Shown in pieces: positions 1-64,000 of a stretch of DNA of 64,000 bases. Position 1 is the stretch's first letter. Every line of letters starts with the position of its first letter. The notes below the pieces were generated by a model. That model did not search any database and was not told the origin of the DNA. It saw only the letters and a program-made list of their open reading frames with translations. The translations under genes and the position numbers were made by a program. The DNA is taken from positions 62,001 to 126,000 of IMG/VR virus record IMGVR_UViG_2162886007_000107; one strand, 5' to 3'. Origin of the DNA: a virus.

Positions 1-2
1 GG

Positions 3-155
3 GAAGATAGGGAAGACGCGGTAACTGACGAAGCAATCGAATTAATCAAGAAAGCTTTCGATAACCCTCGCAATTACTTCTGGTTTAACGTTTACCTGGA
101 TGTAAAGGAAGGTTACGATAGTGATCTGATTGTCAAAGAAGTAAAAAGCAACTGA
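3..155 (+). CDS. C-terminal end of an unknown protein (5' end outside window)
   Basis: An open frame enters from the left edge and stops with TGA at 153-155, giving about 50 residues. The visible part is acidic and aromatic (WFNVYLDV, then KEGYDSDLIV, ending KEVKSN). Codon use looks like real coding sequence. It is the last protein gene before the tRNA region. No family is recognised. Confidence 0.6.
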   Translation, partial: EDREDAVTDEAIELIKKAFDNPRNYFWFNVYLDVKEGYDSDLIVKEVKSN

Positions 156-778
156 CAGTTGTTATGTTATACAAGAGGTGTGCTTTCTGAACCTCTAACC
201 CAATTCCCCGAGAGGGAATCTTTGGTCCCTTAAGGGTGGAGCCGAAGTACGTAAGGGGATATGCTATTTCGTGACTGCTTGTGTATATCCGAACCCTATG
301 GTGGTATGTCAAAGCCACAAGTCACAACTGTTTCTATTACATGCCCGCTGGACTGGGAGCCGTTGGCCGATAGGCGAATGCGGCAAAGCACGGTCTGGTA
401 GGATTCTGAGATAGTTGAGGCGAACCTTTACGCCTGGGGGTGATTCTAGAAAATCCCCGGGGGTCTAGGTCTTGCCCGGATGGTTCCGGGTTTTCCGGGG
501 GAGGGGACGGCAAAGGACGTTCTTTTCCCCGGCGCTATTTAAAGGTAACGTTTATGACGGGACCTAACGAATCCGTGTAAGAGACGGTATCTGGATAAAC
601 CTAATGTTGCGGTCTTCTCTTTAGTCTGAATAAGACGGTCAGAGTTGTGCTAGATGTTAGGATGAAAAGCCTCATGACAGAGGGCGATTCAGACTAAGCG
701 TATTCAGTACGTCTTAGAGAGCAGGGCGTCAATCCTGTGATCTGTCCCGATTTCCTATGTTATACGAAAAAGTGTTTT
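156..778. other. Non-coding, structured region before the tRNA genes
   Basis: No convincing protein gene is present on either strand over about 620 bases. The sequence is G-rich in the middle (430-530) and contains a perfect 11-bp inverted repeat, TTAGTCTGAAT at 621-631 against ATTCAGACTAA at 687-697. It could be the structured leader of the tRNA transcript or an unrecognised RNA. I cannot fold it into a known class. Confidence 0.4.
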
Positions 779-866
779 GGAGAGATTCCCGAGTGGCCAA
801 AGGGATCAGACTGTAAATCTGACGTGCGATCGCACTTCGTAGGTTCGAATCCTTCTCTCTCCACCA
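779..866 (+). tRNA. tRNA-Tyr (GTA), CCA encoded
   Basis: The acceptor stem GGAGAGA (779-785) pairs with TCTCTCC (856-862), followed by A and an encoded CCA. The anticodon loop contains GTA. A long variable arm (around GTGCGATCGCAC) is typical of class II tRNA-Tyr. The T arm has the GTTCGAAT core; the T stem has one mismatch. Total 88 nt. Confidence 0.95.
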
Positions 867-870
867 TGTT

Positions 871-1010
871 TATTCATAAGCCAAGTATCCAACAAGCGTA
901 AGCCTGGATGCAGGGAACCACAAAGCCAACGCGCTGCCAGTGATTGGTTAGGCAAGCAGAAAGTAACATTACAGCCGATGGTACGGTGAAATCTACTTGA
1001 CTTATGAATA
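871..1010. repeat. Long-range inverted repeat after tRNA-Tyr
   Basis: The segment 871-887 (beginning TATTCATAAG) is complementary to 994-1010 (ending CTTATGAATA) over 17 positions with one G-T wobble. The arms enclose about 106 bases that contain no gene. It fills the gap between tRNA-Tyr and tRNA-Asp and may be a processing or stabilising stem. Confidence 0.6.
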
Positions 1011-1018
1011 GCTTTATT

Positions 1019-1095
1019 GCGGCCATAGTTCAGCTGGTTAGAATACCCGCCTGTCACGCGGGTGGTCAGGGGTTCGAGTCCCCTTGGTCGCGCCA
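1019..1095 (+). tRNA. tRNA-Asp (GTC), CCA encoded
   Basis: The acceptor stem GCGGCCA (1019-1025) pairs with TGGTCGC (1085-1091) with one G-T pair. The anticodon loop is CTGTCAC with anticodon GTC. The T arm is GGGGTTCGAGTCCCC. The discriminator is G and CCA is encoded. Length 77 nt. Confidence 0.96.
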
Positions 1096-1098
1096 AAC

Positions 1099-1161
1099 GT
1101 GTAGCTCTTGGCCCTGTGGGTCTCCTTGGTTGGTGTGGTGTTGTTACGCCAAGAGCTACAC
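1099..1161. repeat. 14-bp inverted repeat directly after tRNA-Asp
   Basis: GTGTAGCTCTTGGC at 1099-1112 is perfectly complementary to GCCAAGAGCTACAC at 1148-1161, with a 35-base loop. It begins three bases after the encoded CCA of tRNA-Asp. No T-tract follows, so it is unlikely to be a simple terminator. Confidence 0.75.
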
Positions 1162-1511
1162 CCTATATTCGACGCCCCGCTACCCCGCGCCCTCGCCCGA
1201 AGAAAACACTTCCTGATTGTGGTGAGTCAGGTTCTGAGCATTTAATGCAGTGTAGTAAGAGTCTATATCGCCACGCATATTCCTTCTTCAGGTTTCATCT
1301 AGGTTTCCTGGAGAGAATCTTTGCCATTGTCCCCTGGTCCGGGCTGACGTTAACCGTGTCTATGGCAGAGTAAAGTTGTCCTGGCAAATAAGCCGGATAG
1401 AGCAAACGGTAGTTTCGTATTAAAAGTTGAAAGCAGCCTGGGATGCAGTTTGAGGTGGGTCCCCTATCGACAAGGCTAGGTTTAAAGCACTTACACTGAT
1501 CCGATTTATTA
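1162..1511. other. Non-coding spacer between tRNA-Asp and tRNA-Trp
   Basis: About 350 bases with no supportable protein gene: the short open frames here lack a ribosome binding site and have unlikely codon use. I see no tRNA fold, and apart from short local hairpins nothing I can name. Confidence 0.4.
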
Positions 1512-1587
1512 GGCCTAGTAGCTCAACTGGCAGAGCATCGGTCTCCAAAACCGAAGGTTCCAGGTTCGACTCCTGGCTACGCCGCCA
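1512..1587 (+). tRNA. tRNA-Trp (CCA anticodon), CCA tail encoded
   Basis: The acceptor stem GGCCTAG (1512-1518) pairs with CTACGCC (1577-1583) except for one C-C mismatch. The D arm GCTCAACTGGCAGAGC is standard. The anticodon loop TCTCCAAAA carries anticodon CCA. The T arm is CCAGGTTCGACTCCTGG. The discriminator is G and CCA is encoded. Confidence 0.93.
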
Positions 1588-1592
1588 AATTC

Positions 1593-1630
1593 CCTTACCA
1601 GATCCATTGATCAAGGACAACCTGGTAAGG
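1593..1630. repeat. Inverted repeat directly after tRNA-Trp
   Basis: CCTTACCAG (1593-1601) is complementary to CTGGTAAGG (1622-1630), with a 20-base loop. It lies six bases after the tRNA end, in the same position as the repeats after tRNA-Asp and tRNA-Asn. Confidence 0.65.
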
Positions 1631-1731
1631 TAAGAAAACACGTAGGAGCGTGCGACGGTCTACCTCCCTTGACTTAGGTCATGAGCAACGTGCGGTATAA
1701 GTCCGAAGACACGTCAAGATTTTTGTTACAT

Positions 1732-1807
1732 TCCGTGTTAGCTCAGTTGGTAGAGCAAACGACTGTTAATCGTTTGGTCCCTGGTTCGAGTCCAGGACAC
1801 GGAGCCA
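1732..1807 (+). tRNA. tRNA-Asn (GTT), CCA encoded
   Basis: The acceptor stem TCCGTGT (1732-1738) pairs perfectly with ACACGGA (1797-1803). The D arm is GCTCAGTTGGTAGAGC, the anticodon loop contains GTT, and the T arm is CCTGGTTCGAGTCCAGG. The discriminator is G and CCA is encoded. Length 76 nt. Confidence 0.97.
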
Positions 1808-1814
1808 ATTCTTT

Positions 1815-1858
1815 AAACCTGTGCGTAATCACCCGAGATGCACCGCCCTCACAGGTTT
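1815..1858. repeat. Inverted repeat directly after tRNA-Asn
   Basis: AAACCTGTG (1815-1823) is complementary to CACAGGTTT (1850-1858). It continues the pattern of a hairpin a few bases downstream of each canonical tRNA. The following 220 bases up to 2078 hold nothing I can identify. Confidence 0.6.
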
Positions 1859-2078
1859 TCATAGCTACATTCAAAATTGTCAGTCCGATCGTTGAGGTGG
1901 TCTAAACTGATAAGGCAACGCATCGTATCCGAAGGCATGTTAACTCTAGGGACCTTACCCCTACGTTAACCGCAGCCAAACCCGCCTGAGCGTTAGAAGG
2001 CAATAGAAATAAGTGTAAGTCCTCTGATGGCCATTCCGGGTTAAGGCTTGGTTGCATCAGAGGCATCCCCTTTTTGTG

Positions 2079-2167
2079 AGGACTGTAGCTCAATGGTTAG
2101 AGCAATGGGACGAATGGCCTCGCCATACTCCTTGGTCGCCGGTTCAATTCCGGTCAGTCCTCCGCCA
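2079..2167 (+). tRNA. tRNA-like gene with enlarged anticodon loop
   Basis: The acceptor stem AGGACTG (2079-2085) pairs with CAGTCCT (2155-2161). The D arm GCTCAATGGTTAGAGC and T arm GCCGGTTCAATTCCGGT are intact. The segment between D and T stems is 11 nt longer than in a class I tRNA. The best anticodon stem (ATGGG with CTCCT, one mismatch) leaves an 18-nt loop that itself contains ATGGC/GCCAT. No canonical anticodon with T33 can be assigned. The 3' end reads CCGCCA rather than a clean discriminator plus CCA. It may be a decayed tRNA, one with an insertion, or an unusual class II tRNA. Confidence 0.6.
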
Positions 2168-2173
2168 GATGTG

Positions 2174-2248
2174 GGAACTGTAGTTCAATGGCAGAACGGT
2201 AGCCGACCAGGTTTCCAGTCGGTGGTTCGATTCCACCCAGTTCCCCCA
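2174..2248 (+). tRNA. tRNA-like gene, normal length, abnormal anticodon loop
   Basis: The acceptor GGAACTG (2174-2180) pairs perfectly with CAGTTCC (2238-2244), then C and an encoded CCA. D stem GTTC/GAAC and T arm GGTGGTTCGATTCCACC are intact, and the total is 75 nt. By position the anticodon loop is CGACCAG, which has G at position 33 instead of T and would give anticodon ACC (Gly). The anticodon stem GTAGC/GTTTC is weak, while CCGAC/GTCGG nearby could form a competing hairpin. Identity therefore stays open. Confidence 0.6.
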
Positions 2249-2492
2249 CCCCACATGGTCTAGCGGCCGTGTTGTAGCGCACACCCCATTGTGCGTTATG
2301 AAACCGTAGCTTGATAAAGACAGGTTTAGCTGGCCTATCTAGTCGCTATGGAGTTTTGCCTTAACTTCGACGCTGCCTCGCCCTGGTAGTAAGGTTATGG
2401 AGGTCCTTGCTAACTCAACCCTGAAAAAGAATGTTCCTCTTCACAGGGTTGGACGACACCGTAAGGTTAGTCACCGAAAACCTCCCTCCACA
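2249..2492. other. Non-coding region between the tRNA-like genes and the terminator
   Basis: No protein gene is supported. Short hairpins are visible, for example CGCACA/TGTGCG near 2277-2297 and AACCCTG/CAGGGTT spanning about 2416-2450. The region probably belongs to the tRNA transcript. Confidence 0.4.
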
Positions 2493-2558
2493 CCCAATCC
2501 CCGCTTCTCCTCGTCACTGACCTGGAGCCGGGGATTGGGAGGTGGGGTTTATTTTTTT
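2493..2558 (+). terminator. Intrinsic terminator closing the tRNA region
   Basis: CCCAATCCCCG (2493-2503) pairs with CGGGGATTGGG (2529-2539). It is followed by a T-rich tail, GGTTTATTTTTTTGC, ending near 2558. The tail matches the CTTTATTTTTT-type tail found after several other stems in this window. Confidence 0.8.
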
Positions 2559-2570
2559 GCATTTCCACTG

Positions 2571-2614
2571 AATTGCAAATGTATAGGGGTAAGCCGTTTT
2601 CAGGACTATATTAC
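2571..2614 (+). promoter_or_regulatory. Putative early phage promoter of phuZ
   Basis: TATATTAC occurs at 2607-2614, 67 bases before the phuZ start. A TATAGG element lies upstream at about 2581-2586. TATATTAC is the core I recall for phiKZ early promoters used by the virion RNA polymerase. The same box recurs at 8618. Confidence 0.55.
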
Positions 2615-2681
2615 TCCCATGAGTGAATGAAACAAATATATTCGCTTACATTTTCTAAAGACCTGCAATAGAGAGTACGAC

Positions 2682-3677
2682 ATGTCTAACAAAGCTGAAC
2701 TGAACTTCATCCTCTGCGGTGGTGCAGGTATCAACATCGGTAAGCTGCTCCGTACTTCCAAACTCAATGACCGAGTAGCGGAAGCTTCTTACCTTGCACT
2801 GGACGCAAGCGGTAACAATCCAATCCCGAAAGAACTGAACATCCCGCTGGAGCGTGTAGCTGTAAGTGGTGATGCCTCTACCTTGGCCAATGGCTCTGGT
2901 AAAGTCCGTGCTACTAACTACGAAGCAGCTCAACCGTTCGTTAACGATGCGCTGACCAAACACACTCCTGGTACCTTCAACGTCGTCGTCTTCTCTGGCT
3001 CCGGTGGTTCGGGTTCCATTCTGGGCACCCTGGTAATCCGCTGGCTGAAGCAGAACGGCTACAAGTTCATCGCGATCATCATCAACGATCACACGTCGAC
3101 GATCGAAATGGAAAACGCCGTCAAGACCATGACCGGTCTGGCAGTACAAACTCAGCCGAACTTCCTCAATGCCGCAATCCCGCACATCGAGTTCAAGAAC
3201 ACCCCGGACAAAACTCGTGGCGAGATCGACCGTGCGGTCGTGAACCGTATCACCACTCTGTCCCTGTTCGCCACCGGCAAGAACGAAGAACAAGACCTTC
3301 AAGACGTTCTGAACGTTCTGGACTACTCCAACGCCTACAAAGTTCCGGCCGCTCTCAGCCGTATCTCGTTCTTCGACAACCCGGACAATTACAAAGGCCC
3401 TGCACCAGTTGCGGTCGTCTCCCTGTTCTCCTCGTCGTCGGACATCAAGGCGTGCTTCGAAGGCACTCACATCCGTTCCACCGGTGTGTTCGCTCCAGGC
3501 ACTATCCTGCCTGAAGGTGTTACCCAGATGCACATGATCCTGGATCACGGCGAAGGCCACAAAAAGCTGGAATCCGAATCCGAAGATCTGGAAAAACGTA
3601 GCGTGACTACTCGTACCACCTACGTGGCGCAGAAAGATATGTCGAAAGGTGCTGACACCAACGGCATCCCGCTGTAA
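2682..3677 (+). CDS. phuZ: PhuZ, phage tubulin-like GTPase
   Basis: A 331-residue tubulin/FtsZ-superfamily protein. In nucleus-forming phages PhuZ polymerises into a spindle that centres the phage nucleus and carries capsids to it. Visible signatures are the N-terminal nucleotide-binding loop CGGAGINIG (residues 12-20), the tubulin signature loop GSGGSGS (106-112), and FDNPDNYKGP (about 226-235) in the central part. Length matches known PhuZ proteins (about 315-335). The charged tail near the C-terminus (ESESEDLEKR) fits the acidic tail that makes filament contacts. The gene stands alone between a terminator and its own strong terminator. Codon use is C-ending and biased, suggesting high expression. 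Confidence 0.93.
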   Translation: MSNKAELNFILCGGAGINIGKLLRTSKLNDRVAEASYLALDASGNNPIPKELNIPLERVAVSGDASTLANGSGKVRATNYEAAQPFVNDALTKHTPGTFNVVVFSGSGGSGSILGTLVIRWLKQNGYKFIAIIINDHTSTIEMENAVKTMTGLAVQTQPNFLNAAIPHIEFKNTPDKTRGEIDRAVVNRITTLSLFATGKNEEQDLQDVLNVLDYSNAYKVPAALSRISFFDNPDNYKGPAPVAVVSLFSSSSDIKACFEGTHIRSTGVFAPGTILPEGVTQMHMILDHGEGHKKLESESEDLEKRSVTTRTTYVAQKDMSKGADTNGIPL

Positions 3678-3692
3678 GCAATACATGACTAC

Positions 3693-3738
3693 TAGAGTAG
3701 CAGCCGCGGCTGCTACTCTAGGGTTATGCTTGTTTTTT
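3693..3738 (+). terminator. Terminator after phuZ
   Basis: A perfect 28-base palindrome at 3693-3720 (14-bp stem TAGAGTAGCAGCCG with its complement), followed by GGGTTATGC and a TTTTTT run at about 3732-3738. Confidence 0.85.
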
Positions 3739-3790
3739 ACTAGGCCAACTATTAATATGTGATTCTATACTTCTTAGGAGGGTCAGGAAG

Positions 3791-4087
3791 GTGTCTAAAA
3801 GCTTCTCTATGCGTCTTAGCGATTACACCATAGCCAGACCTATAGGTGTACAAGAAGTGGTCTTAAATCGCACTGTAGACATGACAGACGTTGTCACTCT
3901 ACTTAGCGATGAAGGCTTCATTAACTTTAACGAAGAAAGAACGATTCACAAGGTACATGGGCGTGACCTAAGTAATCTGCGTGAACGTATTGCTGATCAA
4001 GTAATAGGTGTTCCCCGGGACGCTTATGTTGATATTGATGCATACGGTCCAGGGTCAGATTTTCTAGTCATCAAATTCAATTACTGA
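3791..4087 (+). CDS. Small unknown protein (98 aa), GTG start
   Basis: No family is recognised. The start is GTG, placed by AGGAGGG at about 3776-3782. The protein ends in a short beta-rich segment (SDFLVIKFNY). It opens a row of six small, closely packed genes (3791-5951), each of about 100-180 residues, whose C-termini tend to finish in beta-strand-like hydrophobic segments. A common ancestry is possible but not shown. Confidence 0.75.
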   Translation: MSKSFSMRLSDYTIARPIGVQEVVLNRTVDMTDVVTLLSDEGFINFNEERTIHKVHGRDLSNLRERIADQVIGVPRDAYVDIDAYGPGSDFLVIKFNY

Positions 4088-4097
4088 GGTTTAAAAC

Positions 4098-4646
4098 GTG
4101 CTCGTATACAACATGGTTGCCAAGGCTAACCAATTGATGATAGGCAAACTGGACGAACCTACAATGGGTCGTATTGAAATTGCCAAGATCATCTTTGAAG
4201 CAGCCGTGGAAGTTATTAATTGCAAGCGCCCCTCAAGACGTGACGAACTAACCGACGAAATCGTTGAATTCGGTGAAACCGGTTACGGCATGGTTTTGCC
4301 AGATTGTGTGCTGGATAGTTACATCGAAGAGATCCACGACGATCTTAAGAAGGCACGCTGGGATCCACGCATCGTCATCAAGATTAAATACTTTAACATT
4401 GGTGATGCTTTATATACCGCCACTCTGGAGATGGATCTAGAAGCGACGGTAGAGAAGATGGGTTGGGACAGGGTACCTATTGCAGAGGACACAGACCATA
4501 TCTCTGATGTGGTTGAAGATAATCCGTCGATGGACACTATCAATGCGCTTAATCGATTCGATGCTTCTAGGCGTAAGTCCGAACCTAGAATTTCATCATA
4601 TCCCACTTCGGGATTTGTACGCGGAGTTCCGCGACGAGATCGCTAA
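4098..4646 (+). CDS. Unknown protein (182 aa), probable GTG start
   Basis: The likely start is GTG at 4098, with GAGG about eight bases upstream. An ATG at 4113 is the alternative. The protein is charged, with a helical N-terminal half and beta-like IVIKIKYF and YTATLEMDL segments, then an Arg/Ser-rich tail (ASRRKSEPRISS to RRDR). No known family. The end overlaps the next gene by up to about 86 bases. Confidence 0.7.
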   Translation: MLVYNMVAKANQLMIGKLDEPTMGRIEIAKIIFEAAVEVINCKRPSRRDELTDEIVEFGETGYGMVLPDCVLDSYIEEIHDDLKKARWDPRIVIKIKYFNIGDALYTATLEMDLEATVEKMGWDRVPIAEDTDHISDVVEDNPSMDTINALNRFDASRRKSEPRISSYPTSGFVRGVPRRDR

Positions 4647-5028
4647 CCACGTAGTTGGTAATATCCCAACTAAACGCTGGGAGGAAATGTTTCAAGGTTT
4701 CTTTGAGTCAATTGTCATCGATACCTTGCAGACAAGCTTTAATGCAGTGAATATGCAGGACAGCATATTTAACGGCAAGTTGTACCACAGGAATTTTTTG
4801 AAGGACGATATTCACGATTTCTTTTGTGACTATAGTTCGAAGATTGCAACACGAATACTTTTAGTAAGCGCAAATACAACCAACACACATCGTTGGGTGT
4901 ACAAGATTACGAATCCATTGAACATCATAGTGGGTTCTGATCCACGGGATACCATAACGGACCCTACGGAATTAGAGCCCTTGCCAATTGAACCTGAGGA
5001 GGATAACTGGTATGGCAATGAAAGTTAG
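4561..5028 (+). CDS. Unknown protein (about 155 aa), start uncertain
   Basis: The frame is clearly coding from about 4600 onward (residues LRDLYAEFRDEIANHVVG and beyond). The start is unclear: ATG at 4561 lacks a good ribosome binding site, and TTG at 4615 is an alternative near the stop of the upstream gene. The middle is helical with WEEMFQGFF, and the C-terminus is acidic (PLPIEPEEDNWYGNES). The unusually long overlap with the gene before argues for a start downstream of 4561. Confidence 0.6.
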   Translation: MLLGVSPNLEFHHIPLRDLYAEFRDEIANHVVGNIPTKRWEEMFQGFFESIVIDTLQTSFNAVNMQDSIFNGKLYHRNFLKDDIHDFFCDYSSKIATRILLVSANTTNTHRWVYKITNPLNIIVGSDPRDTITDPTELEPLPIEPEEDNWYGNES

Positions 5029-5332
5029 TAACGTCCCCTTGGGTCCACTGCCAAGGGTTTTCAAGAAACATGGTGTTGAACGTTCTCAGATGAATGCGGT
5101 GATCGGGTATCTGATCGGCCAAGCACGAAGTCAGGACAAGTTGATTCAATATGTCGACGTGGGCAAATCACTCGATACGTTGAACCTGGATCTGTTGCCA
5201 AGGACCATGCTGCATCTGGAAGCTGGCGACGATTTACTTCTACTGATGGAAGCTATTAGTAATGTGATCCGAGAAGGCAAACTGAATTCTTGGGTTGTCA
5301 AAGATCACGTATTACTTTTGGAGATGGATTAA
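5012..5332 (+). CDS. Small unknown protein (106 aa)
   Basis: ATG at 5012 follows GAGGAGG at 4996-5002 with good spacing. It overlaps the preceding gene by 17 bases. The sequence has two helical stretches and ends in a beta-like segment (SWVVKDHVLLLEMD). Function unknown. Translation is probably coupled to both neighbours. Confidence 0.75.
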   Translation: MAMKVSNVPLGPLPRVFKKHGVERSQMNAVIGYLIGQARSQDKLIQYVDVGKSLDTLNLDLLPRTMLHLEAGDDLLLLMEAISNVIREGKLNSWVVKDHVLLLEMD

Positions 5333-5628
5333 TGGGTTTCTTTACTCACGTTATCCAAGTACCTCCGCTGACGGATACCATGATGTTGGTGGGGGCTTAC
5401 AGAAGCCTCATGGACACGATTGGTATTGAGTGCAGTAAATTGGCTCAGTATCCAAGCAGCAGTGGTGTCACGCACCCTATAGCGAGTGCACAGCAAATAC
5501 TGGCGGATGACTTCTCTGATACTTACTCTATGCTCATGGTTTCATACATGTTCCATGGAAGTTTGTCAGTCTCCAACATGACGTTCATGTCTAACTGCTG
5601 TGTGTTTACGTTCACCCACCCGGATTAA
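5332..5628 (+). CDS. Small unknown protein (98 aa)
   Basis: ATG at 5332 overlaps the TAA of the upstream gene (TAATG). The protein is rich in Met, Ser and Cys, with a hydrophobic C-terminal half (YSMLMVSYMF, MSNCCVFTFT). No membrane segment is long enough to be sure of. No family recognised. Confidence 0.7.
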   Translation: MGFFTHVIQVPPLTDTMMLVGAYRSLMDTIGIECSKLAQYPSSSGVTHPIASAQQILADDFSDTYSMLMVSYMFHGSLSVSNMTFMSNCCVFTFTHPD

Positions 5629-5633
5629 TATCT

Positions 5634-5951
5634 ATGCGTTATGGAATGCTAGTACCGGTTAACTACGATCAACTAGCTGAGTTCCTTTTGCTTAAGGCAT
5701 CGGACATCCATGATCCCTTGGATCTCAGCTTTGAGAGTATCTATCGCTACCTCGATGAAACTGCAACTGCAATGCTGTGTGATCCAGAACACCGCACGGA
5801 TGAGATTGAAGATATCGAATTAACGGAACTCCTGCTCAAGGAACACTACTTCGGTTGTATTGAAGATGTAGTGGTTACCAAGATCCCAGGTATTGTCGTT
5901 CCGGTTGGTGACCATCTTTTGAAGCTTCCGCTAGTTTTAATCAAAATCTAA
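5634..5951 (+). CDS. Small unknown protein (105 aa)
   Basis: ATG at 5634 lies five bases after the preceding stop. The N-terminal two thirds are acidic and helical (DEIEDIELTELLLKEHYF). The C-terminus is beta-like and hydrophobic (VVVTKIPGIVVPV, then LLKLPLVLIKI). It has the same architecture as the other small proteins in this row. No function can be assigned. Confidence 0.7.
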   Translation: MRYGMLVPVNYDQLAEFLLLKASDIHDPLDLSFESIYRYLDETATAMLCDPEHRTDEIEDIELTELLLKEHYFGCIEDVVVTKIPGIVVPVGDHLLKLPLVLIKI

Positions 5952-5961
5952 AGAGGTCACC

Positions 5962-6378
5962 ATGGCGATTCCTAACCCGAAGAAAGGGGACATCATCAGT
6001 TTCAGCTTTGTGCAGAATGGCTTGATTGGTAATGGCAAAGAACAAGTTAAAGTAGAGGGTGATGTCAACTATCTCATGGCGAAAGCAATCGACCCAGAGA
6101 TCGACGTCAAACACCAAGCCCTCTACAACTACTTTGCCAAAGACGTAGGTTATGTCGATGATCCATCGTCGTATGGTTACATCGGCATCATCAACCTGGA
6201 TGGTCGCGTAGAAATGATCGGCATCCCTTGGATTTTGGAGAGTACCTTCAAGTTCTCGGAATCCGAACGTGCTGTTATTGCGGTACCTCGTTGGCAGGAG
6301 AAACATCGTCCTGCTTTCGATACGTTCTTCCAAAGTCTCGGTCTTGATTGGACTATCAATACTTTCAAGAACGAGTAA
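5962..6378 (+). CDS. Unknown protein (138 aa)
   Basis: ATG at 5962 is preceded by AGAGGTCACC. The protein begins with a small beta-barrel-like stretch (KKGDIISFSFVQNG) and ends with a helical segment containing RPAFDTFFQSLGLDW. It is the last gene before a terminator. No known family is recognised. Confidence 0.75.
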   Translation: MAIPNPKKGDIISFSFVQNGLIGNGKEQVKVEGDVNYLMAKAIDPEIDVKHQALYNYFAKDVGYVDDPSSYGYIGIINLDGRVEMIGIPWILESTFKFSESERAVIAVPRWQEKHRPAFDTFFQSLGLDWTINTFKNE

Positions 6379-6394
6379 TACCGGATATCTCTTT

Positions 6395-6446
6395 ACCAGG
6401 CCCTCTATTAAGTTAGGGGACCTGGTGAAGTTCTTTTATTTTTTGT
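6395..6446 (+). terminator. Terminator before the DNA polymerase palm gene
   Basis: ACCAGGCCCT (from 6395) pairs with AGGGGACCTGGT (to 6426) with a bulge. The tail TTCTTTTATTTTTTG at 6431-6446 is T-rich and of the shared type. Confidence 0.7.
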
Positions 6447-6491
6447 ACCCGTTAATTTCTGATAACCGGTTTAGCTCAACAGGTTGACTCG

Positions 6492-8597
6492 ATGACAGCC
6501 CAAGTTAAAGACTTTACGCCCGATAAGGAAGTCATCTCTCCTTTCATATCGGAGACTTACACGCCGAACCGTGATATCGTTAAGTCGTATCACATGCAGG
6601 CCGCATTGTACCTCAGTACGTTCTACGGCTACGATTACGCCACAGTACTGGAGTTGGTAGAGAAAGTATTTGTCCCTTCTGAGAACGGCTTTAAAGAAGC
6701 TCTCTTCGGGGTGTTCAAAAAGAACAAATACGGCGACCGTGTCAATACGGTAATGAAAGCCCGTGAGTTCTTTGCGACAGTAGAACAGAACAACTGGATC
6801 TTGTCGCCTTCGTTAGTAGCTTACAAGCACACTGACGAAGAACAAGCTGTAAACGCGATCGGTACTGATACCTTCATTGAGTTCCGTCGTCTTTATAAAG
6901 GAAAGAAGAAACAAGCGATTGATGTTGGTGACCATGAAGCAGAGGTTGCCTTCCACGAGATTCAGAACGCCCTGAAGATCTTTAACAACGCCCAGTCTGG
7001 CGGTATGTCTTCTTCGGGTACTCCGCTGTACAACAAGTCTGGTCATACCACCCTGACCAGTACTTGCCGTGCTGTAACTTCGACTGCCAACCTGTTGAAC
7101 GAACGTTTGATTACAGGTAACCGGTTGTTGCTCAGTTATGACAAAACCATGGAACTCTTCCTGAGTACCTTAGGTTATGCTAACCGAGAGTTGATCCAAC
7201 AAGTGATCGACGAGTACAGCATGAACTATGCGACTGTGGACCAAGTCTGGGACATGGTTCTGCGTTGCACTTCGTATTACTGGCATAACCCAACACAGCT
7301 ACAAGCAGTTAAGTCGTTCCTGCAAGATTTGACTCCGTTGGAATTGACCATCCTGCTTTGCTCGATGGACTTGCGTGGTTTGTACACAACCAACAAAGAC
7401 CTGATGAAACGGTTCTTTAATGATTGGTGCGAACTTCCAACAATGCCAGAAGGCTTCAAAGTCGAGGATGGTGTTAAGCCAGCCAACAGTGACTATGAAG
7501 TACTGATCATTACTAAGCTCGGTAAGAAGCCGACTAAAGAACAAGCAGCGTTCCTGAACAAGCATCACTTGATGCTAGAACAGAAGTGGGGTAGTTTCAT
7601 TAAGGCTTTCTTGAAGGCCGAGATCCCACCTAGTTCGTTGTTCAGTGTGAAAGAGCTGGTGCGTGAGAACGTACTGACCTCCGACACAGACTCCATGATT
7701 TACTCGATTGACATGATCATTGACGATTACGTCTCTGACATTCAAGGCGGCATGTGCTTCAACGCCGCAATGACGTACTTCATTCGTTGTATTGCAGTAG
7801 ACCAGCACGCGCGTCTTAGCCAGAACATGAACGTGGCTAGACGTTACCGTAACCGCCTGAACATGAAGAACGAATACCTCTTCAGTTCTTACGTTACTAC
7901 GTCCATGTCGAAACACTACTACGCAATGCAGCTGATGCTTGAAGGTATCCTGCGTGAAGTACCAGAGCTGGAGTTGAAAGGCGTTCACCTGAAAGGCGTC
8001 AAGATTGCACTCAAAGTTCGTGAGTTCACTAACCGACTCATGCGCGATGTATTGGATGCAATTTATAACAAACGTAAGTTGGACCCTGCTTCGTTGCTGG
8101 CAGAGATCGCGGACATCGAACGCGCTCTGTTTGCTGACATTGCAGAAGGTGGTTATGCATGGCTGACCAAGAACGGCATCAAAGCTGAAGAAGCTTACGC
8201 CAACCCTGAGTCTTCTATCTATTACTACCATGAGTTGTGGGAAAATGTGTTTGCTGCCAAATACGGTAGCGCACCAGAACTGCCGTATCGGGCTTACAAA
8301 GTCAACTTGGCCTTGCACAACAAGACTAAGGTTAAACGGTTCTTCGATACATTAGAAGACAAAGAGTTCGGCAAGATTTTCCACGACTACATCGAACAAC
8401 GTGCCAACCTGACTTCGGTTTATATTCCGGTTGACATGATCGATGGCATGGGAGGAATTCCTAAGGAGCTTTTGGATATCGTGGATACTCGTCTGTTGAT
8501 CCAACAGAACTTTAAGAGCATCTATGCAATCCTTGAGTCTTTGGGGTTGTACTTCCTTAATGCAAAGGCCACACGTTTGGTAAGTGACGAACATTAA
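6492..8597 (+). CDS. Family-B DNA polymerase, C-terminal (palm/thumb) half of a split enzyme
   Basis: A 701-residue protein carrying polymerase motif C as SDTDS (residues 397-401). Upstream, a motif-B-like region has K162 and N165-N166 followed by SGGMSSSGTPLY and NKSGHTTLTSTCR (to about 193). Motif A and the 3'-5' exonuclease are absent; they are encoded by the minus-strand gene at 39299-41098. The two products should assemble into one replicative polymerase in the phage nucleus. Split polymerases are reported for phiKZ-like phages; assignment here rests on motifs I can see. The gene stands as its own operon after a terminator. ATG at 6492 follows CAGGTTG, a weak ribosome binding site. Confidence 0.8.
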   Translation: MTAQVKDFTPDKEVISPFISETYTPNRDIVKSYHMQAALYLSTFYGYDYATVLELVEKVFVPSENGFKEALFGVFKKNKYGDRVNTVMKAREFFATVEQNNWILSPSLVAYKHTDEEQAVNAIGTDTFIEFRRLYKGKKKQAIDVGDHEAEVAFHEIQNALKIFNNAQSGGMSSSGTPLYNKSGHTTLTSTCRAVTSTANLLNERLITGNRLLLSYDKTMELFLSTLGYANRELIQQVIDEYSMNYATVDQVWDMVLRCTSYYWHNPTQLQAVKSFLQDLTPLELTILLCSMDLRGLYTTNKDLMKRFFNDWCELPTMPEGFKVEDGVKPANSDYEVLIITKLGKKPTKEQAAFLNKHHLMLEQKWGSFIKAFLKAEIPPSSLFSVKELVRENVLTSDTDSMIYSIDMIIDDYVSDIQGGMCFNAAMTYFIRCIAVDQHARLSQNMNVARRYRNRLNMKNEYLFSSYVTTSMSKHYYAMQLMLEGILREVPELELKGVHLKGVKIALKVREFTNRLMRDVLDAIYNKRKLDPASLLAEIADIERALFADIAEGGYAWLTKNGIKAEEAYANPESSIYYYHELWENVFAAKYGSAPELPYRAYKVNLALHNKTKVKRFFDTLEDKEFGKIFHDYIEQRANLTSVYIPVDMIDGMGGIPKELLDIVDTRLLIQQNFKSIYAILESLGLYFLNAKATRLVSDEH

Positions 8598-8610
8598 CTT
8601 TTGGGACCTT

Positions 8611-8625
8611 TTGGACCTATATTAC
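8611..8625 (+). promoter_or_regulatory. Putative early phage promoter
   Basis: TTGGACCTATATTAC at 8611-8625 contains the TATATTAC core, 59 bases before the gene at 8685. The GGACCTATAT context also resembles the site at 24559-24568. This matches the site before phuZ. Confidence 0.55.
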
Positions 8626-8684
8626 CTCCTTGAATCAGTGACAGTTATCTGTTCTGGATAACTAACCTAATCAAGGAGACGTAT

Positions 8685-8888
8685 ATGTCTATTTTCAATG
8701 TAGCAACCGAATACCTCGTTTCGCTTATGAAGAAGCGTGACGAACTTAACGCAAAACGTTCCGCATGGTTCCGGGAAGAAGGTGCAGGTGTATGCCTGGA
8801 CAAAGACTACCGTCTGCTGTGCAAAGAGATCAACAGTCTGCGGACTGAAATCAGTAGCCTTTCTAGCCAAGAGACTATCACTTTTTAA
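8685..8888 (+). CDS. Small coiled-coil-like protein (67 aa)
   Basis: ATG at 8685 follows CAAGGAGACGTAT, a good ribosome binding site. The protein is charged and largely helical (LVSLMKKRDELNAKR and ICKEINSLRTEISSLSSQ-like heptads). An early-type promoter lies just upstream, so it may act early against host functions, but nothing identifies a role. Confidence 0.75.
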   Translation: MSIFNVATEYLVSLMKKRDELNAKRSAWFREEGAGVCLDKDYRLLCKEINSLRTEISSLSSQETITF

Positions 8889-8899
8889 GGGGGGATCGA

Positions 8900-9277
8900 A
8901 TGGGGATTCGAGTAGAAGTAATCTGTGAGGGACCTCACATCAGAGATCTCAGCGTTATTCAGGGCGACAACTCCCTGACTGTAGGTCTGCTGGATTGGTG
9001 GGATACCCTCACAAACAAATCGAAGTTGTTGGGATTCGCCGCACCTAACTCCGAAATGGAAGTTGCCGCATATGGTACTTTGTTTGGGAGCCTCTTTGGG
9101 GAAGCAATACCGCATAAAAGCTTTCCACTGTTTGACCAGACTGAAGTCGATGACTTTCAGGATAATGTGAAGCACCTTAAGGAGTTGGGATACACGCCCC
9201 CAGTTCTCAAAGGCCGTCTCACCCTCGATCCAAAGTCCTTTCGGATCTTCAATGACGGTTGGAAAGAAAGAACATAA
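8900..9277 (+). CDS. Unknown protein (125 aa)
   Basis: ATG at 8900 follows AAGGGGGG. It is co-transcribed with the 67-residue gene 11 bases upstream. It has a central hydrophobic stretch (YGTLFGSLFGEAIP) and a helical region DDFQDNVKHLKELG. No family is recognised. It ends at a bidirectional terminator. Confidence 0.75.
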   Translation: MGIRVEVICEGPHIRDLSVIQGDNSLTVGLLDWWDTLTNKSKLLGFAAPNSEMEVAAYGTLFGSLFGEAIPHKSFPLFDQTEVDDFQDNVKHLKELGYTPPVLKGRLTLDPKSFRIFNDGWKERT

Positions 9278-9279
9278 AG

Positions 9280-9345
9280 CTATAACCCTACCCATTCCCC
9301 GCAAAGGGAATGGGTAGGGTTATAGGTACAACTCTTTATTTTTTC
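9280..9345. terminator. Bidirectional terminator between convergent operons
   Basis: A perfect 20-bp inverted repeat (9280-9299 with 9306-9325, loop CGCAAA) is followed on the plus strand by CTCTTTATTTTTTC. On the other strand, GTTCTTTCTTTCC follows. It serves the plus-strand gene ending at 9277 and the minus-strand gene ending at 9347. Confidence 0.88.
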
Positions 9346-9346
9346 T

Positions 9347-10516
9347 TTAGTTATTTGCAATTGCGCTAGACAACTCCAGGGAAATCCCTTTGAAGTGGTC
9401 CCTACAGAATGTTGACGGGCATTTATCAAAGCTGCGTTCAACAAACGGCATAATGCGTTGAAGCATCGGTTTAAATTGTGTATCCCGATAGTTTAGCGAG
9501 TTAAACAGAGCCAAATATACCGAATACCACTTGATGCATGCAGGCTGCCAAAACCACGAAGTTTGTACCAGAAGACGGTTAGAACCACCATTCTCATAGT
9601 TGAAGAAATGTCGTGGGTAGATGCTATCCATAGCTGCAATCAAATGACCGATGTCAACCAGCTTGCGACTGGTAAGGAAATCCAAACGGTTATCAAACCA
9701 TTCGCGCACCAACTTCTTCTCACTCAGGCTAGTCCACTTAACTTGCTCCATGTCGAAGAAGCCTTTAGTGCTTTGGCCCTTAACAAAGAACTCATACAGC
9801 CAATTGAGAACAACCGATTGGTTATGGATCAACTGAGCAGTATAAAGAACATGCTTGGTAAGGTAGTCGGTAATCCCAGTTCCATCTCTGGCAGGATCAT
9901 TCATCCACATCCACCAGCCAATGGCCAGTTCAACCATGTTCAAACCAATCAGAGCAACCTGATCTTTATTCTTATCACTGGTGCTGGTACGCTCTACAGT
10001 AGTTTTATACCCGCGTTCCAATAGTGTACTGTAGACTGGGACAACCGGCCTTAGATCCTCAAACCGTAAGGTAGTAGGCTCGTAGACCTTCTCAGTCTCA
10101 ATCAGACCCCAAAGCTCGTGGCACCCATCACCGTACAAGCCGACCTTGATGGGTCCACCCGAGCTGGACATCGAATTGATTTTAAACACGGTTGCTAATG
10201 AGTATGAACGAAACTGTGTGTACTTGATTACATAATCAAGATCCCACTCTGGACTGATCGCCAGTTGCTGGAGAATCCCTACCAAAAGGAACTGATTCTC
10301 CAAGATGAATTCGTTGCTTTCCATGTAGGCTTTAAATGCCTGCTGGTTATGGCGAGTAACTCGGCGAAGGTTCTGAATACCTGAGAAACTCTTCATGGGG
10401 TAGTTGTACGTACCCGGTGTAGGAAATGGCAAAGTAAGCATTCGATAATTTCTCAGTGATGTTTCTATGTTATAGAAATCTTCACTCACGGGCGAAAGCC
10501 TGTGAGGGACTTCCAT
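9347..10516 (-). CDS. Unknown 389-residue protein, solitary minus-strand gene
   Basis: No family is recognised. The protein is rich in aromatic residues (WWMWMND, YPRHFFNYENGG, SWFWQPACIKWYS) with long helical segments and no clear signal peptide. The start ATG is at 10516-10514. It diverges from the chimallin candidate and has its own promoter-like region containing a 20-mer that recurs upstream of the internal-head gene at 55634. Its position next to chimallin suggests a conserved phage function, but I cannot name one. Confidence 0.75.
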   Translation of the reverse strand: MEVPHRLSPVSEDFYNIETSLRNYRMLTLPFPTPGTYNYPMKSFSGIQNLRRVTRHNQQAFKAYMESNEFILENQFLLVGILQQLAISPEWDLDYVIKYTQFRSYSLATVFKINSMSSSGGPIKVGLYGDGCHELWGLIETEKVYEPTTLRFEDLRPVVPVYSTLLERGYKTTVERTSTSDKNKDQVALIGLNMVELAIGWWMWMNDPARDGTGITDYLTKHVLYTAQLIHNQSVVLNWLYEFFVKGQSTKGFFDMEQVKWTSLSEKKLVREWFDNRLDFLTSRKLVDIGHLIAAMDSIYPRHFFNYENGGSNRLLVQTSWFWQPACIKWYSVYLALFNSLNYRDTQFKPMLQRIMPFVERSFDKCPSTFCRDHFKGISLELSSAIANN

Positions 10517-10545
10517 GCACTTCTGTAATTTGGATATGAATTTCT

Positions 10546-10565
10546 TGGTCGAAACCTATAGCATT
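10546..10565 (-). promoter_or_regulatory. 20-mer shared with 55590-55609 (putative promoter element)
   Basis: Read on the minus strand this is AATGCTATAGGTTTCGACCA, identical to plus-strand 55590-55609. In both places it ends 24-29 bases before an ATG. It contains TATAGG and a GACC box. Confidence 0.6.
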
Positions 10566-10591
10566 TCGGCGACCTAAGAATATTTCAAACC

Positions 10592-10599
10592 CATATTAC
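10592..10599 (+). promoter_or_regulatory. Putative early promoter of the chimallin-like gene
   Basis: CATATTAC at 10592-10599 differs by one base from the TATATTAC boxes at 2607 and 8618. It lies 85 bases before the ATG at 10685. The intervening leader contains near-complementary arms (TTAGCAAAAGA and TCTTTTTAGCTAA, about 10609-10641) and the palindrome ATCTTCGAAGAT. Confidence 0.45.
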
Positions 10600-10684
10600 T
10601 AACACGAGTTAGCAAAAGAGATTTAATCTTTTTAGCTAATTATCCGCTAGCAAGCACTATCTTCGAAGATAAGGAACAAAGGCT

Positions 10685-12769
10685 ATGCCACTGAATACTG
10701 AAGACCAAGGCTCACAATTCGAAGGCTGGGACGGCAAGAACCCTCAGCAACCGGGCGGTGGCCAGTCGCAACAACCGAACGGCAACTTCAACGGTGGTCT
10801 GCTGGGCGCACTGTTCGGCATGAACTCCATGGTTGCAGACAACCGTAACCTGAAGATCGTTTCGGAAGTCTACGACGTCCTGAACGAGAAAATCTTCAAG
10901 GACATCAACACTTCCACTACCGACGACCGTCAACGCAAAATCGTACCGAAGGTTGAGCAGCTGACTCAGACCCTGTCCTCGCAATTGCCAGGTCTGGGCT
11001 TCTGGGCAGTGATCGACGGCACCATGTACGTGATGGCAGCGCTGTTCTCCAACAAGGACCTGAACATCGGTTCGGAAAGCATCACCGTCAACAACGCTCA
11101 CGGCAGCCAGCAACGCACCTCGATCCCGCTGACCCCGGCCGCTCAAATCAACGAGCGCTTCATCAACAACCTGAAAGAGCACTACCAGCAAGTCGCCGCT
11201 TCCAAAGGCGTCAGCAACCTGGTTCTGACCAACCTGGTCGTCCAGGACATGGAAATGCTCAATCACCCGGAATCCGGTGAAACCAAAGACTGGCCGTTCA
11301 ACATCGCCCAGTACCTGGCCACCCAGTGGGAAGAAGCACTCCTGGTCTACGCCGCCAAGCTGATCGTTCAGAAAGGCGGCGCGATTCCATCGCCATGGCT
11401 GGAACCGAACCACCCGTACGGCAAAGACAACGTCGCCGAAGCTCGTGTACAAGCGATCTCCGGCCGCGTTACTCGCGCCAAGACTCTGTCGCCTGCCAAC
11501 ATGGAAATCGTGGTTACCACCATGAATGCCCAGGGCAACACTCACACCTTCAACCAGGCAAGCACTCGTGAGATCGCTCGCGTAACTGCGGCTGTCAGCC
11601 TGGCCGGTGTACCGTGGGCCGACTACCAGCAACAAATGGCAATGCAGATGCAGTCCCAGGACCACATGGCAAACCTGCGTGCCTTCATGGGCCAGGCGTA
11701 CCAGGCTGGTTCCGTATGGCAAGGCACCTACCGTCCGCTGCGTCCGGAGATCACCATCGACACCGTTACTGCCGGCGAAATGCTGCGCAACAACGGCGGT
11801 ATCTTCCCGTGGTTCTACGGCCTGTACGCTCTGATGACTTCCAACAACCAGTTCGTCTGGGCGGAAGCACTGCGCAAGGCTCAGGTCGGTGGTCGTGGTT
11901 CGCTGGTCGGCCTCGAAACTCGTATCAAGATGGTGGCTCAAGAAATGCCGGGCTTCGCTCAGCTGATCGCGGCCAAGAACAATCTTCGCATCCCTCTGGA
12001 TGACAAGAACATCAACGATACCGACTTCGTGACCAACTGGATCCGCCAGAACGTTTCGCCGCACGCGATCTTCCGCGTGAACCTGATCCCGAACGGTCCG
12101 GATTCGCCAATCGTCAACTTCCTCCGTGAACTCTGCGGTACCAACTCGTACGAGGCCACCAAGGTAGTCGTCGCTCTGATCGACTCCATGACCAAGTTCA
12201 AGTTCTCCGAGATCATCAACGAGAACAAGGCTCGTGGCACCGGCTGGTACCCAGATCCACAGAAGCCGATCCTGATCAACACCAATACCCTGGTGGTGAA
12301 CGGTATCGCAACTTCGACCCTGGCTTCGCGCGATCACAAAGAGCGCGTGATCAACACCCAGGAAGTGGACGAAATGTTCATCTGCAACAGCAAGCCTGGC
12401 GACACCGCAGCTTCCACCGCGGCAATCGACAGCTACCTGGGCACTGTGTACGGTAACAACCCGAACGAAAACGCCAAAGAACGTTCGCAGAAACTGCGTG
12501 TGGAACAATCGTCTTCGCTGTTCGACGGTCGCAACCACATCAACAGCTTCGGTTCGTCGGCTGTATTCGATCCGGGCTTCATGGCTGCAATGGCTGGCGC
12601 AATGGACACCATCGGTGGCCTGAACGCAGCCAACAACCTGGGCTCGTTCCGCGTACACCGTCTGGCTTCTACTCCGGGCATCGGTCTGGCTACTCTGGTT
12701 GGCGCTGGTTCCAACGGCCTCAACCTGGGCGCAAACCAGGCGTTCAACATCACTGTACCGCTGATCTAA
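10685..12769 (+). CDS. chmA: Probable chimallin (phage nucleus shell protein)
   Basis: A 694-residue protein with a flexible Gly/Gln/Asn-rich N-terminus (residues about 8-40), a long folded region and an extended C-terminal tail (residues about 665-694). Chimallin forms the protein lattice enclosing phage DNA. Three points favour it: an early-type promoter, very strong codon bias as in the most abundant proteins, and direct linkage to the RNA polymerase beta' N-half, which I recall as the phiKZ gp54-gp55 arrangement. The main alternative is the major capsid protein, which is also abundant, but I see no prohead-cleavage region near residue 160 and capsid genes are not expected here. I identify it mainly by context, not by motif. 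Confidence 0.6.
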   Translation: MPLNTEDQGSQFEGWDGKNPQQPGGGQSQQPNGNFNGGLLGALFGMNSMVADNRNLKIVSEVYDVLNEKIFKDINTSTTDDRQRKIVPKVEQLTQTLSSQLPGLGFWAVIDGTMYVMAALFSNKDLNIGSESITVNNAHGSQQRTSIPLTPAAQINERFINNLKEHYQQVAASKGVSNLVLTNLVVQDMEMLNHPESGETKDWPFNIAQYLATQWEEALLVYAAKLIVQKGGAIPSPWLEPNHPYGKDNVAEARVQAISGRVTRAKTLSPANMEIVVTTMNAQGNTHTFNQASTREIARVTAAVSLAGVPWADYQQQMAMQMQSQDHMANLRAFMGQAYQAGSVWQGTYRPLRPEITIDTVTAGEMLRNNGGIFPWFYGLYALMTSNNQFVWAEALRKAQVGGRGSLVGLETRIKMVAQEMPGFAQLIAAKNNLRIPLDDKNINDTDFVTNWIRQNVSPHAIFRVNLIPNGPDSPIVNFLRELCGTNSYEATKVVVALIDSMTKFKFSEIINENKARGTGWYPDPQKPILINTNTLVVNGIATSTLASRDHKERVINTQEVDEMFICNSKPGDTAASTAAIDSYLGTVYGNNPNENAKERSQKLRVEQSSSLFDGRNHINSFGSSAVFDPGFMAAMAGAMDTIGGLNAANNLGSFRVHRLASTPGIGLATLVGAGSNGLNLGANQAFNITVPLI

Positions 12770-12790
12770 GACTCCGGTCTTAATGGAATA

Positions 12791-12822
12791 AGGACTAGAG
12801 GGGTTAACGCCTCTCTAGTCCT
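12791..12822 (+). terminator. Stem-loop after the chimallin-like gene
   Basis: AGGACTAGAG (12791-12800) pairs with CTCTAGTCCT (12813-12822). T-rich stretches (CTATTTCAGCATTTTGATTTTTT) follow up to 12845, directly before the next ribosome binding site, so termination is probably partial. Confidence 0.65.
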
Positions 12823-12855
12823 CTATTTCAGCATTTTGATTTTTTGGGAGTTGGC

Positions 12856-14481
12856 ATGGAATTACCGGCTATTACACCTTCAAATATGAAGGCCATCCAA
12901 GCTCTTACGCAGTACACGGTAGAATCGTTAGACCCGATGAGCTACCTGTCTCGGTTTGCTTTGAAGTTCAAGCCGGGAGAACTTGAGGACGATCCTCGAT
13001 ACTCCAAGCCGTTGTACCCTGACTTCGAAGATTACGATTATCTACACGATACCAGTAAGCTTAGACCAATTTATTTGAACGAACTTGATCTCAAGTTGGA
13101 GGAAGATCGAGAGTTACTCGGCCGTCTTACTCGTATGGAGTTTAACGGGAATACGTTCGAGACAGTTGCACAATGTACATGCGGTCATCTCAGAGGTAAC
13201 TACCGGATTCGGGAAGGTAACCCCCAGATCTGTGAGTACTGTGGTGACCCAGTTGAGAAGTTCTTCAACAAAGGCAATGATAGCAAGATCTGGCTCAAAG
13301 CTCCTGAGGGCGTAGATCGTTTCGTAAACATCGGGTTCTACTCGACGTTCTTTAGCAACATTACAATCGGTTCTCCCAAAGTCTGTATTCCGCGTTACTT
13401 CATGGACAAGGAATATCGGCGAGGTGTAAACAAGGCGAAGAATACTTCTGGTGTAATTATCAGGACGATGCTTGAGACCTTGCAGATCACCGAAGTGAAC
13501 ATGAACTCATTCATCCGTAATGCGGATCGACTCTTGGAGTGGATCTTAATCGGTGATGGTCGTCGACACTTCAAGAGCACCAAAGAAGGTCCGTTGTACA
13601 TGGAAGTGTGGGAGCGAAATAAAGATATCGCATTCCCTCGCTACATGAAAGTTCCAAATCGTTATAGCACCGTTCTTGAGAAGAGTGGCAAGGATACCTT
13701 CGCGTATTCGTATCAGCCGATTACCGCTTCTCTTTATATCAGTCTTACTGACACACTCAAATCCAATAGTACGCATCAACTCTCTGATGCCGAAAAGGAA
13801 AAGAATGCTGAAGTAGTGGGCAGAACTCTTTGCGCATTGGCCGAGCAGTACACGAAGGTTAACAACCCGACTGGATTGTTTAGCAAGACTGGTCTTAATC
13901 GTAAGCATGTGGGCTCGGGTAGCACACCGTTTACTGGTCGTTCAGTTATTACATCTCAAACCGGTATTATCGACCCTGACAAGTTGATCGTGCCGTGGAA
14001 GATGGCTCTGTCGATGCTTGAGATTCATATCAAGAGCTATCTGTACAGAAAAGGTCATACTCCTTACCAGGCCAAGAAACGTATCGCAGAAGCTGCGTAC
14101 AACGTCGATCCTCTGATCGATGCTTTCTTTACTGATATGGAAAATGGCTGCAAATGCTTAATCCAGTCTGGTCGTAACCCAACCATTGAGTTCTTGAGTT
14201 GCCGTACGTTCAAGTTCTTTGTTAATCGGGACCTGGAAGACGAAAGTGTTCGTCTGCCTATTCTCTCGACCAAGCAAATGAACGCGGACTTCGACGGCGA
14301 CCAGGAGTACATCATTGCCATCTTTGATAACGAATCGAAGGCTAAGGCATATGGTGGGTGGGGTCATCATCAGGCACTGGACCGCAACGTCTTGTTTAAG
14401 GTAGGGGACTACGCAGGTCAAACTGCAACGAACCTTATGAACTTGAACACCTTAATGATGCAACACGAAATAATGGAGTGA
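12856..14481 (+). CDS. Phage RNA polymerase beta' subunit, N-terminal half
   Basis: A 541-residue protein with the universal catalytic loop NADFDGD at residues 476-482, whose three Asp bind the active-site magnesium. Near the N-terminus, C107-x-C109 and C126-x2-C129 form a zinc ribbon as in bacterial beta'. The chain ends about 60 residues after the catalytic loop; the rest of beta' is encoded at 26809-28821. It should be a subunit of the nonvirion polymerase that transcribes middle and late genes in the phage nucleus (phiKZ gp55-like, from memory). ATG at 12856 is chosen because GGGAG lies five bases upstream; a TTG at 12844 overlaps that site. Confidence 0.9.
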   Translation: MELPAITPSNMKAIQALTQYTVESLDPMSYLSRFALKFKPGELEDDPRYSKPLYPDFEDYDYLHDTSKLRPIYLNELDLKLEEDRELLGRLTRMEFNGNTFETVAQCTCGHLRGNYRIREGNPQICEYCGDPVEKFFNKGNDSKIWLKAPEGVDRFVNIGFYSTFFSNITIGSPKVCIPRYFMDKEYRRGVNKAKNTSGVIIRTMLETLQITEVNMNSFIRNADRLLEWILIGDGRRHFKSTKEGPLYMEVWERNKDIAFPRYMKVPNRYSTVLEKSGKDTFAYSYQPITASLYISLTDTLKSNSTHQLSDAEKEKNAEVVGRTLCALAEQYTKVNNPTGLFSKTGLNRKHVGSGSTPFTGRSVITSQTGIIDPDKLIVPWKMALSMLEIHIKSYLYRKGHTPYQAKKRIAEAAYNVDPLIDAFFTDMENGCKCLIQSGRNPTIEFLSCRTFKFFVNRDLEDESVRLPILSTKQMNADFDGDQEYIIAIFDNESKAKAYGGWGHHQALDRNVLFKVGDYAGQTATNLMNLNTLMMQHEIME

Positions 14482-14486
14482 TCGCT

Positions 14487-15104
14487 ATGACAATGAACAG
14501 CGCCCACGCATTCTCCCACGCCATTTCTGGAAGCTTCACTGACCAACAGATGCAGCAGAATGCTGAATACGTAAGTCAGCAACTAGGAGCGGCTCAGCAG
14601 TTGGGCGGGTGGTTGGCCAAACAAGCTACGAACATCATGGACGGCTTCAACAAGTTCGTGGAAAGTCGGGCTTGGGAGTTCAGTCGTCGTTTAGATGGTA
14701 ACGACGGTGATCGTTTCCTCGGTCATTTCGAAATTGGTTACTTGGGTTCGCCTGAAGCGATCCTCGGTGCCCAAGGTCTGATGGCTAACTACATCATGGC
14801 CAACCCGGCGCATATGAAAGCTTTCCTGGCCGGAGAGATCAAAGGCTATGAAGGACTCAGTCCACTCTGTAAAGGTGTTGGTGCTGAGAACATGTTCTAC
14901 CGCAAGGCACGACATGGTGTTATGGAAATCAGCGTTGAAGACGACGTAGCGAGTTCCAGACACAGTCACTATATGGACATGGGCAACCAGATTCTCAGCT
15001 TCCGGGATCGTTCTGCTATTGATTGTACCTGGACTGCTGCTGATCATCACAGGGCAAAGGGGCTCTTCGACATCAAGTCGGAGAAAGGCAGTAAAGAGAT
15101 GTAA
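14487..15104 (+). CDS. Unknown protein (205 aa) in the beta' operon
   Basis: ATG at 14487 lies six bases after the beta' stop with GGAG about eight bases upstream. The protein starts with a Gln/Ala-rich helical region (FTDQQMQQNAEYVSQQLGAA), followed by a mixed region with AFLAGEIKGYEGLSPLCKG and SSRHSHYMDMG. No family is recognised. Translation coupling to the polymerase gene suggests a related role, but this is only inference. Confidence 0.75.
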   Translation: MTMNSAHAFSHAISGSFTDQQMQQNAEYVSQQLGAAQQLGGWLAKQATNIMDGFNKFVESRAWEFSRRLDGNDGDRFLGHFEIGYLGSPEAILGAQGLMANYIMANPAHMKAFLAGEIKGYEGLSPLCKGVGAENMFYRKARHGVMEISVEDDVASSRHSHYMDMGNQILSFRDRSAIDCTWTAADHHRAKGLFDIKSEKGSKEM

Positions 15105-15110
15105 CAGTTC

Positions 15111-15160
15111 GGTAAGGTATCCCTAGGGATACCTTACCTTACCTTACCCTTTTATTTTTT
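15111..15160 (+). terminator. Terminator with perfect palindrome
   Basis: A perfect 28-base palindrome at 15111-15138 (GGTAAGGTATCCCT and its complement) is followed by CCTTTTATTTTTTG at about 15148-15161. Confidence 0.85.
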
Positions 15161-15195
15161 GTTTCGATTTTACGACGATTTCTTTTATAAGGTAT

Positions 15196-15606
15196 ATGGC
15201 CGTGAGTAGTTTCTGCGTAGGTACATTGGACTCAGGCGTAGGCTTCGAAACTCAGTCTCCTGAGGAAGCTATTAGCAGGCATTTGACATACTGGTTTGCT
15301 AGCCGTCGTAATCAAGGCAAGATCATGGGTAACGTTCCTAGTTGGAACTACCTTTGGATGACTCACAATCGTACACCGGACAGATTGGCTGAAAAGGCCA
15401 AAGAAGAACTGGATACCTACTTTGGTGAACTCTTCGCTCAACGTACGGTTGAAGTTACCTTTCAGTATTTGAACGAGTCCCGTTCACTTTACAGTTTACA
15501 AATATCGATCCAAGTAATTAGTGACGGCAAGCTCTATGATGTAGGGCGAACTATCCTAAAAACCGGCGAACATTACAAAGTGCTTGACAGCGAGAGGCTG
15601 AAATAA
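15196..15606 (+). CDS. Unknown protein (136 aa)
   Basis: The start may be ATG at 15196 or GTG at 15202; the AAGG upstream fits GTG spacing better. The protein is mixed alpha/beta and ends in a likely beta sheet (VEVTFQYLNE, then YSLQISIQVISDGKLYDVG). No family is recognised. The next gene starts immediately after its stop. Confidence 0.7.
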   Translation: MAVSSFCVGTLDSGVGFETQSPEEAISRHLTYWFASRRNQGKIMGNVPSWNYLWMTHNRTPDRLAEKAKEELDTYFGELFAQRTVEVTFQYLNESRSLYSLQISIQVISDGKLYDVGRTILKTGEHYKVLDSERLK

Positions 15607-16401
15607 ATGGACCTAAAGAAAACTCCACCGACCACTACTCGCGAACGCATGATCGAGAGCGCCTTCGGTTGGCTACGGGATGTAGACACCATCGAGGTTG
15701 ATGGTAAACGGATGATGGTTAATAAAGGCGACAACAAGCCTTACAACGTGGCTGACATCATCAAGGAATCGGACTTCATTCGTGATTGGTTGATGCTGTT
15801 TGCTCTGGGTCGTGAACACGGACTGAACTACTTCCCTACCCAGGAATGGATCGATCTGTCTGGCGACGGTCTGCAATCGGTTATGGTTGTAGACGACAAC
15901 AACCGTCCTCTGTTCCTGATCCCGCCTCTGGTGACCACCAACATGGGTCCTGAGCATCAGAAGATGCTGCGCGACCTGGAACAGGCTATCAAGCAGATTG
16001 CTGCTGACGAACAGCTCAAGCACCTGCCTGACGCTTCTGCTCACCTGGCACACCATGTTGAAAATGGGCTTGCCAGTGTTAAGCCTAAGCTGATCACCGA
16101 TATGGTACCACAGTGGTACTATGCTAAGCACCAAATCATCCCGGAAGTAGAAAAACAAGTTAACTACATCCGTCAAGTGGTTAACCCGCGCGCTACGGTT
16201 GATGATCTGAACAAAGCACGGCCTATCCTGTATCGGGCATTCAAGAAAGAACCTGTTACAGCCGACGAGAAGAAGTTCATCACAGAACTCACCGACGGCC
16301 TGTTCAAGTTCGAAGAAAGTACTTCTGAAACTGCTGTAAAGCAGAATGAAGCCAAAGATCAAGACGAGCCAGATCAAGAATTCGATCCGCTCGAATGCTA
16401 A
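15607..16401 (+). CDS. Unknown protein (264 aa)
   Basis: It begins one base after the preceding stop. Features are a helical middle section (HQKMLRDLEQAIKQIAAD), a Pro-rich beta-like segment (RPLFLIPPLVTTNMG), and an acidic tail (EAKDQDEPDQEFDPLEC). It precedes the phosphoesterase gene in the same operon. No family or motif is recognised. Confidence 0.72.
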   Translation: MDLKKTPPTTTRERMIESAFGWLRDVDTIEVDGKRMMVNKGDNKPYNVADIIKESDFIRDWLMLFALGREHGLNYFPTQEWIDLSGDGLQSVMVVDDNNRPLFLIPPLVTTNMGPEHQKMLRDLEQAIKQIAADEQLKHLPDASAHLAHHVENGLASVKPKLITDMVPQWYYAKHQIIPEVEKQVNYIRQVVNPRATVDDLNKARPILYRAFKKEPVTADEKKFITELTDGLFKFEESTSETAVKQNEAKDQDEPDQEFDPLEC

Positions 16402-16420
16402 ACGTATTGGGGAGTTTTAA

Positions 16421-17545
16421 ATGAGGCAGCTTTGGTGCTCCGACCAGCACACCGTACACCAGATTACACCGTCGCTGCATATTCTGAATAACCTCACCAC
16501 TTTCTTGCGTAAAGAGAATGACCTCGCCAAAGTAGACATGATCTCATTTGGCGGGGACTGGTTCGAACGCATGATCGAACTCCCTAACGTTGAAGCGCAT
16601 GTGGTGTTGGACTGGGTAAGGAAGTTCCTGGACTACGCCTACAAAACCAATCCAGACATCATCGTGATCTGGTTGGAAGGAACATCCTCCCATGACTGGG
16701 GTCAGCCTAAGCATTTCCCTATGTTGGCCCCAGAAGGGATGGACGTTCGTTATATCGACACCCTGTGTATCCAAACTTTCGAGAAACTGGATAACTTGTC
16801 GATTATGTTTGTTCCAGACAACATGGGGGCAATCACTCCTGATGATGTGTGGGATAAAGCTTTAGGGGTATTAGCTGAATCTGGACTGGACATGGTTCAC
16901 CAGATTCACTTCCACGGAGCATTCGAATTCCAAATGCATACCAATGCACGACACAAGGCTCACAACCTTGAACGTTGGGAATCGATTGTTGAGTACTGCA
17001 TTCTGGCTGGTCACATTCATACGCCAGTGCAGCGTGGTAAGCTTTATACTTCTGGTAGTTTCGACCGTACTCGCCATGGTGAAGAACATCCCAAGGGCGG
17101 TTACGTTATCGATCTGGATCTGAAGACCAAAGAGTTTAAACCGGTCTTCTGGGAGAACAAGAATGCGCTCCCATACCTGACAATCAATGTGGATCAAAAC
17201 ATCGATCCAGCTGAGTTGATTGCACTAGTTCACAGTTTCATTGATAAGCGAAAGTTACCGATGCATTCCCAGTTACGCATCATGGGTGGGTCGGCTGCTG
17301 TAGTGAACCCAATGATCTCGGTCTTGGCTAAAGAGTACCCGCAGTTTGGGTTCAAAGCTGAGAACGAAAAGAATGACGACGAGATTGTCGAAGAAGCTTT
17401 GTTTGAAACCAAGGTCTACTCCGGCACATCTTTAACCAAGGCTAACATCAAAAGCTCTGCCGCTCCTTACGTAGCACCGAAGTTTGCTGCTATGGATATT
17501 CCAATGAGTGAGGCGGAAGCTGTATTAGAGGAGTTCTTAATCTAA
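16421..17545 (+). CDS. SbcD/Mre11-like metallophosphoesterase (putative nuclease)
   Basis: A 374-residue calcineurin-type phosphoesterase. The metal-binding motifs appear in order: D8-x-H10 (CSDQHT), GGDW (44-47), G-T-S-S-H91-D92 in place of the usual GNHE/D, HFHGAFEF, and AGHIHTP. The AGHIHTP block is typical of SbcD/Mre11 nucleases, which process DNA ends. A partner SbcC-type ATPase is not visible in the neighbouring genes. Ribosome binding site GGGGAG at about 16408-16413; the stop overlaps the next start (TAATG). A role in replication-coupled end processing is inferred. Confidence 0.8.
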   Translation: MRQLWCSDQHTVHQITPSLHILNNLTTFLRKENDLAKVDMISFGGDWFERMIELPNVEAHVVLDWVRKFLDYAYKTNPDIIVIWLEGTSSHDWGQPKHFPMLAPEGMDVRYIDTLCIQTFEKLDNLSIMFVPDNMGAITPDDVWDKALGVLAESGLDMVHQIHFHGAFEFQMHTNARHKAHNLERWESIVEYCILAGHIHTPVQRGKLYTSGSFDRTRHGEEHPKGGYVIDLDLKTKEFKPVFWENKNALPYLTINVDQNIDPAELIALVHSFIDKRKLPMHSQLRIMGGSAAVVNPMISVLAKEYPQFGFKAENEKNDDEIVEEALFETKVYSGTSLTKANIKSSAAPYVAPKFAAMDIPMSEAEAVLEEFLI

Positions 17546-18339
17546 TGAGAAGCACAGGCGCGTTAGGGATTTCAGTAGGTACCTCCCTTGCGCTTGAGCA
17601 GGGAAACCTCATGAACTTCCGGAGGATTGATACTGTCCTTTTTAATCTGCGGACTCTGGTGCGTAATGCCCTGGAGTCTTATGAGAAAGATGACGAGACA
17701 GCCTTCGACATTAATCAGTTAGTTAAGGATACTGAAGGGGACATTACCTTCATAGCCAAGTACATCGATCAGCACCGAAATGGTAAGCCTGTGAAGATGG
17801 TTGTCTACTATCCTTCCTACAGAGGACTCAAGGGTCGGTACCCTCATGCCGATATTAAGGATCATAGCAAAGGAACTGAGAAGCAACAGAAAGTCTACAA
17901 AGCCATCAATGGAGCATGCGAAAAGCTTCTTGAAAAATACGAGAAGCTGATAGTAGCTACCAATGTCGGGATGCCTCCTTTTAGTGGTAATGGCGTGGTG
18001 ATGACTCACCATCCCGTAGATCTGTGCGAGACGTCAGGAACAGGGCGACTCAAACTCTTCGAAAGTTATACGGGTGTTCTTAAGTCGTTCCCAGATTGGC
18101 ATACCAAGCTGACTAACGGCAAGAACCTGTTAAACATTCCGCTGAATCGTCTGACCATTCAGATCTTTGGTGACAACTCAACCGACTTCATGTCGTCTAA
18201 GCAAGCGATCAAGGATTTGGTGAAAACCATTGCCAACGATAGCGGCTGGACCACTGCCTCAACCTACGCTAGGGTGAAGTCATCCATCGTCAGCTTGCAG
18301 CAAGGTGTGGACAGGGCAGGTCTGATGATGATGTTCTAA
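17545..18339 (+). CDS. Unknown protein (264 aa), coupled to the phosphoesterase
   Basis: ATG at 17545 overlaps the stop of the phosphoesterase gene, so the two are translated together. The protein is basic and mixed alpha/beta (KMVVYYPSYRGLKGRYPHAD, CEKLLEKYEKLIVATNVG). No Walker A or coiled coil is seen, so it is not an SbcC partner. Function unknown. Confidence 0.75.
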   Translation: MRSTGALGISVGTSLALEQGNLMNFRRIDTVLFNLRTLVRNALESYEKDDETAFDINQLVKDTEGDITFIAKYIDQHRNGKPVKMVVYYPSYRGLKGRYPHADIKDHSKGTEKQQKVYKAINGACEKLLEKYEKLIVATNVGMPPFSGNGVVMTHHPVDLCETSGTGRLKLFESYTGVLKSFPDWHTKLTNGKNLLNIPLNRLTIQIFGDNSTDFMSSKQAIKDLVKTIANDSGWTTASTYARVKSSIVSLQQGVDRAGLMMMF

Positions 18340-18349
18340 AGGAAGGCTT

Positions 18350-18649
18350 ATGAGTTTATTTGATCGTAGCAGAATGCTTTATCCCTGGGACAATAAACAT
18401 TCCTGGGAAGACCCTGTGACGTTTGAAGAGAAGATGGGCTCTTTAGTAGAAGGTCTTACTTATGTATCCTCTACAGTTGGACAAGAAGACTGTCCCACAG
18501 GAGACCTCGAAATTGCCCTTGCTCTCATCAAACAGATACCCACTTTGTACGACGTTATTGCGCATGGCGGTCCGGAACATCGAGAGTGGCTAAAGCAGGC
18601 TATCGAGCAACATTTTCAAGGTTTACCAATGCCTGAGTACAAAGGCTAA
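18350..18649 (+). CDS. Small unknown protein (99 aa)
   Basis: ATG at 18350 follows AAAGGAAGGCTT. The protein is acidic and helical (EIALALIKQIPTLYDVIAHGG). It ends the phosphoesterase operon. No family recognised. Confidence 0.72.
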   Translation: MSLFDRSRMLYPWDNKHSWEDPVTFEEKMGSLVEGLTYVSSTVGQEDCPTGDLEIALALIKQIPTLYDVIAHGGPEHREWLKQAIEQHFQGLPMPEYKG

Positions 18650-18720
18650 ATAATCACAACATAATTCTACTGCGGACCCAATTTATAACGGCTGCTTGGA
18701 AAAATTTAAGGAAAGTCCCC

Positions 18721-19434
18721 ATGAGCTACCAGCAACAATCCAAACCACAATTCACTCCTCGCAAGAAGATGTTTCTGAACGACTGGCGTCAGCCACACCC
18801 GGCTACCGACAAGCCTCTGGACGGCGCCAAGTTCCCTGCTCAGTTCATGTGGGAAATCACCAACGCCGGCAAGATCGTCTTCAAGGTCAGCGACGGCATC
18901 TTCAAGGAAGGCGGTGGCGGCAAGAACAACCACAAAGAAGTAGAGATGACTGCGTACGACCGCAACATCCTCTTCGAAACTCTGCTGGAAGCATCCAACA
19001 GCCCAGAGTTCACCAGCAAGCAATACCTCATCAAGAAACACGACTTCGTGTTTACTGGTGGCCAAAGTCGTCTGAGTGAGTCCCCGGTTGTCAAGGGCAC
19101 CTTCACCATCAAACGTGCAGAAGACGGCGTGATCTCCCTGGGTTACTCCAAAGGCGATTACAAAGTGATGTGTAACTTCAAGGGTCCAAACTCGAACACC
19201 TTGCTGATGCGCAACGCTGAAGGTCAGATGGTTGAAGACAACGGCTTCATGTCGCGTATGTCGGCACGTAGCTGGGTCAACTTCCACCGTCCGGTCCTGG
19301 ACCGCATGGAACTGGAAGGCTGGGAGCCGCCGAAGCCGAAGGGCGATGGTTCGCAAGGTTCGCACAAACCGAACAACAACCCGAACCAGTCGAATACCAA
19401 CACCTTCGACGAAGACTTCGACGACATGTTCTAA
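18721..19434 (+). CDS. Putative single-stranded-DNA-binding protein
   Basis: A 237-residue protein with a beta-rich body (GKIVFKVSDGIF, VVKGTFTIKRAEDG, GDYKVMCNFKG), a flexible Gly/Pro/Asn-rich linker (about 198-228) and an acidic tail ending DEDFDDMF. That tail has the form of SSB C-terminal peptides that recruit replication proteins. Codon bias is strong, as expected for an abundant DNA-binding protein. It lies in the replication/transcription block. The fold itself is not provable by eye, so this stays a prediction. AAGGAAAG precedes the ATG. Confidence 0.55.
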   Translation: MSYQQQSKPQFTPRKKMFLNDWRQPHPATDKPLDGAKFPAQFMWEITNAGKIVFKVSDGIFKEGGGGKNNHKEVEMTAYDRNILFETLLEASNSPEFTSKQYLIKKHDFVFTGGQSRLSESPVVKGTFTIKRAEDGVISLGYSKGDYKVMCNFKGPNSNTLLMRNAEGQMVEDNGFMSRMSARSWVNFHRPVLDRMELEGWEPPKPKGDGSQGSHKPNNNPNQSNTNTFDEDFDDMF

Positions 19435-19453
19435 GCAACACCCTTTTAAGTCT

Positions 19454-19492
19454 GGGAGGGGCAACCCTCCCGGGCTAGCCTTTATAGTGCTC
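19454..19492 (+). terminator. Terminator after the SSB-like gene
   Basis: GGGAGGG (19454-19460), GCAA tetraloop, CCCTCCC (19465-19471), followed by CGGGCTAGCCTTTATAG and, further on, ATTTTTTC at about 19497-19504. The T-tract is distant, so efficiency is uncertain. Confidence 0.6.
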
Positions 19493-19552
19493 TAAGATTT
19501 TTTCAGAACTACATTATTCAGGCAGAGCAGGTAAAGGAGATTAATACAAATC

Positions 19553-21112
19553 ATGTTTAATGTCGATATGCGTCGTAGTGGTAAGAAGGGGATTAAAGCG
19601 ATTGTCGTGTCGTTTAACGAACAGTCCAGCCTCTTCAATGGTAAGGCCAAAGTTCAACTGGAACGAGTCTCCAAGGATCGTCCAGAAGCTGAGAACAACC
19701 TGTTCGACTGCTTGAACGAATATGTGACAACGGTCCTTACCAACGAACAACAACTCAAGCTGTACAAGTTGTATGAGAAAGCCCACGACATTATCGAGAA
19801 CGGCAAGTTCTACGATTACCACCATGAGTTGAGCCGACTTAAACCGTTGGTAGACAACATCCTGGAAATGATCGGGGTAGAAAAGTATTGTGCGTTCATC
19901 CAGAACTCTGAGTATCTGAAGATTCCCAAGAATCTCAGTGAAGCAGCAAGCAAGGGTGATTATCCAGAACAAACAACTATCACCGATGCTGACTACGTCA
20001 ACTTGGTGAAGTTGGCTTTTGTAATTCGTTCGGTGTTTCCGATCATCTTCGGTCTTATGAACCGTTTCGATGACAACATGGGTAGCAGCTACAGCGGGGT
20101 AGTGTGCGGTCAGCTTATTAAGGACAACTATTTCATCAAGCGCATGTACGGGTGGGAGAAACTCAAAACCTACTTCTCGTATTCGTTTGATAAACGTCCA
20201 ACACCAACTCAGATCGAAAGCGGCGGTAACACCGAAGCATTCGTTGAGAAGGTTCTGTTCAGTGCAATCTTCGACAGACTGTGCTGTGCAGTGATTCCGG
20301 AAACAGAATTCGACAAGAACATTGCGAACACGATTAACGGTGCGGTGCGTCAGCATGAGGCCAGCATTTCGTTTCGTAATAAAGAAGATCGTCTTTCTGG
20401 TGGTGATGACGAGGACAAACGTTCTTCGTACGACAAGTACAACATCACCGAAAAGGTACGGGCGTCGGACATTGAATCTGAAGCAGAGTATTTCAGCTTT
20501 GGGTTGTTCGACGAGAAAGATCAACCGCGTTATGTTGACTGCTTTAAATTCCAGTGCGAAGGATTGGGGATCAAGAACTACCAGTTGGTAGATAAGGTCT
20601 ACCGCAACATTCCACCAAACTGGAACTTCGATCTGAACGAGGTCATTCGATCTCTGTTGTCTTTGGTGTACTTCGAAGTAGTTAGTCCGTCGATCTGGGA
20701 AGAGTGCAGCTATACTCAACTCATGTCGGCAATTGCCCTCGGTCAAGTTAAACTGGCCGAACAAGGTTATACGTATTTGCCGTCTCTGCTGGGCGGGATC
20801 CATGATCCGGAAGGAGCGCGGAGTTTGGCAGAAGGTCTTAAGCTAACCGACGACGACAAAAACTACCTGGCATCTATCTGCGACGTTCAATCGCGTAACA
20901 GCGAGAACCGAGGTTTCAATGAAGTACTGTTAGCCGTTGATCGATTCCTTGTCGAATTGACTAACAAGGCTTGGAAGTCCAACTTGGAATATGGGGTGTT
21001 GGATGATCCTGCAATCTACGATCGTGTAATCTCAGGCGACATGTTCTCCATTGAACTGGAAAACGAGATCCGCCTGGAATTCATGCGACTAGTCAAACAA
21101 GTTAACGATTAA
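19553..21112 (+). CDS. Probable fifth subunit of the nonvirion RNA polymerase (phiKZ gp68-like)
   Basis: A 519-residue protein with no resemblance to bacterial polymerase subunits that I can see. It heads the gene row followed by two unknowns, beta C-half and beta' C-half, which is the position I recall for phiKZ gp68 (about 520 residues), the phage-specific subunit needed for promoter recognition by the nonvirion polymerase. The chain is largely helical with a disordered acidic insert (LSGGDDEDKRSSYDKYN, about residues 281-297). Assignment rests on position and length only. Confidence 0.55.
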   Translation: MFNVDMRRSGKKGIKAIVVSFNEQSSLFNGKAKVQLERVSKDRPEAENNLFDCLNEYVTTVLTNEQQLKLYKLYEKAHDIIENGKFYDYHHELSRLKPLVDNILEMIGVEKYCAFIQNSEYLKIPKNLSEAASKGDYPEQTTITDADYVNLVKLAFVIRSVFPIIFGLMNRFDDNMGSSYSGVVCGQLIKDNYFIKRMYGWEKLKTYFSYSFDKRPTPTQIESGGNTEAFVEKVLFSAIFDRLCCAVIPETEFDKNIANTINGAVRQHEASISFRNKEDRLSGGDDEDKRSSYDKYNITEKVRASDIESEAEYFSFGLFDEKDQPRYVDCFKFQCEGLGIKNYQLVDKVYRNIPPNWNFDLNEVIRSLLSLVYFEVVSPSIWEECSYTQLMSAIALGQVKLAEQGYTYLPSLLGGIHDPEGARSLAEGLKLTDDDKNYLASICDVQSRNSENRGFNEVLLAVDRFLVELTNKAWKSNLEYGVLDDPAIYDRVISGDMFSIELENEIRLEFMRLVKQVND

Positions 21113-21133
21113 GTATTAGAAGGCGCGAAGTGT

Positions 21134-22573
21134 ATGGACAATCAAATTAACGTGGCTCTCCGTCGTGTCATCTTGGGTGTGGGCAACCCAAACCATGAAC
21201 ACGTACACCGCCACAACATTCTCAAGATGCAGCCGATGCATGTTGACCAGCTGATGACTGAGCAGCGCGCAGGCGGTATTCGTGAGTCGACTCTGAATGC
21301 TATCTCCGGGCAAGCTGGTGGTTTGACAGTGCAACCCAATGGTTTCGTAGCTATCGAAGATACCTACAACCAACGTCGTGGTCTGGGCATGTTGGAGTTC
21401 GCAACTGAAGAGAGCGCATTGCGCTCTACTAAGTTGGTAGTGTTGGGTTATCTGGTGGGTGGTGAGCCTCGTGATGTTGGTATCGATCCAGCTACTCGAT
21501 TCCAGCCAGTTCGTTGCTGGGAGATTGACACCAGTAACAAAACTGACTTCAACGGTTATCCAACCATCCAGCAGTCGGTAACCAATTCCCACCAGTTCTT
21601 GCAAGGTCACCCAAACAAGAACATTAACCAGCGCTCCATGCGTCCTATCGACATCGGTAACGAAGTTCTGGGCTATGTAGCAACTGAGTCTGAAAACTCT
21701 CAGGATGGTTACGGTGGCAACGTTCTGGCTGACCTGAACAAAGGTATCGTGATCTCGAAGACTCAGAACCTCGATACCACTCACCACGCCAAACAGTTAA
21801 TGAAGATCGCAGGTAATGCGCTCACTTCGAAAGACTTCGGCATGGATCTTCACGATTCCATTGCTGAGTCGATCTACTCTGGTGGCATGGCTGAAGCCAA
21901 CATCACTCGTAATGCGTTCTTCATGGCGATGTCTCAACACACCGGCATGTGGAACCAAATGGGCTTCAATGGTTTCAGCCTGGGTGAGATTGCAAGCGTC
22001 TTCGAGAACTTCGTTGACGTAATGAACATGGAGATGATTGACAATCCTCCAGATGTGGTCGACAACATCGGTTTGACCAATGCTTATGGCTCCACCACCA
22101 TTTCGGAAACAACCGCTCAGGAAATCGCAGTTCTCTGTGCTGACCTGGCTATTCGTACTGGTGTGACGTTCTGTACTTTCTCCGCCACCAACAATCCGGA
22201 TTCGTTCGGTGGGTTCATGGAGGAAGATGGTGTAGCAATGCTTACCGGTGAGTGGATGTCGATCATCGACTCTGACCCATTTGCAATCAACCGCTTGGAG
22301 AAATTCAAGCAAGCGTTCAAAGATCGGTTCTTTACCAAGTACAACACTGGTTACGCGCACGACACGACAATCGTCAACGTGATCGTTACCTGTGCCATGT
22401 TTGGTGAGACCAGCGTGCAAGTGTTCTTCAACGGTGACGAATCCACCACGCAAAGTTACACCAACGCAACTTACTACCTCTCACGTACCAGTACCAATAT
22501 CGCGGCTACTGATGCTGGCATTGCGGAATCTGTCAGCTTCCTCAACAACATCCGCGAGTATTTCGCCGAATAA
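21134..22573 (+). CDS. Conserved unknown protein (479 aa) in the polymerase row
   Basis: ATG at 21134; the upstream ribosome binding site is poor (GAAGGCGCGAAGTGT). Codon use is C-ending and biased. The protein is mixed alpha/beta with no cysteine clusters, and an acidic loop SATNNPDSFGGFMEEDG. By order it corresponds to phiKZ gp69 as I remember it. It may be a virion or nucleus component; no motif decides this. Confidence 0.75.
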   Translation: MDNQINVALRRVILGVGNPNHEHVHRHNILKMQPMHVDQLMTEQRAGGIRESTLNAISGQAGGLTVQPNGFVAIEDTYNQRRGLGMLEFATEESALRSTKLVVLGYLVGGEPRDVGIDPATRFQPVRCWEIDTSNKTDFNGYPTIQQSVTNSHQFLQGHPNKNINQRSMRPIDIGNEVLGYVATESENSQDGYGGNVLADLNKGIVISKTQNLDTTHHAKQLMKIAGNALTSKDFGMDLHDSIAESIYSGGMAEANITRNAFFMAMSQHTGMWNQMGFNGFSLGEIASVFENFVDVMNMEMIDNPPDVVDNIGLTNAYGSTTISETTAQEIAVLCADLAIRTGVTFCTFSATNNPDSFGGFMEEDGVAMLTGEWMSIIDSDPFAINRLEKFKQAFKDRFFTKYNTGYAHDTTIVNVIVTCAMFGETSVQVFFNGDESTTQSYTNATYYLSRTSTNIAATDAGIAESVSFLNNIREYFAE

Positions 22574-22584
22574 GGTCTTAACCC

Positions 22585-24135
22585 ATGAACGAATTGAATA
22601 AACTTTACAAAGCCATCCTCGGCTCTTTCGGGGCGCTGGTTAAACCGAACTACCAGATCTTCATCAAGGTGTCGGAACATGAGATCGAAGTTAAAGTGGA
22701 TGACATGCCACTTTACCTGCCGGTCTCTGATCTGTTGGCATCCACCGACTCGATGAACAAGGTATACTTCCACCCGGCGTGTGAAAACGTCATCAGTCAG
22801 GAAACCGAAGTCTTCAAGATCATTCGCCGCATGGCTGGCATTCGCTTGCTCGAACTGTTCAAGAAGTATCCGCCAGTTCTTCAAGCTATCGCCAAGGGTG
22901 CCGAGAAACGTTCCTGGAACCAGAACACACTGGATATCCTAGAACCGTTCAAGAACGTCAAGAAACAAACCATGACGGAAATCTCGGAGTTCATGGCGCG
23001 CATGCAAGTGGAAATGGGTGAGAACGGCATCGACAACCGTTTCATTCACCTGAAAGTTTCCAAAGGCTCCGGCCGTAGTAGCACCGGTAGCGGTCAGCGC
23101 GTTTACCACCGTACCAAGCCAGTCTTCCCGATCTACAACGAGGTCGTGAAACGTCTGGCTCAGTCGGAAGGTCAGTCGGATAACCAAAGCATCGAGTTCC
23201 ACGGTTATTCGATTTCGCGTGCTGCACTGAAACTGATCGCTCACCTGCATCGCTGTGTGCTGCCAGCAGTAATGAACCCAGACGATATTGAGTCGGAGTC
23301 CACCTCTCCGGTTGCTTCGCGTCTGACGTCGTTCCTGGGCTGCTATGAAGCAATTGCTGACCAGTTCAACCGTCTCCAGAATATCTTCCGTGCTGACTTC
23401 GACAAACTGGGTATCTACCCAATTGACCTGTCGTGGACTGAAGAAATGGAACGGCTGCCGGAAATCTACAACCAGGTTCCGGACATGCAGTACAACACCC
23501 ACAACACTCAGGAAGAAGCTGTCAACAAACAGAATCATCTGAATGGCATGGGGAACATGTTCTCGGTCAACAGTACTCCGCAATCGAACGTAGCGGCTCA
23601 AGTCGGTGTCGCCGGTCAGGCTGCTCAACTGCTGGCACAAGCAGCAGCACAAGCTGGTCCGCAAAACGTCGACGGTTACTCGGTATCTCCGCCAGCCGGC
23701 ATGGAACCGAATGACCAGTGGATCCGTGTGGAAATCGACTACGCCAACAACCGGGTAGTTCACCACGCGATCAACAAGCTGACTCAAATGCCAGTTGTTT
23801 ACATCTGCACTCGCATGGGTACAATCATGCAGCGCACTGAAAGCTCTGGTGTGGCCGGTATCAACCCAGGCGTTGGTGGTGTAGGCTTGGGCGGTCTGGG
23901 CGGTCTCGGTGGCTTGCTGGGGGGCATCAACCCTTTAGCGGCAGCGGGGTTGGGTGGTGGCAACAATAACTTGGCATTGCTGGCTCAAACCGGCTTGCTG
24001 GGTAGCCTGACCCCGCTGCAACAACTGGCCTTGCTTCAAGGTGGTCAACTGGGTAACACTACTCCGGCGTCTTCGTCGAGCAGTGGTGTTTACGTAGATC
24101 ACAATGGCCATGGCATCAGCAGTCCAACCTACTAA
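22585..24135 (+). CDS. Conserved unknown protein (516 aa) with Gly/Leu-rich low-complexity tail
   Basis: ATG at 22585 follows AAGGTCTTAACCC. The first 300 residues are globular and helical. They are followed by an Ala/Gln-rich stretch (about 333-350), a short folded segment and a Gly/Leu-rich repeat region (about 425-495, with GLGGLGGLGGLLGG). The tail resembles self-associating disordered segments. It lies between the putative fifth polymerase subunit and beta C-half. Function unknown. Confidence 0.75.
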   Translation: MNELNKLYKAILGSFGALVKPNYQIFIKVSEHEIEVKVDDMPLYLPVSDLLASTDSMNKVYFHPACENVISQETEVFKIIRRMAGIRLLELFKKYPPVLQAIAKGAEKRSWNQNTLDILEPFKNVKKQTMTEISEFMARMQVEMGENGIDNRFIHLKVSKGSGRSSTGSGQRVYHRTKPVFPIYNEVVKRLAQSEGQSDNQSIEFHGYSISRAALKLIAHLHRCVLPAVMNPDDIESESTSPVASRLTSFLGCYEAIADQFNRLQNIFRADFDKLGIYPIDLSWTEEMERLPEIYNQVPDMQYNTHNTQEEAVNKQNHLNGMGNMFSVNSTPQSNVAAQVGVAGQAAQLLAQAAAQAGPQNVDGYSVSPPAGMEPNDQWIRVEIDYANNRVVHHAINKLTQMPVVYICTRMGTIMQRTESSGVAGINPGVGGVGLGGLGGLGGLLGGINPLAAAGLGGGNNNLALLAQTGLLGSLTPLQQLALLQGGQLGNTTPASSSSSGVYVDHNGHGISSPTY

Positions 24136-24151
24136 CGGAATAGTGGTTAAT

Positions 24152-24195
24152 CAGTACTCCCGGCTGACGCCGGGAGTACTGTATTTCCTGTTATT
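24152..24195. terminator. Bidirectional terminator
   Basis: CAGTACTCCCGGC (24152-24164) pairs perfectly with GCCGGGAGTACTG (24169-24181), followed by TATTTCCTGTTATTTTT. It separates the convergent genes ending at 24135 and 24197. Confidence 0.82.
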
Positions 24196-24196
24196 T

Positions 24197-24526
24197 TTAA
24201 CCGGGGCGTGTATTACTTCGGGATATAGCGCGGATGATAGTATTTTCGTCCACGTTACGAATTTCCATAATGTGGCTGTTATCTTTGTTCACGTTTTCCA
24301 CATTATTAAGATATGCAATAGTCCACCACAAGTGGCTTTTGATATTCAGTGAACGCAATAACCGGTAGAAGTCATTCCGGTAGGCATAACGATCATTGGG
24401 GTTGGGGATGGGTAATGATGTTGTGTTTTGGAGCAATACTTCCTTAAGGGAGCGGATAAGAGTTTTGTATTCTGGGGTAAAGAATACACTCTTGTCTCCT
24501 TCGGAATTGTTAGTGCTGATCGGCAT
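24197..24526 (-). CDS. Small unknown protein (109 aa), solitary minus-strand gene
   Basis: The start ATG is at 24526-24524 with AGGGGC upstream on the minus strand. The protein has a helical N-terminal half (EYKTLIRSLKEVLLQN) and a basic middle (NDFYRLLRSLNIKSHLWW). It diverges from the beta C-half gene. It is accepted as real because it sits between a terminator and a divergent promoter region like the other minus-strand islands. No family recognised. Confidence 0.65.
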   Translation of the reverse strand: MPISTNNSEGDKSVFFTPEYKTLIRSLKEVLLQNTTSLPIPNPNDRYAYRNDFYRLLRSLNIKSHLWWTIAYLNNVENVNKDNSHIMEIRNVDENTIIRAISRSNTRPG

Positions 24527-24544
24527 TTAAGTTGCCCCTGCTGT

Positions 24545-24571
24545 GGGTATAATAATTCGGACCTATATCAT
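24545..24571 (+). promoter_or_regulatory. Putative promoter of the beta C-half / beta' C-half operon
   Basis: GGGTATAATAATTCGGACC is followed by TATATCAT at 24564-24571, 33 bases before the ATG. It shares GGACCTATAT with the site at 8613. TATAAT is also a good host-type -10. The sequence is partly self-complementary and may serve the minus-strand gene as well. Confidence 0.45.
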
Positions 24572-24604
24572 CTACCAGATGATGTGTAATAGGAAGTTAT
24601 AAAA

Positions 24605-26812
24605 ATGGTTGATATCTCGCATTTAACCGAGCAGCCGAAGTACAAGTATCTCAAACGTGAGAATGAGATGCTTCCAGAACTTCAGGGTGTTTGTACGAAC
24701 TTGGTTCCATTTCCATGGATCAGTTCACCTACTCGTATGTACATGGTCGGGAACATGATTCCCAAAGCTGTAGACGTTAACGGTCGCAGCGGTCGTAAGT
24801 TGGTTACTGGTGCAGAGTTTCATTATGCAGATGGTGCTCGTCGAATCGAAGCTCCATCGAACATGGTTATCGAAGGTGTGTTCTACGTTCGTTCATTGAC
24901 TCAGTCGGGAGAACCTACTGATAAATGGAACTCCATGTATTTGGTGTTCAAGAACGATGAACTCAATGCGTACGATGTACTGGAGCTACCGCGGTACAAC
25001 ACGCAGAACACCTACATCGGTTTCGAATATGTGTATGACAAAGAAATCATGCGCAAGATCGACATCGGTGCACGGTTTCCGAAAGGAACCATTTTTGCCA
25101 AGAGTCCTCGGGTTTCTGAGAGTGGCGAGTGGATGTTTGGTACAGACCTTAAAGTTTGTCCTGGATCTTTCCACTTTACCGAGGAGGACGGTGTTGCAAT
25201 CACTGACGAATGTGCTTACGAGAAACTTCGTTGCATGTTCAAACATTCTCGTAGCCATCAATGGAATGAGGATGAGTACGTTCCGCTGATGTTGTACGGA
25301 ACTGACGAGAATCCAAAACCGTTCCCTGAGTCTGGTGAACGTGTTCGTTCAGATGGCATTGTGATGGGTTTCCGTCGTCGTGATCCACGTACGGCACTCA
25401 CTACACTGACCAAGAAAGCACTGCGTACTCCTGATCGCAACTTCGACATTCTGTTCCATGCTCCTGTGGATGCAGAAGTAATGTCGGTAGAGGTTCTCAG
25501 CGAGCGGATGAAAAATCAGGCGAACAATCGTTCTACTGAGCACATCGAACAAACTCATAACCGTGTGCTGGATCGTTATGAGAAGCGTCAAAATGAAATG
25601 AACAACGATATCATTCGTTGGTATTACGGTAAACTGGCCAAGAACAACGGTCAAGATATTCCGGTGTCTTTTGCGTTGGATACCTTCCTGCGTTTGGGCA
25701 TGGCTAACAGCACCCGAAATAACTTGGGTAAAGTGAACACCATGTTCCGTGGTATCAAGCGTCAGCGGTTGAAGGACTGGAACGTAACGATTCTGTTGCG
25801 TGAGTTGGTCCCAGGTAAGAACAAGTTCAAAATTGCAGGTATGAACGGGGACAAAGGCGTAATCGTTCGGATCATTCCGAAAGCCATGGCTCCTCGTTAT
25901 GCTGACGGCACAACTGCTGACATCGTCGTCAACAACTTCCCTGCGTTCCGTCGGCAGATCTTCTCCATGCTCATGGAGCAATCTGTCAACTTCATCAACG
26001 CCAACATCCATAAAGAAGTTGTTGCTTGCCGTAAGGTCGGTGACTTCGAGGGTGCGTTCGCTAAGCTGCTTAAGTTCTTCGACACTGGGTTCCCAGAGTT
26101 TGGCGAAATGGTTCGGGACACAATCTTCGAACCAGACACAATTGCAGACTACGTGAACTACGTTGCCAAGACTCAAATCTCGGTGCGTGTTAATGTGGAT
26201 ACCAAGCTGTACGGTATTGCGATCATCCGGGCGTTGCGTGAGGTTTACGCCTACAAGCCAGAGAAGATCTACTTCACTGACTCGTTGGGTGAGGAACTGG
26301 AATCAGATAACCCGGTACTGTTGACCAACCAGCACTTCATGTTGCTGGATAAGTTCGGTACAGATATGAGTGCACAGTCGTTGCCTCTGTCTAACTTGTT
26401 CGGTATGCCGGCTAAGCCTAGCGAAACCAACAAGTACGGGAGCTTCTTGCAGAACAAGCACAACCGTAACAAAGGTGAAGACGAAGCTCGTCTGAACTTG
26501 AGTCAATCCGGTGGTAAAGAAACGGTTAAACAGTTGGCGATGGGTAACTCTCCAGAGCTGAAGGTTCGCATGACACGTCGAATCATTCGGGCAAATGACG
26601 TTTGGGATATTGACCAGATCGTTAAGCCTGAGGAATATGACATGAACGTGGCGTTGCAAATGTCTGTGAGTTTGTTGTCTGACTCCGGCTGGTGTCTGCG
26701 GGAAGAGCTTGCTTCTGACCGTACTGAAGATACTGTCGCAGTTAACTACTTGCAGAACCTGGAAACCGATCCTTTACTGAAATCCATGCTTAGTGCGGAG
26801 CAACATCAATGA
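24605..26812 (+). CDS. Phage RNA polymerase beta subunit, C-terminal half
   Basis: A 735-residue protein. K409-x7-K417 (KIAGMNGDKGV) matches the two invariant active-site lysines of bacterial beta (E. coli K1065 and K1073, same spacing). The following RIIPKAMAPRYADGTTADIV aligns with the conserved region after them. It belongs to the nonvirion polymerase (phiKZ gp71-73-like). In phiKZ I recall this gene being interrupted; here it is continuous. Its last bases overlap the beta' C-half start (ATGA), so the two are translationally coupled. Confidence 0.9.
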   Translation: MVDISHLTEQPKYKYLKRENEMLPELQGVCTNLVPFPWISSPTRMYMVGNMIPKAVDVNGRSGRKLVTGAEFHYADGARRIEAPSNMVIEGVFYVRSLTQSGEPTDKWNSMYLVFKNDELNAYDVLELPRYNTQNTYIGFEYVYDKEIMRKIDIGARFPKGTIFAKSPRVSESGEWMFGTDLKVCPGSFHFTEEDGVAITDECAYEKLRCMFKHSRSHQWNEDEYVPLMLYGTDENPKPFPESGERVRSDGIVMGFRRRDPRTALTTLTKKALRTPDRNFDILFHAPVDAEVMSVEVLSERMKNQANNRSTEHIEQTHNRVLDRYEKRQNEMNNDIIRWYYGKLAKNNGQDIPVSFALDTFLRLGMANSTRNNLGKVNTMFRGIKRQRLKDWNVTILLRELVPGKNKFKIAGMNGDKGVIVRIIPKAMAPRYADGTTADIVVNNFPAFRRQIFSMLMEQSVNFINANIHKEVVACRKVGDFEGAFAKLLKFFDTGFPEFGEMVRDTIFEPDTIADYVNYVAKTQISVRVNVDTKLYGIAIIRALREVYAYKPEKIYFTDSLGEELESDNPVLLTNQHFMLLDKFGTDMSAQSLPLSNLFGMPAKPSETNKYGSFLQNKHNRNKGEDEARLNLSQSGGKETVKQLAMGNSPELKVRMTRRIIRANDVWDIDQIVKPEEYDMNVALQMSVSLLSDSGWCLREELASDRTEDTVAVNYLQNLETDPLLKSMLSAEQHQ

Positions 26813-28821
26813 CGATGCAAGTTAGTCTGCGAGAATTTGCCGATTTGTCTGAAGCTGATATGTTGCGGTGGCGAGGAACACGCCGTGCAGTTGATGTGTT
26901 AGATGATGAAGGCAATATCGGGCTGTCGGACACTTACGCGTTGATGTTGACCTGGCAAGGGTTGATCATTCACCGTAAGTACCCGGAGGTTCCGTATCAC
27001 GTTAAGGAGTTGGTTCCATCCAAGCGTGATCCGGAATTCAAGCACGTTGTTTACAATGACAAAACCCTCAAGATTCCAATGGACTACGTCTTGGGGGTAA
27101 TTGGTCCGAGAATCGACGACCCGGAAGAAGTCGATGGTCTGAAACGGTTGATCCATGCCTGGCAGGCAAAGCTCAACAACATGATCGTGGTAATGAGTGA
27201 GCGATCTGTTCTTTCTGCTCGCGCAGAAGACGTGGATGACCTGGCGATGAATCCGGGTATCGTTGAGATTCGGGAGAAAGTACAAAGCGGGCAGATCAGC
27301 ATTGACGAAGGTGAAATGCTGTTCAGCGATTACATCAAGATGGACGAGTCGCTGGATAACAACACTGTAGCACTGATGGCTCGTACTGGCGGTGTGAGTA
27401 TCAACCAGGCTTATCAGCTGGCTGGTGTTCGTGGCGGGGTGTTTGACTTGCCTAACCACATTCTGCCTAACCCAATCATGAGTAACTATTCTGAGGGTAT
27501 CGTCAAGCAAGTGGATGTGCTTGGTGATGGTAAGTCATCCGGTATGAGTTTGATCTCTAACGGTCGTGGCCTGAAAGACTCTCAGTGGTTCCACCGTAAG
27601 ACTCACTTGGCGACTGCGGTTATCCAAGGTATCTTGCACACTCATGACTGCGGTTCTGACGATTACGCAGAAATGCGGATTGCCAGTACTGATATGGCGA
27701 TTGCCATGTTGGGCAAACACCGTCTGTTGGATAACGGTAGTGTGGAGCTTATCGACCACAAAACTGTGAAGAACATCAAGGTCGGTGAGACTGTATCCTT
27801 CCGCACTATCGGCTTCTGCCGTTCTGGTGTGGATGGGATGCCGTGTGGTAAGTGTTACGGTGCGATGAAGTCATCGATTCCGTACAACGTTATCATGAAG
27901 CGTACTGCTAACGTTGGGATGTTCGCATCTACCACGATCTGTAACCCGCTCGGTCAGAAGATGCTTTCTACCAAGCACTTTATCCGTAACGCTGTAACCC
28001 GTCGGTTTGAGGTACAGCAGAAAGATAGACAGATCCTCACTTCTAACGGTAACGAGATCTTCCTCAAGGGCGACATGTGTCAAGAGGGGACCAGGATTAT
28101 CCTCAGAGCCTCTATCCAGAAAGATCTGGCCGACTTGCGTTCTCTGGACGTACTCGACGAGATCTCGGTGGACAAGCTCCCGTACTTCGATGACATCACG
28201 TTCCAATATGAAATCGAAGACGTAATGGTTGGCGGTAAGACCATTCAGCAACATTCGGCACAAACTTCGGTGGCCTCGCGGAACTCGCGGTTCAGTACAG
28301 GCTTCGTACAGTACGTGTTGAAGATGGGCTGGGAGATCCTGGATCGGAAACACATTGCGGTAGATTTGAAAGACTGGAACTTCGAAGACCCAATCTTCGT
28401 ACTTCCATTCACTCGGGAAGGCCTTGATGCGCACCGTAAGCGTGTTGAGAACTTCATGACCTTTAACAAACGTAATGCTGCCTGGAAAGCACAACCGGTA
28501 ACTCCGAAGATGTTCGGCGAAGTTCTCGGTGAGTTCTGGACTCTTATCAATCAGGAGACCAAAGGTATTAACATCGTACACCCAGAGACAATGCTAGCAG
28601 CATTGCTTTGTAAGAAACCTTCCGAGGGATCGTACAAACTTACTTTGGGTAGCGGTGAGAAGTACTTTGAAAACTTTATGACGTGTGTTGAAAATCGTGG
28701 AGCTGGCGGTCTTATGATCGCGCAGGGGCAACAATCTGTATTGTCCAACATCAAAACGTTCCTCGTCAAAGACAGGCAAGCATCTCCGTTGGAAGCGTTC
28801 TTCCAACATGGGGTGTCCTAA
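26809..28821 (+). CDS. Phage RNA polymerase beta' subunit, C-terminal half
   Basis: A 670-residue protein carrying the beta' regions after the catalytic loop. ARTGGVSINQAYQLAGVRGG corresponds to the F-loop and bridge-helix start. The SSGMSLISNGRGLKDSQWFH segment corresponds to the trigger loop. Cysteines C281 (HDCGSDDY), C337, C346 and C349 form the second zinc site. GQKMLSTKHF stands where bacteria have GTQLTMRTFH. Together with the products of 12856, 24605 and an N-terminal beta half outside the window it would make the nonvirion enzyme (phiKZ gp74-like). Confidence 0.9.
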   Translation: MTMQVSLREFADLSEADMLRWRGTRRAVDVLDDEGNIGLSDTYALMLTWQGLIIHRKYPEVPYHVKELVPSKRDPEFKHVVYNDKTLKIPMDYVLGVIGPRIDDPEEVDGLKRLIHAWQAKLNNMIVVMSERSVLSARAEDVDDLAMNPGIVEIREKVQSGQISIDEGEMLFSDYIKMDESLDNNTVALMARTGGVSINQAYQLAGVRGGVFDLPNHILPNPIMSNYSEGIVKQVDVLGDGKSSGMSLISNGRGLKDSQWFHRKTHLATAVIQGILHTHDCGSDDYAEMRIASTDMAIAMLGKHRLLDNGSVELIDHKTVKNIKVGETVSFRTIGFCRSGVDGMPCGKCYGAMKSSIPYNVIMKRTANVGMFASTTICNPLGQKMLSTKHFIRNAVTRRFEVQQKDRQILTSNGNEIFLKGDMCQEGTRIILRASIQKDLADLRSLDVLDEISVDKLPYFDDITFQYEIEDVMVGGKTIQQHSAQTSVASRNSRFSTGFVQYVLKMGWEILDRKHIAVDLKDWNFEDPIFVLPFTREGLDAHRKRVENFMTFNKRNAAWKAQPVTPKMFGEVLGEFWTLINQETKGINIVHPETMLAALLCKKPSEGSYKLTLGSGEKYFENFMTCVENRGAGGLMIAQGQQSVLSNIKTFLVKDRQASPLEAFFQHGVS

Positions 28822-28832
28822 CCGAGTACTCC

Positions 28833-28866
28833 CCGTCTAGGGGAGTAGCTCCCCCTAGACGGTTTT
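28833..28866 (+). terminator. Stem-loop between beta' C-half and helicase
   Basis: CCGTCTAGGGG (28833-28843) pairs with CCCCTAGACGG (28852-28862), followed only by TTTT. The helicase ATG begins 16 bases later, so it is a weak terminator or attenuator. Confidence 0.6.
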
Positions 28867-28878
28867 AGAGGCTGGTTG

Positions 28879-30417
28879 ATGCGTACTGTTGCTAATATAG
28901 AAACAGCGAACTGTTACTTTAGAGTATCAAATTTCTACGGAGAATTCGCTGACAAGGTAATCAAGCGCTTTTGTAAATCGGAGCTTACTAAGTTCGAAAT
29001 GCAGAAGATCCCAGGGACCAGACACAAAATCTGGAAACCCACCCACGTATTTGCCAGAGCAGAAAACGATCACGAAGTTTACAGAATGCCTTTAAGTGTT
29101 CTGAACGACTTCATCAAGCATGCTCAGTACTGCGGGTATAACTCTGCCCGTATCAAAATGAGTGAGAAACCGATTGATCGGGTTACACACATCACTCATG
29201 CCTTGCGAGAGAAGTACCAAACTCCTAGAGAACACCAGGTCGAGTGGATTACATATCAGCTAGAGCCTGGGCCACTCAAGGTAAACAATTGCTTCACCGG
29301 TGGTGGTAAGACCTACATGGCCTTGTTCACTGCCGTAAAACTCAACACAAGGGCTCTGATCACCATTCAGCCTCGTTACATCCCGGTATGGCAGAAAGAC
29401 ATTGCTGAAATGTTTGATATCAAACCGGAAGACGTGGTCGTATGGGAATTCAGCGACTTGGTCAGATTGGGTGAGCTTATTAAGTCAGGCAAGATAGATC
29501 CTAAGTTTGTAATCCTGCCGACTACCCGCATCATGACTTACCTCAAGAATCAGCGTAAAGATCCTTCGCTACCATCGTTGGATGAGATTTTTGATGACAT
29601 CGGTGCTGGTCTGCGTGTGATCGATGAGGCTCACGAGAGCTTCCACGAAGTAGCGGTTTCCATGATGTACGGTAACCCTGCTAAGACCATCATCCTGAGC
29701 GCTACGCTTAAGGCTGACGATCCATTCTTGAACAAGATGTACCTCACCATGATTCCTAAGGCAATACGCCTTAAGGAGCCTGACAATGAGAACTACATCG
29801 ACATTGTCGCTTTCATGTATGACATTGACCCAAGGAAGTACAGACTCAATACTCAGCAGAACGGAACCTACAGTGATATTGCACTGGAGAAGTCTATTCT
29901 TAAGAGCCCCGAGTTAACTGACTTCTACTTTGAGCTTACGGACGCGATGTATCGTGAGTTCTATCTTGACAAGAAGGAGGAAGGGACCAAGTGTCTGTTC
30001 TTCTTTACCTTGATTGAGATGTGTCAAGTCATGTGTGAACGTTTCAGGGAAAGATACCCAGGAGAGGACTTCGATACGTATCTCGGTACGTTGGACAAGA
30101 AGAATCCGACGAAGTACTTGGAACATGAAAACTTAATCACCACACCTGGTAGCTGTGGTACTGGTAAAGACATCCCTGGGCTGGTTACCACTATCTGCCC
30201 ACACACGGTGTTCTCGACTCAACGTAACAAACAAATCATTGGACGTCTGCGTAATCTGTTGGGCAAATTCGGTGATCGCATCACACCGGTATTTGTGTTC
30301 CCGGTTTGCAAGAGCATTCCGAAACATCACGATTGTCTGGCTAAGCGCAGGATTGCACTTGCTAGCAAGCAGAAGTCCTTCCGTAAACAAGAATCCGGTA
30401 TGGCTATGGCAGCCTAG
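28879..30417 (+). CDS. SF2 DNA/RNA helicase
   Basis: A 512-residue superfamily-2 helicase. The Q-like lead EHQVEWITYQL is followed by motif I GGGKT (K144), motif Ia-like ALITIQPRYIPVWQKD, motif II DEAH (249-252), motif III SATL, and motif VI-like RNKQIIGRLRNLLG. The layout resembles phage helicases such as T4 UvsW; the substrate cannot be told. It follows the polymerase operon with only a weak stem between them. ATG 28879 is chosen over a TTG one codon earlier; AGAGG is seven bases upstream. Confidence 0.85.
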   Translation: MRTVANIETANCYFRVSNFYGEFADKVIKRFCKSELTKFEMQKIPGTRHKIWKPTHVFARAENDHEVYRMPLSVLNDFIKHAQYCGYNSARIKMSEKPIDRVTHITHALREKYQTPREHQVEWITYQLEPGPLKVNNCFTGGGKTYMALFTAVKLNTRALITIQPRYIPVWQKDIAEMFDIKPEDVVVWEFSDLVRLGELIKSGKIDPKFVILPTTRIMTYLKNQRKDPSLPSLDEIFDDIGAGLRVIDEAHESFHEVAVSMMYGNPAKTIILSATLKADDPFLNKMYLTMIPKAIRLKEPDNENYIDIVAFMYDIDPRKYRLNTQQNGTYSDIALEKSILKSPELTDFYFELTDAMYREFYLDKKEEGTKCLFFFTLIEMCQVMCERFRERYPGEDFDTYLGTLDKKNPTKYLEHENLITTPGSCGTGKDIPGLVTTICPHTVFSTQRNKQIIGRLRNLLGKFGDRITPVFVFPVCKSIPKHHDCLAKRRIALASKQKSFRKQESGMAMAA

Positions 30418-30425
30418 GTGGTGAA

Positions 30426-30833
30426 ATGACAGCAAAGAGCCATTACACTCTAGTGGCTCCCGGTATTGGCACTGCTAATGGTGTGGTGAAACTGGTCTTG
30501 GAGGAAGCCTTAATCAGCTTCTTCCTTGGCTATTCCTTACCTGACGAGGTCTATGACGACTGCTGGTACTATTCAAATATTCGGGATCACTTCCTGGATG
30601 ATGACGGATATCCAACAAGAGCAGCCTGCGATAGTGATCAGGAGTATTGGAACTATTGCAGAGATCCAAGCGTGGGTATCAGGGAGCTGACTGAGAAGGT
30701 CTCAGGACATCTGGAGAACATCATTGAACTTAACGAACGTGGGATCAATGACCTCTACGATCGTAGGGTGTTCACTGCTCCCTTTGACATCGTTTTCCAT
30801 GGTAACGCAATAACCATGGTTTTCCGAGGGTAA
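30426..30833 (+). CDS. Small unknown protein (135 aa)
   Basis: ATG at 30426, with TAGGTGG upstream. It begins with a hydrophobic helical segment (KLVLEEALISFFLGYSLPDE) and ends in beta-like FDIVFHGNAITMVFRG. It is the first of three adjacent small genes with this helix-then-beta-hairpin layout. No family recognised. Confidence 0.72.
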   Translation: MTAKSHYTLVAPGIGTANGVVKLVLEEALISFFLGYSLPDEVYDDCWYYSNIRDHFLDDDGYPTRAACDSDQEYWNYCRDPSVGIRELTEKVSGHLENIIELNERGINDLYDRRVFTAPFDIVFHGNAITMVFRG

Positions 30834-30837
30834 AGAT

Positions 30838-31200
30838 ATGAAGCAAGAGGTAAGAGCTTTATTCATTAACACACCAGGGATCGAGGAGTGTGAAAACTAC
30901 TGGGTGGTTCAGCGTCTCATTGAACACCGTATCCGTTGTGTTATGACTGGTTCGGAGTTCTCTGATATTTCGCGAGATCTGGTGCTGAAGTTTCTGACAG
31001 CCCCGGATGACGCGGACACCCCGGAGAAGTTGAACCACTTCCTCACAGTGGAGGCTGAGCGCCTGCTGAACACGTTCAACCTTTACGAGCAACTGCCGGA
31101 CTACCAGGATGCAATCGCAAGCCTCAAGCCGTTTGAGGGGCTTTCTTTCAGCATTACTTCGATTACCATGACCGGCTTCCAGATTCTTATCTACATGTAA
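30838..31200 (+). CDS. Small unknown protein (120 aa)
   Basis: ATG at 30838, four bases after the preceding stop. The N-terminal part is helical (ECENYWVVQRLIEHRIRCVM) and the C-terminus beta-like (LSFSITSITMTGFQILIYM). It resembles its neighbours in layout rather than in sequence. Confidence 0.72.
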   Translation: MKQEVRALFINTPGIEECENYWVVQRLIEHRIRCVMTGSEFSDISRDLVLKFLTAPDDADTPEKLNHFLTVEAERLLNTFNLYEQLPDYQDAIASLKPFEGLSFSITSITMTGFQILIYM

Positions 31201-31210
31201 GGGAAAAGGT

Positions 31211-31870
31211 ATGACTACCTTTGTTCTTGAGATCAACCCAGAAACCAGGGAAGAGTTATACTCTGATATCGGTGAAGTCTTTATTGGGTTTGTCTTAATT
31301 GAAGCCTTGCACAACATTCTCTTGGTAAAGCGTCCGGGGATCCTGGGGGTACTTGATCAAATCGAGTTTCCTTTGGATCTACCAGACGACCACCCTGAAA
31401 TAGGACTGGCTGAGAATGTAGGCATGGAGGTAGATACTTCGGTCGAGTATTTGCTTGAGATCCTGAAGGGGCTGGACGTTGCAGTAGGAGCCATCTTGCC
31501 AGATGATGATTATGAGTATGGTTCCTACTACTACGAAATAGTAATGCAGAAGTTGGCGATTGCTATTACCTCTATTGAGGAATGTAACCAGCCTTCTCAA
31601 CTGCATTCTCTTTCAGAAATCTTTGGTAGTCCCAAGTACGCTAGTGGTTTCTCTTTCAAGGTGGTGCATTACCCTGATCGAGTTGTAGTTGTACTGAGTC
31701 CCAAAATGAATCCCCTTGGCATGGGTAAGCCTAGCGACTCTCTGGCTGCCTTGCTTAATGGCGGTGATCCAGAGGGTAACCAGTCCTACTTCTACGAGGA
31801 GGAAGTGTTGCAGATGTCTGAAGAAGCAACCATGTCGGCCATTACCCGAATGTTGGGCGGCGGATACTGA
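31211..31870 (+). CDS. Unknown acidic protein (219 aa)
   Basis: ATG at 31211 follows AAGGGAAAAGGT. It contains FIGFVLIEALHNILLV, then an acidic helical middle (LPDDDYEYGSYYYEIVMQK), beta-like FKVVHYPDRVVVVLSP, and a helical end. It is the last gene before a bidirectional terminator. No family recognised. Confidence 0.75.
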   Translation: MTTFVLEINPETREELYSDIGEVFIGFVLIEALHNILLVKRPGILGVLDQIEFPLDLPDDHPEIGLAENVGMEVDTSVEYLLEILKGLDVAVGAILPDDDYEYGSYYYEIVMQKLAIAITSIEECNQPSQLHSLSEIFGSPKYASGFSFKVVHYPDRVVVVLSPKMNPLGMGKPSDSLAALLNGGDPEGNQSYFYEEEVLQMSEEATMSAITRMLGGGY

Positions 31871-31879
31871 TAGACCTTG

Positions 31880-31934
31880 TACTACTCCCTAGCCCCGTTA
31901 AGGGCTAGGGAGTAGTATACTTTCTTTATTTTTT
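31880..31934. terminator. Bidirectional terminator
   Basis: TACTACTCCCTAGCCC (31880-31895) pairs perfectly over 16 bp with GGGCTAGGGAGTAGTA (31902-31917), followed by CTTTCTTTATTTTTTTTGC. Convergent genes lie on both sides. Confidence 0.88.
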
Positions 31935-31937
31935 TTG

Positions 31938-33239
31938 CTATTTGATCGCAGTAGCCAGATCCAAAGTAACAATCTTGTTACCTGCAACGTGAGCAGCCTT
32001 CATCTTCTGCAACATGGCGTTGGTAGGCATACGGACTACTTCAGCACTAACCTGGTTCTTGTTGGAACCCAAACCGCTGCCACAGCACATGAAGCAGTAG
32101 TTGTCGTCAGGAGTGATGCAGAAGTTGGTGGTACGGATAACCAGCACCTTACCCATGTACTTATCAATAAGCTCATTGGTAATGAGAACAGACTCACCGC
32201 CGATGAGAGCAAAGCTACCAACCCAGTTACCTTTGGCAGTCTTGTCAATGGTGATAACCTCACCCCACTTAGTGCCGCAGTCGTCTTCAGCAACCACACG
32301 ACGACCTACAATCTTCAGGTAATCCTTAACCTTAGCACCGCCCTCACCAGTAGACATCGAACGGCTATACGAACCCACAACGGCCGTGTTGATGTAGTCG
32401 ACGATCTTCTCTGGATCCATACCGTCTTCCAGAGCCATCGGCAATGCCACCCAGCCAGTACCGTCAGCATTAGGCTCAACACCGAAAGCAATGAACATAC
32501 GTTTACGGGCGTTATCAATGAACTTCTTCTCAATGTAGAAGGAAGCACCTTCACTGTTGAGCTGTTCTTCCATGTCCATCTTGACCAGGATGTTTACCGC
32601 AGCAGTAAATGCAACCGGATCGTTAAGCTTCCCTTCTTTCTTGAGTGCGTCGAAGAGTTCCTTCTTCTTAGCCATGACCGTAGGGCTAGGCGTCAGACCT
32701 TGCAGGCCAGGCGTACGAATGTAGTAGGTACCCAAGCCTTCCAGGAAGTTAAGGTGCGTTGTAAACTTCATACAGGCGCTTACAGGGGCTTTACCTTCAG
32801 GTACTTCTTCCCCTTCAGCTGGATCATCTACCATGACTGAAGAAAGCAGACCTTTAACCAGATCTGCGGTGAACTCTTCATTCTTGAAAGGAACGATCGC
32901 ACCGAATACTTCCCAAAGAAGAACCACGTTACAGAGGATCAATCCAAAGACTGTCTCCTGTGGCACTCCTTTCAGCATCGGGTGGAAGTCACCAGGGATA
33001 TCTACTGGATCATCCATTACAAAGAACGGTTCTTTTACATCACCGTCCAGAGTAACTTGTTGTTCATCAATGATGGCTTGGAACTTACCCTTCTCGACAA
33101 ACACAGCCCCAGGAACCTTCTTGAACTGCTCGCTTGAGTCAGGTCCTTCAAACTGGATGGAAATAATCGATTGGATTGCCGCTTTCTCTGCATACCAGCG
33201 GTTAGCAAACCAGATCTTTAGAAAGTCAACCTTTTTCAT
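31938..33239 (-). CDS. Second beta' C-terminal RNA polymerase subunit (virion polymerase, phiKZ gp80-like)
   Basis: A 433-residue protein. The segment from SYSRSMSTGEGG (about 290-301) to RRVVAEDDCGT (313-323) matches the bacterial beta' trigger loop followed by VVTEDDCGT. The second zinc site is C321, C374, C382 and C385 (NFCITPDDNYCFMCCG). GQNTL-type sequence is replaced by KMKAAHVAGNK at the end. It is clearly distinct from the beta' C-half at 26809, so the phage encodes two polymerases. By size and order it fits the virion polymerase packaged to transcribe early genes. The start overlaps the stop of the upstream minus-strand gene (ATGA). Confidence 0.8.
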   Translation of the reverse strand: MKKVDFLKIWFANRWYAEKAAIQSIISIQFEGPDSSEQFKKVPGAVFVEKGKFQAIIDEQQVTLDGDVKEPFFVMDDPVDIPGDFHPMLKGVPQETVFGLILCNVVLLWEVFGAIVPFKNEEFTADLVKGLLSSVMVDDPAEGEEVPEGKAPVSACMKFTTHLNFLEGLGTYYIRTPGLQGLTPSPTVMAKKKELFDALKKEGKLNDPVAFTAAVNILVKMDMEEQLNSEGASFYIEKKFIDNARKRMFIAFGVEPNADGTGWVALPMALEDGMDPEKIVDYINTAVVGSYSRSMSTGEGGAKVKDYLKIVGRRVVAEDDCGTKWGEVITIDKTAKGNWVGSFALIGGESVLITNELIDKYMGKVLVIRTTNFCITPDDNYCFMCCGSGLGSNKNQVSAEVVRMPTNAMLQKMKAAHVAGNKIVTLDLATAIK

Positions 33240-34198
33240 TTGTCTAGTACCAGTTTGTTAACAAACGCCTCCGCCTTAATCAATACCACTGGATCGTCAA
33301 TCCAGTTGTTGATGTTGACATTGAGACGTTCTTTGATGTGTGGGGAGTTGACGTCACTAATCAAGTAGAAGCCTGCCAGCTCCTTTACATAGGCAAGGAC
33401 ATTGTCTCCAGTGAGGTTCTGAGTAAGCGGTGCTAGTTCGGCTTGGAAGAAAGCCAGGAAGCTTTCCAGAGAGCCTCCCAGTTGACCGTTAAGACGAATG
33501 TGTTGCCAAGCTAACGTACCATCCAACAAATCCTTGTTGGCCTTTATACGAGCAATCAGAGAGTCCGGGAGTGCATCAGACAGATTCTCTCCGGACAAGT
33601 CATTCAGAACGGTTTGAAGGGTGATCTCACTAACGTCATCCAAGATGTCGTAATAGACTTCAACATCAAAATCTTCACCGTAGTACTTTTGCAAGCACAT
33701 GATATAACGCTCGGCTGGAGGAATGTCTCGCGATTCCAGAATACCAGCCATACCAATGAGATCTTGATAGCCTTGCACTTCGAACAAGAAGTGTCCTATC
33801 TTACATAAGGCTGGGAGTGTTTCTGCTTGTACCATCTCTTCGTTAATTGAGAATCCCAGCTGTCGTAGCAGGTTCAAAACACTCTCTAGCAAGATCTCGT
33901 AAACACGGAGTTTCTTCCCGGAGATTTCTTGCATCTCGTCGATCAACAGGTTGCTGATCTGATAAGGAACGAGGGTGCTAGGCCTTGCAATGACCGAGTC
34001 TTCATCCAGAGGCTGCTCCTCGTTATTAACGGGATTGCTGGAATCTGTAAGCAGAATTAAATTAAACGCATCAACCAATACTTTGGCTTGTACTTCAGGG
34101 ATAGTCTTCTTGAATTCTCTCCAAGGTCCCCCAATTACCGTTAGGGCAAGATCTTCATCTTGCTCCATCAAAATCGCTTCATCGGCTTGAATCAACAT
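33236..34198 (-). CDS. Unknown protein (320 aa), operon partner of the virion beta' subunit
   Basis: The start is ATG at 34198-34196 with GGTGGAGAAAGGG upstream on the minus strand. An upstream extension of the frame overlaps the opposite operon and is not used. The protein is acidic and helical (DEMQEISGKKLRVYEILLES, LESFLAFFQAELAPLT). It is translated ahead of, and coupled to, the polymerase gene. No family recognised. Confidence 0.75.
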   Translation of the reverse strand: MLIQADEAILMEQDEDLALTVIGGPWREFKKTIPEVQAKVLVDAFNLILLTDSSNPVNNEEQPLDEDSVIARPSTLVPYQISNLLIDEMQEISGKKLRVYEILLESVLNLLRQLGFSINEEMVQAETLPALCKIGHFLFEVQGYQDLIGMAGILESRDIPPAERYIMCLQKYYGEDFDVEVYYDILDDVSEITLQTVLNDLSGENLSDALPDSLIARIKANKDLLDGTLAWQHIRLNGQLGGSLESFLAFFQAELAPLTQNLTGDNVLAYVKELAGFYLISDVNSPHIKERLNVNINNWIDDPVVLIKAEAFVNKLVLDK

Positions 34199-34240
34199 AA
34201 ACCCTTTCTCCACCCGGACTAAACAAGGAACATAGCATTC

Positions 34241-35035
34241 ATGGCTAACAAACAAACCAGCATGAGAGCCAAAAAGCAACAAAAGGCCAAGACTCGCCAA
34301 AAAGAAGTGCTCCGGAAAAAGAACCCGGCCACTCAAAAGGTTAAGCCAACTGATGCGCAACTCAAGTACGAGATCAGCAAACGCGGTCTGGTAGCCACGG
34401 CCAAGAAGTATCGTCGTGCCCTGGATAAGGGCGATACCAGCAACGGCCCTAGCCATAACGATATCTCGCAGGGTTTTATTACCTTCATTGATATCATGAC
34501 GCCGATCCACTCCGCCTTGGAAATCGCCGACATCCTGGTTAAAGAAGGCAAGATCACCTTCTCTGATGAAGAGCGGGCACAGATCAATGCTTTCGACGAA
34601 CAAATCGTTAAGGCCAATGAAGACATCAACGCCATCGGCGAGTTCATGAAAGAGGGCCTGGAGTTCCACGACTTCGCCGACCTGTTCGTGCACTACGCTG
34701 AACTGTCCGCCAACATGGCCACCGATACCGCTCCTCTGCTGTTCCGTCAGATCCTGAAGCCTTACGGCGTGATGATCAGCGAATACGCCCGTGAACACAA
34801 GATCACTGGTGAGGTCGATATGGCCTACGCAATGCGCATGCACGAACAGCGCATGAAAACTATCTACCCTCTCTACCGTACCATCCTGGACGACAGTCCG
34901 TTGGACGTTCCGGAAGAAGGCGATGATGCCGGCATTCCTCCAGAGTTCATCCCTGCTGGGGAGATCTCCGATGCCGAACTCGTCGGTGATGTTGTAGTCG
35001 ATGAACTCCGTGACGTCTCGCAAGGTGACAAGTAA
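34241..35035 (+). CDS. Putative virion protein (264 aa) with basic N-terminus
   Basis: ATG at 34241 follows AAGGA. The first 40 residues are strongly basic (MRAKKQQKAKTRQKEVLRKK), suggesting nucleic-acid contact, followed by helical acidic regions. Codon use is biased. It starts the virion gene block and overlaps the next gene (TAATG). By order it may match phiKZ gp83. No family is recognised. Confidence 0.7.
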   Translation: MANKQTSMRAKKQQKAKTRQKEVLRKKNPATQKVKPTDAQLKYEISKRGLVATAKKYRRALDKGDTSNGPSHNDISQGFITFIDIMTPIHSALEIADILVKEGKITFSDEERAQINAFDEQIVKANEDINAIGEFMKEGLEFHDFADLFVHYAELSANMATDTAPLLFRQILKPYGVMISEYAREHKITGEVDMAYAMRMHEQRMKTIYPLYRTILDDSPLDVPEEGDDAGIPPEFIPAGEISDAELVGDVVVDELRDVSQGDK

Positions 35036-36738
35036 TGTCCGAAGAAAACAACAGCCCTGAACAGCAACCGTCTTCTGAAAAGAAGCCGACGGCTAAGTAC
35101 AGTGAAAAGCACACCCCTGAAAACACTTCGATGAAGCATCGCCAGGATCCACGGGATTTCATTATCCGGGACCTGACCGAGAAAGAAATCGAAGACGGTT
35201 ACATGACCATCTTCATGGGTAACACCAAAGCCAGTCGCGAACATGCTCATCAGCTGATTCGTCCGTACATGGACTTGATCGTTATCCGTGATCTGCATCA
35301 GCGCGGTAAAGTCGAAGACGACATCCTGCGTAAAGCAGAAGATGACTGGGCTCGTTTCGTTGAGACCAACTATCCAGAACACACCCTGGAAGAAATCACC
35401 ACTCGTGCTCAGCACCTCATGGAGTTCCACAACGAAATCCTGGATGAGCTGCGTCAGCGCAGTAACGCCATTCGTGAACCGGGCATTACCAACGTCTCTG
35501 ACCGCGGCGGTGTGATCACTGGTGATGTGGTCGGTCGTACTCCAGGTCTCGGTACCAAGGGTCTGAAACCTTCGGCCATCATGCGTCGTCGTTCTGCTCG
35601 TGCGGAAGATGGCAAGATGGCTTTCGACATCATGCTGCGTAACTCCTTCATTAAGAGTACCATTGCTCGTCCTGGTAAAGGTCAGCTCGGTATTCTGATC
35701 GATGAGATCAAGGATGAGATCAAGGGTTACGTCCGCAAGGTCAACAACAACATGGCTGTACTGGCACGTATTGCAGTAGGTCGTGTGTTGTGGCGTCACT
35801 ACATCAAGTTGCTGACCAGCACCAGTGTGAACGACATTGCTGACTACAACCAGTTGGCTCGTATCGTTCGCTGGTCTGACATTGATGCCATTGCTGTGGG
35901 TATCCTCAATGCCTACACCAACAAGGGTGTGAACCTGCATCTGGTGTGTGGCAACCCAACCTGCGACTGGAATCGCATGGGTCTGGCGGATGTAGAGAAA
36001 TTGCTGCATATCCGTCCTGACTACGATACCGATGAAGAAGCGGCGATCTTCGCTAACCTCTTCAACGAGAAGGCGACCTACACCTCCGAAGAAACCTTGG
36101 CTCTGATCCGTGAAACCAAATACGGTCTCGAAGACAAGCGCGTGTACAACGAAGACAACAGCATCTGCCTGGAACTGGAATCTCCTTCCATGGCCGACGC
36201 CTTTGCCTCCTTGGACTTCTTCCTCGGTCGTGTTAACCCACTCATCCAGGGTATCCGTGAACGGAACATCTCGATGGAAGAGTTCGAAGAGAAGCGCAAC
36301 ATGCTCTTCATCGAACTGGGTGCCACTGAGTACATGCACTGGGTAAGCGCCTTTATCTCGGTTGCAGCTCCTGGCAGTGACGAGAAGGATGTTGTCCTGC
36401 GTCGTAGCGATGTCGAGGATCAGGCTGACTTCAACGAAGGTGTAATGGATATCATCCAGGACAGCCAGTACCTTCAAGAGAACCTGACTCAAGGTATCCT
36501 GCGTAAGACTCCGTTCATGTCGAAGACTTTCGCTGGTGTGCAGAACTACTGCTGCCCGAAATGCAAGATGAACCAGGATATCTTCGAGGACCCTGAAGGA
36601 CTCAAACAGCGTAAGTTGGGTTACACTCCAATCGATCCGCTCATGAGTTTTTTTATCCTTATCCAGTTGATTCAAGTTCGTCAGGCAACCGAAGCGCTAG
36701 AGGCAAGGGCAAAAGCCCTCTCCGCATTGGAAAACTGA
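35035..36738 (+). CDS. Putative virion protein (567 aa), possible -1 frameshift product
   Basis: ATG at 35035 overlaps the upstream stop. The protein is charged and helical, with Cys pairs at CGNPTC (about 304-309) and CCPKC (near 506-510) that could bind zinc. At 36648-36654 a run of seven T is read as AGT TTT TTT, a perfect slippery heptamer. The -1 frame stays open from there into the next coding region up to 37196. The normal product ends 28 codons after the run (to ALSALEN). A fusion of about 700 residues may therefore also be made. Confidence 0.75.
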   Translation: MSEENNSPEQQPSSEKKPTAKYSEKHTPENTSMKHRQDPRDFIIRDLTEKEIEDGYMTIFMGNTKASREHAHQLIRPYMDLIVIRDLHQRGKVEDDILRKAEDDWARFVETNYPEHTLEEITTRAQHLMEFHNEILDELRQRSNAIREPGITNVSDRGGVITGDVVGRTPGLGTKGLKPSAIMRRRSARAEDGKMAFDIMLRNSFIKSTIARPGKGQLGILIDEIKDEIKGYVRKVNNNMAVLARIAVGRVLWRHYIKLLTSTSVNDIADYNQLARIVRWSDIDAIAVGILNAYTNKGVNLHLVCGNPTCDWNRMGLADVEKLLHIRPDYDTDEEAAIFANLFNEKATYTSEETLALIRETKYGLEDKRVYNEDNSICLELESPSMADAFASLDFFLGRVNPLIQGIRERNISMEEFEEKRNMLFIELGATEYMHWVSAFISVAAPGSDEKDVVLRRSDVEDQADFNEGVMDIIQDSQYLQENLTQGILRKTPFMSKTFAGVQNYCCPKCKMNQDIFEDPEGLKQRKLGYTPIDPLMSFFILIQLIQVRQATEALEARAKALSALEN

Positions 36739-37196
36739 GTCGATACAACAAGGGTGCGTTTAGTGTTGTCCATGAGAACATTACGCGTAACTTGCTGGGT
36801 AAGTCTACTAAGGAGATGCTTCCTGAGACTTTGTATTTCAATGAGCGCATGCTCTATGACTTCAACATGGAGTACTACACTCCTAAGAATCAGGATCCAT
36901 TCTCCTCGGTAGGTTGGTTCAAGGAAGAGAACGAATACTTCCACCCGCTGTCTTTGAGTATGTCAGGTGAAACATACGGCTATCACAAGCTGCATGAGAT
37001 CATGCCTATCAAAGACTTCTTTGAAATGCCAAACGTTATGGTAGAGGAAATCCTTGACTCTGTATCGCGTGGTTTGAAGAAGCGGGAAGAAGCAGAGGCC
37101 GCTAAAGCCAAAGCCAAGGAAGACAAGAACCCAGACAATATCGAAAAACAGCTTGGAGCAGAGCTTCGTAAAGCTGGTATCAAACTGGATAGGTAA
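36654..37196 (+). CDS. Frame entered by -1 shift, or independent gene without a clear start
   Basis: This frame is open from the slippery run to TAA at 37196. Convincing coding begins at about 36740 (RYNKGAFSVVHENITR, NLLGKSTKEMLPETLYFNER), upstream of the first ATG at 36816. No good ribosome binding site or start codon explains that part: TTG 36792 and CTG 36735 are the only candidates. The C-terminus is Lys/Ala/Glu-rich (REEAEAAKAKAKEDKN). I infer expression as the C-terminal part of a frameshift fusion, with a homopolymer error or an unusual start as alternatives. Confidence 0.6.
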   Translation, partial: YPYPVDSSSSGNRSARGKGKSPLRIGKLSRYNKGAFSVVHENITRNLLGKSTKEMLPETLYFNERMLYDFNMEYYTPKNQDPFSSVGWFKEENEYFHPLSLSMSGETYGYHKLHEIMPIKDFFEMPNVMVEEILDSVSRGLKKREEAEAAKAKAKEDKNPDNIEKQLGAELRKAGIKLDR

Positions 37197-37201
37197 GTGT
37201 C

Positions 37202-37237
37202 TACTCCCTGCCTCCGCAAGGGGGTGGGGGGTATTTT
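37202..37237 (+). terminator. Terminator with G-U-rich stem
   Basis: TACTCCCTGCCTCC (37202-37215) pairs with GGGGGTGGGGGGTA (37220-37233) through G-C and G-T pairs around a GCAA tetraloop, followed by TTTTA. Confidence 0.7.
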
Positions 37238-37291
37238 ATGCTGACAGCAAAAGCATTATAACGGTTAACCGGTAAATAAGAGAGATTTCTC

Positions 37292-38134
37292 ATGGCAGAC
37301 GAAACTAAACCAAGCGGTATCGCCGCTCTGCGTCAAGCGGAAGAGCAGATCATCACTCAGCCACCAGCTGAGCAACCAGCCCCAATCGAAGGCGAGCTGA
37401 TCATCCTGGACAAAAGCCTCCTGGAAACCGATGCCAAGGACACTCCTGCTCCTGAAGCTCCCAGTGAAGCCGCTCCAACTGTTCCTGTGGCCGAGCAATC
37501 GAGCCAGGAGTATCAACCCCCGGTCACTGAAGAACTGCAGCCACAAGAGCCTGCACAACAAGCTCCTGCTCCAACCGCCCCGGAAGCTCCTGCCGCCGCA
37601 TCTGAAGAAGCTGCTGGCTATGATGTCACCCCTGCGCTGGTTGAGTCGGGTGAAATGGTTGCGGCTAATGGTAGCGCGACTTCTGGCGTGATGCTCTCGC
37701 GTATCGCCAAGCACATGTCTCACCTGACTGGTAAGAAGGGCTTCGGTAGCAACAAAGAGCGTTGGGAAGAACAAGCCTCGTTCATCGAGTGTGTCGGTCG
37801 CTCCCTGGGTCTGCCTTATGACGACTACGTCATGGTTACCAACGAGCTGATCCAACAGATCCGTGACAACCTGAAGCTGTTCACCTCCGGTGATGCTTAC
37901 CGCTTCATGCACGACCTGACCACCAAGTACCCTGAAAACAAACCGGTCAAGTACCCGAAAGAAAGTGCTGATCGCTATCAGGCGTACATGTCGTTCCTGA
38001 CTACCATTGCCCGGAACTACACCACTCGTCATCGTCTGCGTACCAGCACTGACGTCGGTTTCGCAACCAAAGACATGAACATGGTCGGCAAGCAAAACGT
38101 CACCAAGTTCTTCACTCAACTCACTGCACAATAA
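37292..38134 (+). CDS. Putative virion protein (280 aa) with Pro/Ala-rich N-terminal region
   Basis: ATG at 37292. Residues about 28-110 are a low-complexity Pro/Ala/Glu region (APEAPSEAAPTVPVAEQS and similar). The rest is a helical domain (ERWEEQASFIECVGRSLGLP, YRFMHDLTTKYPENK). The disordered N-terminus could be a scaffold or packaging segment. It opens the internal-head gene cluster. No family recognised. Confidence 0.72.
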   Translation: MADETKPSGIAALRQAEEQIITQPPAEQPAPIEGELIILDKSLLETDAKDTPAPEAPSEAAPTVPVAEQSSQEYQPPVTEELQPQEPAQQAPAPTAPEAPAAASEEAAGYDVTPALVESGEMVAANGSATSGVMLSRIAKHMSHLTGKKGFGSNKERWEEQASFIECVGRSLGLPYDDYVMVTNELIQQIRDNLKLFTSGDAYRFMHDLTTKYPENKPVKYPKESADRYQAYMSFLTTIARNYTTRHRLRTSTDVGFATKDMNMVGKQNVTKFFTQLTAQ

Positions 38135-38146
38135 TTGGCGGGCATC

Positions 38147-39235
38147 ATGATTGACGTAGCAGAATTTGAACCCGATGCCGCCACGTTTGAGCTTCCTGAC
38201 GTTCCTCAAGTAAACGTCATGATGGATGCTCTCGATGACTCCATCGAACAGATCGACCTGGTAGAAGGTAGCGAAGCTATCTCCTTCACCAAGGCTCAGC
38301 AGTACGCTCAAGGCGTTCTGTACTCCAACGGCATCATTCCTCTGCGCGCCATGTGCGGTATGGAAGAAGGCGGCGTGTTCAGTTCCATCGGTAACGGCAT
38401 TGGTGCTGTATGGAGCTGGATCAAAGGTATCTTCACCTCCATCTGGAATTTCTTCTTCTCCCGTGACAACAAGGAAGAAGCTGACAAGACCAAGGCTGAA
38501 GCTGATGCCAACAGCAAAACTGCTGGTGACGCTGCTAACGGTAACCAGTCGGATGAAGACGCCAAGAAACAAGCCAGCAAGATGGCAGGCATTGCATCTG
38601 AAGGCGGTGACGAGGCTACTGCCAAAGCTCTGAAAGAAGCCAAGACTCCAAAAGAGATCAAGGCTGCAATCAAGGCTGCCCTTCCGAAGATCGCCAAGCT
38701 CAATGCCAAAGGCAAGCAGAAGATCCAGAACTCCATCAAGCTGGCTGTTCAAGCTAAGCTGGGGTTCAAGAAGGTCGTCAACGATGACAGCAACAAAAAG
38801 TACACTGCAGCCCAAGACAAGGTTGCTGGTACTGACCATCCTGTTGCTCACATCATGGTGGAGCTGGAAGCCTGTATCGACAAGATTCTGATCAAAGACA
38901 ATACCTTCATCCCGATTCTGGAAAAAGCCATGGATTGCGATACGGTGCAGAAGGTCATGGCCTTCAACACCACCATGAAGGCAAACGTCGATGCGATGAA
39001 GACTCTCGGTGACGACTTCGATCAGCGTAAAGGCAAGGTCAAGACTATTCTCGACACTACTGAGAAGAAGTTGAAGGCAGCCAAAGATGCCAAGAACAAA
39101 GCCGAACTCAAGAAGGAAGTGGATACCATCCGCGTTCTGATGAACCAGGCTGTCAAAGTATCGAAGTTGATCCAGATCAGCAACACTCGTCTGCGTACTG
39201 TGTCCGACGACTTGAACGCCATGTTCGGTCTGTAA
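38147..39235 (+). CDS. Internal head protein paralog
   Basis: A 362-residue protein. ATG 38147 is preferred to TTG 38135. It has the cluster's hallmark: a short N-terminal part, G-x-E sites (GSE near residue 46, GME near 71), then an aromatic amphipathic region (VFSSIGNGIGAVWSWIKGIF, NFFFSRDNKEEAD), followed by a Lys/Ala-rich coiled body. In phiKZ, inner-body proteins are cut by a prohead protease at such sites; I infer the same here. Confidence 0.72.
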   Translation: MIDVAEFEPDAATFELPDVPQVNVMMDALDDSIEQIDLVEGSEAISFTKAQQYAQGVLYSNGIIPLRAMCGMEEGGVFSSIGNGIGAVWSWIKGIFTSIWNFFFSRDNKEEADKTKAEADANSKTAGDAANGNQSDEDAKKQASKMAGIASEGGDEATAKALKEAKTPKEIKAAIKAALPKIAKLNAKGKQKIQNSIKLAVQAKLGFKKVVNDDSNKKYTAAQDKVAGTDHPVAHIMVELEACIDKILIKDNTFIPILEKAMDCDTVQKVMAFNTTMKANVDAMKTLGDDFDQRKGKVKTILDTTEKKLKAAKDAKNKAELKKEVDTIRVLMNQAVKVSKLIQISNTRLRTVSDDLNAMFGL

Positions 39236-39257
39236 GACGTTTTGCAGTTATAAGTCT

Positions 39258-39291
39258 AATACCCCTTACCCCGCAAGGGGTAAGGGGTATT
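39258..39291. terminator. Bidirectional terminator
   Basis: AATACCCCTTACCCC (39258-39272), GCAA tetraloop, GGGGTAAGGGGTATT (39277-39291), perfect 15-bp stem between convergent genes. Confidence 0.85.
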
Positions 39292-39298
39292 ATGGCTG

Positions 39299-41098
39299 TT
39301 AGGCCGCTTCTTTGATTTCTTCCACGTATGGATCTGGTGTAGCGAAGCTTTCGTTCTTCGCGTTTTGCAGTTTGTACAGAACTTCTTCCCAGCCACGCTC
39401 TTGCAGGCATTTCTCGAACACGTCAACCATTTTGGCAACGGTAGGGAAGCCGAAGAGTTGATTCGACAGACCGATGGCATTCGCACCTGGACTGCTGGCA
39501 TAGTTAACTGCAATCTCACGCAGCTGCATACTGTCAGCATTCTGGATACGATATACTTCCATCATGGTAGTGTGGTTACTTACGTTACCAGTCAGAGTAC
39601 CGGTTGGGTAAGCACCCTCAACGTCCAGGTCAGAAGTAGCTCCTCGACCTTGACTTTGAACATCGTCAAGACCATCGAACAGGAACATACCCTGGCTTGC
39701 GTTCTTCTCTGTATCGAGCAGAGCAATCCAGTCACCCAGTGTTGGTAGGCGATCAGAGAATGTCGTATCACGTTTAGGCGGAGTACTACCCCAGACATAA
39801 CCATTATCCCGAGCAACAAAACTGAGAGTGTCAGAGATGAGAGTCGGTTGAGATACGTAGTTGAAGTATTCCGAGTAACGCAACAACATTGGAATCGACA
39901 GAGCGAAGTCGTTAGTACGTTCGTCAATCTCTTCAATTGGGAAGTTGTCCCCAATGTTGTACATTGAGTAGATGTACTTGTACTGACGCTGCATCCCACG
40001 ATGCCATTGAGGAGAACCGTCACCCCAATGTTTACCTTCCTCAGTGTAGAGCTTGCCTGGAACCTTCTCTCGAACGGCGATGCTTGCCAGAGCATAACTC
40101 TCAAGTTTACCACTTGGAGCACGCTTAATGCCGTAACCGGACATTTGGTCGGCCCACTTCCAAGTAGCCTGCGATTTAATGCTTGGAAACTTCTCTTGTG
40201 GTTCAAGAGGTGTCTTGTCTCCGTTTTCCTTAACCTTGTGCGTCCGTCCTGGATGATATTCATAAGACCGGTATTCAGCCGGTACACGAGGGTCACAATA
40301 AACATCCGCAAGGTTGTAACCATCTGCTATCAGTGCCTTCTCGCAAGCTTCCATGTCATAACTTGCATTCCAGCTAAGAACCCAGTCGGGCTCCCATGCA
40401 TGAAACTTCTGGATGCACGCATTAGCTACTTGACCAGGCGTATCAAACAACTCGTACTCGATCTCGCAGTTACGACGATCCAAGTGTTCTTTGAGGTGTT
40501 TGATTTCGGCTTCTTTAAGACGAGTTAAGATCGTCTCATCATTTGCTTCGTTATACCAGCTACGAACTCCAGCAAAGTAAGCTTTCTCTTTCATCGTGAC
40601 AGATGCCATGATGATAGGTTGATTAGGATCATCCATATCCGTCTCAACGTCGAACGCTGCTACGGTGTAACGTTCCTTCTCTTGATACTCGCCGTACTTC
40701 TCAAAGAACTTACGCTTGAAGTGAACCGGTGGAGTCTGATCCAAGCCGAATACAAACTGTTCTTTCTTTGCATCATACATCGATGCTTTGTAATTAGCTG
40801 CTCCGTAAAGCTGCTTCTTAACTTCAAAAGGGATCTTGCAGTACGGTAAATTATATTCCCGTGTTAAGCCTGCTTTGATGTAATCCTTGTGCTGCTTAAA
40901 CTGACGATGTGGTTCCTTAACAATCCAAAAAGGAATCTTGTAATTCTCTAATGCAATGAAAGAATTAGTACGACTACCGTCTTCATGGATGTTGGTGATC
41001 TTTGCACAAAGCAGATCTTTGAACTTGTCTCTGTTACTTACACTGTACCCTGCACTTTTACAAACCCGTGCAATAATTGGTGATTGAGTCTGAGTCAT
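39299..41098 (-). CDS. Family-B DNA polymerase, N-terminal (exonuclease and motif A) half of a split enzyme
   Basis: A 599-residue protein. Exo I is FDVETD (149-154, with D150 and E152). Exo II is WNASYD (243-248). An Exo III-like Y-x-x-x-D may be YNIGD (380-384). Polymerase motif A follows as DVEGAYPTG (D492 with Y497-P498). The chain ends about 100 residues later, before motif B. Motifs B and C lie in the plus-strand gene at 6492. Together they make one complete polymerase with proofreading. It is an isolated minus-strand gene inside the virion cluster. Confidence 0.82.
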   Translation of the reverse strand: MTQTQSPIIARVCKSAGYSVSNRDKFKDLLCAKITNIHEDGSRTNSFIALENYKIPFWIVKEPHRQFKQHKDYIKAGLTREYNLPYCKIPFEVKKQLYGAANYKASMYDAKKEQFVFGLDQTPPVHFKRKFFEKYGEYQEKERYTVAAFDVETDMDDPNQPIIMASVTMKEKAYFAGVRSWYNEANDETILTRLKEAEIKHLKEHLDRRNCEIEYELFDTPGQVANACIQKFHAWEPDWVLSWNASYDMEACEKALIADGYNLADVYCDPRVPAEYRSYEYHPGRTHKVKENGDKTPLEPQEKFPSIKSQATWKWADQMSGYGIKRAPSGKLESYALASIAVREKVPGKLYTEEGKHWGDGSPQWHRGMQRQYKYIYSMYNIGDNFPIEEIDERTNDFALSIPMLLRYSEYFNYVSQPTLISDTLSFVARDNGYVWGSTPPKRDTTFSDRLPTLGDWIALLDTEKNASQGMFLFDGLDDVQSQGRGATSDLDVEGAYPTGTLTGNVSNHTTMMEVYRIQNADSMQLREIAVNYASSPGANAIGLSNQLFGFPTVAKMVDVFEKCLQERGWEEVLYKLQNAKNESFATPDPYVEEIKEAA

Positions 41099-41135
41099 TG
41101 AAAGGCCTGCATTTTATGACCTAATTTCTAAAGAG

Positions 41136-41153
41136 TGCTATACGTATAGCACG
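41136..41153. promoter_or_regulatory. 18-base perfect palindrome in a divergent intergenic region
   Basis: GTGCTATACGTATAGCAC at 41136-41153 is a perfect palindrome. It lies between the divergent DNA polymerase half (start 41098) and the HExxH protein (start 41181), where an operator or the 5' hairpin of a transcript would be. No T-tract follows. Confidence 0.6.
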
Positions 41154-41180
41154 CCAGTGTTAAACGAGGGGTTCCCTTTT

Positions 41181-42551
41181 ATGCTCTCCATGGAGTTTCT
41201 GACCAACCGGGCTGTTGACGGGTTGGAATTTATCAACTTTCAGACAGACGATTTCTACGTTAAGATGTCCTCGTTCCTGGAACAGAACATCAACGACGAT
41301 TTCGTTTTGTCTAAGGATTCGAAGGATGGTATCAAAGCCATCCTGGCGGAATTCACTGGTTTCAGCAACATCACCGTCAAACTGGTAGAGGAAGCAAACC
41401 TTTCTGTAGACGTAGGATACTTCTCTCCTAATCACGTCATTAACCATACCCTGGCCGATGACCTGCTGAAGCCCCATAAGTCTAATCTGTTCCGTTGGTT
41501 TGCAGAAAACAACGGCAAGATCTTCAAGGGCAACGTCAATTACAAGACTGGTAAAGTGGAAGGGTCCTTCTGCGAAATCCCTATCACGCTGACAATCAAT
41601 GTCAACTTGAAGGAGATCTTCCCCGATGACCTGGTTAAGAAGTATGGAATCCCTTATCACGGTCTGCTTGCTGGCGGCTTGGCTCATGAGTCTGGCCACT
41701 GCTATGGCGCCTGCGCGATGCTGGCGACTTCTGCTAAGGACAACGTCATTGCCAAGGCGGCTGTTGCACATTACCGTGAAGCGCGTAACGATGACGAGAA
41801 AGTGGTTGTGCTCAAGGAAATGGGTCAACTGCTCGAACTCCCTCCGGAGAAACTCGAAGAACTCCAAGCGATAGCCCAAACCCGTGACGAAGTTGGCGTT
41901 ATCATTTACTTCAACAAACTGGTTAACAAGCGTAACAGTTCCCGTGCCCTCTCTTTGGGCGTGCAGAACATGTCTGCTGAAGTAATTGCCGACGTCTACG
42001 CTATTCGCATGGGTTGTGGCAAAGCTGTAATAGCCGCTATAGGCGGGCTGGTGGATCGCGGGATCATTAAGGTGTTCATGGATAGCTTTATCGCTGCTGT
42101 CTTCTACACGGCGATTGTGGGCTGTATCTTCATGGGTACCTGGGTGGTTCTGGCTCTCATGGGTGGTGGTGGACTGGTTCTAGGTTTTGGTGGATTCACT
42201 TTCATCCTCTCCTTTATCCTTTCTTACTTCAGTCACGGTTTCTCTGGCACTTATAACGCCAATCACCGTCGTTTCGAAGATGCGGTTCGGCAACTCATTG
42301 CCAAACTGAAAGAAGTCAAAGACATGCCTCTGAATGAAAAGAAAGAGCTGCTCGAAGACATCGAAAAACTGCTGAAGATCAACAAAGAGATTCAGCCTTG
42401 GTACGAGAACACAGTTATCCGTCGTTTCTACGGGTGGATGACCACAGGCTCGGACTTCAAGAAACAAGAACTCGAACATTTCACTCAGGCATTGGCTAAC
42501 AGTGAGATCAACGTACTGGCAGAACGCCTCAAACTCGTCGCTAAGGAGTAA
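41181..42551 (+). CDS. Putative membrane-anchored zinc metallopeptidase (HExxH)
   Basis: A 456-residue protein starting at ATG 41181, with GAGGGG nine bases upstream. HESGH at 169-173 is a zinc-peptidase HExxH motif. E267-V-I-A-D271 (SAEVIADVYAIRMG) fits the third-ligand ExxxD pattern of M48/HtpX-like enzymes. Two hydrophobic segments follow (about 286-345, including FYTAIVGCIFMGTWVVLALM), then a charged helical tail. It lies among internal-head genes. It may be a virion protease or may act on the host membrane. Activity is inferred from motifs only. Confidence 0.6.
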   Translation: MLSMEFLTNRAVDGLEFINFQTDDFYVKMSSFLEQNINDDFVLSKDSKDGIKAILAEFTGFSNITVKLVEEANLSVDVGYFSPNHVINHTLADDLLKPHKSNLFRWFAENNGKIFKGNVNYKTGKVEGSFCEIPITLTINVNLKEIFPDDLVKKYGIPYHGLLAGGLAHESGHCYGACAMLATSAKDNVIAKAAVAHYREARNDDEKVVVLKEMGQLLELPPEKLEELQAIAQTRDEVGVIIYFNKLVNKRNSSRALSLGVQNMSAEVIADVYAIRMGCGKAVIAAIGGLVDRGIIKVFMDSFIAAVFYTAIVGCIFMGTWVVLALMGGGGLVLGFGGFTFILSFILSYFSHGFSGTYNANHRRFEDAVRQLIAKLKEVKDMPLNEKKELLEDIEKLLKINKEIQPWYENTVIRRFYGWMTTGSDFKKQELEHFTQALANSEINVLAERLKLVAKE

Positions 42552-42554
42552 TCC

Positions 42555-42953
42555 ATGTCTCACCTCATCCATGTCCTCAACATCAAAAAGGCTTTGACTG
42601 AAGCCGGGGTACTCTGCCCTATCGAACAAGGTCAACTGACCAACGAGCCGTACGTTCGTGCTGTTATGGCCTTTGCCTCCAAGCGTGAAGGTATCGCCAC
42701 TCTGGATGGCCCACGTGTTTGGGGTCAACTGGAAAAGTGGAACTGTGTGAGCCCGATCAACGCTCGCTTCATCCACACTGCCGCGCTGACCCGTCTGAAC
42801 CAGTTGAAGGGCTCCATCTGCAACACTGGTTCCCTGCCGTGCTCGAAGACCTTCACCTCCTTCTCTGAAAGCGGTGTGGACGTGTCCACCATGGCAGACT
42901 TCGACACCCTGGTTGCTTACCTGATCAAAGAGCTGGAGGCCCGCAATGAGTGA
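42555..42953 (+). CDS. Unknown small virion-cluster protein (132 aa)
   Basis: ATG at 42555 follows AAGGAGTAATCC, an ideal ribosome binding site. The protein has mixed structure with IYNTGSLPCSKTF-like loops (GSICNTGSLPCSKTFTSFSE) and an acidic helical end. It overlaps the next gene by eight bases. No family recognised. Confidence 0.72.
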   Translation: MSHLIHVLNIKKALTEAGVLCPIEQGQLTNEPYVRAVMAFASKREGIATLDGPRVWGQLEKWNCVSPINARFIHTAALTRLNQLKGSICNTGSLPCSKTFTSFSESGVDVSTMADFDTLVAYLIKELEARNE

Positions 42954-44475
42954 TACCGATCTCGACTCCTACCCTCAGATCGGTAGCTCTGCTCCAGTAG
43001 ACTCGTACCAGCCAGGTGAAGGTAAACAACGTCTGGACCTGGACGAGTACTACAAAGACACCGATCAGGCTGAAACTACCGTAATGGTGCAAGGCTTCGA
43101 AGCTTTCACCTTCGGCAAGATCAGCAAGCGTCTGGCCCAGCAAATCGGTTTGCCTAACACGGCTTCCTACGACCCGTTCCCATCTGAGCGTAATGCCCGT
43201 GCTGGTAATGAAGGTTTCTTCAGCATGGTTGCTGAAAAGTTCGAAGGCATGATCGAAGGCATCATCAAGTATGTCCGTATGGTCATTGACTGGGTTGTTG
43301 ATACCATTGGCGGTTTCCTGGGCTTCCGTAAGAAGTCTGCGATCTCTGCCGAGACCAACGAAAAGCAGAAGGACCTGAAGAAGGAATTCGAAAAGACCAT
43401 CATCGCTCTGGGTTTCCCAGTTGCTGACTACAGTCTGGAAGCTTTCCTGCGTGACATCCCTACTGCTGAAGCCGGTCCATTCCAGCTCCTTTTCATGAAG
43501 AGCAAGATGACCTCCGACCAGGATGCCATTCAAGGTATCGCTGATTCGTTGCCACTGATTCAACAAGCGGTAGGTAAACTGAAGGTAGCAAGCGATCGTG
43601 CTACTACTGCTCAGAAATACCTGAAGAAGGTCATCAACGAGGAATACAACCGTATCCGCGTTCGTAAGTCCACTGGTCAACATATCGGTGCGACTGACTC
43701 TCCTGAGTTGAACCGTGTACTGAAAGCCATCCTCGACGTCAAGTCTAATCTGGACACCAAGCTGATCGCTACCACGGTCAACAAGCTTTACGAGTCCATG
43801 TACAAGACCAAGTTCTCTGATGAAGAGCTGGCCACTGGTTACGACCGTGTTCGTGCCGATCTGAAGAAGAACCTGGTTACTTCGAAGATTAAGATGAGCG
43901 GTGGTAACGTAGGTAAGACTCTGGAAACCATCCAGATGTTGAACGCACGTTACCTGGAAATCTCCGACAAGGAACTGGACCTGTCCGGTATCAAGTGGCG
44001 TGAGATTGGCACTATCGTCGACAAGACTGATGCTGACAAAATCAAAGCCATGGACGAATACTTCCAGGGCATGGGTCTTCAGGCTCGTTACCAGGAAATG
44101 GGCGTTGACGTTCGTAGCTTCGTGCAGTACTGCTTGTCTGTTACTAACTCGATGCTTACTGTCGAGAAGCAGACCAGTAACTTGGTTGAGTGGCATACCA
44201 AGGCACGTACCTTCTACTACAACGGTGTGATTGGTGACGCTAAAGAAATCTCCAAGATCATCAAGACTGTTGCCGACCCAGACGATCAAGCAGAACTGAA
44301 GCGTCAGTTCAAGAAGATTGGTAAGCTGCGTTTCATTAAAGAGCAAGATGCTTTGACTCTGCAAGAGATGCTTAGCAAGGTTGGGGCTGGTGAGAAGGTG
44401 GAGTCGAATCTTTCGCAGTTTGATGGTCAACTCAAAAACTTCATGAAGCAAACTGGTCTGGGGATTAAGCTATGA
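42946..44475 (+). CDS. Internal head protein paralog (509 aa)
   Basis: The acidic N-terminus is followed by G-x-E sites (GFE near residue 48 and GNE near 87). Then comes the aromatic amphipathic segment GFFSMVAEKFEGMIEGIIKY to VIDWVVDTIGGFLGFRKK and a long Lys-rich helical body. This is the same layout as the products of 38147, 54200, 55634 and 56705. It is expected inside the capsid after proteolytic trimming. The stop overlaps the next start (ATGA). Confidence 0.75.
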   Translation: MSDTDLDSYPQIGSSAPVDSYQPGEGKQRLDLDEYYKDTDQAETTVMVQGFEAFTFGKISKRLAQQIGLPNTASYDPFPSERNARAGNEGFFSMVAEKFEGMIEGIIKYVRMVIDWVVDTIGGFLGFRKKSAISAETNEKQKDLKKEFEKTIIALGFPVADYSLEAFLRDIPTAEAGPFQLLFMKSKMTSDQDAIQGIADSLPLIQQAVGKLKVASDRATTAQKYLKKVINEEYNRIRVRKSTGQHIGATDSPELNRVLKAILDVKSNLDTKLIATTVNKLYESMYKTKFSDEELATGYDRVRADLKKNLVTSKIKMSGGNVGKTLETIQMLNARYLEISDKELDLSGIKWREIGTIVDKTDADKIKAMDEYFQGMGLQARYQEMGVDVRSFVQYCLSVTNSMLTVEKQTSNLVEWHTKARTFYYNGVIGDAKEISKIIKTVADPDDQAELKRQFKKIGKLRFIKEQDALTLQEMLSKVGAGEKVESNLSQFDGQLKNFMKQTGLGIKL

Positions 44476-45197
44476 CTCTTGAGCATCTTGCCCAGCTTAA
44501 ACTGGAAGCCGACACAACTACCACGCACATCGATGAGTCGATGAACGCACTGGTGGATCAGTTGAAAGACGGTGTTCCATTGTCAGTGGGTAAAACCATT
44601 ATCAATGACATCTGGGGTTCTGGTGTTGATGCGACGCGTCTTATCGCTAAACTATCCAGTAGCTTCCCAGATGAGAACTCTGGCGTGATCCGTAACGCTC
44701 GTCTTCCCGATGAGATCGTTCGTGCGGCTTACAGCTTCAATGACAAATCTGCTGGGTTCATGGAAGGAGCGTTCGACTACATTAAGGAGACCATTCCGAA
44801 AATCGTCGACATCTTTTCCAAGTACTCTCCTGATGACACCATCGGTGCTGAAGTAGCCAAAGGCTTCCGTCGCGAGTCTCTGCGTTTCATCGAAGCTGTT
44901 CGTTATGGTGACTTCCAATCTTGCAATGTCGAAGACATGACCAAGTGGGGAGATTTCCAATCGACGTACATCTCGAATGGCGTAGATGATGGGGATTACA
45001 TGTTCATCTCTGACTTCGTGCCTGAGATGGAAAAGATTGGCAAGGAAGCCGTGGCTGAGCGTGAGCGTGAGGAAACTGACGACGGTTGGCCGACTATGGG
45101 CAACATTCGTTTCGAAGCCCATCGTGAACTGCTCACAATGAAGCTTACCTTCATGTACTGCGAGTACCTGGATACTCTTCTGAACATGGAAGAATAA
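44472..45197 (+). CDS. Unknown virion-cluster protein (241 aa)
   Basis: ATG at 44472 overlaps the upstream stop. The protein is acidic and helical (YIKETIPKIVDIFSKYSPDD, EKIGKEAVAEREREETDDGW). It lacks the G-x-E/aromatic pattern, so it is probably not a paralog of its neighbour. It ends at a bidirectional terminator. Confidence 0.72.
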   Translation: MTLEHLAQLKLEADTTTTHIDESMNALVDQLKDGVPLSVGKTIINDIWGSGVDATRLIAKLSSSFPDENSGVIRNARLPDEIVRAAYSFNDKSAGFMEGAFDYIKETIPKIVDIFSKYSPDDTIGAEVAKGFRRESLRFIEAVRYGDFQSCNVEDMTKWGDFQSTYISNGVDDGDYMFISDFVPEMEKIGKEAVAEREREETDDGWPTMGNIRFEAHRELLTMKLTFMYCEYLDTLLNMEE

Positions 45198-45206
45198 GTG
45201 AAACAG

Positions 45207-45245
45207 TATAACCCCTCCCACCCCAAAAGGGTGGGAGGGGTTATA
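45207..45245. terminator. Bidirectional terminator
   Basis: A perfect 17-bp inverted repeat (45207-45223 with 45229-45245, TATAACCCCTCCCACCC arm, 5-base loop) lies between convergent genes. Confidence 0.85.
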
Positions 45246-45257
45246 GCCGTTATAGCG

Positions 45258-48203
45258 TTAAACAGGACCCATGTTGACCATACTGCGGTCGTGTGGCATG
45301 AACGATGTATCAACAGCTTCTTTAACCGATACCAGGCGATCGCTGCTAATGGCCAACAGCTTACGAATACTGAATCCGCTGAGGGAGTCTTCGTTACTGA
45401 TGATGTCGACAGTAGTGTCACCTGCCAACGCATTAAGCTTGATACCCACTACCTCTGGTGGAGCAGATGCACGGAGTACGCGAATGAACTCGGCAGTAGA
45501 GATAGTAGTAGCGTTCTCCAAGATGTCGTTAAGGATACGAGGAGTAGCATCCAGCAAAGCTTCCTTAAGGTTCTGGTTCTTGTAACCAGTCGCAGTAAGG
45601 TAGTAGACCACCGTGAAGCTGAGGTCTTGCTTGAGATACATCTCGTAGTTACTGTTGACCAAGACTTGCTTGCTACCGATCTTGCTACGAGGCTGATAGA
45701 ACATCCCTGTCTGATCGAGGAGACGAGTATTGAAGTAACTCATGTCCTTGCCAATGATGTCGATGAAGTAATCTTTAGTAGCCTGAGCAAACTCCTTGTC
45801 GTACTCGTCGGCACTGAAGTAGTACACCCCATCGAATGCAATGAAGTCAAAGTGGTATTGCAGGTCCCGTGGAGCAACTTGAATCTTGTTACCCAGATCG
45901 TCCAGAACAAAGTCGCCCTTCTGGTATTCCAAGCGGATAGAACCATTCGAGTTGTAGATGATCTCCCCGGCCAAGTGGTCAGGAATAGCGCGACCATTTT
46001 CATCACGAAGCAACTTACCTGTTTCCGGATCACGCTTGAAAGTATCTTCGGCGTAAACACGAGGAACGTCTGTTTCGTAACGCTTGTACTGACCTTCACC
46101 AACCAGCGGACGAATCCGACTGTACAGGCTACCCTGACGACTACCCAACGTGGTGCTGTAGGTAGTTTCGATCAGAGCGGTCATGGAGATAGGGAACAAG
46201 TTCTGATCGAGCTTCCGGTCAGAAGGAGTATCTGTCAGGCTTGGATCACCACCCATGGTCAGCAACAGAGTCATGGTCAGTTCAAGAGGAGAACCCACCG
46301 AAACTTGCGGACTACCGAACATGTTGAAGTTGGTGAAGTACAGCATGTCGTTCACATCCAGGTCGAACTTACTGTCCAACTTGAATTGCCAGATGCGTTC
46401 TTCATCTTCAGTGATACCGTAGAAGGTACCAGCCAGACTTGCCAGAGAAGAAGACCCGGTAACACTGATAGACAGCTGAGCACCCAAGGCATTGTTATCC
46501 AGCTCTTTGTAGCTTTGGCTGGACTTAGTAACCAGAGTAATCAGGTAGCCATCTTCCTTGTGTTCGATATCCAGTTGCCCCACACCTACTTCAATGCCCA
46601 GAGCTTCGTTTTCAGCAATGAACTTTTGGTAGTTAAACTTAGGAGCATCCAGGTGATAGGTACGCAACACCGCTTGGTTGTTGGTAGTGTCCATCACGTA
46701 GTAGAAAGGAGTGTAGACCAAAGTCTTGTTGGAGGTAAGTTCCACCAACTCCTCACCAGACATCCCCAGGTATTGATCCAGGGTGATACGGTTAACCAAT
46801 TGAGTCGTGTAGTCCGTTACATCAAACAGCATGTTGTGTGGAATGGTGATCCGTTTACCATTATCCAGAACAACACCACTTGCTACCAGGTTGTTAGCAG
46901 AAGTCAGGAAGCTACCGACAAAGCAAGCCATCGGTGAGTTGAACTTCTTGTTGTCCTGCTTGATAAGCTCTTTGGTGATCGCGTACTGACGACCAGTAAC
47001 GTAGTCGATACTCTTGACCGCGTCGTAGTCGTAAGCCTCTACAGTGCCTTCCAGGTTGCTTTCAGTGATAGGCAGAGTACGGATGCGCTTACCAGCAATG
47101 AACGAAGCTTTGATTGCAGCAAACGGACGAGGGCTAGAGCCACCGCTTACAGCAGTAGTAGCACCCCAAACAATACTGCCGCTATTACGCAAGCCTTCAG
47201 AGTACGGACCGAGACGACCACTGCCATAACGGTAATCCTGATAGTTGACCTTCACTTCATCCAGAGGAACCTTACGGAAGTCTTTATCCGTTACAGCGCC
47301 CTTGGTAACGTAAGTGTAGATCGAGACTGTCCCGATACCCAATCCGTTCTGGATATAGACGTCGGGGATCTCGTAGTTAAACATCGAGTTGGTCGTGTCG
47401 ATGATCAGGGCCAGAGTCGGAGTAGCGGGATCGAAAGTATCCTGGTCAAAGGCTACCTTGATCTCACGATTGACTGTGGAGTTAGGGGAACGCAAGAAAG
47501 CCCGCACGTTGTACAGGTAATCCGAGTATTCGATGTCACCAGTGCAACCGGACGACTGGTTAGACGTCAGGCCTTCTGTAACGATGCACTGAAGCTGTCG
47601 AACAGGAACGCTGACAGTAAGGTAGTACTTACCACCAGTCTGCCTGAAATCGCGTACCAGGATGTTATCGTTGATCGGCCACTGTGGGTTGTTAGTGGAG
47701 TCGTCGTAAACCACTTGGAAGCCAGAGGTTTCCTTATAACGGATCTCGATGCCGTTTTCGATGGCAAAGGTATAACCGTTAAAGTTGATCTCTGTGTCCT
47801 TAGGGAACAACAGTTTCTGATAAGTCGTAGTGGTACGACCAACAGTCACTTCAAAAGGCTTAGCCAGGTTATGGAAAGCATCCACATCAATACCCAACAT
47901 CAACGTACAGGTAGACGGGTTACCAAACAGACCTACTTTCTCTTCATCGCCCATGTGCTTGCTGAGGTCGGTGATGTTCCGAGCATGCACAGGGAAAGCA
48001 CGAGAGATCGCATCATCAATACGGTTCATTACACCGAAAGAAGTACCAATGATAAGGTCAGCACAAAAGACCACTGGGTGGGTCTTACTGTTGATGTACA
48101 CTCGCTTATCGAACCAGGTGGTTTCGAGATCATTAATAACCGTGTCGATACCCCGCTCAGGGTTGTCGGCTAGGCTAATGATTTGTTGTTGAGTCAGCGC
48201 CAT
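45258..48203 (-). CDS. Large structural protein (981 aa), probable tail/baseplate component
   Basis: ATG at 48203-48201 (MALTQQQII) overlaps the upstream stop as TGATG; a longer frame upstream is not used. The protein is large, beta-rich and rich in Tyr, Asn and Thr, with no cysteine cluster or catalytic motif. That composition is typical of tail or baseplate proteins. The C-terminal third contains PEVVGIKLNALAG and DTSFMPHDRSMVNMG. I cannot match a specific family. Confidence 0.65.
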   Translation of the reverse strand: MALTQQQIISLADNPERGIDTVINDLETTWFDKRVYINSKTHPVVFCADLIIGTSFGVMNRIDDAISRAFPVHARNITDLSKHMGDEEKVGLFGNPSTCTLMLGIDVDAFHNLAKPFEVTVGRTTTTYQKLLFPKDTEINFNGYTFAIENGIEIRYKETSGFQVVYDDSTNNPQWPINDNILVRDFRQTGGKYYLTVSVPVRQLQCIVTEGLTSNQSSGCTGDIEYSDYLYNVRAFLRSPNSTVNREIKVAFDQDTFDPATPTLALIIDTTNSMFNYEIPDVYIQNGLGIGTVSIYTYVTKGAVTDKDFRKVPLDEVKVNYQDYRYGSGRLGPYSEGLRNSGSIVWGATTAVSGGSSPRPFAAIKASFIAGKRIRTLPITESNLEGTVEAYDYDAVKSIDYVTGRQYAITKELIKQDNKKFNSPMACFVGSFLTSANNLVASGVVLDNGKRITIPHNMLFDVTDYTTQLVNRITLDQYLGMSGEELVELTSNKTLVYTPFYYVMDTTNNQAVLRTYHLDAPKFNYQKFIAENEALGIEVGVGQLDIEHKEDGYLITLVTKSSQSYKELDNNALGAQLSISVTGSSSLASLAGTFYGITEDEERIWQFKLDSKFDLDVNDMLYFTNFNMFGSPQVSVGSPLELTMTLLLTMGGDPSLTDTPSDRKLDQNLFPISMTALIETTYSTTLGSRQGSLYSRIRPLVGEGQYKRYETDVPRVYAEDTFKRDPETGKLLRDENGRAIPDHLAGEIIYNSNGSIRLEYQKGDFVLDDLGNKIQVAPRDLQYHFDFIAFDGVYYFSADEYDKEFAQATKDYFIDIIGKDMSYFNTRLLDQTGMFYQPRSKIGSKQVLVNSNYEMYLKQDLSFTVVYYLTATGYKNQNLKEALLDATPRILNDILENATTISTAEFIRVLRASAPPEVVGIKLNALAGDTTVDIISNEDSLSGFSIRKLLAISSDRLVSVKEAVDTSFMPHDRSMVNMGPV

Positions 48204-49273
48204 CAGATCGTGCTCCAGTATTCCATTTCCATGTTGACCGGATTGATCCATGGATATGCATGATAGTTGCCGGCAAAGTAATCAGCAACCTCCAGCTTCT
48301 TGTAGTACTGACTGCGTACACTTGGATGGAAGTTCGGATTGAAAGCCAGAGTAATGTTGTTGAAGCGATCGATGACTTCAAAGTTGTTATAACGGAAGCC
48401 TACACTTGGGAAACGAATCTCAAGCTCATCCTGCCCTTGACCGCGGAGAGTATCACCAGTCCGGTCGATGGTACTGAATGCACCACTAGGGAATGTGTTA
48501 GGCCAGCAGTAACCGTTGTTATAAATACCCTCAACGTTACGCATGTTCTTGTTCATGATAATCGTAAAGATCGTCATGTCGTAATCACGGTAGTTCTGGA
48601 TCAGTGCTTCAGGATAAGGTTCCATCCCTTCGTCACCCAAACTAACACCGTCAATGTAATGGTTGATCACATCGAAGATATAAGGAAGGATGTGTGGCTT
48701 GGAAGGGTAGAAGCTTAAGGTCATGTCGAAGTCATAGTTGACCGGCAAGATACCGGTAACGTATTGGTAGACTTCTTTACGAATACCTGGAGTACTGCGA
48801 CCAACCTCAAGACTAACGTCAGGAAAGCCAGAGCAGACTTTGATCAAGTTACTGATCGGAGCCATCCATGGGTAGAAAGGATCAAGTGCATCAATAGAGG
48901 CACTATTAGCTCGACCCCAAGCTGGATCCAACAACCCTTTAACGTAGGAGTTGATGGTGTTCTTTGGAGGAGCAACCAAACTTCTCAATTGAGGATGAAC
49001 ACGCACATTTTCATCGGATAAATTGAGCATAGGACGGTTTACGAACACTAATCCTATGGTGTCGTCGGGTATGGGGGTCATCTGATTACCAGGCCCTAAA
49101 ATCCTTACTCCGCGCAACAGGTTAATCAGAGCACTGCGATAACCAGGACCACCGTTCTCATGCATCGCATAATCGATGTATTCCGGGACATTATCCTGGT
49201 TTAAGTTTTGGCTAGGGGCGACGTTCCCAGGCGTACTGTTAAACCACCCTTGCATCGGAATCTGATCGGCCAT
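48203..49273 (-). CDS. Putative tail/baseplate structural protein (356 aa)
   Basis: The start is ATG at 49273-49271 (MADQIPMQGW); a GTG four codons upstream is the alternative. It is Pro/Tyr/Asn-rich and beta-like (YPWMAPISNLIKVCSGFPD, YPSKPHILPYIFDVINHYID), as in structural tail proteins. It forms a two-gene minus-strand operon with the 981-residue protein. Specific role unknown. Confidence 0.65.
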   Translation of the reverse strand: MADQIPMQGWFNSTPGNVAPSQNLNQDNVPEYIDYAMHENGGPGYRSALINLLRGVRILGPGNQMTPIPDDTIGLVFVNRPMLNLSDENVRVHPQLRSLVAPPKNTINSYVKGLLDPAWGRANSASIDALDPFYPWMAPISNLIKVCSGFPDVSLEVGRSTPGIRKEVYQYVTGILPVNYDFDMTLSFYPSKPHILPYIFDVINHYIDGVSLGDEGMEPYPEALIQNYRDYDMTIFTIIMNKNMRNVEGIYNNGYCWPNTFPSGAFSTIDRTGDTLRGQGQDELEIRFPSVGFRYNNFEVIDRFNNITLAFNPNFHPSVRSQYYKKLEVADYFAGNYHAYPWINPVNMEMEYWSTI

Positions 49274-49305
49274 AAATTTTCTCACTTACCTTAGGGGTAT
49301 ACAAC

Positions 49306-50424
49306 ATGATTTCTGGTGTAATTAATCTGGGGTCGCTGTTCCTAGGACTGGCCACGAAAGCCTTTTCTGACAACGAAGATATTGCCGATGCAGCAAAGAG
49401 CATCGACAAGGTACGAAACGCATACAATGTGGTTTCTACCACCTCTGTTACGGAGAGTGCGTCGCGTACTATTATCGCCCCAATGGTGGTGATCGACTCG
49501 GCCTCTATCCATCAAGAATACATGTCCGATCTCATGCAGATCGTCAACTTGCGTGACGTTATCGCAACTCTTACCCACTTGGCCATGCAAGGCTCGCTGG
49601 GTGTGGGTGTGAAGGTCTCCACCTTGATCTCTTCGATCAACCCACGTCGTGCTGGTCTGATGGCTCTGGCGGGTATCGAAGCGCTTGATACCAACCTGAA
49701 ATCGAAAGAAGTAAAAGACAAAGAAAATGATCGTGACAAAGAGATGGTTGAATACGTTAATGTCAACGGCAAGAACATGCCTGATCTTAACGAGTACACT
49801 CCTCTGGCACTCGGTCGTGTTGTAATCGCTACCCTGCGTGCCGAGAACGGTACTTCCTACGACATCCCTCTGACCTTCCGTCAGATCCCGGTGCCGATGG
49901 ATACCAAAGGCCTGGAGCGTGTGTTCGGTGCAGCCAAGATCGAAGACGGTCTGTTCGCTCGCGCCACCATGGTCGAAACCAAGGAAATTACTATTCCTGA
50001 TTTCCTCTCTGGTAAAGACATCATTAAGCAACGCTTCCGTATTGCCAACGAAGACATGACTGGCTACTACCGCCAGGCTATGAAGGACGAAACCGGCAAC
50101 CGCATGGCTGCACTGCGTACCGGTGTGATCAGCGTGAACAACCTGGCCAACACCTTCATCTTCAACCAGGATCAAGCCAACCAGATCGAGCTGAGCATCG
50201 GCCGTCGTTTTGGTAACGTGGCAAGCCGCAACGAAATCTTCAAGGCTGTTAAGGCCAACACCATTGTGGTGGTTAACGAAGACCGCGGTCTGTTCACTTT
50301 CTACACCCACGGCCAAGATCGTCCTGAGGTTTACACCCGTAAGGACATCGCCATGAAATCCAAGAAAGACGTCGGCTCCAACAACCTGGCCGACCTCGTC
50401 AAGCTCATCAACGGAGGCGTGTAA
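49306..50424 (+). CDS. Putative virion protein (372 aa)
   Basis: ATG at 49306 follows AGGGGTATACAAC. It diverges from the minus-strand operon with only 32 bases between the two start codons. It has helical N- and C-terminal regions and a beta-rich middle (YTPLALGRVVIATLRAENG, IPLTFRQIPVPMDTKGLERV). Strong codon bias suggests high expression. It heads a coupled run of genes to 54150. No family recognised. Confidence 0.72.
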   Translation: MISGVINLGSLFLGLATKAFSDNEDIADAAKSIDKVRNAYNVVSTTSVTESASRTIIAPMVVIDSASIHQEYMSDLMQIVNLRDVIATLTHLAMQGSLGVGVKVSTLISSINPRRAGLMALAGIEALDTNLKSKEVKDKENDRDKEMVEYVNVNGKNMPDLNEYTPLALGRVVIATLRAENGTSYDIPLTFRQIPVPMDTKGLERVFGAAKIEDGLFARATMVETKEITIPDFLSGKDIIKQRFRIANEDMTGYYRQAMKDETGNRMAALRTGVISVNNLANTFIFNQDQANQIELSIGRRFGNVASRNEIFKAVKANTIVVVNEDRGLFTFYTHGQDRPEVYTRKDIAMKSKKDVGSNNLADLVKLINGGV

Positions 50425-51317
50425 TGGATATTCTGTCTTACACCGGCAATGTAAAGACCGTAACAACCGCAGAACTGTTCACACTACTCGCTGAGATCCG
50501 CGTTAACGTCGGTGGTGTGATGGCGAACATTGAAAACATCAAGGCCAACAACCTGGCAGGTGATTTCAATCAGTACTCCAGTCAGTGGGTTTTGACCAAG
50601 TCGATCGAGAAAGCAGTTGCTGACAAAGGCTTCCGTGGTTCGAGCCTCCTGGACAACATTGCTTACGGCATGGCTGCAATCGACACCGGTCTTGAAGGCC
50701 TGAACAAGTTGATCAAAGGCCAGAACGAGAAAGTCTGGGATGGCAAGCTGCTCAACCTGCGCCAAGCCAACATCCTGAACTTCATCGAGTACATCCAGTT
50801 CTGGACCAAGTACAGCGGCATGCTGATCGACGTTGTCCTGTCCATGGTGATGGACAAGAAGTCCGACGGCAACCACTACCTCAACGGTCACGACACCAAG
50901 TGGCTGATGGGTACTGCGGAGTTCTACAAGCACTTCACTGTTGAACTGCTCAAAGGCTCCCGTTCCCTGATCACCCGTCTGGAAAAGATCCCTTCCATCG
51001 AGCTGAGTTCTACCGCTCTTGATGTACTGGAAGGCAGTTCCGGCGGTAAGGATGCTACCGACCTTATTGGTCGTGGTTTCGGTATCCACAACCTCAACCC
51101 GGTGTTCTGGTTCGGCCTGGCCAAGAAAGAACTCAACCTGAAGCGTATTGACACCATGCGTGCTGCTAACCAGAAGCATGCGATGAAGATCTCTCAGGCT
51201 GTCAACCGTCGTGATGGCACCAACGATCCTCAGATCGACCGTGAGATCGATATCTATCAACGGAAGATCGAACTCAACGAGAACACCATCGAAGAGATCA
51301 TCAAGGGGTACGATTAA
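50424..51317 (+). CDS. Putative virion protein (297 aa)
   Basis: The start overlaps the upstream stop (TAATG). It is helical throughout (QFWTKYSGMLIDVVLSMVMD, NQKHAMKISQAVNRRDG), with no motif I recognise. Strong codon bias and tight coupling suggest it is made in fixed ratio to the previous protein. Confidence 0.72.
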   Translation: MDILSYTGNVKTVTTAELFTLLAEIRVNVGGVMANIENIKANNLAGDFNQYSSQWVLTKSIEKAVADKGFRGSSLLDNIAYGMAAIDTGLEGLNKLIKGQNEKVWDGKLLNLRQANILNFIEYIQFWTKYSGMLIDVVLSMVMDKKSDGNHYLNGHDTKWLMGTAEFYKHFTVELLKGSRSLITRLEKIPSIELSSTALDVLEGSSGGKDATDLIGRGFGIHNLNPVFWFGLAKKELNLKRIDTMRAANQKHAMKISQAVNRRDGTNDPQIDREIDIYQRKIELNENTIEEIIKGYD

Positions 51318-51826
51318 TGGCTAAGTTCAAACTCGGGGTAAACGGGTACGTAACCGATCAGTCCTCCGAAGCCGAGTTGACGGCCATTTTCCGAAACCTG
51401 GCTTTGCTGCGTCGTGATTCCTGCGTTGACTTCTCGGTGGTGGCTGATGGTCGTATGGCTATCGAAACCCTTCGTTGTGCACGTCGTCTGACTGGCAACA
51501 ACTTCCGTGAGTGGATGCGGGTTAACGCTGATGGTCCTCTCAAGGTCCTGATCCGCGATCTCCTCAACTACATCAACGGCAAAGTCGGTCACCTGACCAT
51601 GAACAGCTCTATTACCATGCATGAAGAAATGCTGCGTAATAACGCTCACCGCCAAAACGAAGCCCTTTACGTACCCAGCGATCGTGAAGGTAGTGCTATC
51701 GACATCCACCTGAAGAACGGACGTAACCTGTTCGACTTCGATCTGTATCGACTGATGTCGGGCATGGGTGCTGTCAACGTAGCGCGTATCTTCCTGTTGC
51801 TGGGTGGAGCGAGCTACTATGGATGA
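51317..51826 (+). CDS. Putative virion protein (169 aa)
   Basis: TAATG overlap with the previous gene. Mixed alpha/beta with many Arg residues in the middle (LRRDSCVDFSVVADGRMAIE, TLRCARRLTGNNFREWMR). No family recognised. Its stop overlaps the next start region. Confidence 0.72.
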   Translation: MAKFKLGVNGYVTDQSSEAELTAIFRNLALLRRDSCVDFSVVADGRMAIETLRCARRLTGNNFREWMRVNADGPLKVLIRDLLNYINGKVGHLTMNSSITMHEEMLRNNAHRQNEALYVPSDREGSAIDIHLKNGRNLFDFDLYRLMSGMGAVNVARIFLLLGGASYYG

Positions 51827-53132
51827 TTCGGATGTTCAACTGGCTGCGGAGATGGCTGCTATCTCCACGGTCAAGTCTGCTGAGCTGGTAGAGCTGGCAG
51901 GTAATACCGGACGCCTGGAGACTTTCCAGAACCGTCTGGAGGACGCCAAGGACAAGGTAGAGATCGTTCGGGAAATCCTTAACGAGACCGAGGCCCATGA
52001 AATCAATCCGAACATCGTTGCTGATGTGGATAACTACCTGGCTAAGGCCGGTGTAGAAATCCCCTACAGTAATGGTTACCAGGAAGTCCTGGGTGCGGAA
52101 GATTTGGGTCGTCGTCTCTGCCCTCTGGATTTCCAGATGACCAGGATGATGGGAGTGGAAAACTTCCTCGGAGATTTCTTCCGTAAGGTCAAACAGCTTT
52201 CTGTGCAGCTGGGTTCGGAATTCCGTGACTTCTATCTGGTGCTTACTCAGACCGTGGATAGCCTGGAAGACCAGATCGACCTTACCGAGAAGTTCTTGCA
52301 ACGCATCCCTGCTTTCAAGGCTGGTACTGATGAGATCCTGTTGGGTGTTCGTTTGTTCAACATGTTCAAAATCAAGGACAAGGTAGACGAGCAGTGGGTT
52401 AGCAACGTTAGCAAAATGAACTCCACTGTTGGTGCTCTGGCTAACAACTACTACCTGACCAGCCAAAAGAATCTGAATGAGACCATGGCGTTCTTCGGCG
52501 GCTTTGCCGAACTGAATGATGACCAGGGTACTCAACGGTTCCTTACTCTGCCAAAAGCTATTCCATCTGTGCGATTCAAGGAGTGTTCTTACCCTAACAA
52601 GGAAGCCTCCGATAACGTCGTTACAGCGAAGCAATCGGTTGAGCTGATGGGTGGTGCCTATTTCCTGGATACGCGTCTGGAAAAGGTTAATACGGAGCCT
52701 AAGGGCCTGTTTGAGTTGGAAACCTACATTGAAGGGTACATTACCCACGATATGGTCGGTTTCCAGAACAATGCTCCTACGATTTATCCGAAGATCGGCA
52801 CTGAGATCAAAACTCTGTCGTCTGAAGTTATTCGTTCTATCCTCAAGCTTATGCGGGAAATCCTCAAGAGCTGGCGGAAGAGTATTGAAGGACAGGACAG
52901 CTACAAGGTTAACGATGCTGAGTTCTCTGAGATCATGAAAGGCATCTACGAATCGCAGATGTCCGATAGCCTCAAAGAAAAGGTTCGTCATGCCTTCAGC
53001 GGTATTGTCCGGAAGAACCAAAGTGAACTGTTGGCTACTCGTACTTCGGTAAGCAATTACCTGGTGCTGGTGTTCAATGGCCTCATTGAGATCTGCAACA
53101 CTTCGATCTCTGCCAATACACCGGAAGAGTGA
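51819..53132 (+). CDS. Putative internal virion protein (437 aa)
   Basis: ATG at 51819 overlaps the preceding stop; GGTGGAG lies about ten bases upstream. It contains MMGVENFLGDFFRKVKQLSV (about 111-130), a G-x-E site followed by an aromatic amphipathic helix as in the internal-head paralogs. The rest is helical (KIKDKVDEQWVSNVSKMN). It may be a diverged member of that family. Confidence 0.68.
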   Translation: MDDSDVQLAAEMAAISTVKSAELVELAGNTGRLETFQNRLEDAKDKVEIVREILNETEAHEINPNIVADVDNYLAKAGVEIPYSNGYQEVLGAEDLGRRLCPLDFQMTRMMGVENFLGDFFRKVKQLSVQLGSEFRDFYLVLTQTVDSLEDQIDLTEKFLQRIPAFKAGTDEILLGVRLFNMFKIKDKVDEQWVSNVSKMNSTVGALANNYYLTSQKNLNETMAFFGGFAELNDDQGTQRFLTLPKAIPSVRFKECSYPNKEASDNVVTAKQSVELMGGAYFLDTRLEKVNTEPKGLFELETYIEGYITHDMVGFQNNAPTIYPKIGTEIKTLSSEVIRSILKLMREILKSWRKSIEGQDSYKVNDAEFSEIMKGIYESQMSDSLKEKVRHAFSGIVRKNQSELLATRTSVSNYLVLVFNGLIEICNTSISANTPEE

Positions 53133-53142
53133 GAGGTGGGCA

Positions 53143-54150
53143 ATGAGCGAGTTGAAGCGACTGTACATCCAAGGCCTTGAGAACCACGCAGTGTTGGTAG
53201 AACACAACACCTCGTTGGCTATCTGGTCTGACAGACTGCTCAACGATCGTTATGACGGTAATGAGGACATGAGTGCTGCCCTCACTACTTTAGGTTCAGG
53301 CTTCGCTAGCCTGGGTGGTGGGTTGCTTTCTGTGGCCGGCTGGGTGGGTGGTAAAGCTCTGTCTGGATTGAGCTTTGCAGTAGGGGGTGCTGGTAACCTC
53401 CTCTCCCACGCCTTCAGTGATAACGACGTTCTGATTAAAAAGATCCTCCAGCAATTCTCTCGGTCCGATGAAAGTGAAATCTCTTTCAGCGCTTCCAAGG
53501 TTGCTCTCCTGACCAGTGACGGGGATCTTGATACACTCGAACGAGACATGGACGCCTTGTTGGCTAACTTGACCTTGATCGATAAGCACGGTAAGGATTT
53601 GATTTCCTTCCTCGACAAACGTATGGGTATCCTTCGGGAACTCAAGAACGTTAAGACCACCGAAGATGTATTTAAGGTGATCGATAAGTACGGGGAAGTT
53701 TCATATCCGGTACTCGCTCTGAAACACAGTCGGGGAGAAGATCATTGGTCTGATCAACTTCCTAACGGTAAGGTATTTGCTTTCAAAGAAGGCGCTAATA
53801 AATATCTTATGAGCGGAGACTCCCCTGAGGGGTCGGCATCTTCCATGACAATGTCCAAGTCTGAAGTCAGCAACTTGCTGAACAAGTTGGATAAGGTCAA
53901 TGGTATGCACAAGCGTTTCAAGTCCAACTATGACGGCTACTTGTCTTTCATTCGCTCTTGGGCGGAGATGGTCAAAACTGTTGAGGGTAACCTCGGTGGA
54001 TTGGAGAAGGTGAGTAAGTCCGCGTTGGGCGAAGCCGAGAAGTTCCTTGGCGGCGATCCAGACGTTCTTGCATTTTATAGCGGATTCACTCCCCGAGTGG
54101 TCAGCTACACCGACCGGTACATTCATGGTGTGCTGGGAGTTTTCGCGTGA
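53143..54150 (+). CDS. Putative virion protein (335 aa) with Gly-rich hydrophobic region
   Basis: ATG at 53143 follows GAGAGGTGG. Residues about 48-86 form a Gly/Ala-rich hydrophobic stretch (FASLGGGLLSVAGWVGG to GGAGNLLSHAF), possibly membrane-active. It is followed by helical regions and an acidic C-terminal part. The hydrophobic stretch could help during ejection; this is speculative. Confidence 0.7.
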   Translation: MSELKRLYIQGLENHAVLVEHNTSLAIWSDRLLNDRYDGNEDMSAALTTLGSGFASLGGGLLSVAGWVGGKALSGLSFAVGGAGNLLSHAFSDNDVLIKKILQQFSRSDESEISFSASKVALLTSDGDLDTLERDMDALLANLTLIDKHGKDLISFLDKRMGILRELKNVKTTEDVFKVIDKYGEVSYPVLALKHSRGEDHWSDQLPNGKVFAFKEGANKYLMSGDSPEGSASSMTMSKSEVSNLLNKLDKVNGMHKRFKSNYDGYLSFIRSWAEMVKTVEGNLGGLEKVSKSALGEAEKFLGGDPDVLAFYSGFTPRVVSYTDRYIHGVLGVFA

Positions 54151-54199
54151 AACGTTTCTCAAGTAACTTTTCCTTCGATATCGAAAAAGGGTATTAAAT

Positions 54200-55504
54200 A
54201 TGTACGATGATCTGTTCAACTCCTACAAGGGTGCTGAAGAGCTGGGTCTGGGCGACGACGGCGCTGCCGGTACTGGTGCTGTGGTTGACGCGGTTGAAGC
54301 TGTTGTTGAAGCCGAAATCAGCGAGCTGACCGTTGCGGTCGAAGAAAACACTGCCGAAGTGCAAACCCTGGTCGACAAGGTTGAAGCACTGGAAGAAGCT
54401 GCTGAAGAAGTGACCGACGCCGTTGAAGGCATGGAATCCATGCTGGCCTCGGGCAACATCGACGCCATCTCCTTCGCCAAGCAATACGCTCACGCCGTGA
54501 AGAAAGCCAACCGCCTGCCAGGCGAAGCCATCGTGATCGACGAAGATCGCATGGGCGCTGAAAGCTTCGGCGACGCTGCTTCGGCCGAGCTGTTCGCCCG
54601 TAACGGTCTGGAGTCCATGGGCGAGAAGCTCAAGGAATTCGGCAAGAAGGCAGCTGAAGTGGTCAAGGCCATTTTCAACTCCATCATCAACTTCTTCGTC
54701 GGCATCTTCAACAAGGCTGATGCCCTGGGTCGTCGCGAGAAGCAACTGCGTGATCGCCTGAACGGCGGTGCCAAGATCAAGGACAAAGTCAAGCTGGGCG
54801 GCTGGAACGCCTACATCGACTACGCCACCGCTGGTCTGGGCGGCAAGTCTGCCAAGAACAAAGGCACCACCGAAAACATCCACGCCGGTCTGAAACTCCT
54901 GCTGGACGAAGCGGCCAAAGTCGACGGTATCACCGTTGCTGGCGCCAAATCGGCCTACGAGGCCATCACTTCTTCGATCAAGTCTGACGCTCAGGCGTAT
55001 GGCAAGTACAACGAGAAGAAGCAAGGCAGCAAGGACATGGTCGTTGCTCAGGACGCCGGTATCCGCTGGCAGGCAACCTACGGCACTCAGAACATCACCA
55101 ACCTGGGTGAAGCTGCTACTGCCGTACGTTCGATCCGCGTTGTCATCACCAAGGCTCCTGAAGCCAAGAAAATGACCTCCGGTGCCGAAGTCAAAGCCAA
55201 AGCCGACAAGGCTGCCCTGGGCGCTGCCCTGGACATCGTGAAGGCCAAGGTCACTCAACTGCGCGACAACAAGGTGAAAGCCAAGACCTCGGGCAGCGAG
55301 CGCGACACCCTGATCTCCAAACTGGGCAACATCAAATCCGGTGACGAGACCAAGAAGTCGGAAACCGACGGCAAGATCGCCTTCGTGAAAGCCGCTTACG
55401 CCACCACCGTTCAGGTTGTGTCGATGGCTGACCGTAACGAAGTCAACCTGGCCGACGCCATGCTGGACTGCGTCGCAGCTCACCTGAGCTTCGGCAGCAA
55501 CTAA
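54200..55504 (+). CDS. Major internal head protein paralog (434 aa), very strong codon bias
   Basis: A very acidic N-terminal region (about 1-85, heptad-like AVEAVVEAEISELTVAVEEN) is followed by G-x-E sites (GME near 79, GAE near 121, GLE near 138). Then comes the amphipathic aromatic segment EKLKEFGKKAAEVVKAIFNS to INFFVGIFNKAD and a Lys/Ala-rich body. The acidic propeptide followed by cleavage sites fits inner-body precursors. Nearly exclusive C-ending codons imply very high late expression. Confidence 0.78.
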   Translation: MYDDLFNSYKGAEELGLGDDGAAGTGAVVDAVEAVVEAEISELTVAVEENTAEVQTLVDKVEALEEAAEEVTDAVEGMESMLASGNIDAISFAKQYAHAVKKANRLPGEAIVIDEDRMGAESFGDAASAELFARNGLESMGEKLKEFGKKAAEVVKAIFNSIINFFVGIFNKADALGRREKQLRDRLNGGAKIKDKVKLGGWNAYIDYATAGLGGKSAKNKGTTENIHAGLKLLLDEAAKVDGITVAGAKSAYEAITSSIKSDAQAYGKYNEKKQGSKDMVVAQDAGIRWQATYGTQNITNLGEAATAVRSIRVVITKAPEAKKMTSGAEVKAKADKAALGAALDIVKAKVTQLRDNKVKAKTSGSERDTLISKLGNIKSGDETKKSETDGKIAFVKAAYATTVQVVSMADRNEVNLADAMLDCVAAHLSFGSN

Positions 55505-55529
55505 GACCTGGTCTTAGGGCGTTTAATCT

Positions 55530-55576
55530 ACCAGGGGTTCCTTCGGGAGCCCCTGGTGGGTTTCCTTTATTTTTTT
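55530..55576 (+). terminator. Terminator with TTCG loop
   Basis: ACCAGGGGTTCC and GGAGCCCCTGGT (55530-55557) pair around a TTCG tetraloop, followed by GGGTTTCCTTTATTTTTTTGC. Confidence 0.88.
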
Positions 55577-55589
55577 GCATTTTGTCTGG

Positions 55590-55618
55590 AATGCTATAGG
55601 TTTCGACCACTATATTTC
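55590..55618 (+). promoter_or_regulatory. Putative promoter with repeated 20-mer
   Basis: AATGCTATAGGTTTCGACCA (55590-55609) is identical to the minus-strand sequence at 10546-10565 and is followed by CTATATTTC. The next ATG is 24 bases after the 20-mer. Confidence 0.6.
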
Positions 55619-55633
55619 TAACGGGTAAGCACT

Positions 55634-56701
55634 ATGTCTGATTACGTACACCCTCTACGTTTTGTCAACACTCCCACGATCAAAGAGATTTGGGAAGCCG
55701 AACATGGTAAAGATATCGCAACCGAAAGTACTGATGAGGAAGTCAAAGAACTTTCCGACGAGTATGACAAGGTAAGTGGTAACGAAGGTTTCTACAAACT
55801 GTTCTTGCAACACAGTCAGAAGCCTATGGATACTCGTGCTCTGTATACGGGTAATGAGGGCTTTTGGGAAGAAGTTAAGAAAGGCGTCAACTATGTAGTG
55901 GACTCCATCAAGAAGTTCTTCAAATGGGTCTACAGCTTCTTTACCAGCAAGAAAGAACTGGTAGAGCGCACCAAGAACAAGATGAGTAAAGTCATCGACA
56001 TCAAAGGTGTGAAAGAAGGTGACATTGCTTACCCTGCGTCTACTGCTCTTATTTGGAACGCTACTGGTAAGCCTGGTACCAGCATTGGTTGGATTGCTAC
56101 CAAGATTACCGAAGTGGATAAGGTCATTGATAAAGGTGTTGCTTACAAAGAAGCCACCAAGAACTTTGTCACTGCCGTCGGTGCTGCATTGTCCAAGCAT
56201 GGCCAGTTGCATAAGGCTAAGCCTGACATCGATAGTTTGACTGAGGGTTTCAACAAGAAGCTTAAAGAGATCTTCCCTGAAGGTCCTTTCCTGGCTATGA
56301 CCTCGTTGACTATCAACAAAGAAAACAAGATTGTTCTCAAGCGTAATCGCAACATCCCGCAGAAAGCTATTAGTGGTTCCTACCGTACTGACGTTAGTAC
56401 AGCTAAGACCATTCTCAAAGCTATCGAGCATGCCAACGAGGAATACGGCAACTTGACGGCTGAGAACATTAAGCTGGAAGAAGGTATGGTGAAGAACCTG
56501 GAACTGTCCCTGCGTACTGGCACCACTTTCAGTGATGGTGACCACGCTGCTGCTAAAGCGGTTAGCGAGAAAGTTAAAGGCATCATGAACGCTACCATGG
56601 CAAACATTAAGACCTTGGAAAACGTTATCCATAAATCTATTAACGGTGCACTCGGTGTTGTCAAAGCCGCGGTACCTTCTGATTCCAGCGTTAAGGAGTA
56701 A
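55634..56701 (+). CDS. Internal head protein paralog (355 aa)
   Basis: Two GNE sites, SGNEGFYK (about 49) and YTGNEGFWEE (about 75), precede the aromatic amphipathic segment VKKGVNYVVDSIKKFFKWVY and a Lys-rich helical body. It has the family layout described for the 38-58 kb cluster. Codon use is less extreme than in the gene before it, so it may be less abundant. It is followed after three bases by the next paralog. Confidence 0.77.
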   Translation: MSDYVHPLRFVNTPTIKEIWEAEHGKDIATESTDEEVKELSDEYDKVSGNEGFYKLFLQHSQKPMDTRALYTGNEGFWEEVKKGVNYVVDSIKKFFKWVYSFFTSKKELVERTKNKMSKVIDIKGVKEGDIAYPASTALIWNATGKPGTSIGWIATKITEVDKVIDKGVAYKEATKNFVTAVGAALSKHGQLHKAKPDIDSLTEGFNKKLKEIFPEGPFLAMTSLTINKENKIVLKRNRNIPQKAISGSYRTDVSTAKTILKAIEHANEEYGNLTAENIKLEEGMVKNLELSLRTGTTFSDGDHAAAKAVSEKVKGIMNATMANIKTLENVIHKSINGALGVVKAAVPSDSSVKE

Positions 56702-56704
56702 ACT

Positions 56705-58147
56705 ATGCGTCATTTGATGGATCTGGGTTTGATCGGGTTGTTGATGACCACTTCTGAACGACCCAACAAAGAAACCAATCCTTCTCTTATGAAGATGGTG
56801 GACAACCTGGGTTACAACGAATACTGGGATTACACCTACGAAGAACTGCGGGCTGAAGCTTTCCAGGTTATCGATGCTGCTGAGCGTCACTTCGATTACT
56901 TCGACAAAAGTGATCTGGAAGTAAACGCTCTGACTGATGCATTCCTTACCCGGGTGTACGATGAGCTGTCGGGCGGCTTTAAAGAAGATCTGCGCACTGT
57001 TGCCATCACGGTCTGTGCATTGGGTAACAAGAACCCTAACGGTCTTCCTAACTGCACTGAGGGCGTGGAAACCTGGATCAAGTTTGCAAAGGCCCAACTC
57101 GAAGAACTGCGTAAGCGTTTTGAGACCGGTGAAGAAGTGGATTACCTCCCACTGCTTATCGGCCGTCTGGAATATGCAGACAATATCCTCGGCGTGGTCG
57201 ATGTGTTTGTTACTGCACACAAAGGCATGTTGATGGGTGTTGAGGAATTCGCTCCCGGTGATTATCAGGATGTCTTCCCAATTGAAGACTGGGTCTCTGG
57301 CAACGAGTGCAACCAGACCACCGAGTGTGAGTGCGGCTGTACTCTGAACAAGCCTATCGCCATTCTCCAGGGCATGGAAGATTACCTTTCAGGTAAGACC
57401 ACCAAGGCTACCTTGTATCTGGAAAACCTCTGCTACAGCAACGACATGCGTCTGCGCTCTGTGGCTGGTAACGAGGAAGGTGTTTGGGATACCGTCAAGG
57501 AGATTGGCGCCAAAGCCTACGAGTGGTGTAAGGAAGTTCTGGATAGCTTCATGGAACTCTTCGACAGCGGTAAGTCTGATGAAGAGATCGCTGCTGCTGA
57601 AGACGACGCCGAAATCAACAAGAAGGCTTTGCAAGCAATTACCGACAAGACCATGCGTGTCAAGCCGGCTGCTAAGCAAGGCGCTATCGCTCTGGCTACC
57701 AAGAACGACACTACCGGTAAGGTAGCGAAAGCTCTGACTAGCCTGAACACGATTGGCGATGGTGCTCGGGTCATTACTGCTCTGCAAGCTATCCTGACTA
57801 CCGAGTTGAAGAAAGAAGGCAAGCTGGGCACCAAGTTGGAAGCAGCCAAGAAAGCTGTTGCTGATTTGCAGTCGACTACGGCCAAAGCTACTTCTGGTAG
57901 CGGTGACAACAAGGAAGTTGTTAAGAACGCCAAGACCAGTGTTGACGAGAAAGTCAAGGCAGCCAAAGACAGCTTGAAAGAAGTTAAAGCAGCGGCCTCT
58001 GCGCAGAAGAAGATTGTTACCTGCATCCGTCGGACGATCAAAGGTATTACTCCGAAGATCTTCATGGATAAAGAGAACAAGACTCCTGCTACCAGCTCCA
58101 CTGCTCCTGCTCCTAAAGAGCCAGCTGCGAAACCAGCTAAAGCCTAG
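56705..58147 (+). CDS. Internal head protein paralog (480 aa) with Cys-rich segment and long propeptide-like region
   Basis: ATG at 56705. The first 255 residues are acidic and helical and include a Cys-rich stretch, NECNQTTECECGCTLNK (about 200-216). VAGNEEGVWDTVKEIGAKAY (about 253-272) is the G-x-E plus aromatic helix motif. A Lys/Ala-rich body and a Pro/Ala-rich tail (SSTAPAPKEPAAKPAKA) follow. If cleaved at GNE, about half the protein would be removed. Confidence 0.73.
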   Translation: MRHLMDLGLIGLLMTTSERPNKETNPSLMKMVDNLGYNEYWDYTYEELRAEAFQVIDAAERHFDYFDKSDLEVNALTDAFLTRVYDELSGGFKEDLRTVAITVCALGNKNPNGLPNCTEGVETWIKFAKAQLEELRKRFETGEEVDYLPLLIGRLEYADNILGVVDVFVTAHKGMLMGVEEFAPGDYQDVFPIEDWVSGNECNQTTECECGCTLNKPIAILQGMEDYLSGKTTKATLYLENLCYSNDMRLRSVAGNEEGVWDTVKEIGAKAYEWCKEVLDSFMELFDSGKSDEEIAAAEDDAEINKKALQAITDKTMRVKPAAKQGAIALATKNDTTGKVAKALTSLNTIGDGARVITALQAILTTELKKEGKLGTKLEAAKKAVADLQSTTAKATSGSGDNKEVVKNAKTSVDEKVKAAKDSLKEVKAAASAQKKIVTCIRRTIKGITPKIFMDKENKTPATSSTAPAPKEPAAKPAKA

Positions 58148-58159
58148 TGGCAACTTTTA

Positions 58160-58190
58160 CTATAACGGGAGGGTCAACCTCCCGTTATAG
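58160..58190 (+). terminator. Terminator before the 58-63 kb structural operon
   Basis: CTATAACGGGAGG (58160-58172) pairs perfectly with CCTCCCGTTATAG (58178-58190), followed by TTCTTTAA. The next gene starts 18 bases later. Confidence 0.75.
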
Positions 58191-58208
58191 TTCTTTAATG
58201 AGGTTTAT

Positions 58209-59726
58209 ATGCTTCTTAAATCAACTGTAATGTCCATGGAAGACTACAAGACGTTCTCGCGTCCTGCGGTCATGGATTCGTTGCATCGAGTGCTTAAGTT
58301 CTACGGCTTGGAAAGTTCTGCTGATATCTACTACAACGAGGATAATGACTTCACTCCTCTAGTGGGTAGCTTTAAACGTGACCAGGTTCGTACCAACACT
58401 TTCACCGATGGCATTTGGCGTAACAAGATCTTCATCATTCCTGAGTGGGAAGAAAGTCAACACAACTCAGGCTACAGTAACCAACGTCGGGAAATGACTG
58501 AACGACCAGTATGGATGACGGATGATGAACAGCCTTTCATGATCTACCCGTCTTTGTCTGGGTTGAAAGTAACGGTTGGCGTCGTAGCTGGATTTAACAG
58601 CAGTAAAAGTGCTGACCAGTTCCGTCGTCGTATTAACCGCCTGCAAAGTAACCAGGTAGTAGCGATGAACTTCAGCGCTTCTGGTCACTTGGTGGTTAAC
58701 CCTGCGATTATCGATCTTCTTACCAACGTGCACTCATTGCACAAGAAGAACGATCCAACTACCCCAGACTTCCCCGAATGGTTCCAGAAATATCGTAAGG
58801 TTCCATTCACTGCTGCAAGTGATGCTTCCGGTAAGAACAAGTTGTTGGTTGTTCCTATCGTGATGAATGAGCTGGGGATTTACTTCACAGAACCCACAGT
58901 TAAGAAGAGCAGGAATGCAGCAACCGTGGGGATGTACGAAGTAGAGTTTGGTTACTACTTCTACTGGAAACAGTTCGACGGCTGGGAACTGGAATACCCA
59001 CTGAACGTGTATCAGGATGAGATCGATCCAATCTGGATTCCTCGCCCAGATGAACAATACACCAAGTCGTTTGATGTACGAGTCAATCCTGAGATGGCTT
59101 TTGCTAAGGCACTCACTGATACTCGTCATCTCAATGCTCCTTACTACTTGCGGCTTCCAAATCACGATCCTTGGAAGATGCCAGGACTGTGGTGGGTGCA
59201 ACCTGTTATCCAGGCAAGGCTGGCGGTAGACAACGTAGAAAGACAGGAACTCTGCAATATCTTCCAGATCCCTGGATGGAAATGGAGTGACCTGGCTAAG
59301 CGATATATCCTACGTCGTCGCACCGAAGCCTTCCGTCAGTTCAATACGCCGTTCCTGGTGACCGTATGGTCGAATGACATCCGCGTTTATCCAGAACATC
59401 TGGAGATGGATGAGAATGGTGGCGTATGGCTCCTGAGAGCCCCTGAGATGCGTAATACGTATCGAATAGTGGTAACGGTTGATTATGCCGTTCGCGACTA
59501 CACAGGAAGCTTCTGGACGGATCTGGCGCATAATCCTGATGACGAGGAAATCCTGCCTACTCTGTTCCCTGGATTTGACTGGGCTAACCTGGACAAGCCT
59601 TGGGCCGATAAGGAAGTAGAAATTCGTAAAGGCATTGATAAGGGTCGCGGTATTGCCGGTCCTGACTTCAATGGCTACATGATGAGACTCGGTCTCCACG
59701 CACACGTACTCCTTGAGAAGGAATAA
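58209..59726 (+). CDS. Putative tail/baseplate structural protein (505 aa)
   Basis: ATG at 58209 after GAGGTTTAT. It is aromatic and beta-rich (VEFGYYFYWKQFDGWELEYP, PNHDPWKMPGLWWVQPV), consistent with a tail structural protein. It is first of four coupled genes to 63111. The first 10 residues could be excluded by a start at the second or third Met. No family recognised. Confidence 0.68.
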   Translation: MLLKSTVMSMEDYKTFSRPAVMDSLHRVLKFYGLESSADIYYNEDNDFTPLVGSFKRDQVRTNTFTDGIWRNKIFIIPEWEESQHNSGYSNQRREMTERPVWMTDDEQPFMIYPSLSGLKVTVGVVAGFNSSKSADQFRRRINRLQSNQVVAMNFSASGHLVVNPAIIDLLTNVHSLHKKNDPTTPDFPEWFQKYRKVPFTAASDASGKNKLLVVPIVMNELGIYFTEPTVKKSRNAATVGMYEVEFGYYFYWKQFDGWELEYPLNVYQDEIDPIWIPRPDEQYTKSFDVRVNPEMAFAKALTDTRHLNAPYYLRLPNHDPWKMPGLWWVQPVIQARLAVDNVERQELCNIFQIPGWKWSDLAKRYILRRRTEAFRQFNTPFLVTVWSNDIRVYPEHLEMDENGGVWLLRAPEMRNTYRIVVTVDYAVRDYTGSFWTDLAHNPDDEEILPTLFPGFDWANLDKPWADKEVEIRKGIDKGRGIAGPDFNGYMMRLGLHAHVLLEKE

Positions 59727-59729
59727 GTT

Positions 59730-61028
59730 ATGCCACTTGCTATTGGCCCTTTGGGGCATGACCAGGTACCGGAACCAGAAACACCTGGTCTGTATTCCAA
59801 ACAGTACCGTCACTCGATTGTTGTCAGCACCTATCAGCCTGAGACTTCAATGCTCAGCATGGTGCAGGGTACTCCAATCGAAGTCGAGTACTACCGTCAA
59901 CGTTTGGAGCGGGATGAACTTCCTACTCCATTCGACCCTGATGACGCTGCTACTTATCAGTCGTATGACCGGATCAAACATCTGATCATCAAGAAGGAAG
60001 GTTCTGGGTCGTTTAACTTCGATCCACAAACCGGCCAGTCTGATAAGAAATACAGTGCCTACGTGGCATTCGATAAACCACCAATCAAATTCGACGTGTT
60101 CGTTCTTGATATCGGCGATGGTAACGCTGGTCTGGCTCAAATCTTTGATCCACCAGAGATCCCAGAGTTCACCGCCAACAAGGTTTACAAGATCAACTTC
60201 CAGATCGTCGGTATTCTTACTGAACAGATCTTCAACGAACTGGAGCGGCGTACTCAAGAAGAATGGGTCTATTCCAAAGACTCGGCTTTGATGGGCGGTG
60301 TGTCTATTGTTACTCCCCAAGACTTCGATATGGAAGGGGAGCTGTTCCAGTGGCGTACCACTATCGCTAACTGGATCATGAAGAACTTCTGGTGGAACCC
60401 TGAGCGAACCATTGCTTTCCCTCTCAAGGATGGTGGTGAGAAGAACTCCATGGTTTACGACCAGTATCTGGTAAAGTTCATTAACGCGGTGTTCGAACCA
60501 GACCTGCGTACGACCTACCCGATCATCCACATGTTCAGTACTCAGTACGGTGGTCGTGATTTCGGTATGAACGGGACCATCAACATCTGGGACGTTCTGT
60601 TGTATGGTGATTGGAATCTGTTGAGTCAATGTACAAACGAAGCCACTGTGATCGGTACTAACCGTCTGGTGAATACTCGTTTGTACGGTAACCTGCGTTC
60701 CAGTAAGTTCGAGTGGTTCGTTACCACCGATCCGAAAGAGTACAAGCTTTATCACGAATACTTCAACATGGACGGGTATCCGATTCTTCGCCCAAGTCCA
60801 GAGAAGAAGATCACGTACTTGTTCTCTGAGGAATTCTACAAAGGCAACCCGCAAGATGAGTTCGAGAAACTGATTGTCGATGTTCTCAAAAAGAGAATCG
60901 TTCCTCGTGATCGTCTGCTGGCTTATTGCAAAACTTACTTCTCTCTGGAACGTTTGGATCAGCTCTACCACGGAGCAATCTTGGTAATGCTCATTCAAGC
61001 TAGCAGGAGATTCGGAGTACCGTCATGA
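59730..61028 (+). CDS. Putative tail/baseplate structural protein (432 aa)
   Basis: ATG at 59730. Near its N-terminus is TPGLYSKQYRHSIVVSTYQ, which resembles QPGVYSKQIQPFRDDLMIE in the 445-residue protein at 61774, suggesting distant relatedness. The rest is mixed beta-rich (FDVFVLDIGDGNAG, TYPIIHMFSTQYGGRDFGMN). The stop overlaps the next ATG (ATGA). Confidence 0.68.
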   Translation: MPLAIGPLGHDQVPEPETPGLYSKQYRHSIVVSTYQPETSMLSMVQGTPIEVEYYRQRLERDELPTPFDPDDAATYQSYDRIKHLIIKKEGSGSFNFDPQTGQSDKKYSAYVAFDKPPIKFDVFVLDIGDGNAGLAQIFDPPEIPEFTANKVYKINFQIVGILTEQIFNELERRTQEEWVYSKDSALMGGVSIVTPQDFDMEGELFQWRTTIANWIMKNFWWNPERTIAFPLKDGGEKNSMVYDQYLVKFINAVFEPDLRTTYPIIHMFSTQYGGRDFGMNGTINIWDVLLYGDWNLLSQCTNEATVIGTNRLVNTRLYGNLRSSKFEWFVTTDPKEYKLYHEYFNMDGYPILRPSPEKKITYLFSEEFYKGNPQDEFEKLIVDVLKKRIVPRDRLLAYCKTYFSLERLDQLYHGAILVMLIQASRRFGVPS

Positions 61029-61771
61029 GCATGAACTTCACCCGCTACGACGCAGTTCGGAAACGGCTGATTGAACTCTACAACCTCCTCAACCACAAAG
61101 TGTATCGAGTATGGATTGCTCCAGAGAAGTTGATGACTCTGGACCAACTCCGTAGCCGACCCACTTACCACCAAGAAGGTTTCGCTAACGATACCAACTA
61201 CTACTCTGAGAAACAGATGCGTAGTTACAAGCTTCCTCGGATGATTGATCTGATGGAGAACCTGGAGTCGTACCGAGACCTTACCTTCGAGAAACCTACA
61301 GCCAGCATCATTGAGCTGTACGAAGGTATCCAAGAATGGATCAGCCTGTGGTGCGATATCATGCGGAATCTACCGGACATGAAACACCCGGTACTTTCTG
61401 AACTTCGGAAGATCGAGAACTTTGCGTACTTGATCTTTCCAGAGTACAAACGCATGAAGCCATACCAGAACAAACTGGCTAACAGCAAGGCAGCTTTGGA
61501 AGCCAATCTCGTGCATGACAAGGGCTTGGCTACTCTGGCTTCGTTGTTTGGTATGAACAGCACCATGGGCGGTGGTTACAAATCTGAAAGCATTAGCTGG
61601 TACAGCCATCTGGATGCTTTGATCCCAGATAGCCAGCAGTACGCCGATGCGTTTGACCCAGGCGCGCTGTTGCGTATCTCTGATGGCTTCAAGGCCTTGG
61701 GTGAGGATAGTCTCGCCCACATGGACAACGGCATGAACCATAACCCTAACTGGATATTTAACGCAGGTTAA
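61025..61771 (+). CDS. Putative tail structural protein (248 aa)
   Basis: ATG at 61025 overlaps the upstream stop. It is helical and basic in the N-terminal half (YDAVRKRLIELYNLLNHKVY), with a Gly/Ser loop FGMNSTMGGGYKSES near the C-terminus. It lies between two structural genes with which it is co-translated. No family recognised. Confidence 0.68.
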   Translation: MSMNFTRYDAVRKRLIELYNLLNHKVYRVWIAPEKLMTLDQLRSRPTYHQEGFANDTNYYSEKQMRSYKLPRMIDLMENLESYRDLTFEKPTASIIELYEGIQEWISLWCDIMRNLPDMKHPVLSELRKIENFAYLIFPEYKRMKPYQNKLANSKAALEANLVHDKGLATLASLFGMNSTMGGGYKSESISWYSHLDALIPDSQQYADAFDPGALLRISDGFKALGEDSLAHMDNGMNHNPNWIFNAG

Positions 61772-61773
61772 AG

Positions 61774-63111
61774 ATGGAATCACCACGCTCGTTACAGAAC
61801 CTTATCGAGTTCGTGAATCATGTTGAGGCAACTCAACGCAACGAACGTCTTTTCAACATGGAGGCTACGGCAATCACCCCGGAAGCCCAGATACCTCTTA
61901 TCATCCCCAATGCATTTGCAAGGATGTGTAGTTTTGTAACAGGGCGTAGTGACGACATGCGACTGCGTGCACAAATCCAGCCGGGCGTGTACAGCAAACA
62001 GATCCAACCCTTTCGCGACGACCTCATGATTGAGATTGTAGAGCGTCAGGGTTTCGGTCAAGTCATGAAGAAGTATCGGGCCATTCCAATGAGTGGCAGC
62101 GACCCTGAACTGGAAGGTAACCACACTGCATTGGCTAACCTCATGGCCAATGACCACTTGAACATGGTTAGTGTGGACTTTCAGTTGTTTGAAATGGGCT
62201 TTGCCAAATTCCGTAACGCCCCAGCAAGTGACATCTTCTTGATGGCTAAGCTGGAAGACGTATTCCACGACAAGCTGTCTGAATTCGGCGAGACTCTAAA
62301 CCTTACCGGACCAGACTCTTGGAAAGGAGTTGATGTAGAGCAACCTGTAGACAACGACCGCATATTTAAGCAGGTGGTAATCCCGGCTAGTGTGCGTCTT
62401 ATTGATTTGGGGGACTACCTTCAGAACGATGAGAAGTTTGGTGTGTACAACACTGGATTGGGGTTGTATTACAGGAAGGGCTTGTGGCGCATCTATCCCC
62501 TCTACAGGGACGGACGTTATGAAAAGGCACGTAGGGTACTAAACATCTACAGACTGCCTGAGAACGCGTTTCCAACGCTTCACAACACATGGATTGAAGA
62601 CGAGAAGAGTATCACTATCTTCTCCACGGGTAAAAGTACCAACAACGACGATACGGACATCGATCGTCAGACTCATGGCGTTGGTCAGCGGGTAATTGCT
62701 GCAGATGCTGTGATGGGTGAAACTGGGCGCTACTACAACAAGGGTGTGGCGGTTACTACTCGTGAGGATAGTCTCTCTGAGTTCAAAACAGTTAACCGTA
62801 AGTCTGGGGAAGAATGGATTCCATTGGACCCTACTCCAACCAGTAACCTTGGTAAGCGTTTAACCAAGAATGCGGAGAACGATACCTCGGTTACTACAGT
62901 GCCTTGGCATAACTCCGATGCACTGAAGATCGATCCTGGGATGCCCCTGCGTTTCTTCTACATGCGTGGTGACATTCTTGTTTACAAGGAGGGTAGTGTG
63001 GCCGGTCTGTTGAGTAAGTACCAAATGGATACTGAAAGTGTTCAACCAGTATTCAGGGAACACTCGGTTATTACCTTGACCATCAACAGTCAGGAGTACG
63101 TCGTCAAGTAA
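61774..63111 (+). CDS. Putative tail/baseplate structural protein (445 aa)
   Basis: ATG at 61774 after AGGTTAAAG. It contains the PG-x-YSKQ segment shared with the product of 59730, a beta-rich middle and a C-terminal domain with PGMPLRFFYMRGDILVYKEG. It ends the 58-63 kb operon. Composition and position suggest a tail or baseplate protein. Specific role unknown. Confidence 0.68.
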   Translation: MESPRSLQNLIEFVNHVEATQRNERLFNMEATAITPEAQIPLIIPNAFARMCSFVTGRSDDMRLRAQIQPGVYSKQIQPFRDDLMIEIVERQGFGQVMKKYRAIPMSGSDPELEGNHTALANLMANDHLNMVSVDFQLFEMGFAKFRNAPASDIFLMAKLEDVFHDKLSEFGETLNLTGPDSWKGVDVEQPVDNDRIFKQVVIPASVRLIDLGDYLQNDEKFGVYNTGLGLYYRKGLWRIYPLYRDGRYEKARRVLNIYRLPENAFPTLHNTWIEDEKSITIFSTGKSTNNDDTDIDRQTHGVGQRVIAADAVMGETGRYYNKGVAVTTREDSLSEFKTVNRKSGEEWIPLDPTPTSNLGKRLTKNAENDTSVTTVPWHNSDALKIDPGMPLRFFYMRGDILVYKEGSVAGLLSKYQMDTESVQPVFREHSVITLTINSQEYVVK

Positions 63112-63243
63112 AAGTCCACTGGAGGTTTGCTCTTATACACTACTAGAAAACTGTCTGCGGAAGCGGGTGGGGAGATCCCTTCCTTATTTCTGCAACCTAG
63201 TGGAGCGTAAGCGACCTCCTTCTTCTTGTATCGAGTAATCACA

Positions 63244-63549
63244 ATGGAAAAGCCAGATCTTCAAACCATGTTGAACCTTGCTTCTAAAGCTTATACCGAA
63301 GCTTTGCAGGAAGGCATTATCTCTACTGTTGAGGTTGGCGACCGTGTCAACAAATCTCTGGAAGACTACATCAAAGGCGGAGACTTTCCTCCAACCACCG
63401 CCTACAAGTTTTCTATTCAGGGTGATGGTGAAGGGAACGTTATCAAGAATGGTGTGGTGAAGGCTCACTTCCTTGGTGGTGGCTTGAACATTGAAATTGT
63501 TGAAGAACATATTACCTTTCGTAACACCCAACCATCTTTAACTAATTAA
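63244..63549 (+). CDS. Small unknown protein (101 aa)
   Basis: ATG at 63244 is chosen over a longer frame that starts in a non-coding leader. The preceding 130 bases hold an imperfect inverted repeat (TCCACTGGAGGTTTGC near 63116 and GCAACCTAGTGGA near 63193). The protein is helical, then beta-like (YKFSIQGDGEGNVIKNGVVK, GLNIEIVEEHITF). It has the same layout as the small proteins at 3.8-5.9 and 30.4-31.9 kb. No family recognised. Confidence 0.7.
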   Translation: MEKPDLQTMLNLASKAYTEALQEGIISTVEVGDRVNKSLEDYIKGGDFPPTTAYKFSIQGDGEGNVIKNGVVKAHFLGGGLNIEIVEEHITFRNTQPSLTN

Positions 63550-63561
63550 TGGAATATCCCG

Positions 63562-64000
63562 ATGCAACAAGACAACGTTAAAGAAGCACTGTGCCAAGAA
63601 CTTTGTGGTTATGCGATGCTCGGCCTGCACAAGTGCCATGAGAAGAATTGGCAGTCGTCCAAATACGCAGCCAAAGTTATCAAGCACGAAGTAAAGACTC
63701 AGGCTATTCTCAACAACTCCCAGCTCAAAGGAGTGCAGTTGGGGATTGCTATTGAAGAGATGTCTCCAGGCATCATGGCCCCTGCTTGTGAAGTTACTGT
63801 AAAGTGCGTTAGCAAAGATAATTTCATCATCTACCTGGTATCGAAAGCCCCAACGGCAACCACTCATGTGGAAGATACGATCGTGGATGAACCAGAACCT
63901 CTGGAACCTTACGAAGGAACTCCAAAGGCTGCTCCACAAATGCGCATGCTGCGTAGCCACATTCCTTTCCAAACCAATCCGGCTGAAGACAAACTCATCG
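63562..64000 (+). CDS. Unknown protein, 3' end outside the window
   Basis: ATG at 63562 opens a frame of at least 146 codons that runs off the right edge without a stop. The visible part has a helical Cys-containing start (ALCQELCGYAMLGLHKCHEK), a beta-like middle (LGIAIEEMSPGIMAPACEVT) and a Pro/Glu-rich segment (VDEPEPLEPYEGTPKAAPQM). GGAAT lies seven bases upstream. No family can be given from the fragment. Confidence 0.7.
   Translation, partial: MQQDNVKEALCQELCGYAMLGLHKCHEKNWQSSKYAAKVIKHEVKTQAILNNSQLKGVQLGIAIEEMSPGIMAPACEVTVKCVSKDNFIIYLVSKAPTATTHVEDTIVDEPEPLEPYEGTPKAAPQMRMLRSHIPFQTNPAEDKLI

Follow-up and report, generated by a model that had tools for sequence, protein, structure and literature searches.

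A very probable programmed -1 frameshift in the phiKZ gp77 gene family of nucleus-forming jumbo phages

The locus and its reading frames

The DNA analyzed here (the window) is a stretch of 64,000 nucleotides comprising bases 62001-126000 of the 236,430-bp virus record IMGVR_UViG_2162886007_000107. Because the window encodes chimallin, the nuclear shell protein (10685..12769, + strand, phrog_4795), together with phage RNA polymerase subunits and a DNA polymerase, we assign it to a nucleus-forming jumbo phage. The gene considered in this study lies on the + strand at 35035..36738 and encodes a protein of 567 aa, the orthologue of phiKZ gp77 (phrog_4585), with two conserved cysteine pairs (C305/C310 and C507/C510). 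Its start overlaps the stop of the preceding + strand gene (TAATG), a 264-aa gene at the position of phiKZ gp78 (34241..35035). In the annotated loci that we inspected, a counterpart of this 264-aa gene immediately precedes the frameshift gene; its product may be a partner of the frameshift gene product, and its role is unassigned.

The end of the gene reads ATG AGT TTT TTT ATC, in which the heptamer T TTT TTT (36648..36654, + strand) conforms to X XXY YYZ and is in phase with the ATG at 35035. A sequence-only reading of this DNA had pointed to AGT TTT TTT at 36646-36654 as a candidate slip site, with the -1 frame open from the T run to a TAA at 37196 and no ribosome binding site for the second frame, and each of these observations proved accurate. 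Past the heptamer, the zero frame has 27 more codons before its TGA stop at 36738, while the -1 frame (36648..37196, + strand) extends for 182 codons to the TAA without a start of its own: its first ATG is codon 57, with no Shine-Dalgarno sequence at 4-12 nt. The two frames share a dual-coded overlap (36655..36738, + strand) in which substitution rates are equal across codon positions. By analogy with lambda, the 567-aa protein is predicted to be a 'G-like' short product, and the extension would form a 'GT-like' C-terminal domain. When the window was scanned for heptamers with greedily chosen genes, an antisense open reading frame was picked over the real gene, and the count from that scan does not include the site at 36648-36654.

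Conservation of the slip site and of the second frame

A nucleotide search found no near relative of the locus, and a scan of bacterial and archaeal genomes found no relative. With tblastn, the zero-frame protein matched 69 phage records and the -1 extension matched 52; with phiKZ gp77 as the query, the zero-frame family grew to 225 records, including a few weak matches. We inspected 49 homologous loci, sampled from phiKZ, PA7, 201phi2-1, EL, RisingSun, OBP, Miami, Goslar, SPN3US, Vibrio and Aeromonas jumbo phages, and metagenomic relatives. The heptamer was identified by script in 46 of these and by eye in PA7, so that 47 of the 49 carry an in-phase T TTT TT[T/C/A], located 10-29 codons upstream of the zero-frame stop; G TTT TTT takes its place in the remaining two. 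In all 49 loci the -1 frame is open for approximately 160-190 codons. In phiKZ, for example, gp77 ends with TCA ACT TTT TTT ACT and the -1 frame stays free of stops for 167 codons. Among isolate records, the second domain was in the -1 frame in 55 of 55 (30/30 and 25/25 in two sets).

The codon preceding the heptamer differs across phages (S, N, T, A, G, V or L), always ending in T, and the heptamer itself is kept in Goslar (CTT TTT TTT) and SPN3US (GTT TTT TTC) despite the different protein sequence around it. The frameshift proposed by the sequence-only reading is thus supported by comparative evidence from the whole phage family: wherever the T run and both frames were compared, a phased heptamer and an open -1 frame recur throughout the family. 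We consider it very probable that members of this gene family use a programmed -1 frameshift, a conclusion drawn from sequence comparison and not from peptide or ribosome-profiling data.

In databases, the two halves are annotated as separate hypothetical proteins. Orthologues of the zero-frame half (phrog_4585) are phiKZ gp77, 201phi2-1 gp136 and EL gp47, and those of the extension are PHIKZ076.4, 201phi2-1 gp135 and EL ORF048. The small annotated gene PHIKZ076.4 (AF399011, 71442-71684) represents no more than the C-terminal half of the extension that frameshifting would add to gp77.

Several individual records deserve mention. The two loci with G TTT TTT belong to 201phi2-1-like phages (L060:4386 and L061:4386 region), and their -1 frame is still open; such a natural variant could reveal which slips are tolerated. 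In phage vB_PQ1 (PQ516283, 184 kb), the frameshift gene and its neighbors are split into many short coding sequences, which suggests low-quality sequence. In Salmonella phages SPFM1, 5, 9, 10, 14, 15 and 20 the extension falls into seven to eight separate pieces, probably as a result of sequencing indels.

Selection in both frames

A further line of evidence comes from the pattern of substitution. In the close group of relatives, the phenylalanine codons upstream of the site are TTC in 232 cases versus TTT in 41, and both slip codons are TTT in every member. The 50 codons preceding the site show pairwise differences of 0.21, 0.16 and 0.44 at codon positions 1, 2 and 3; the corresponding values are 0.34, 0.33 and 0.38 in the overlap, and 0.41, 0.33 and 0.58 in the -1 frame beyond the zero-frame stop. 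The codon-position pattern changes likewise in the OBP-like group. Among codons for the same residue, synonymous differences are 0.37-0.58 upstream of the site and drop to 0.23-0.27 within the overlap. As measured on these alignments, the pattern is that of ordinary coding up to the site, then of an overlap in which both frames code, and then of coding that has passed to the -1 frame, and the -1 frame is under purifying selection. Given the stop density in the two groups, the chance of a stop-free -1 frame of 180 codons is approximately 3.5e-5 and 3e-10; a chance origin of the conserved heptamer with its open frame is excluded.

The segment AGCCCTCTC, directly upstream of the zero-frame stop, shows no variation among 13 close relatives. 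Its invariance is mostly explained by dual coding, and a role for the RNA is possible.

RNA structure downstream of the slip site

One criterion for a programmed -1 ribosomal frameshift is a stimulator, such as a hairpin, a pseudoknot or an upstream Shine-Dalgarno sequence, and the sequence-only reading had drawn attention to a GC hairpin, AGGGC-AAAA-GCCCT, downstream of the T run. The hairpin is present (36704..36719, + strand) and is paired in the predicted fold, but it is absent from relatives. RNAalifold, which considers nested structures only and leaves pseudoknots outside its model, gave 0 consensus pairs for 13 close relatives, and z-scores from single-sequence folding ranged from -2.2 to +1.1. 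With no recurrence in relatives, we rejected the hairpin as a conserved stimulator.

Mechanism and alternative explanations

In the mechanism that we propose, most ribosomes would keep their frame across T TTT TTT and terminate 27 codons later, producing the 567-residue protein. A minority, with tRNA-Phe in both the P and A sites, would slip back by one base (UUU UUU/C to UUU UUU) and read approximately 180 further codons, producing a fusion of approximately 720 residues. The phased heptamer, the dual coding and the lack of an alternative start are established at the level of the nucleotide data; the ribosome as the slipping enzyme, the efficiency of the slip and the function of the protein are inferred. 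Ribosomal -1 slippage is, by inference, the best mechanism for the frameshift.

Transcriptional slippage, which we infer to be less likely, would have the phage RNA polymerase add a U in the T run, placing some mRNAs in the fused frame. Many members do have seven T's, and the phage has its own multisubunit polymerases, whose slippage behavior is unknown. However, many members have six T's followed by C or A, two have G followed by six T's, and the run still sits in precisely the phase expected of a ribosomal heptamer, a constraint that RNA slippage does not need. We therefore give transcriptional slippage only a slim chance.

If instead the locus consisted of two separate genes, as annotators have assumed, the second would be translated from an internal start, and a downstream hypothetical coding sequence is indeed annotated in the records. 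The annotated starts are scattered, from positions overlapping the zero-frame stop to 237 nt beyond it, and across the first 90 codons of the extension in 44 loci we found no conserved internal start or Shine-Dalgarno sequence. A start codon preceded by a Shine-Dalgarno match of at least five bases occurs in only 3 of the 44, each time at a different codon. Most full-length tblastn matches to the extension in relatives begin at the slip site or one residue later, so that conservation extends back to the slip site, well ahead of the first ATG; in phiKZ, the first ATG of the -1 frame is codon 88 of 167. Because the conserved first part of the extension precedes any ATG, we regard internal initiation as ruled out and two separate genes as highly improbable. 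A conventional start for the second frame in a related genome would have refuted the frameshift, and none is conserved; the lack of a conserved start or Shine-Dalgarno sequence also excludes reinitiation and sequencing error.

Homopolymer runs are error-prone, but a miscounted T run that in reality fuses the frames, or a decayed gene with the second frame as its relic, is scarcely credible given the identical offset in 55 isolate records and the purifying selection in both frames. Sequencing error, gene decay and internal initiation were accordingly rejected on the frame offsets, on selection and on the start-site scan.

Predicted fold and possible role of the products

The AF2 model of the zero-frame product is of good quality by its own scores (pLDDT 83.9, pTM 0.84). 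Foldseek matched it to a 'baseplate hub assembly protein, T4-like' (prob 1.00, E 5e-3, target TM 0.49) and to a 'baseplate hub assembly chaperone' of phage ACP17 (prob 0.97, target TM 0.50). These chaperone-named matches have weak E-values (5e-3 to 5e-2) and rank below 19 others, the top ones being orthologues, and the best viral fold matches of the model are jumbo-phage proteins. A fold search of the PDB returned no match, and sequence searches of Pfam and the PDB returned no significant match. The PF12322 profile had no match in this phage, phiKZ, Goslar, OBP or EL, and profile comparison (HHalign) with T4 gp26, gp51 and gp28 was not significant. Because sequence profiles give no confirmation, we do not file the protein as PF12322. 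The model of the extension is poor (pLDDT 63.7) and too weak to classify; its sole good viral match is unnamed. The likeness to tail chaperones noted by the sequence-only reading thus gains moderate support from the predicted fold and none from sequence profiles.

That reading had also set the gene in a virion cluster, which is doubtful for its product. In the 201phi2-1 record, gp138 is marked as detected by mass spectrometry and gp136 is not. Phage Churi has a homologue that was detected 15 min after infection and is classed with the non-structural proteins (PMC11849849). Together, the record notes and the Churi list suggest that the gp77-family protein is absent from the virion. Detection at 15 min in Churi fits a non-virion protein, yet is early for tail assembly.

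Frameshifted tail chaperones are well documented, both for lambda-like phages and for others (PMC5009743, PMC10885494). As far as the citing paper describes lambda gpG and gpGT (Xu, Hendrix and Duda 2004, cited in PMC5009743), the present system is predicted to resemble them in having a short and an extended product with a common N-terminal part, and it may also resemble them in that these are non-virion proteins. It differs from them in that there is no sequence link, and a position before the tape measure gene is not shown here. The G/GT-type criterion of a short product plus a frameshift-extended one is met, as a prediction from the sequence alone. The first frame in the present family, at approximately 540-570 aa, is much longer than lambda gpG.

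The second system for comparison is that of T4, for which PMC3004832 lists both gp26 and gp51 as chaperones of hub assembly and states that the particle lacks gp51. The two T4 proteins form one family (PF12322), gp51 being gp26 plus a C-terminal extension. The predicted fold appears similar, and the present system would likewise pair a gp26-type short form with a gp51-type form carrying a C-terminal extension. Unlike the frameshift gene, T4 uses two paralogous genes without frameshifting, to go by the title of Vladimirov et al. 2022, and the gp77-family protein, unlike the T4 pair, goes unmatched by the PF12322 profile.

On balance we lean toward a role as a tail or baseplate-hub assembly chaperone, an assignment that rests on a predicted model and on analogy, without tape-measure binding data. 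In such a role the short form would be folded like the hub chaperones of T4, with the extension serving to recruit a further component of the tail. It remains a real possibility that the frameshift is genuine and the protein is not a tail chaperone, serving instead some other conserved step of nucleus-forming phages. The early detection of the Churi homologue, the proximity of the gene to those for virion RNA polymerase and DNA polymerase, and the lack of a sequence-profile link to tail chaperones all speak for this alternative. Against it, the predicted fold appears to resemble that of hub assembly chaperones, the product is apparently not a virion protein, its C-terminal end has a nearby CPxC motif like that of T4 gp26, and phage proteins made by frameshifting usually prove to be tail chaperones. 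That a family-wide -1 frameshift has been missed since phiKZ was sequenced and that it yields a two-form, non-chaperone protein for another core step of infection is, as a combined proposition, possible but rather unlikely.

Relation to earlier annotation

In the literature searched, which was mainly open-licence, we found no report of a frameshift in phiKZ-like phages, and an earlier report is possible. The core-genome paper of the phage family does not mention one (PMC10299810). A programmed frameshift would mean a second product for a gene conserved throughout a much-studied family that includes phiKZ and 201phi2-1, and the annotated downstream genes would be artificial fragments. If the chaperone assignment is correct, a gap in giant-phage tail assembly would be filled, and there would be two evolutionary routes to a short and long chaperone pair, with T4 having taken that of gene duplication and the present phages that of frameshifting.

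Elsewhere in the window, a run of eight T's (31929-31936) lies directly upstream of a 301-aa open reading frame that has no PHROG match and is antisense to the RNA polymerase gene at 31938-33239. The run is likely a terminator, and the adjoining open reading frame is likely spurious.
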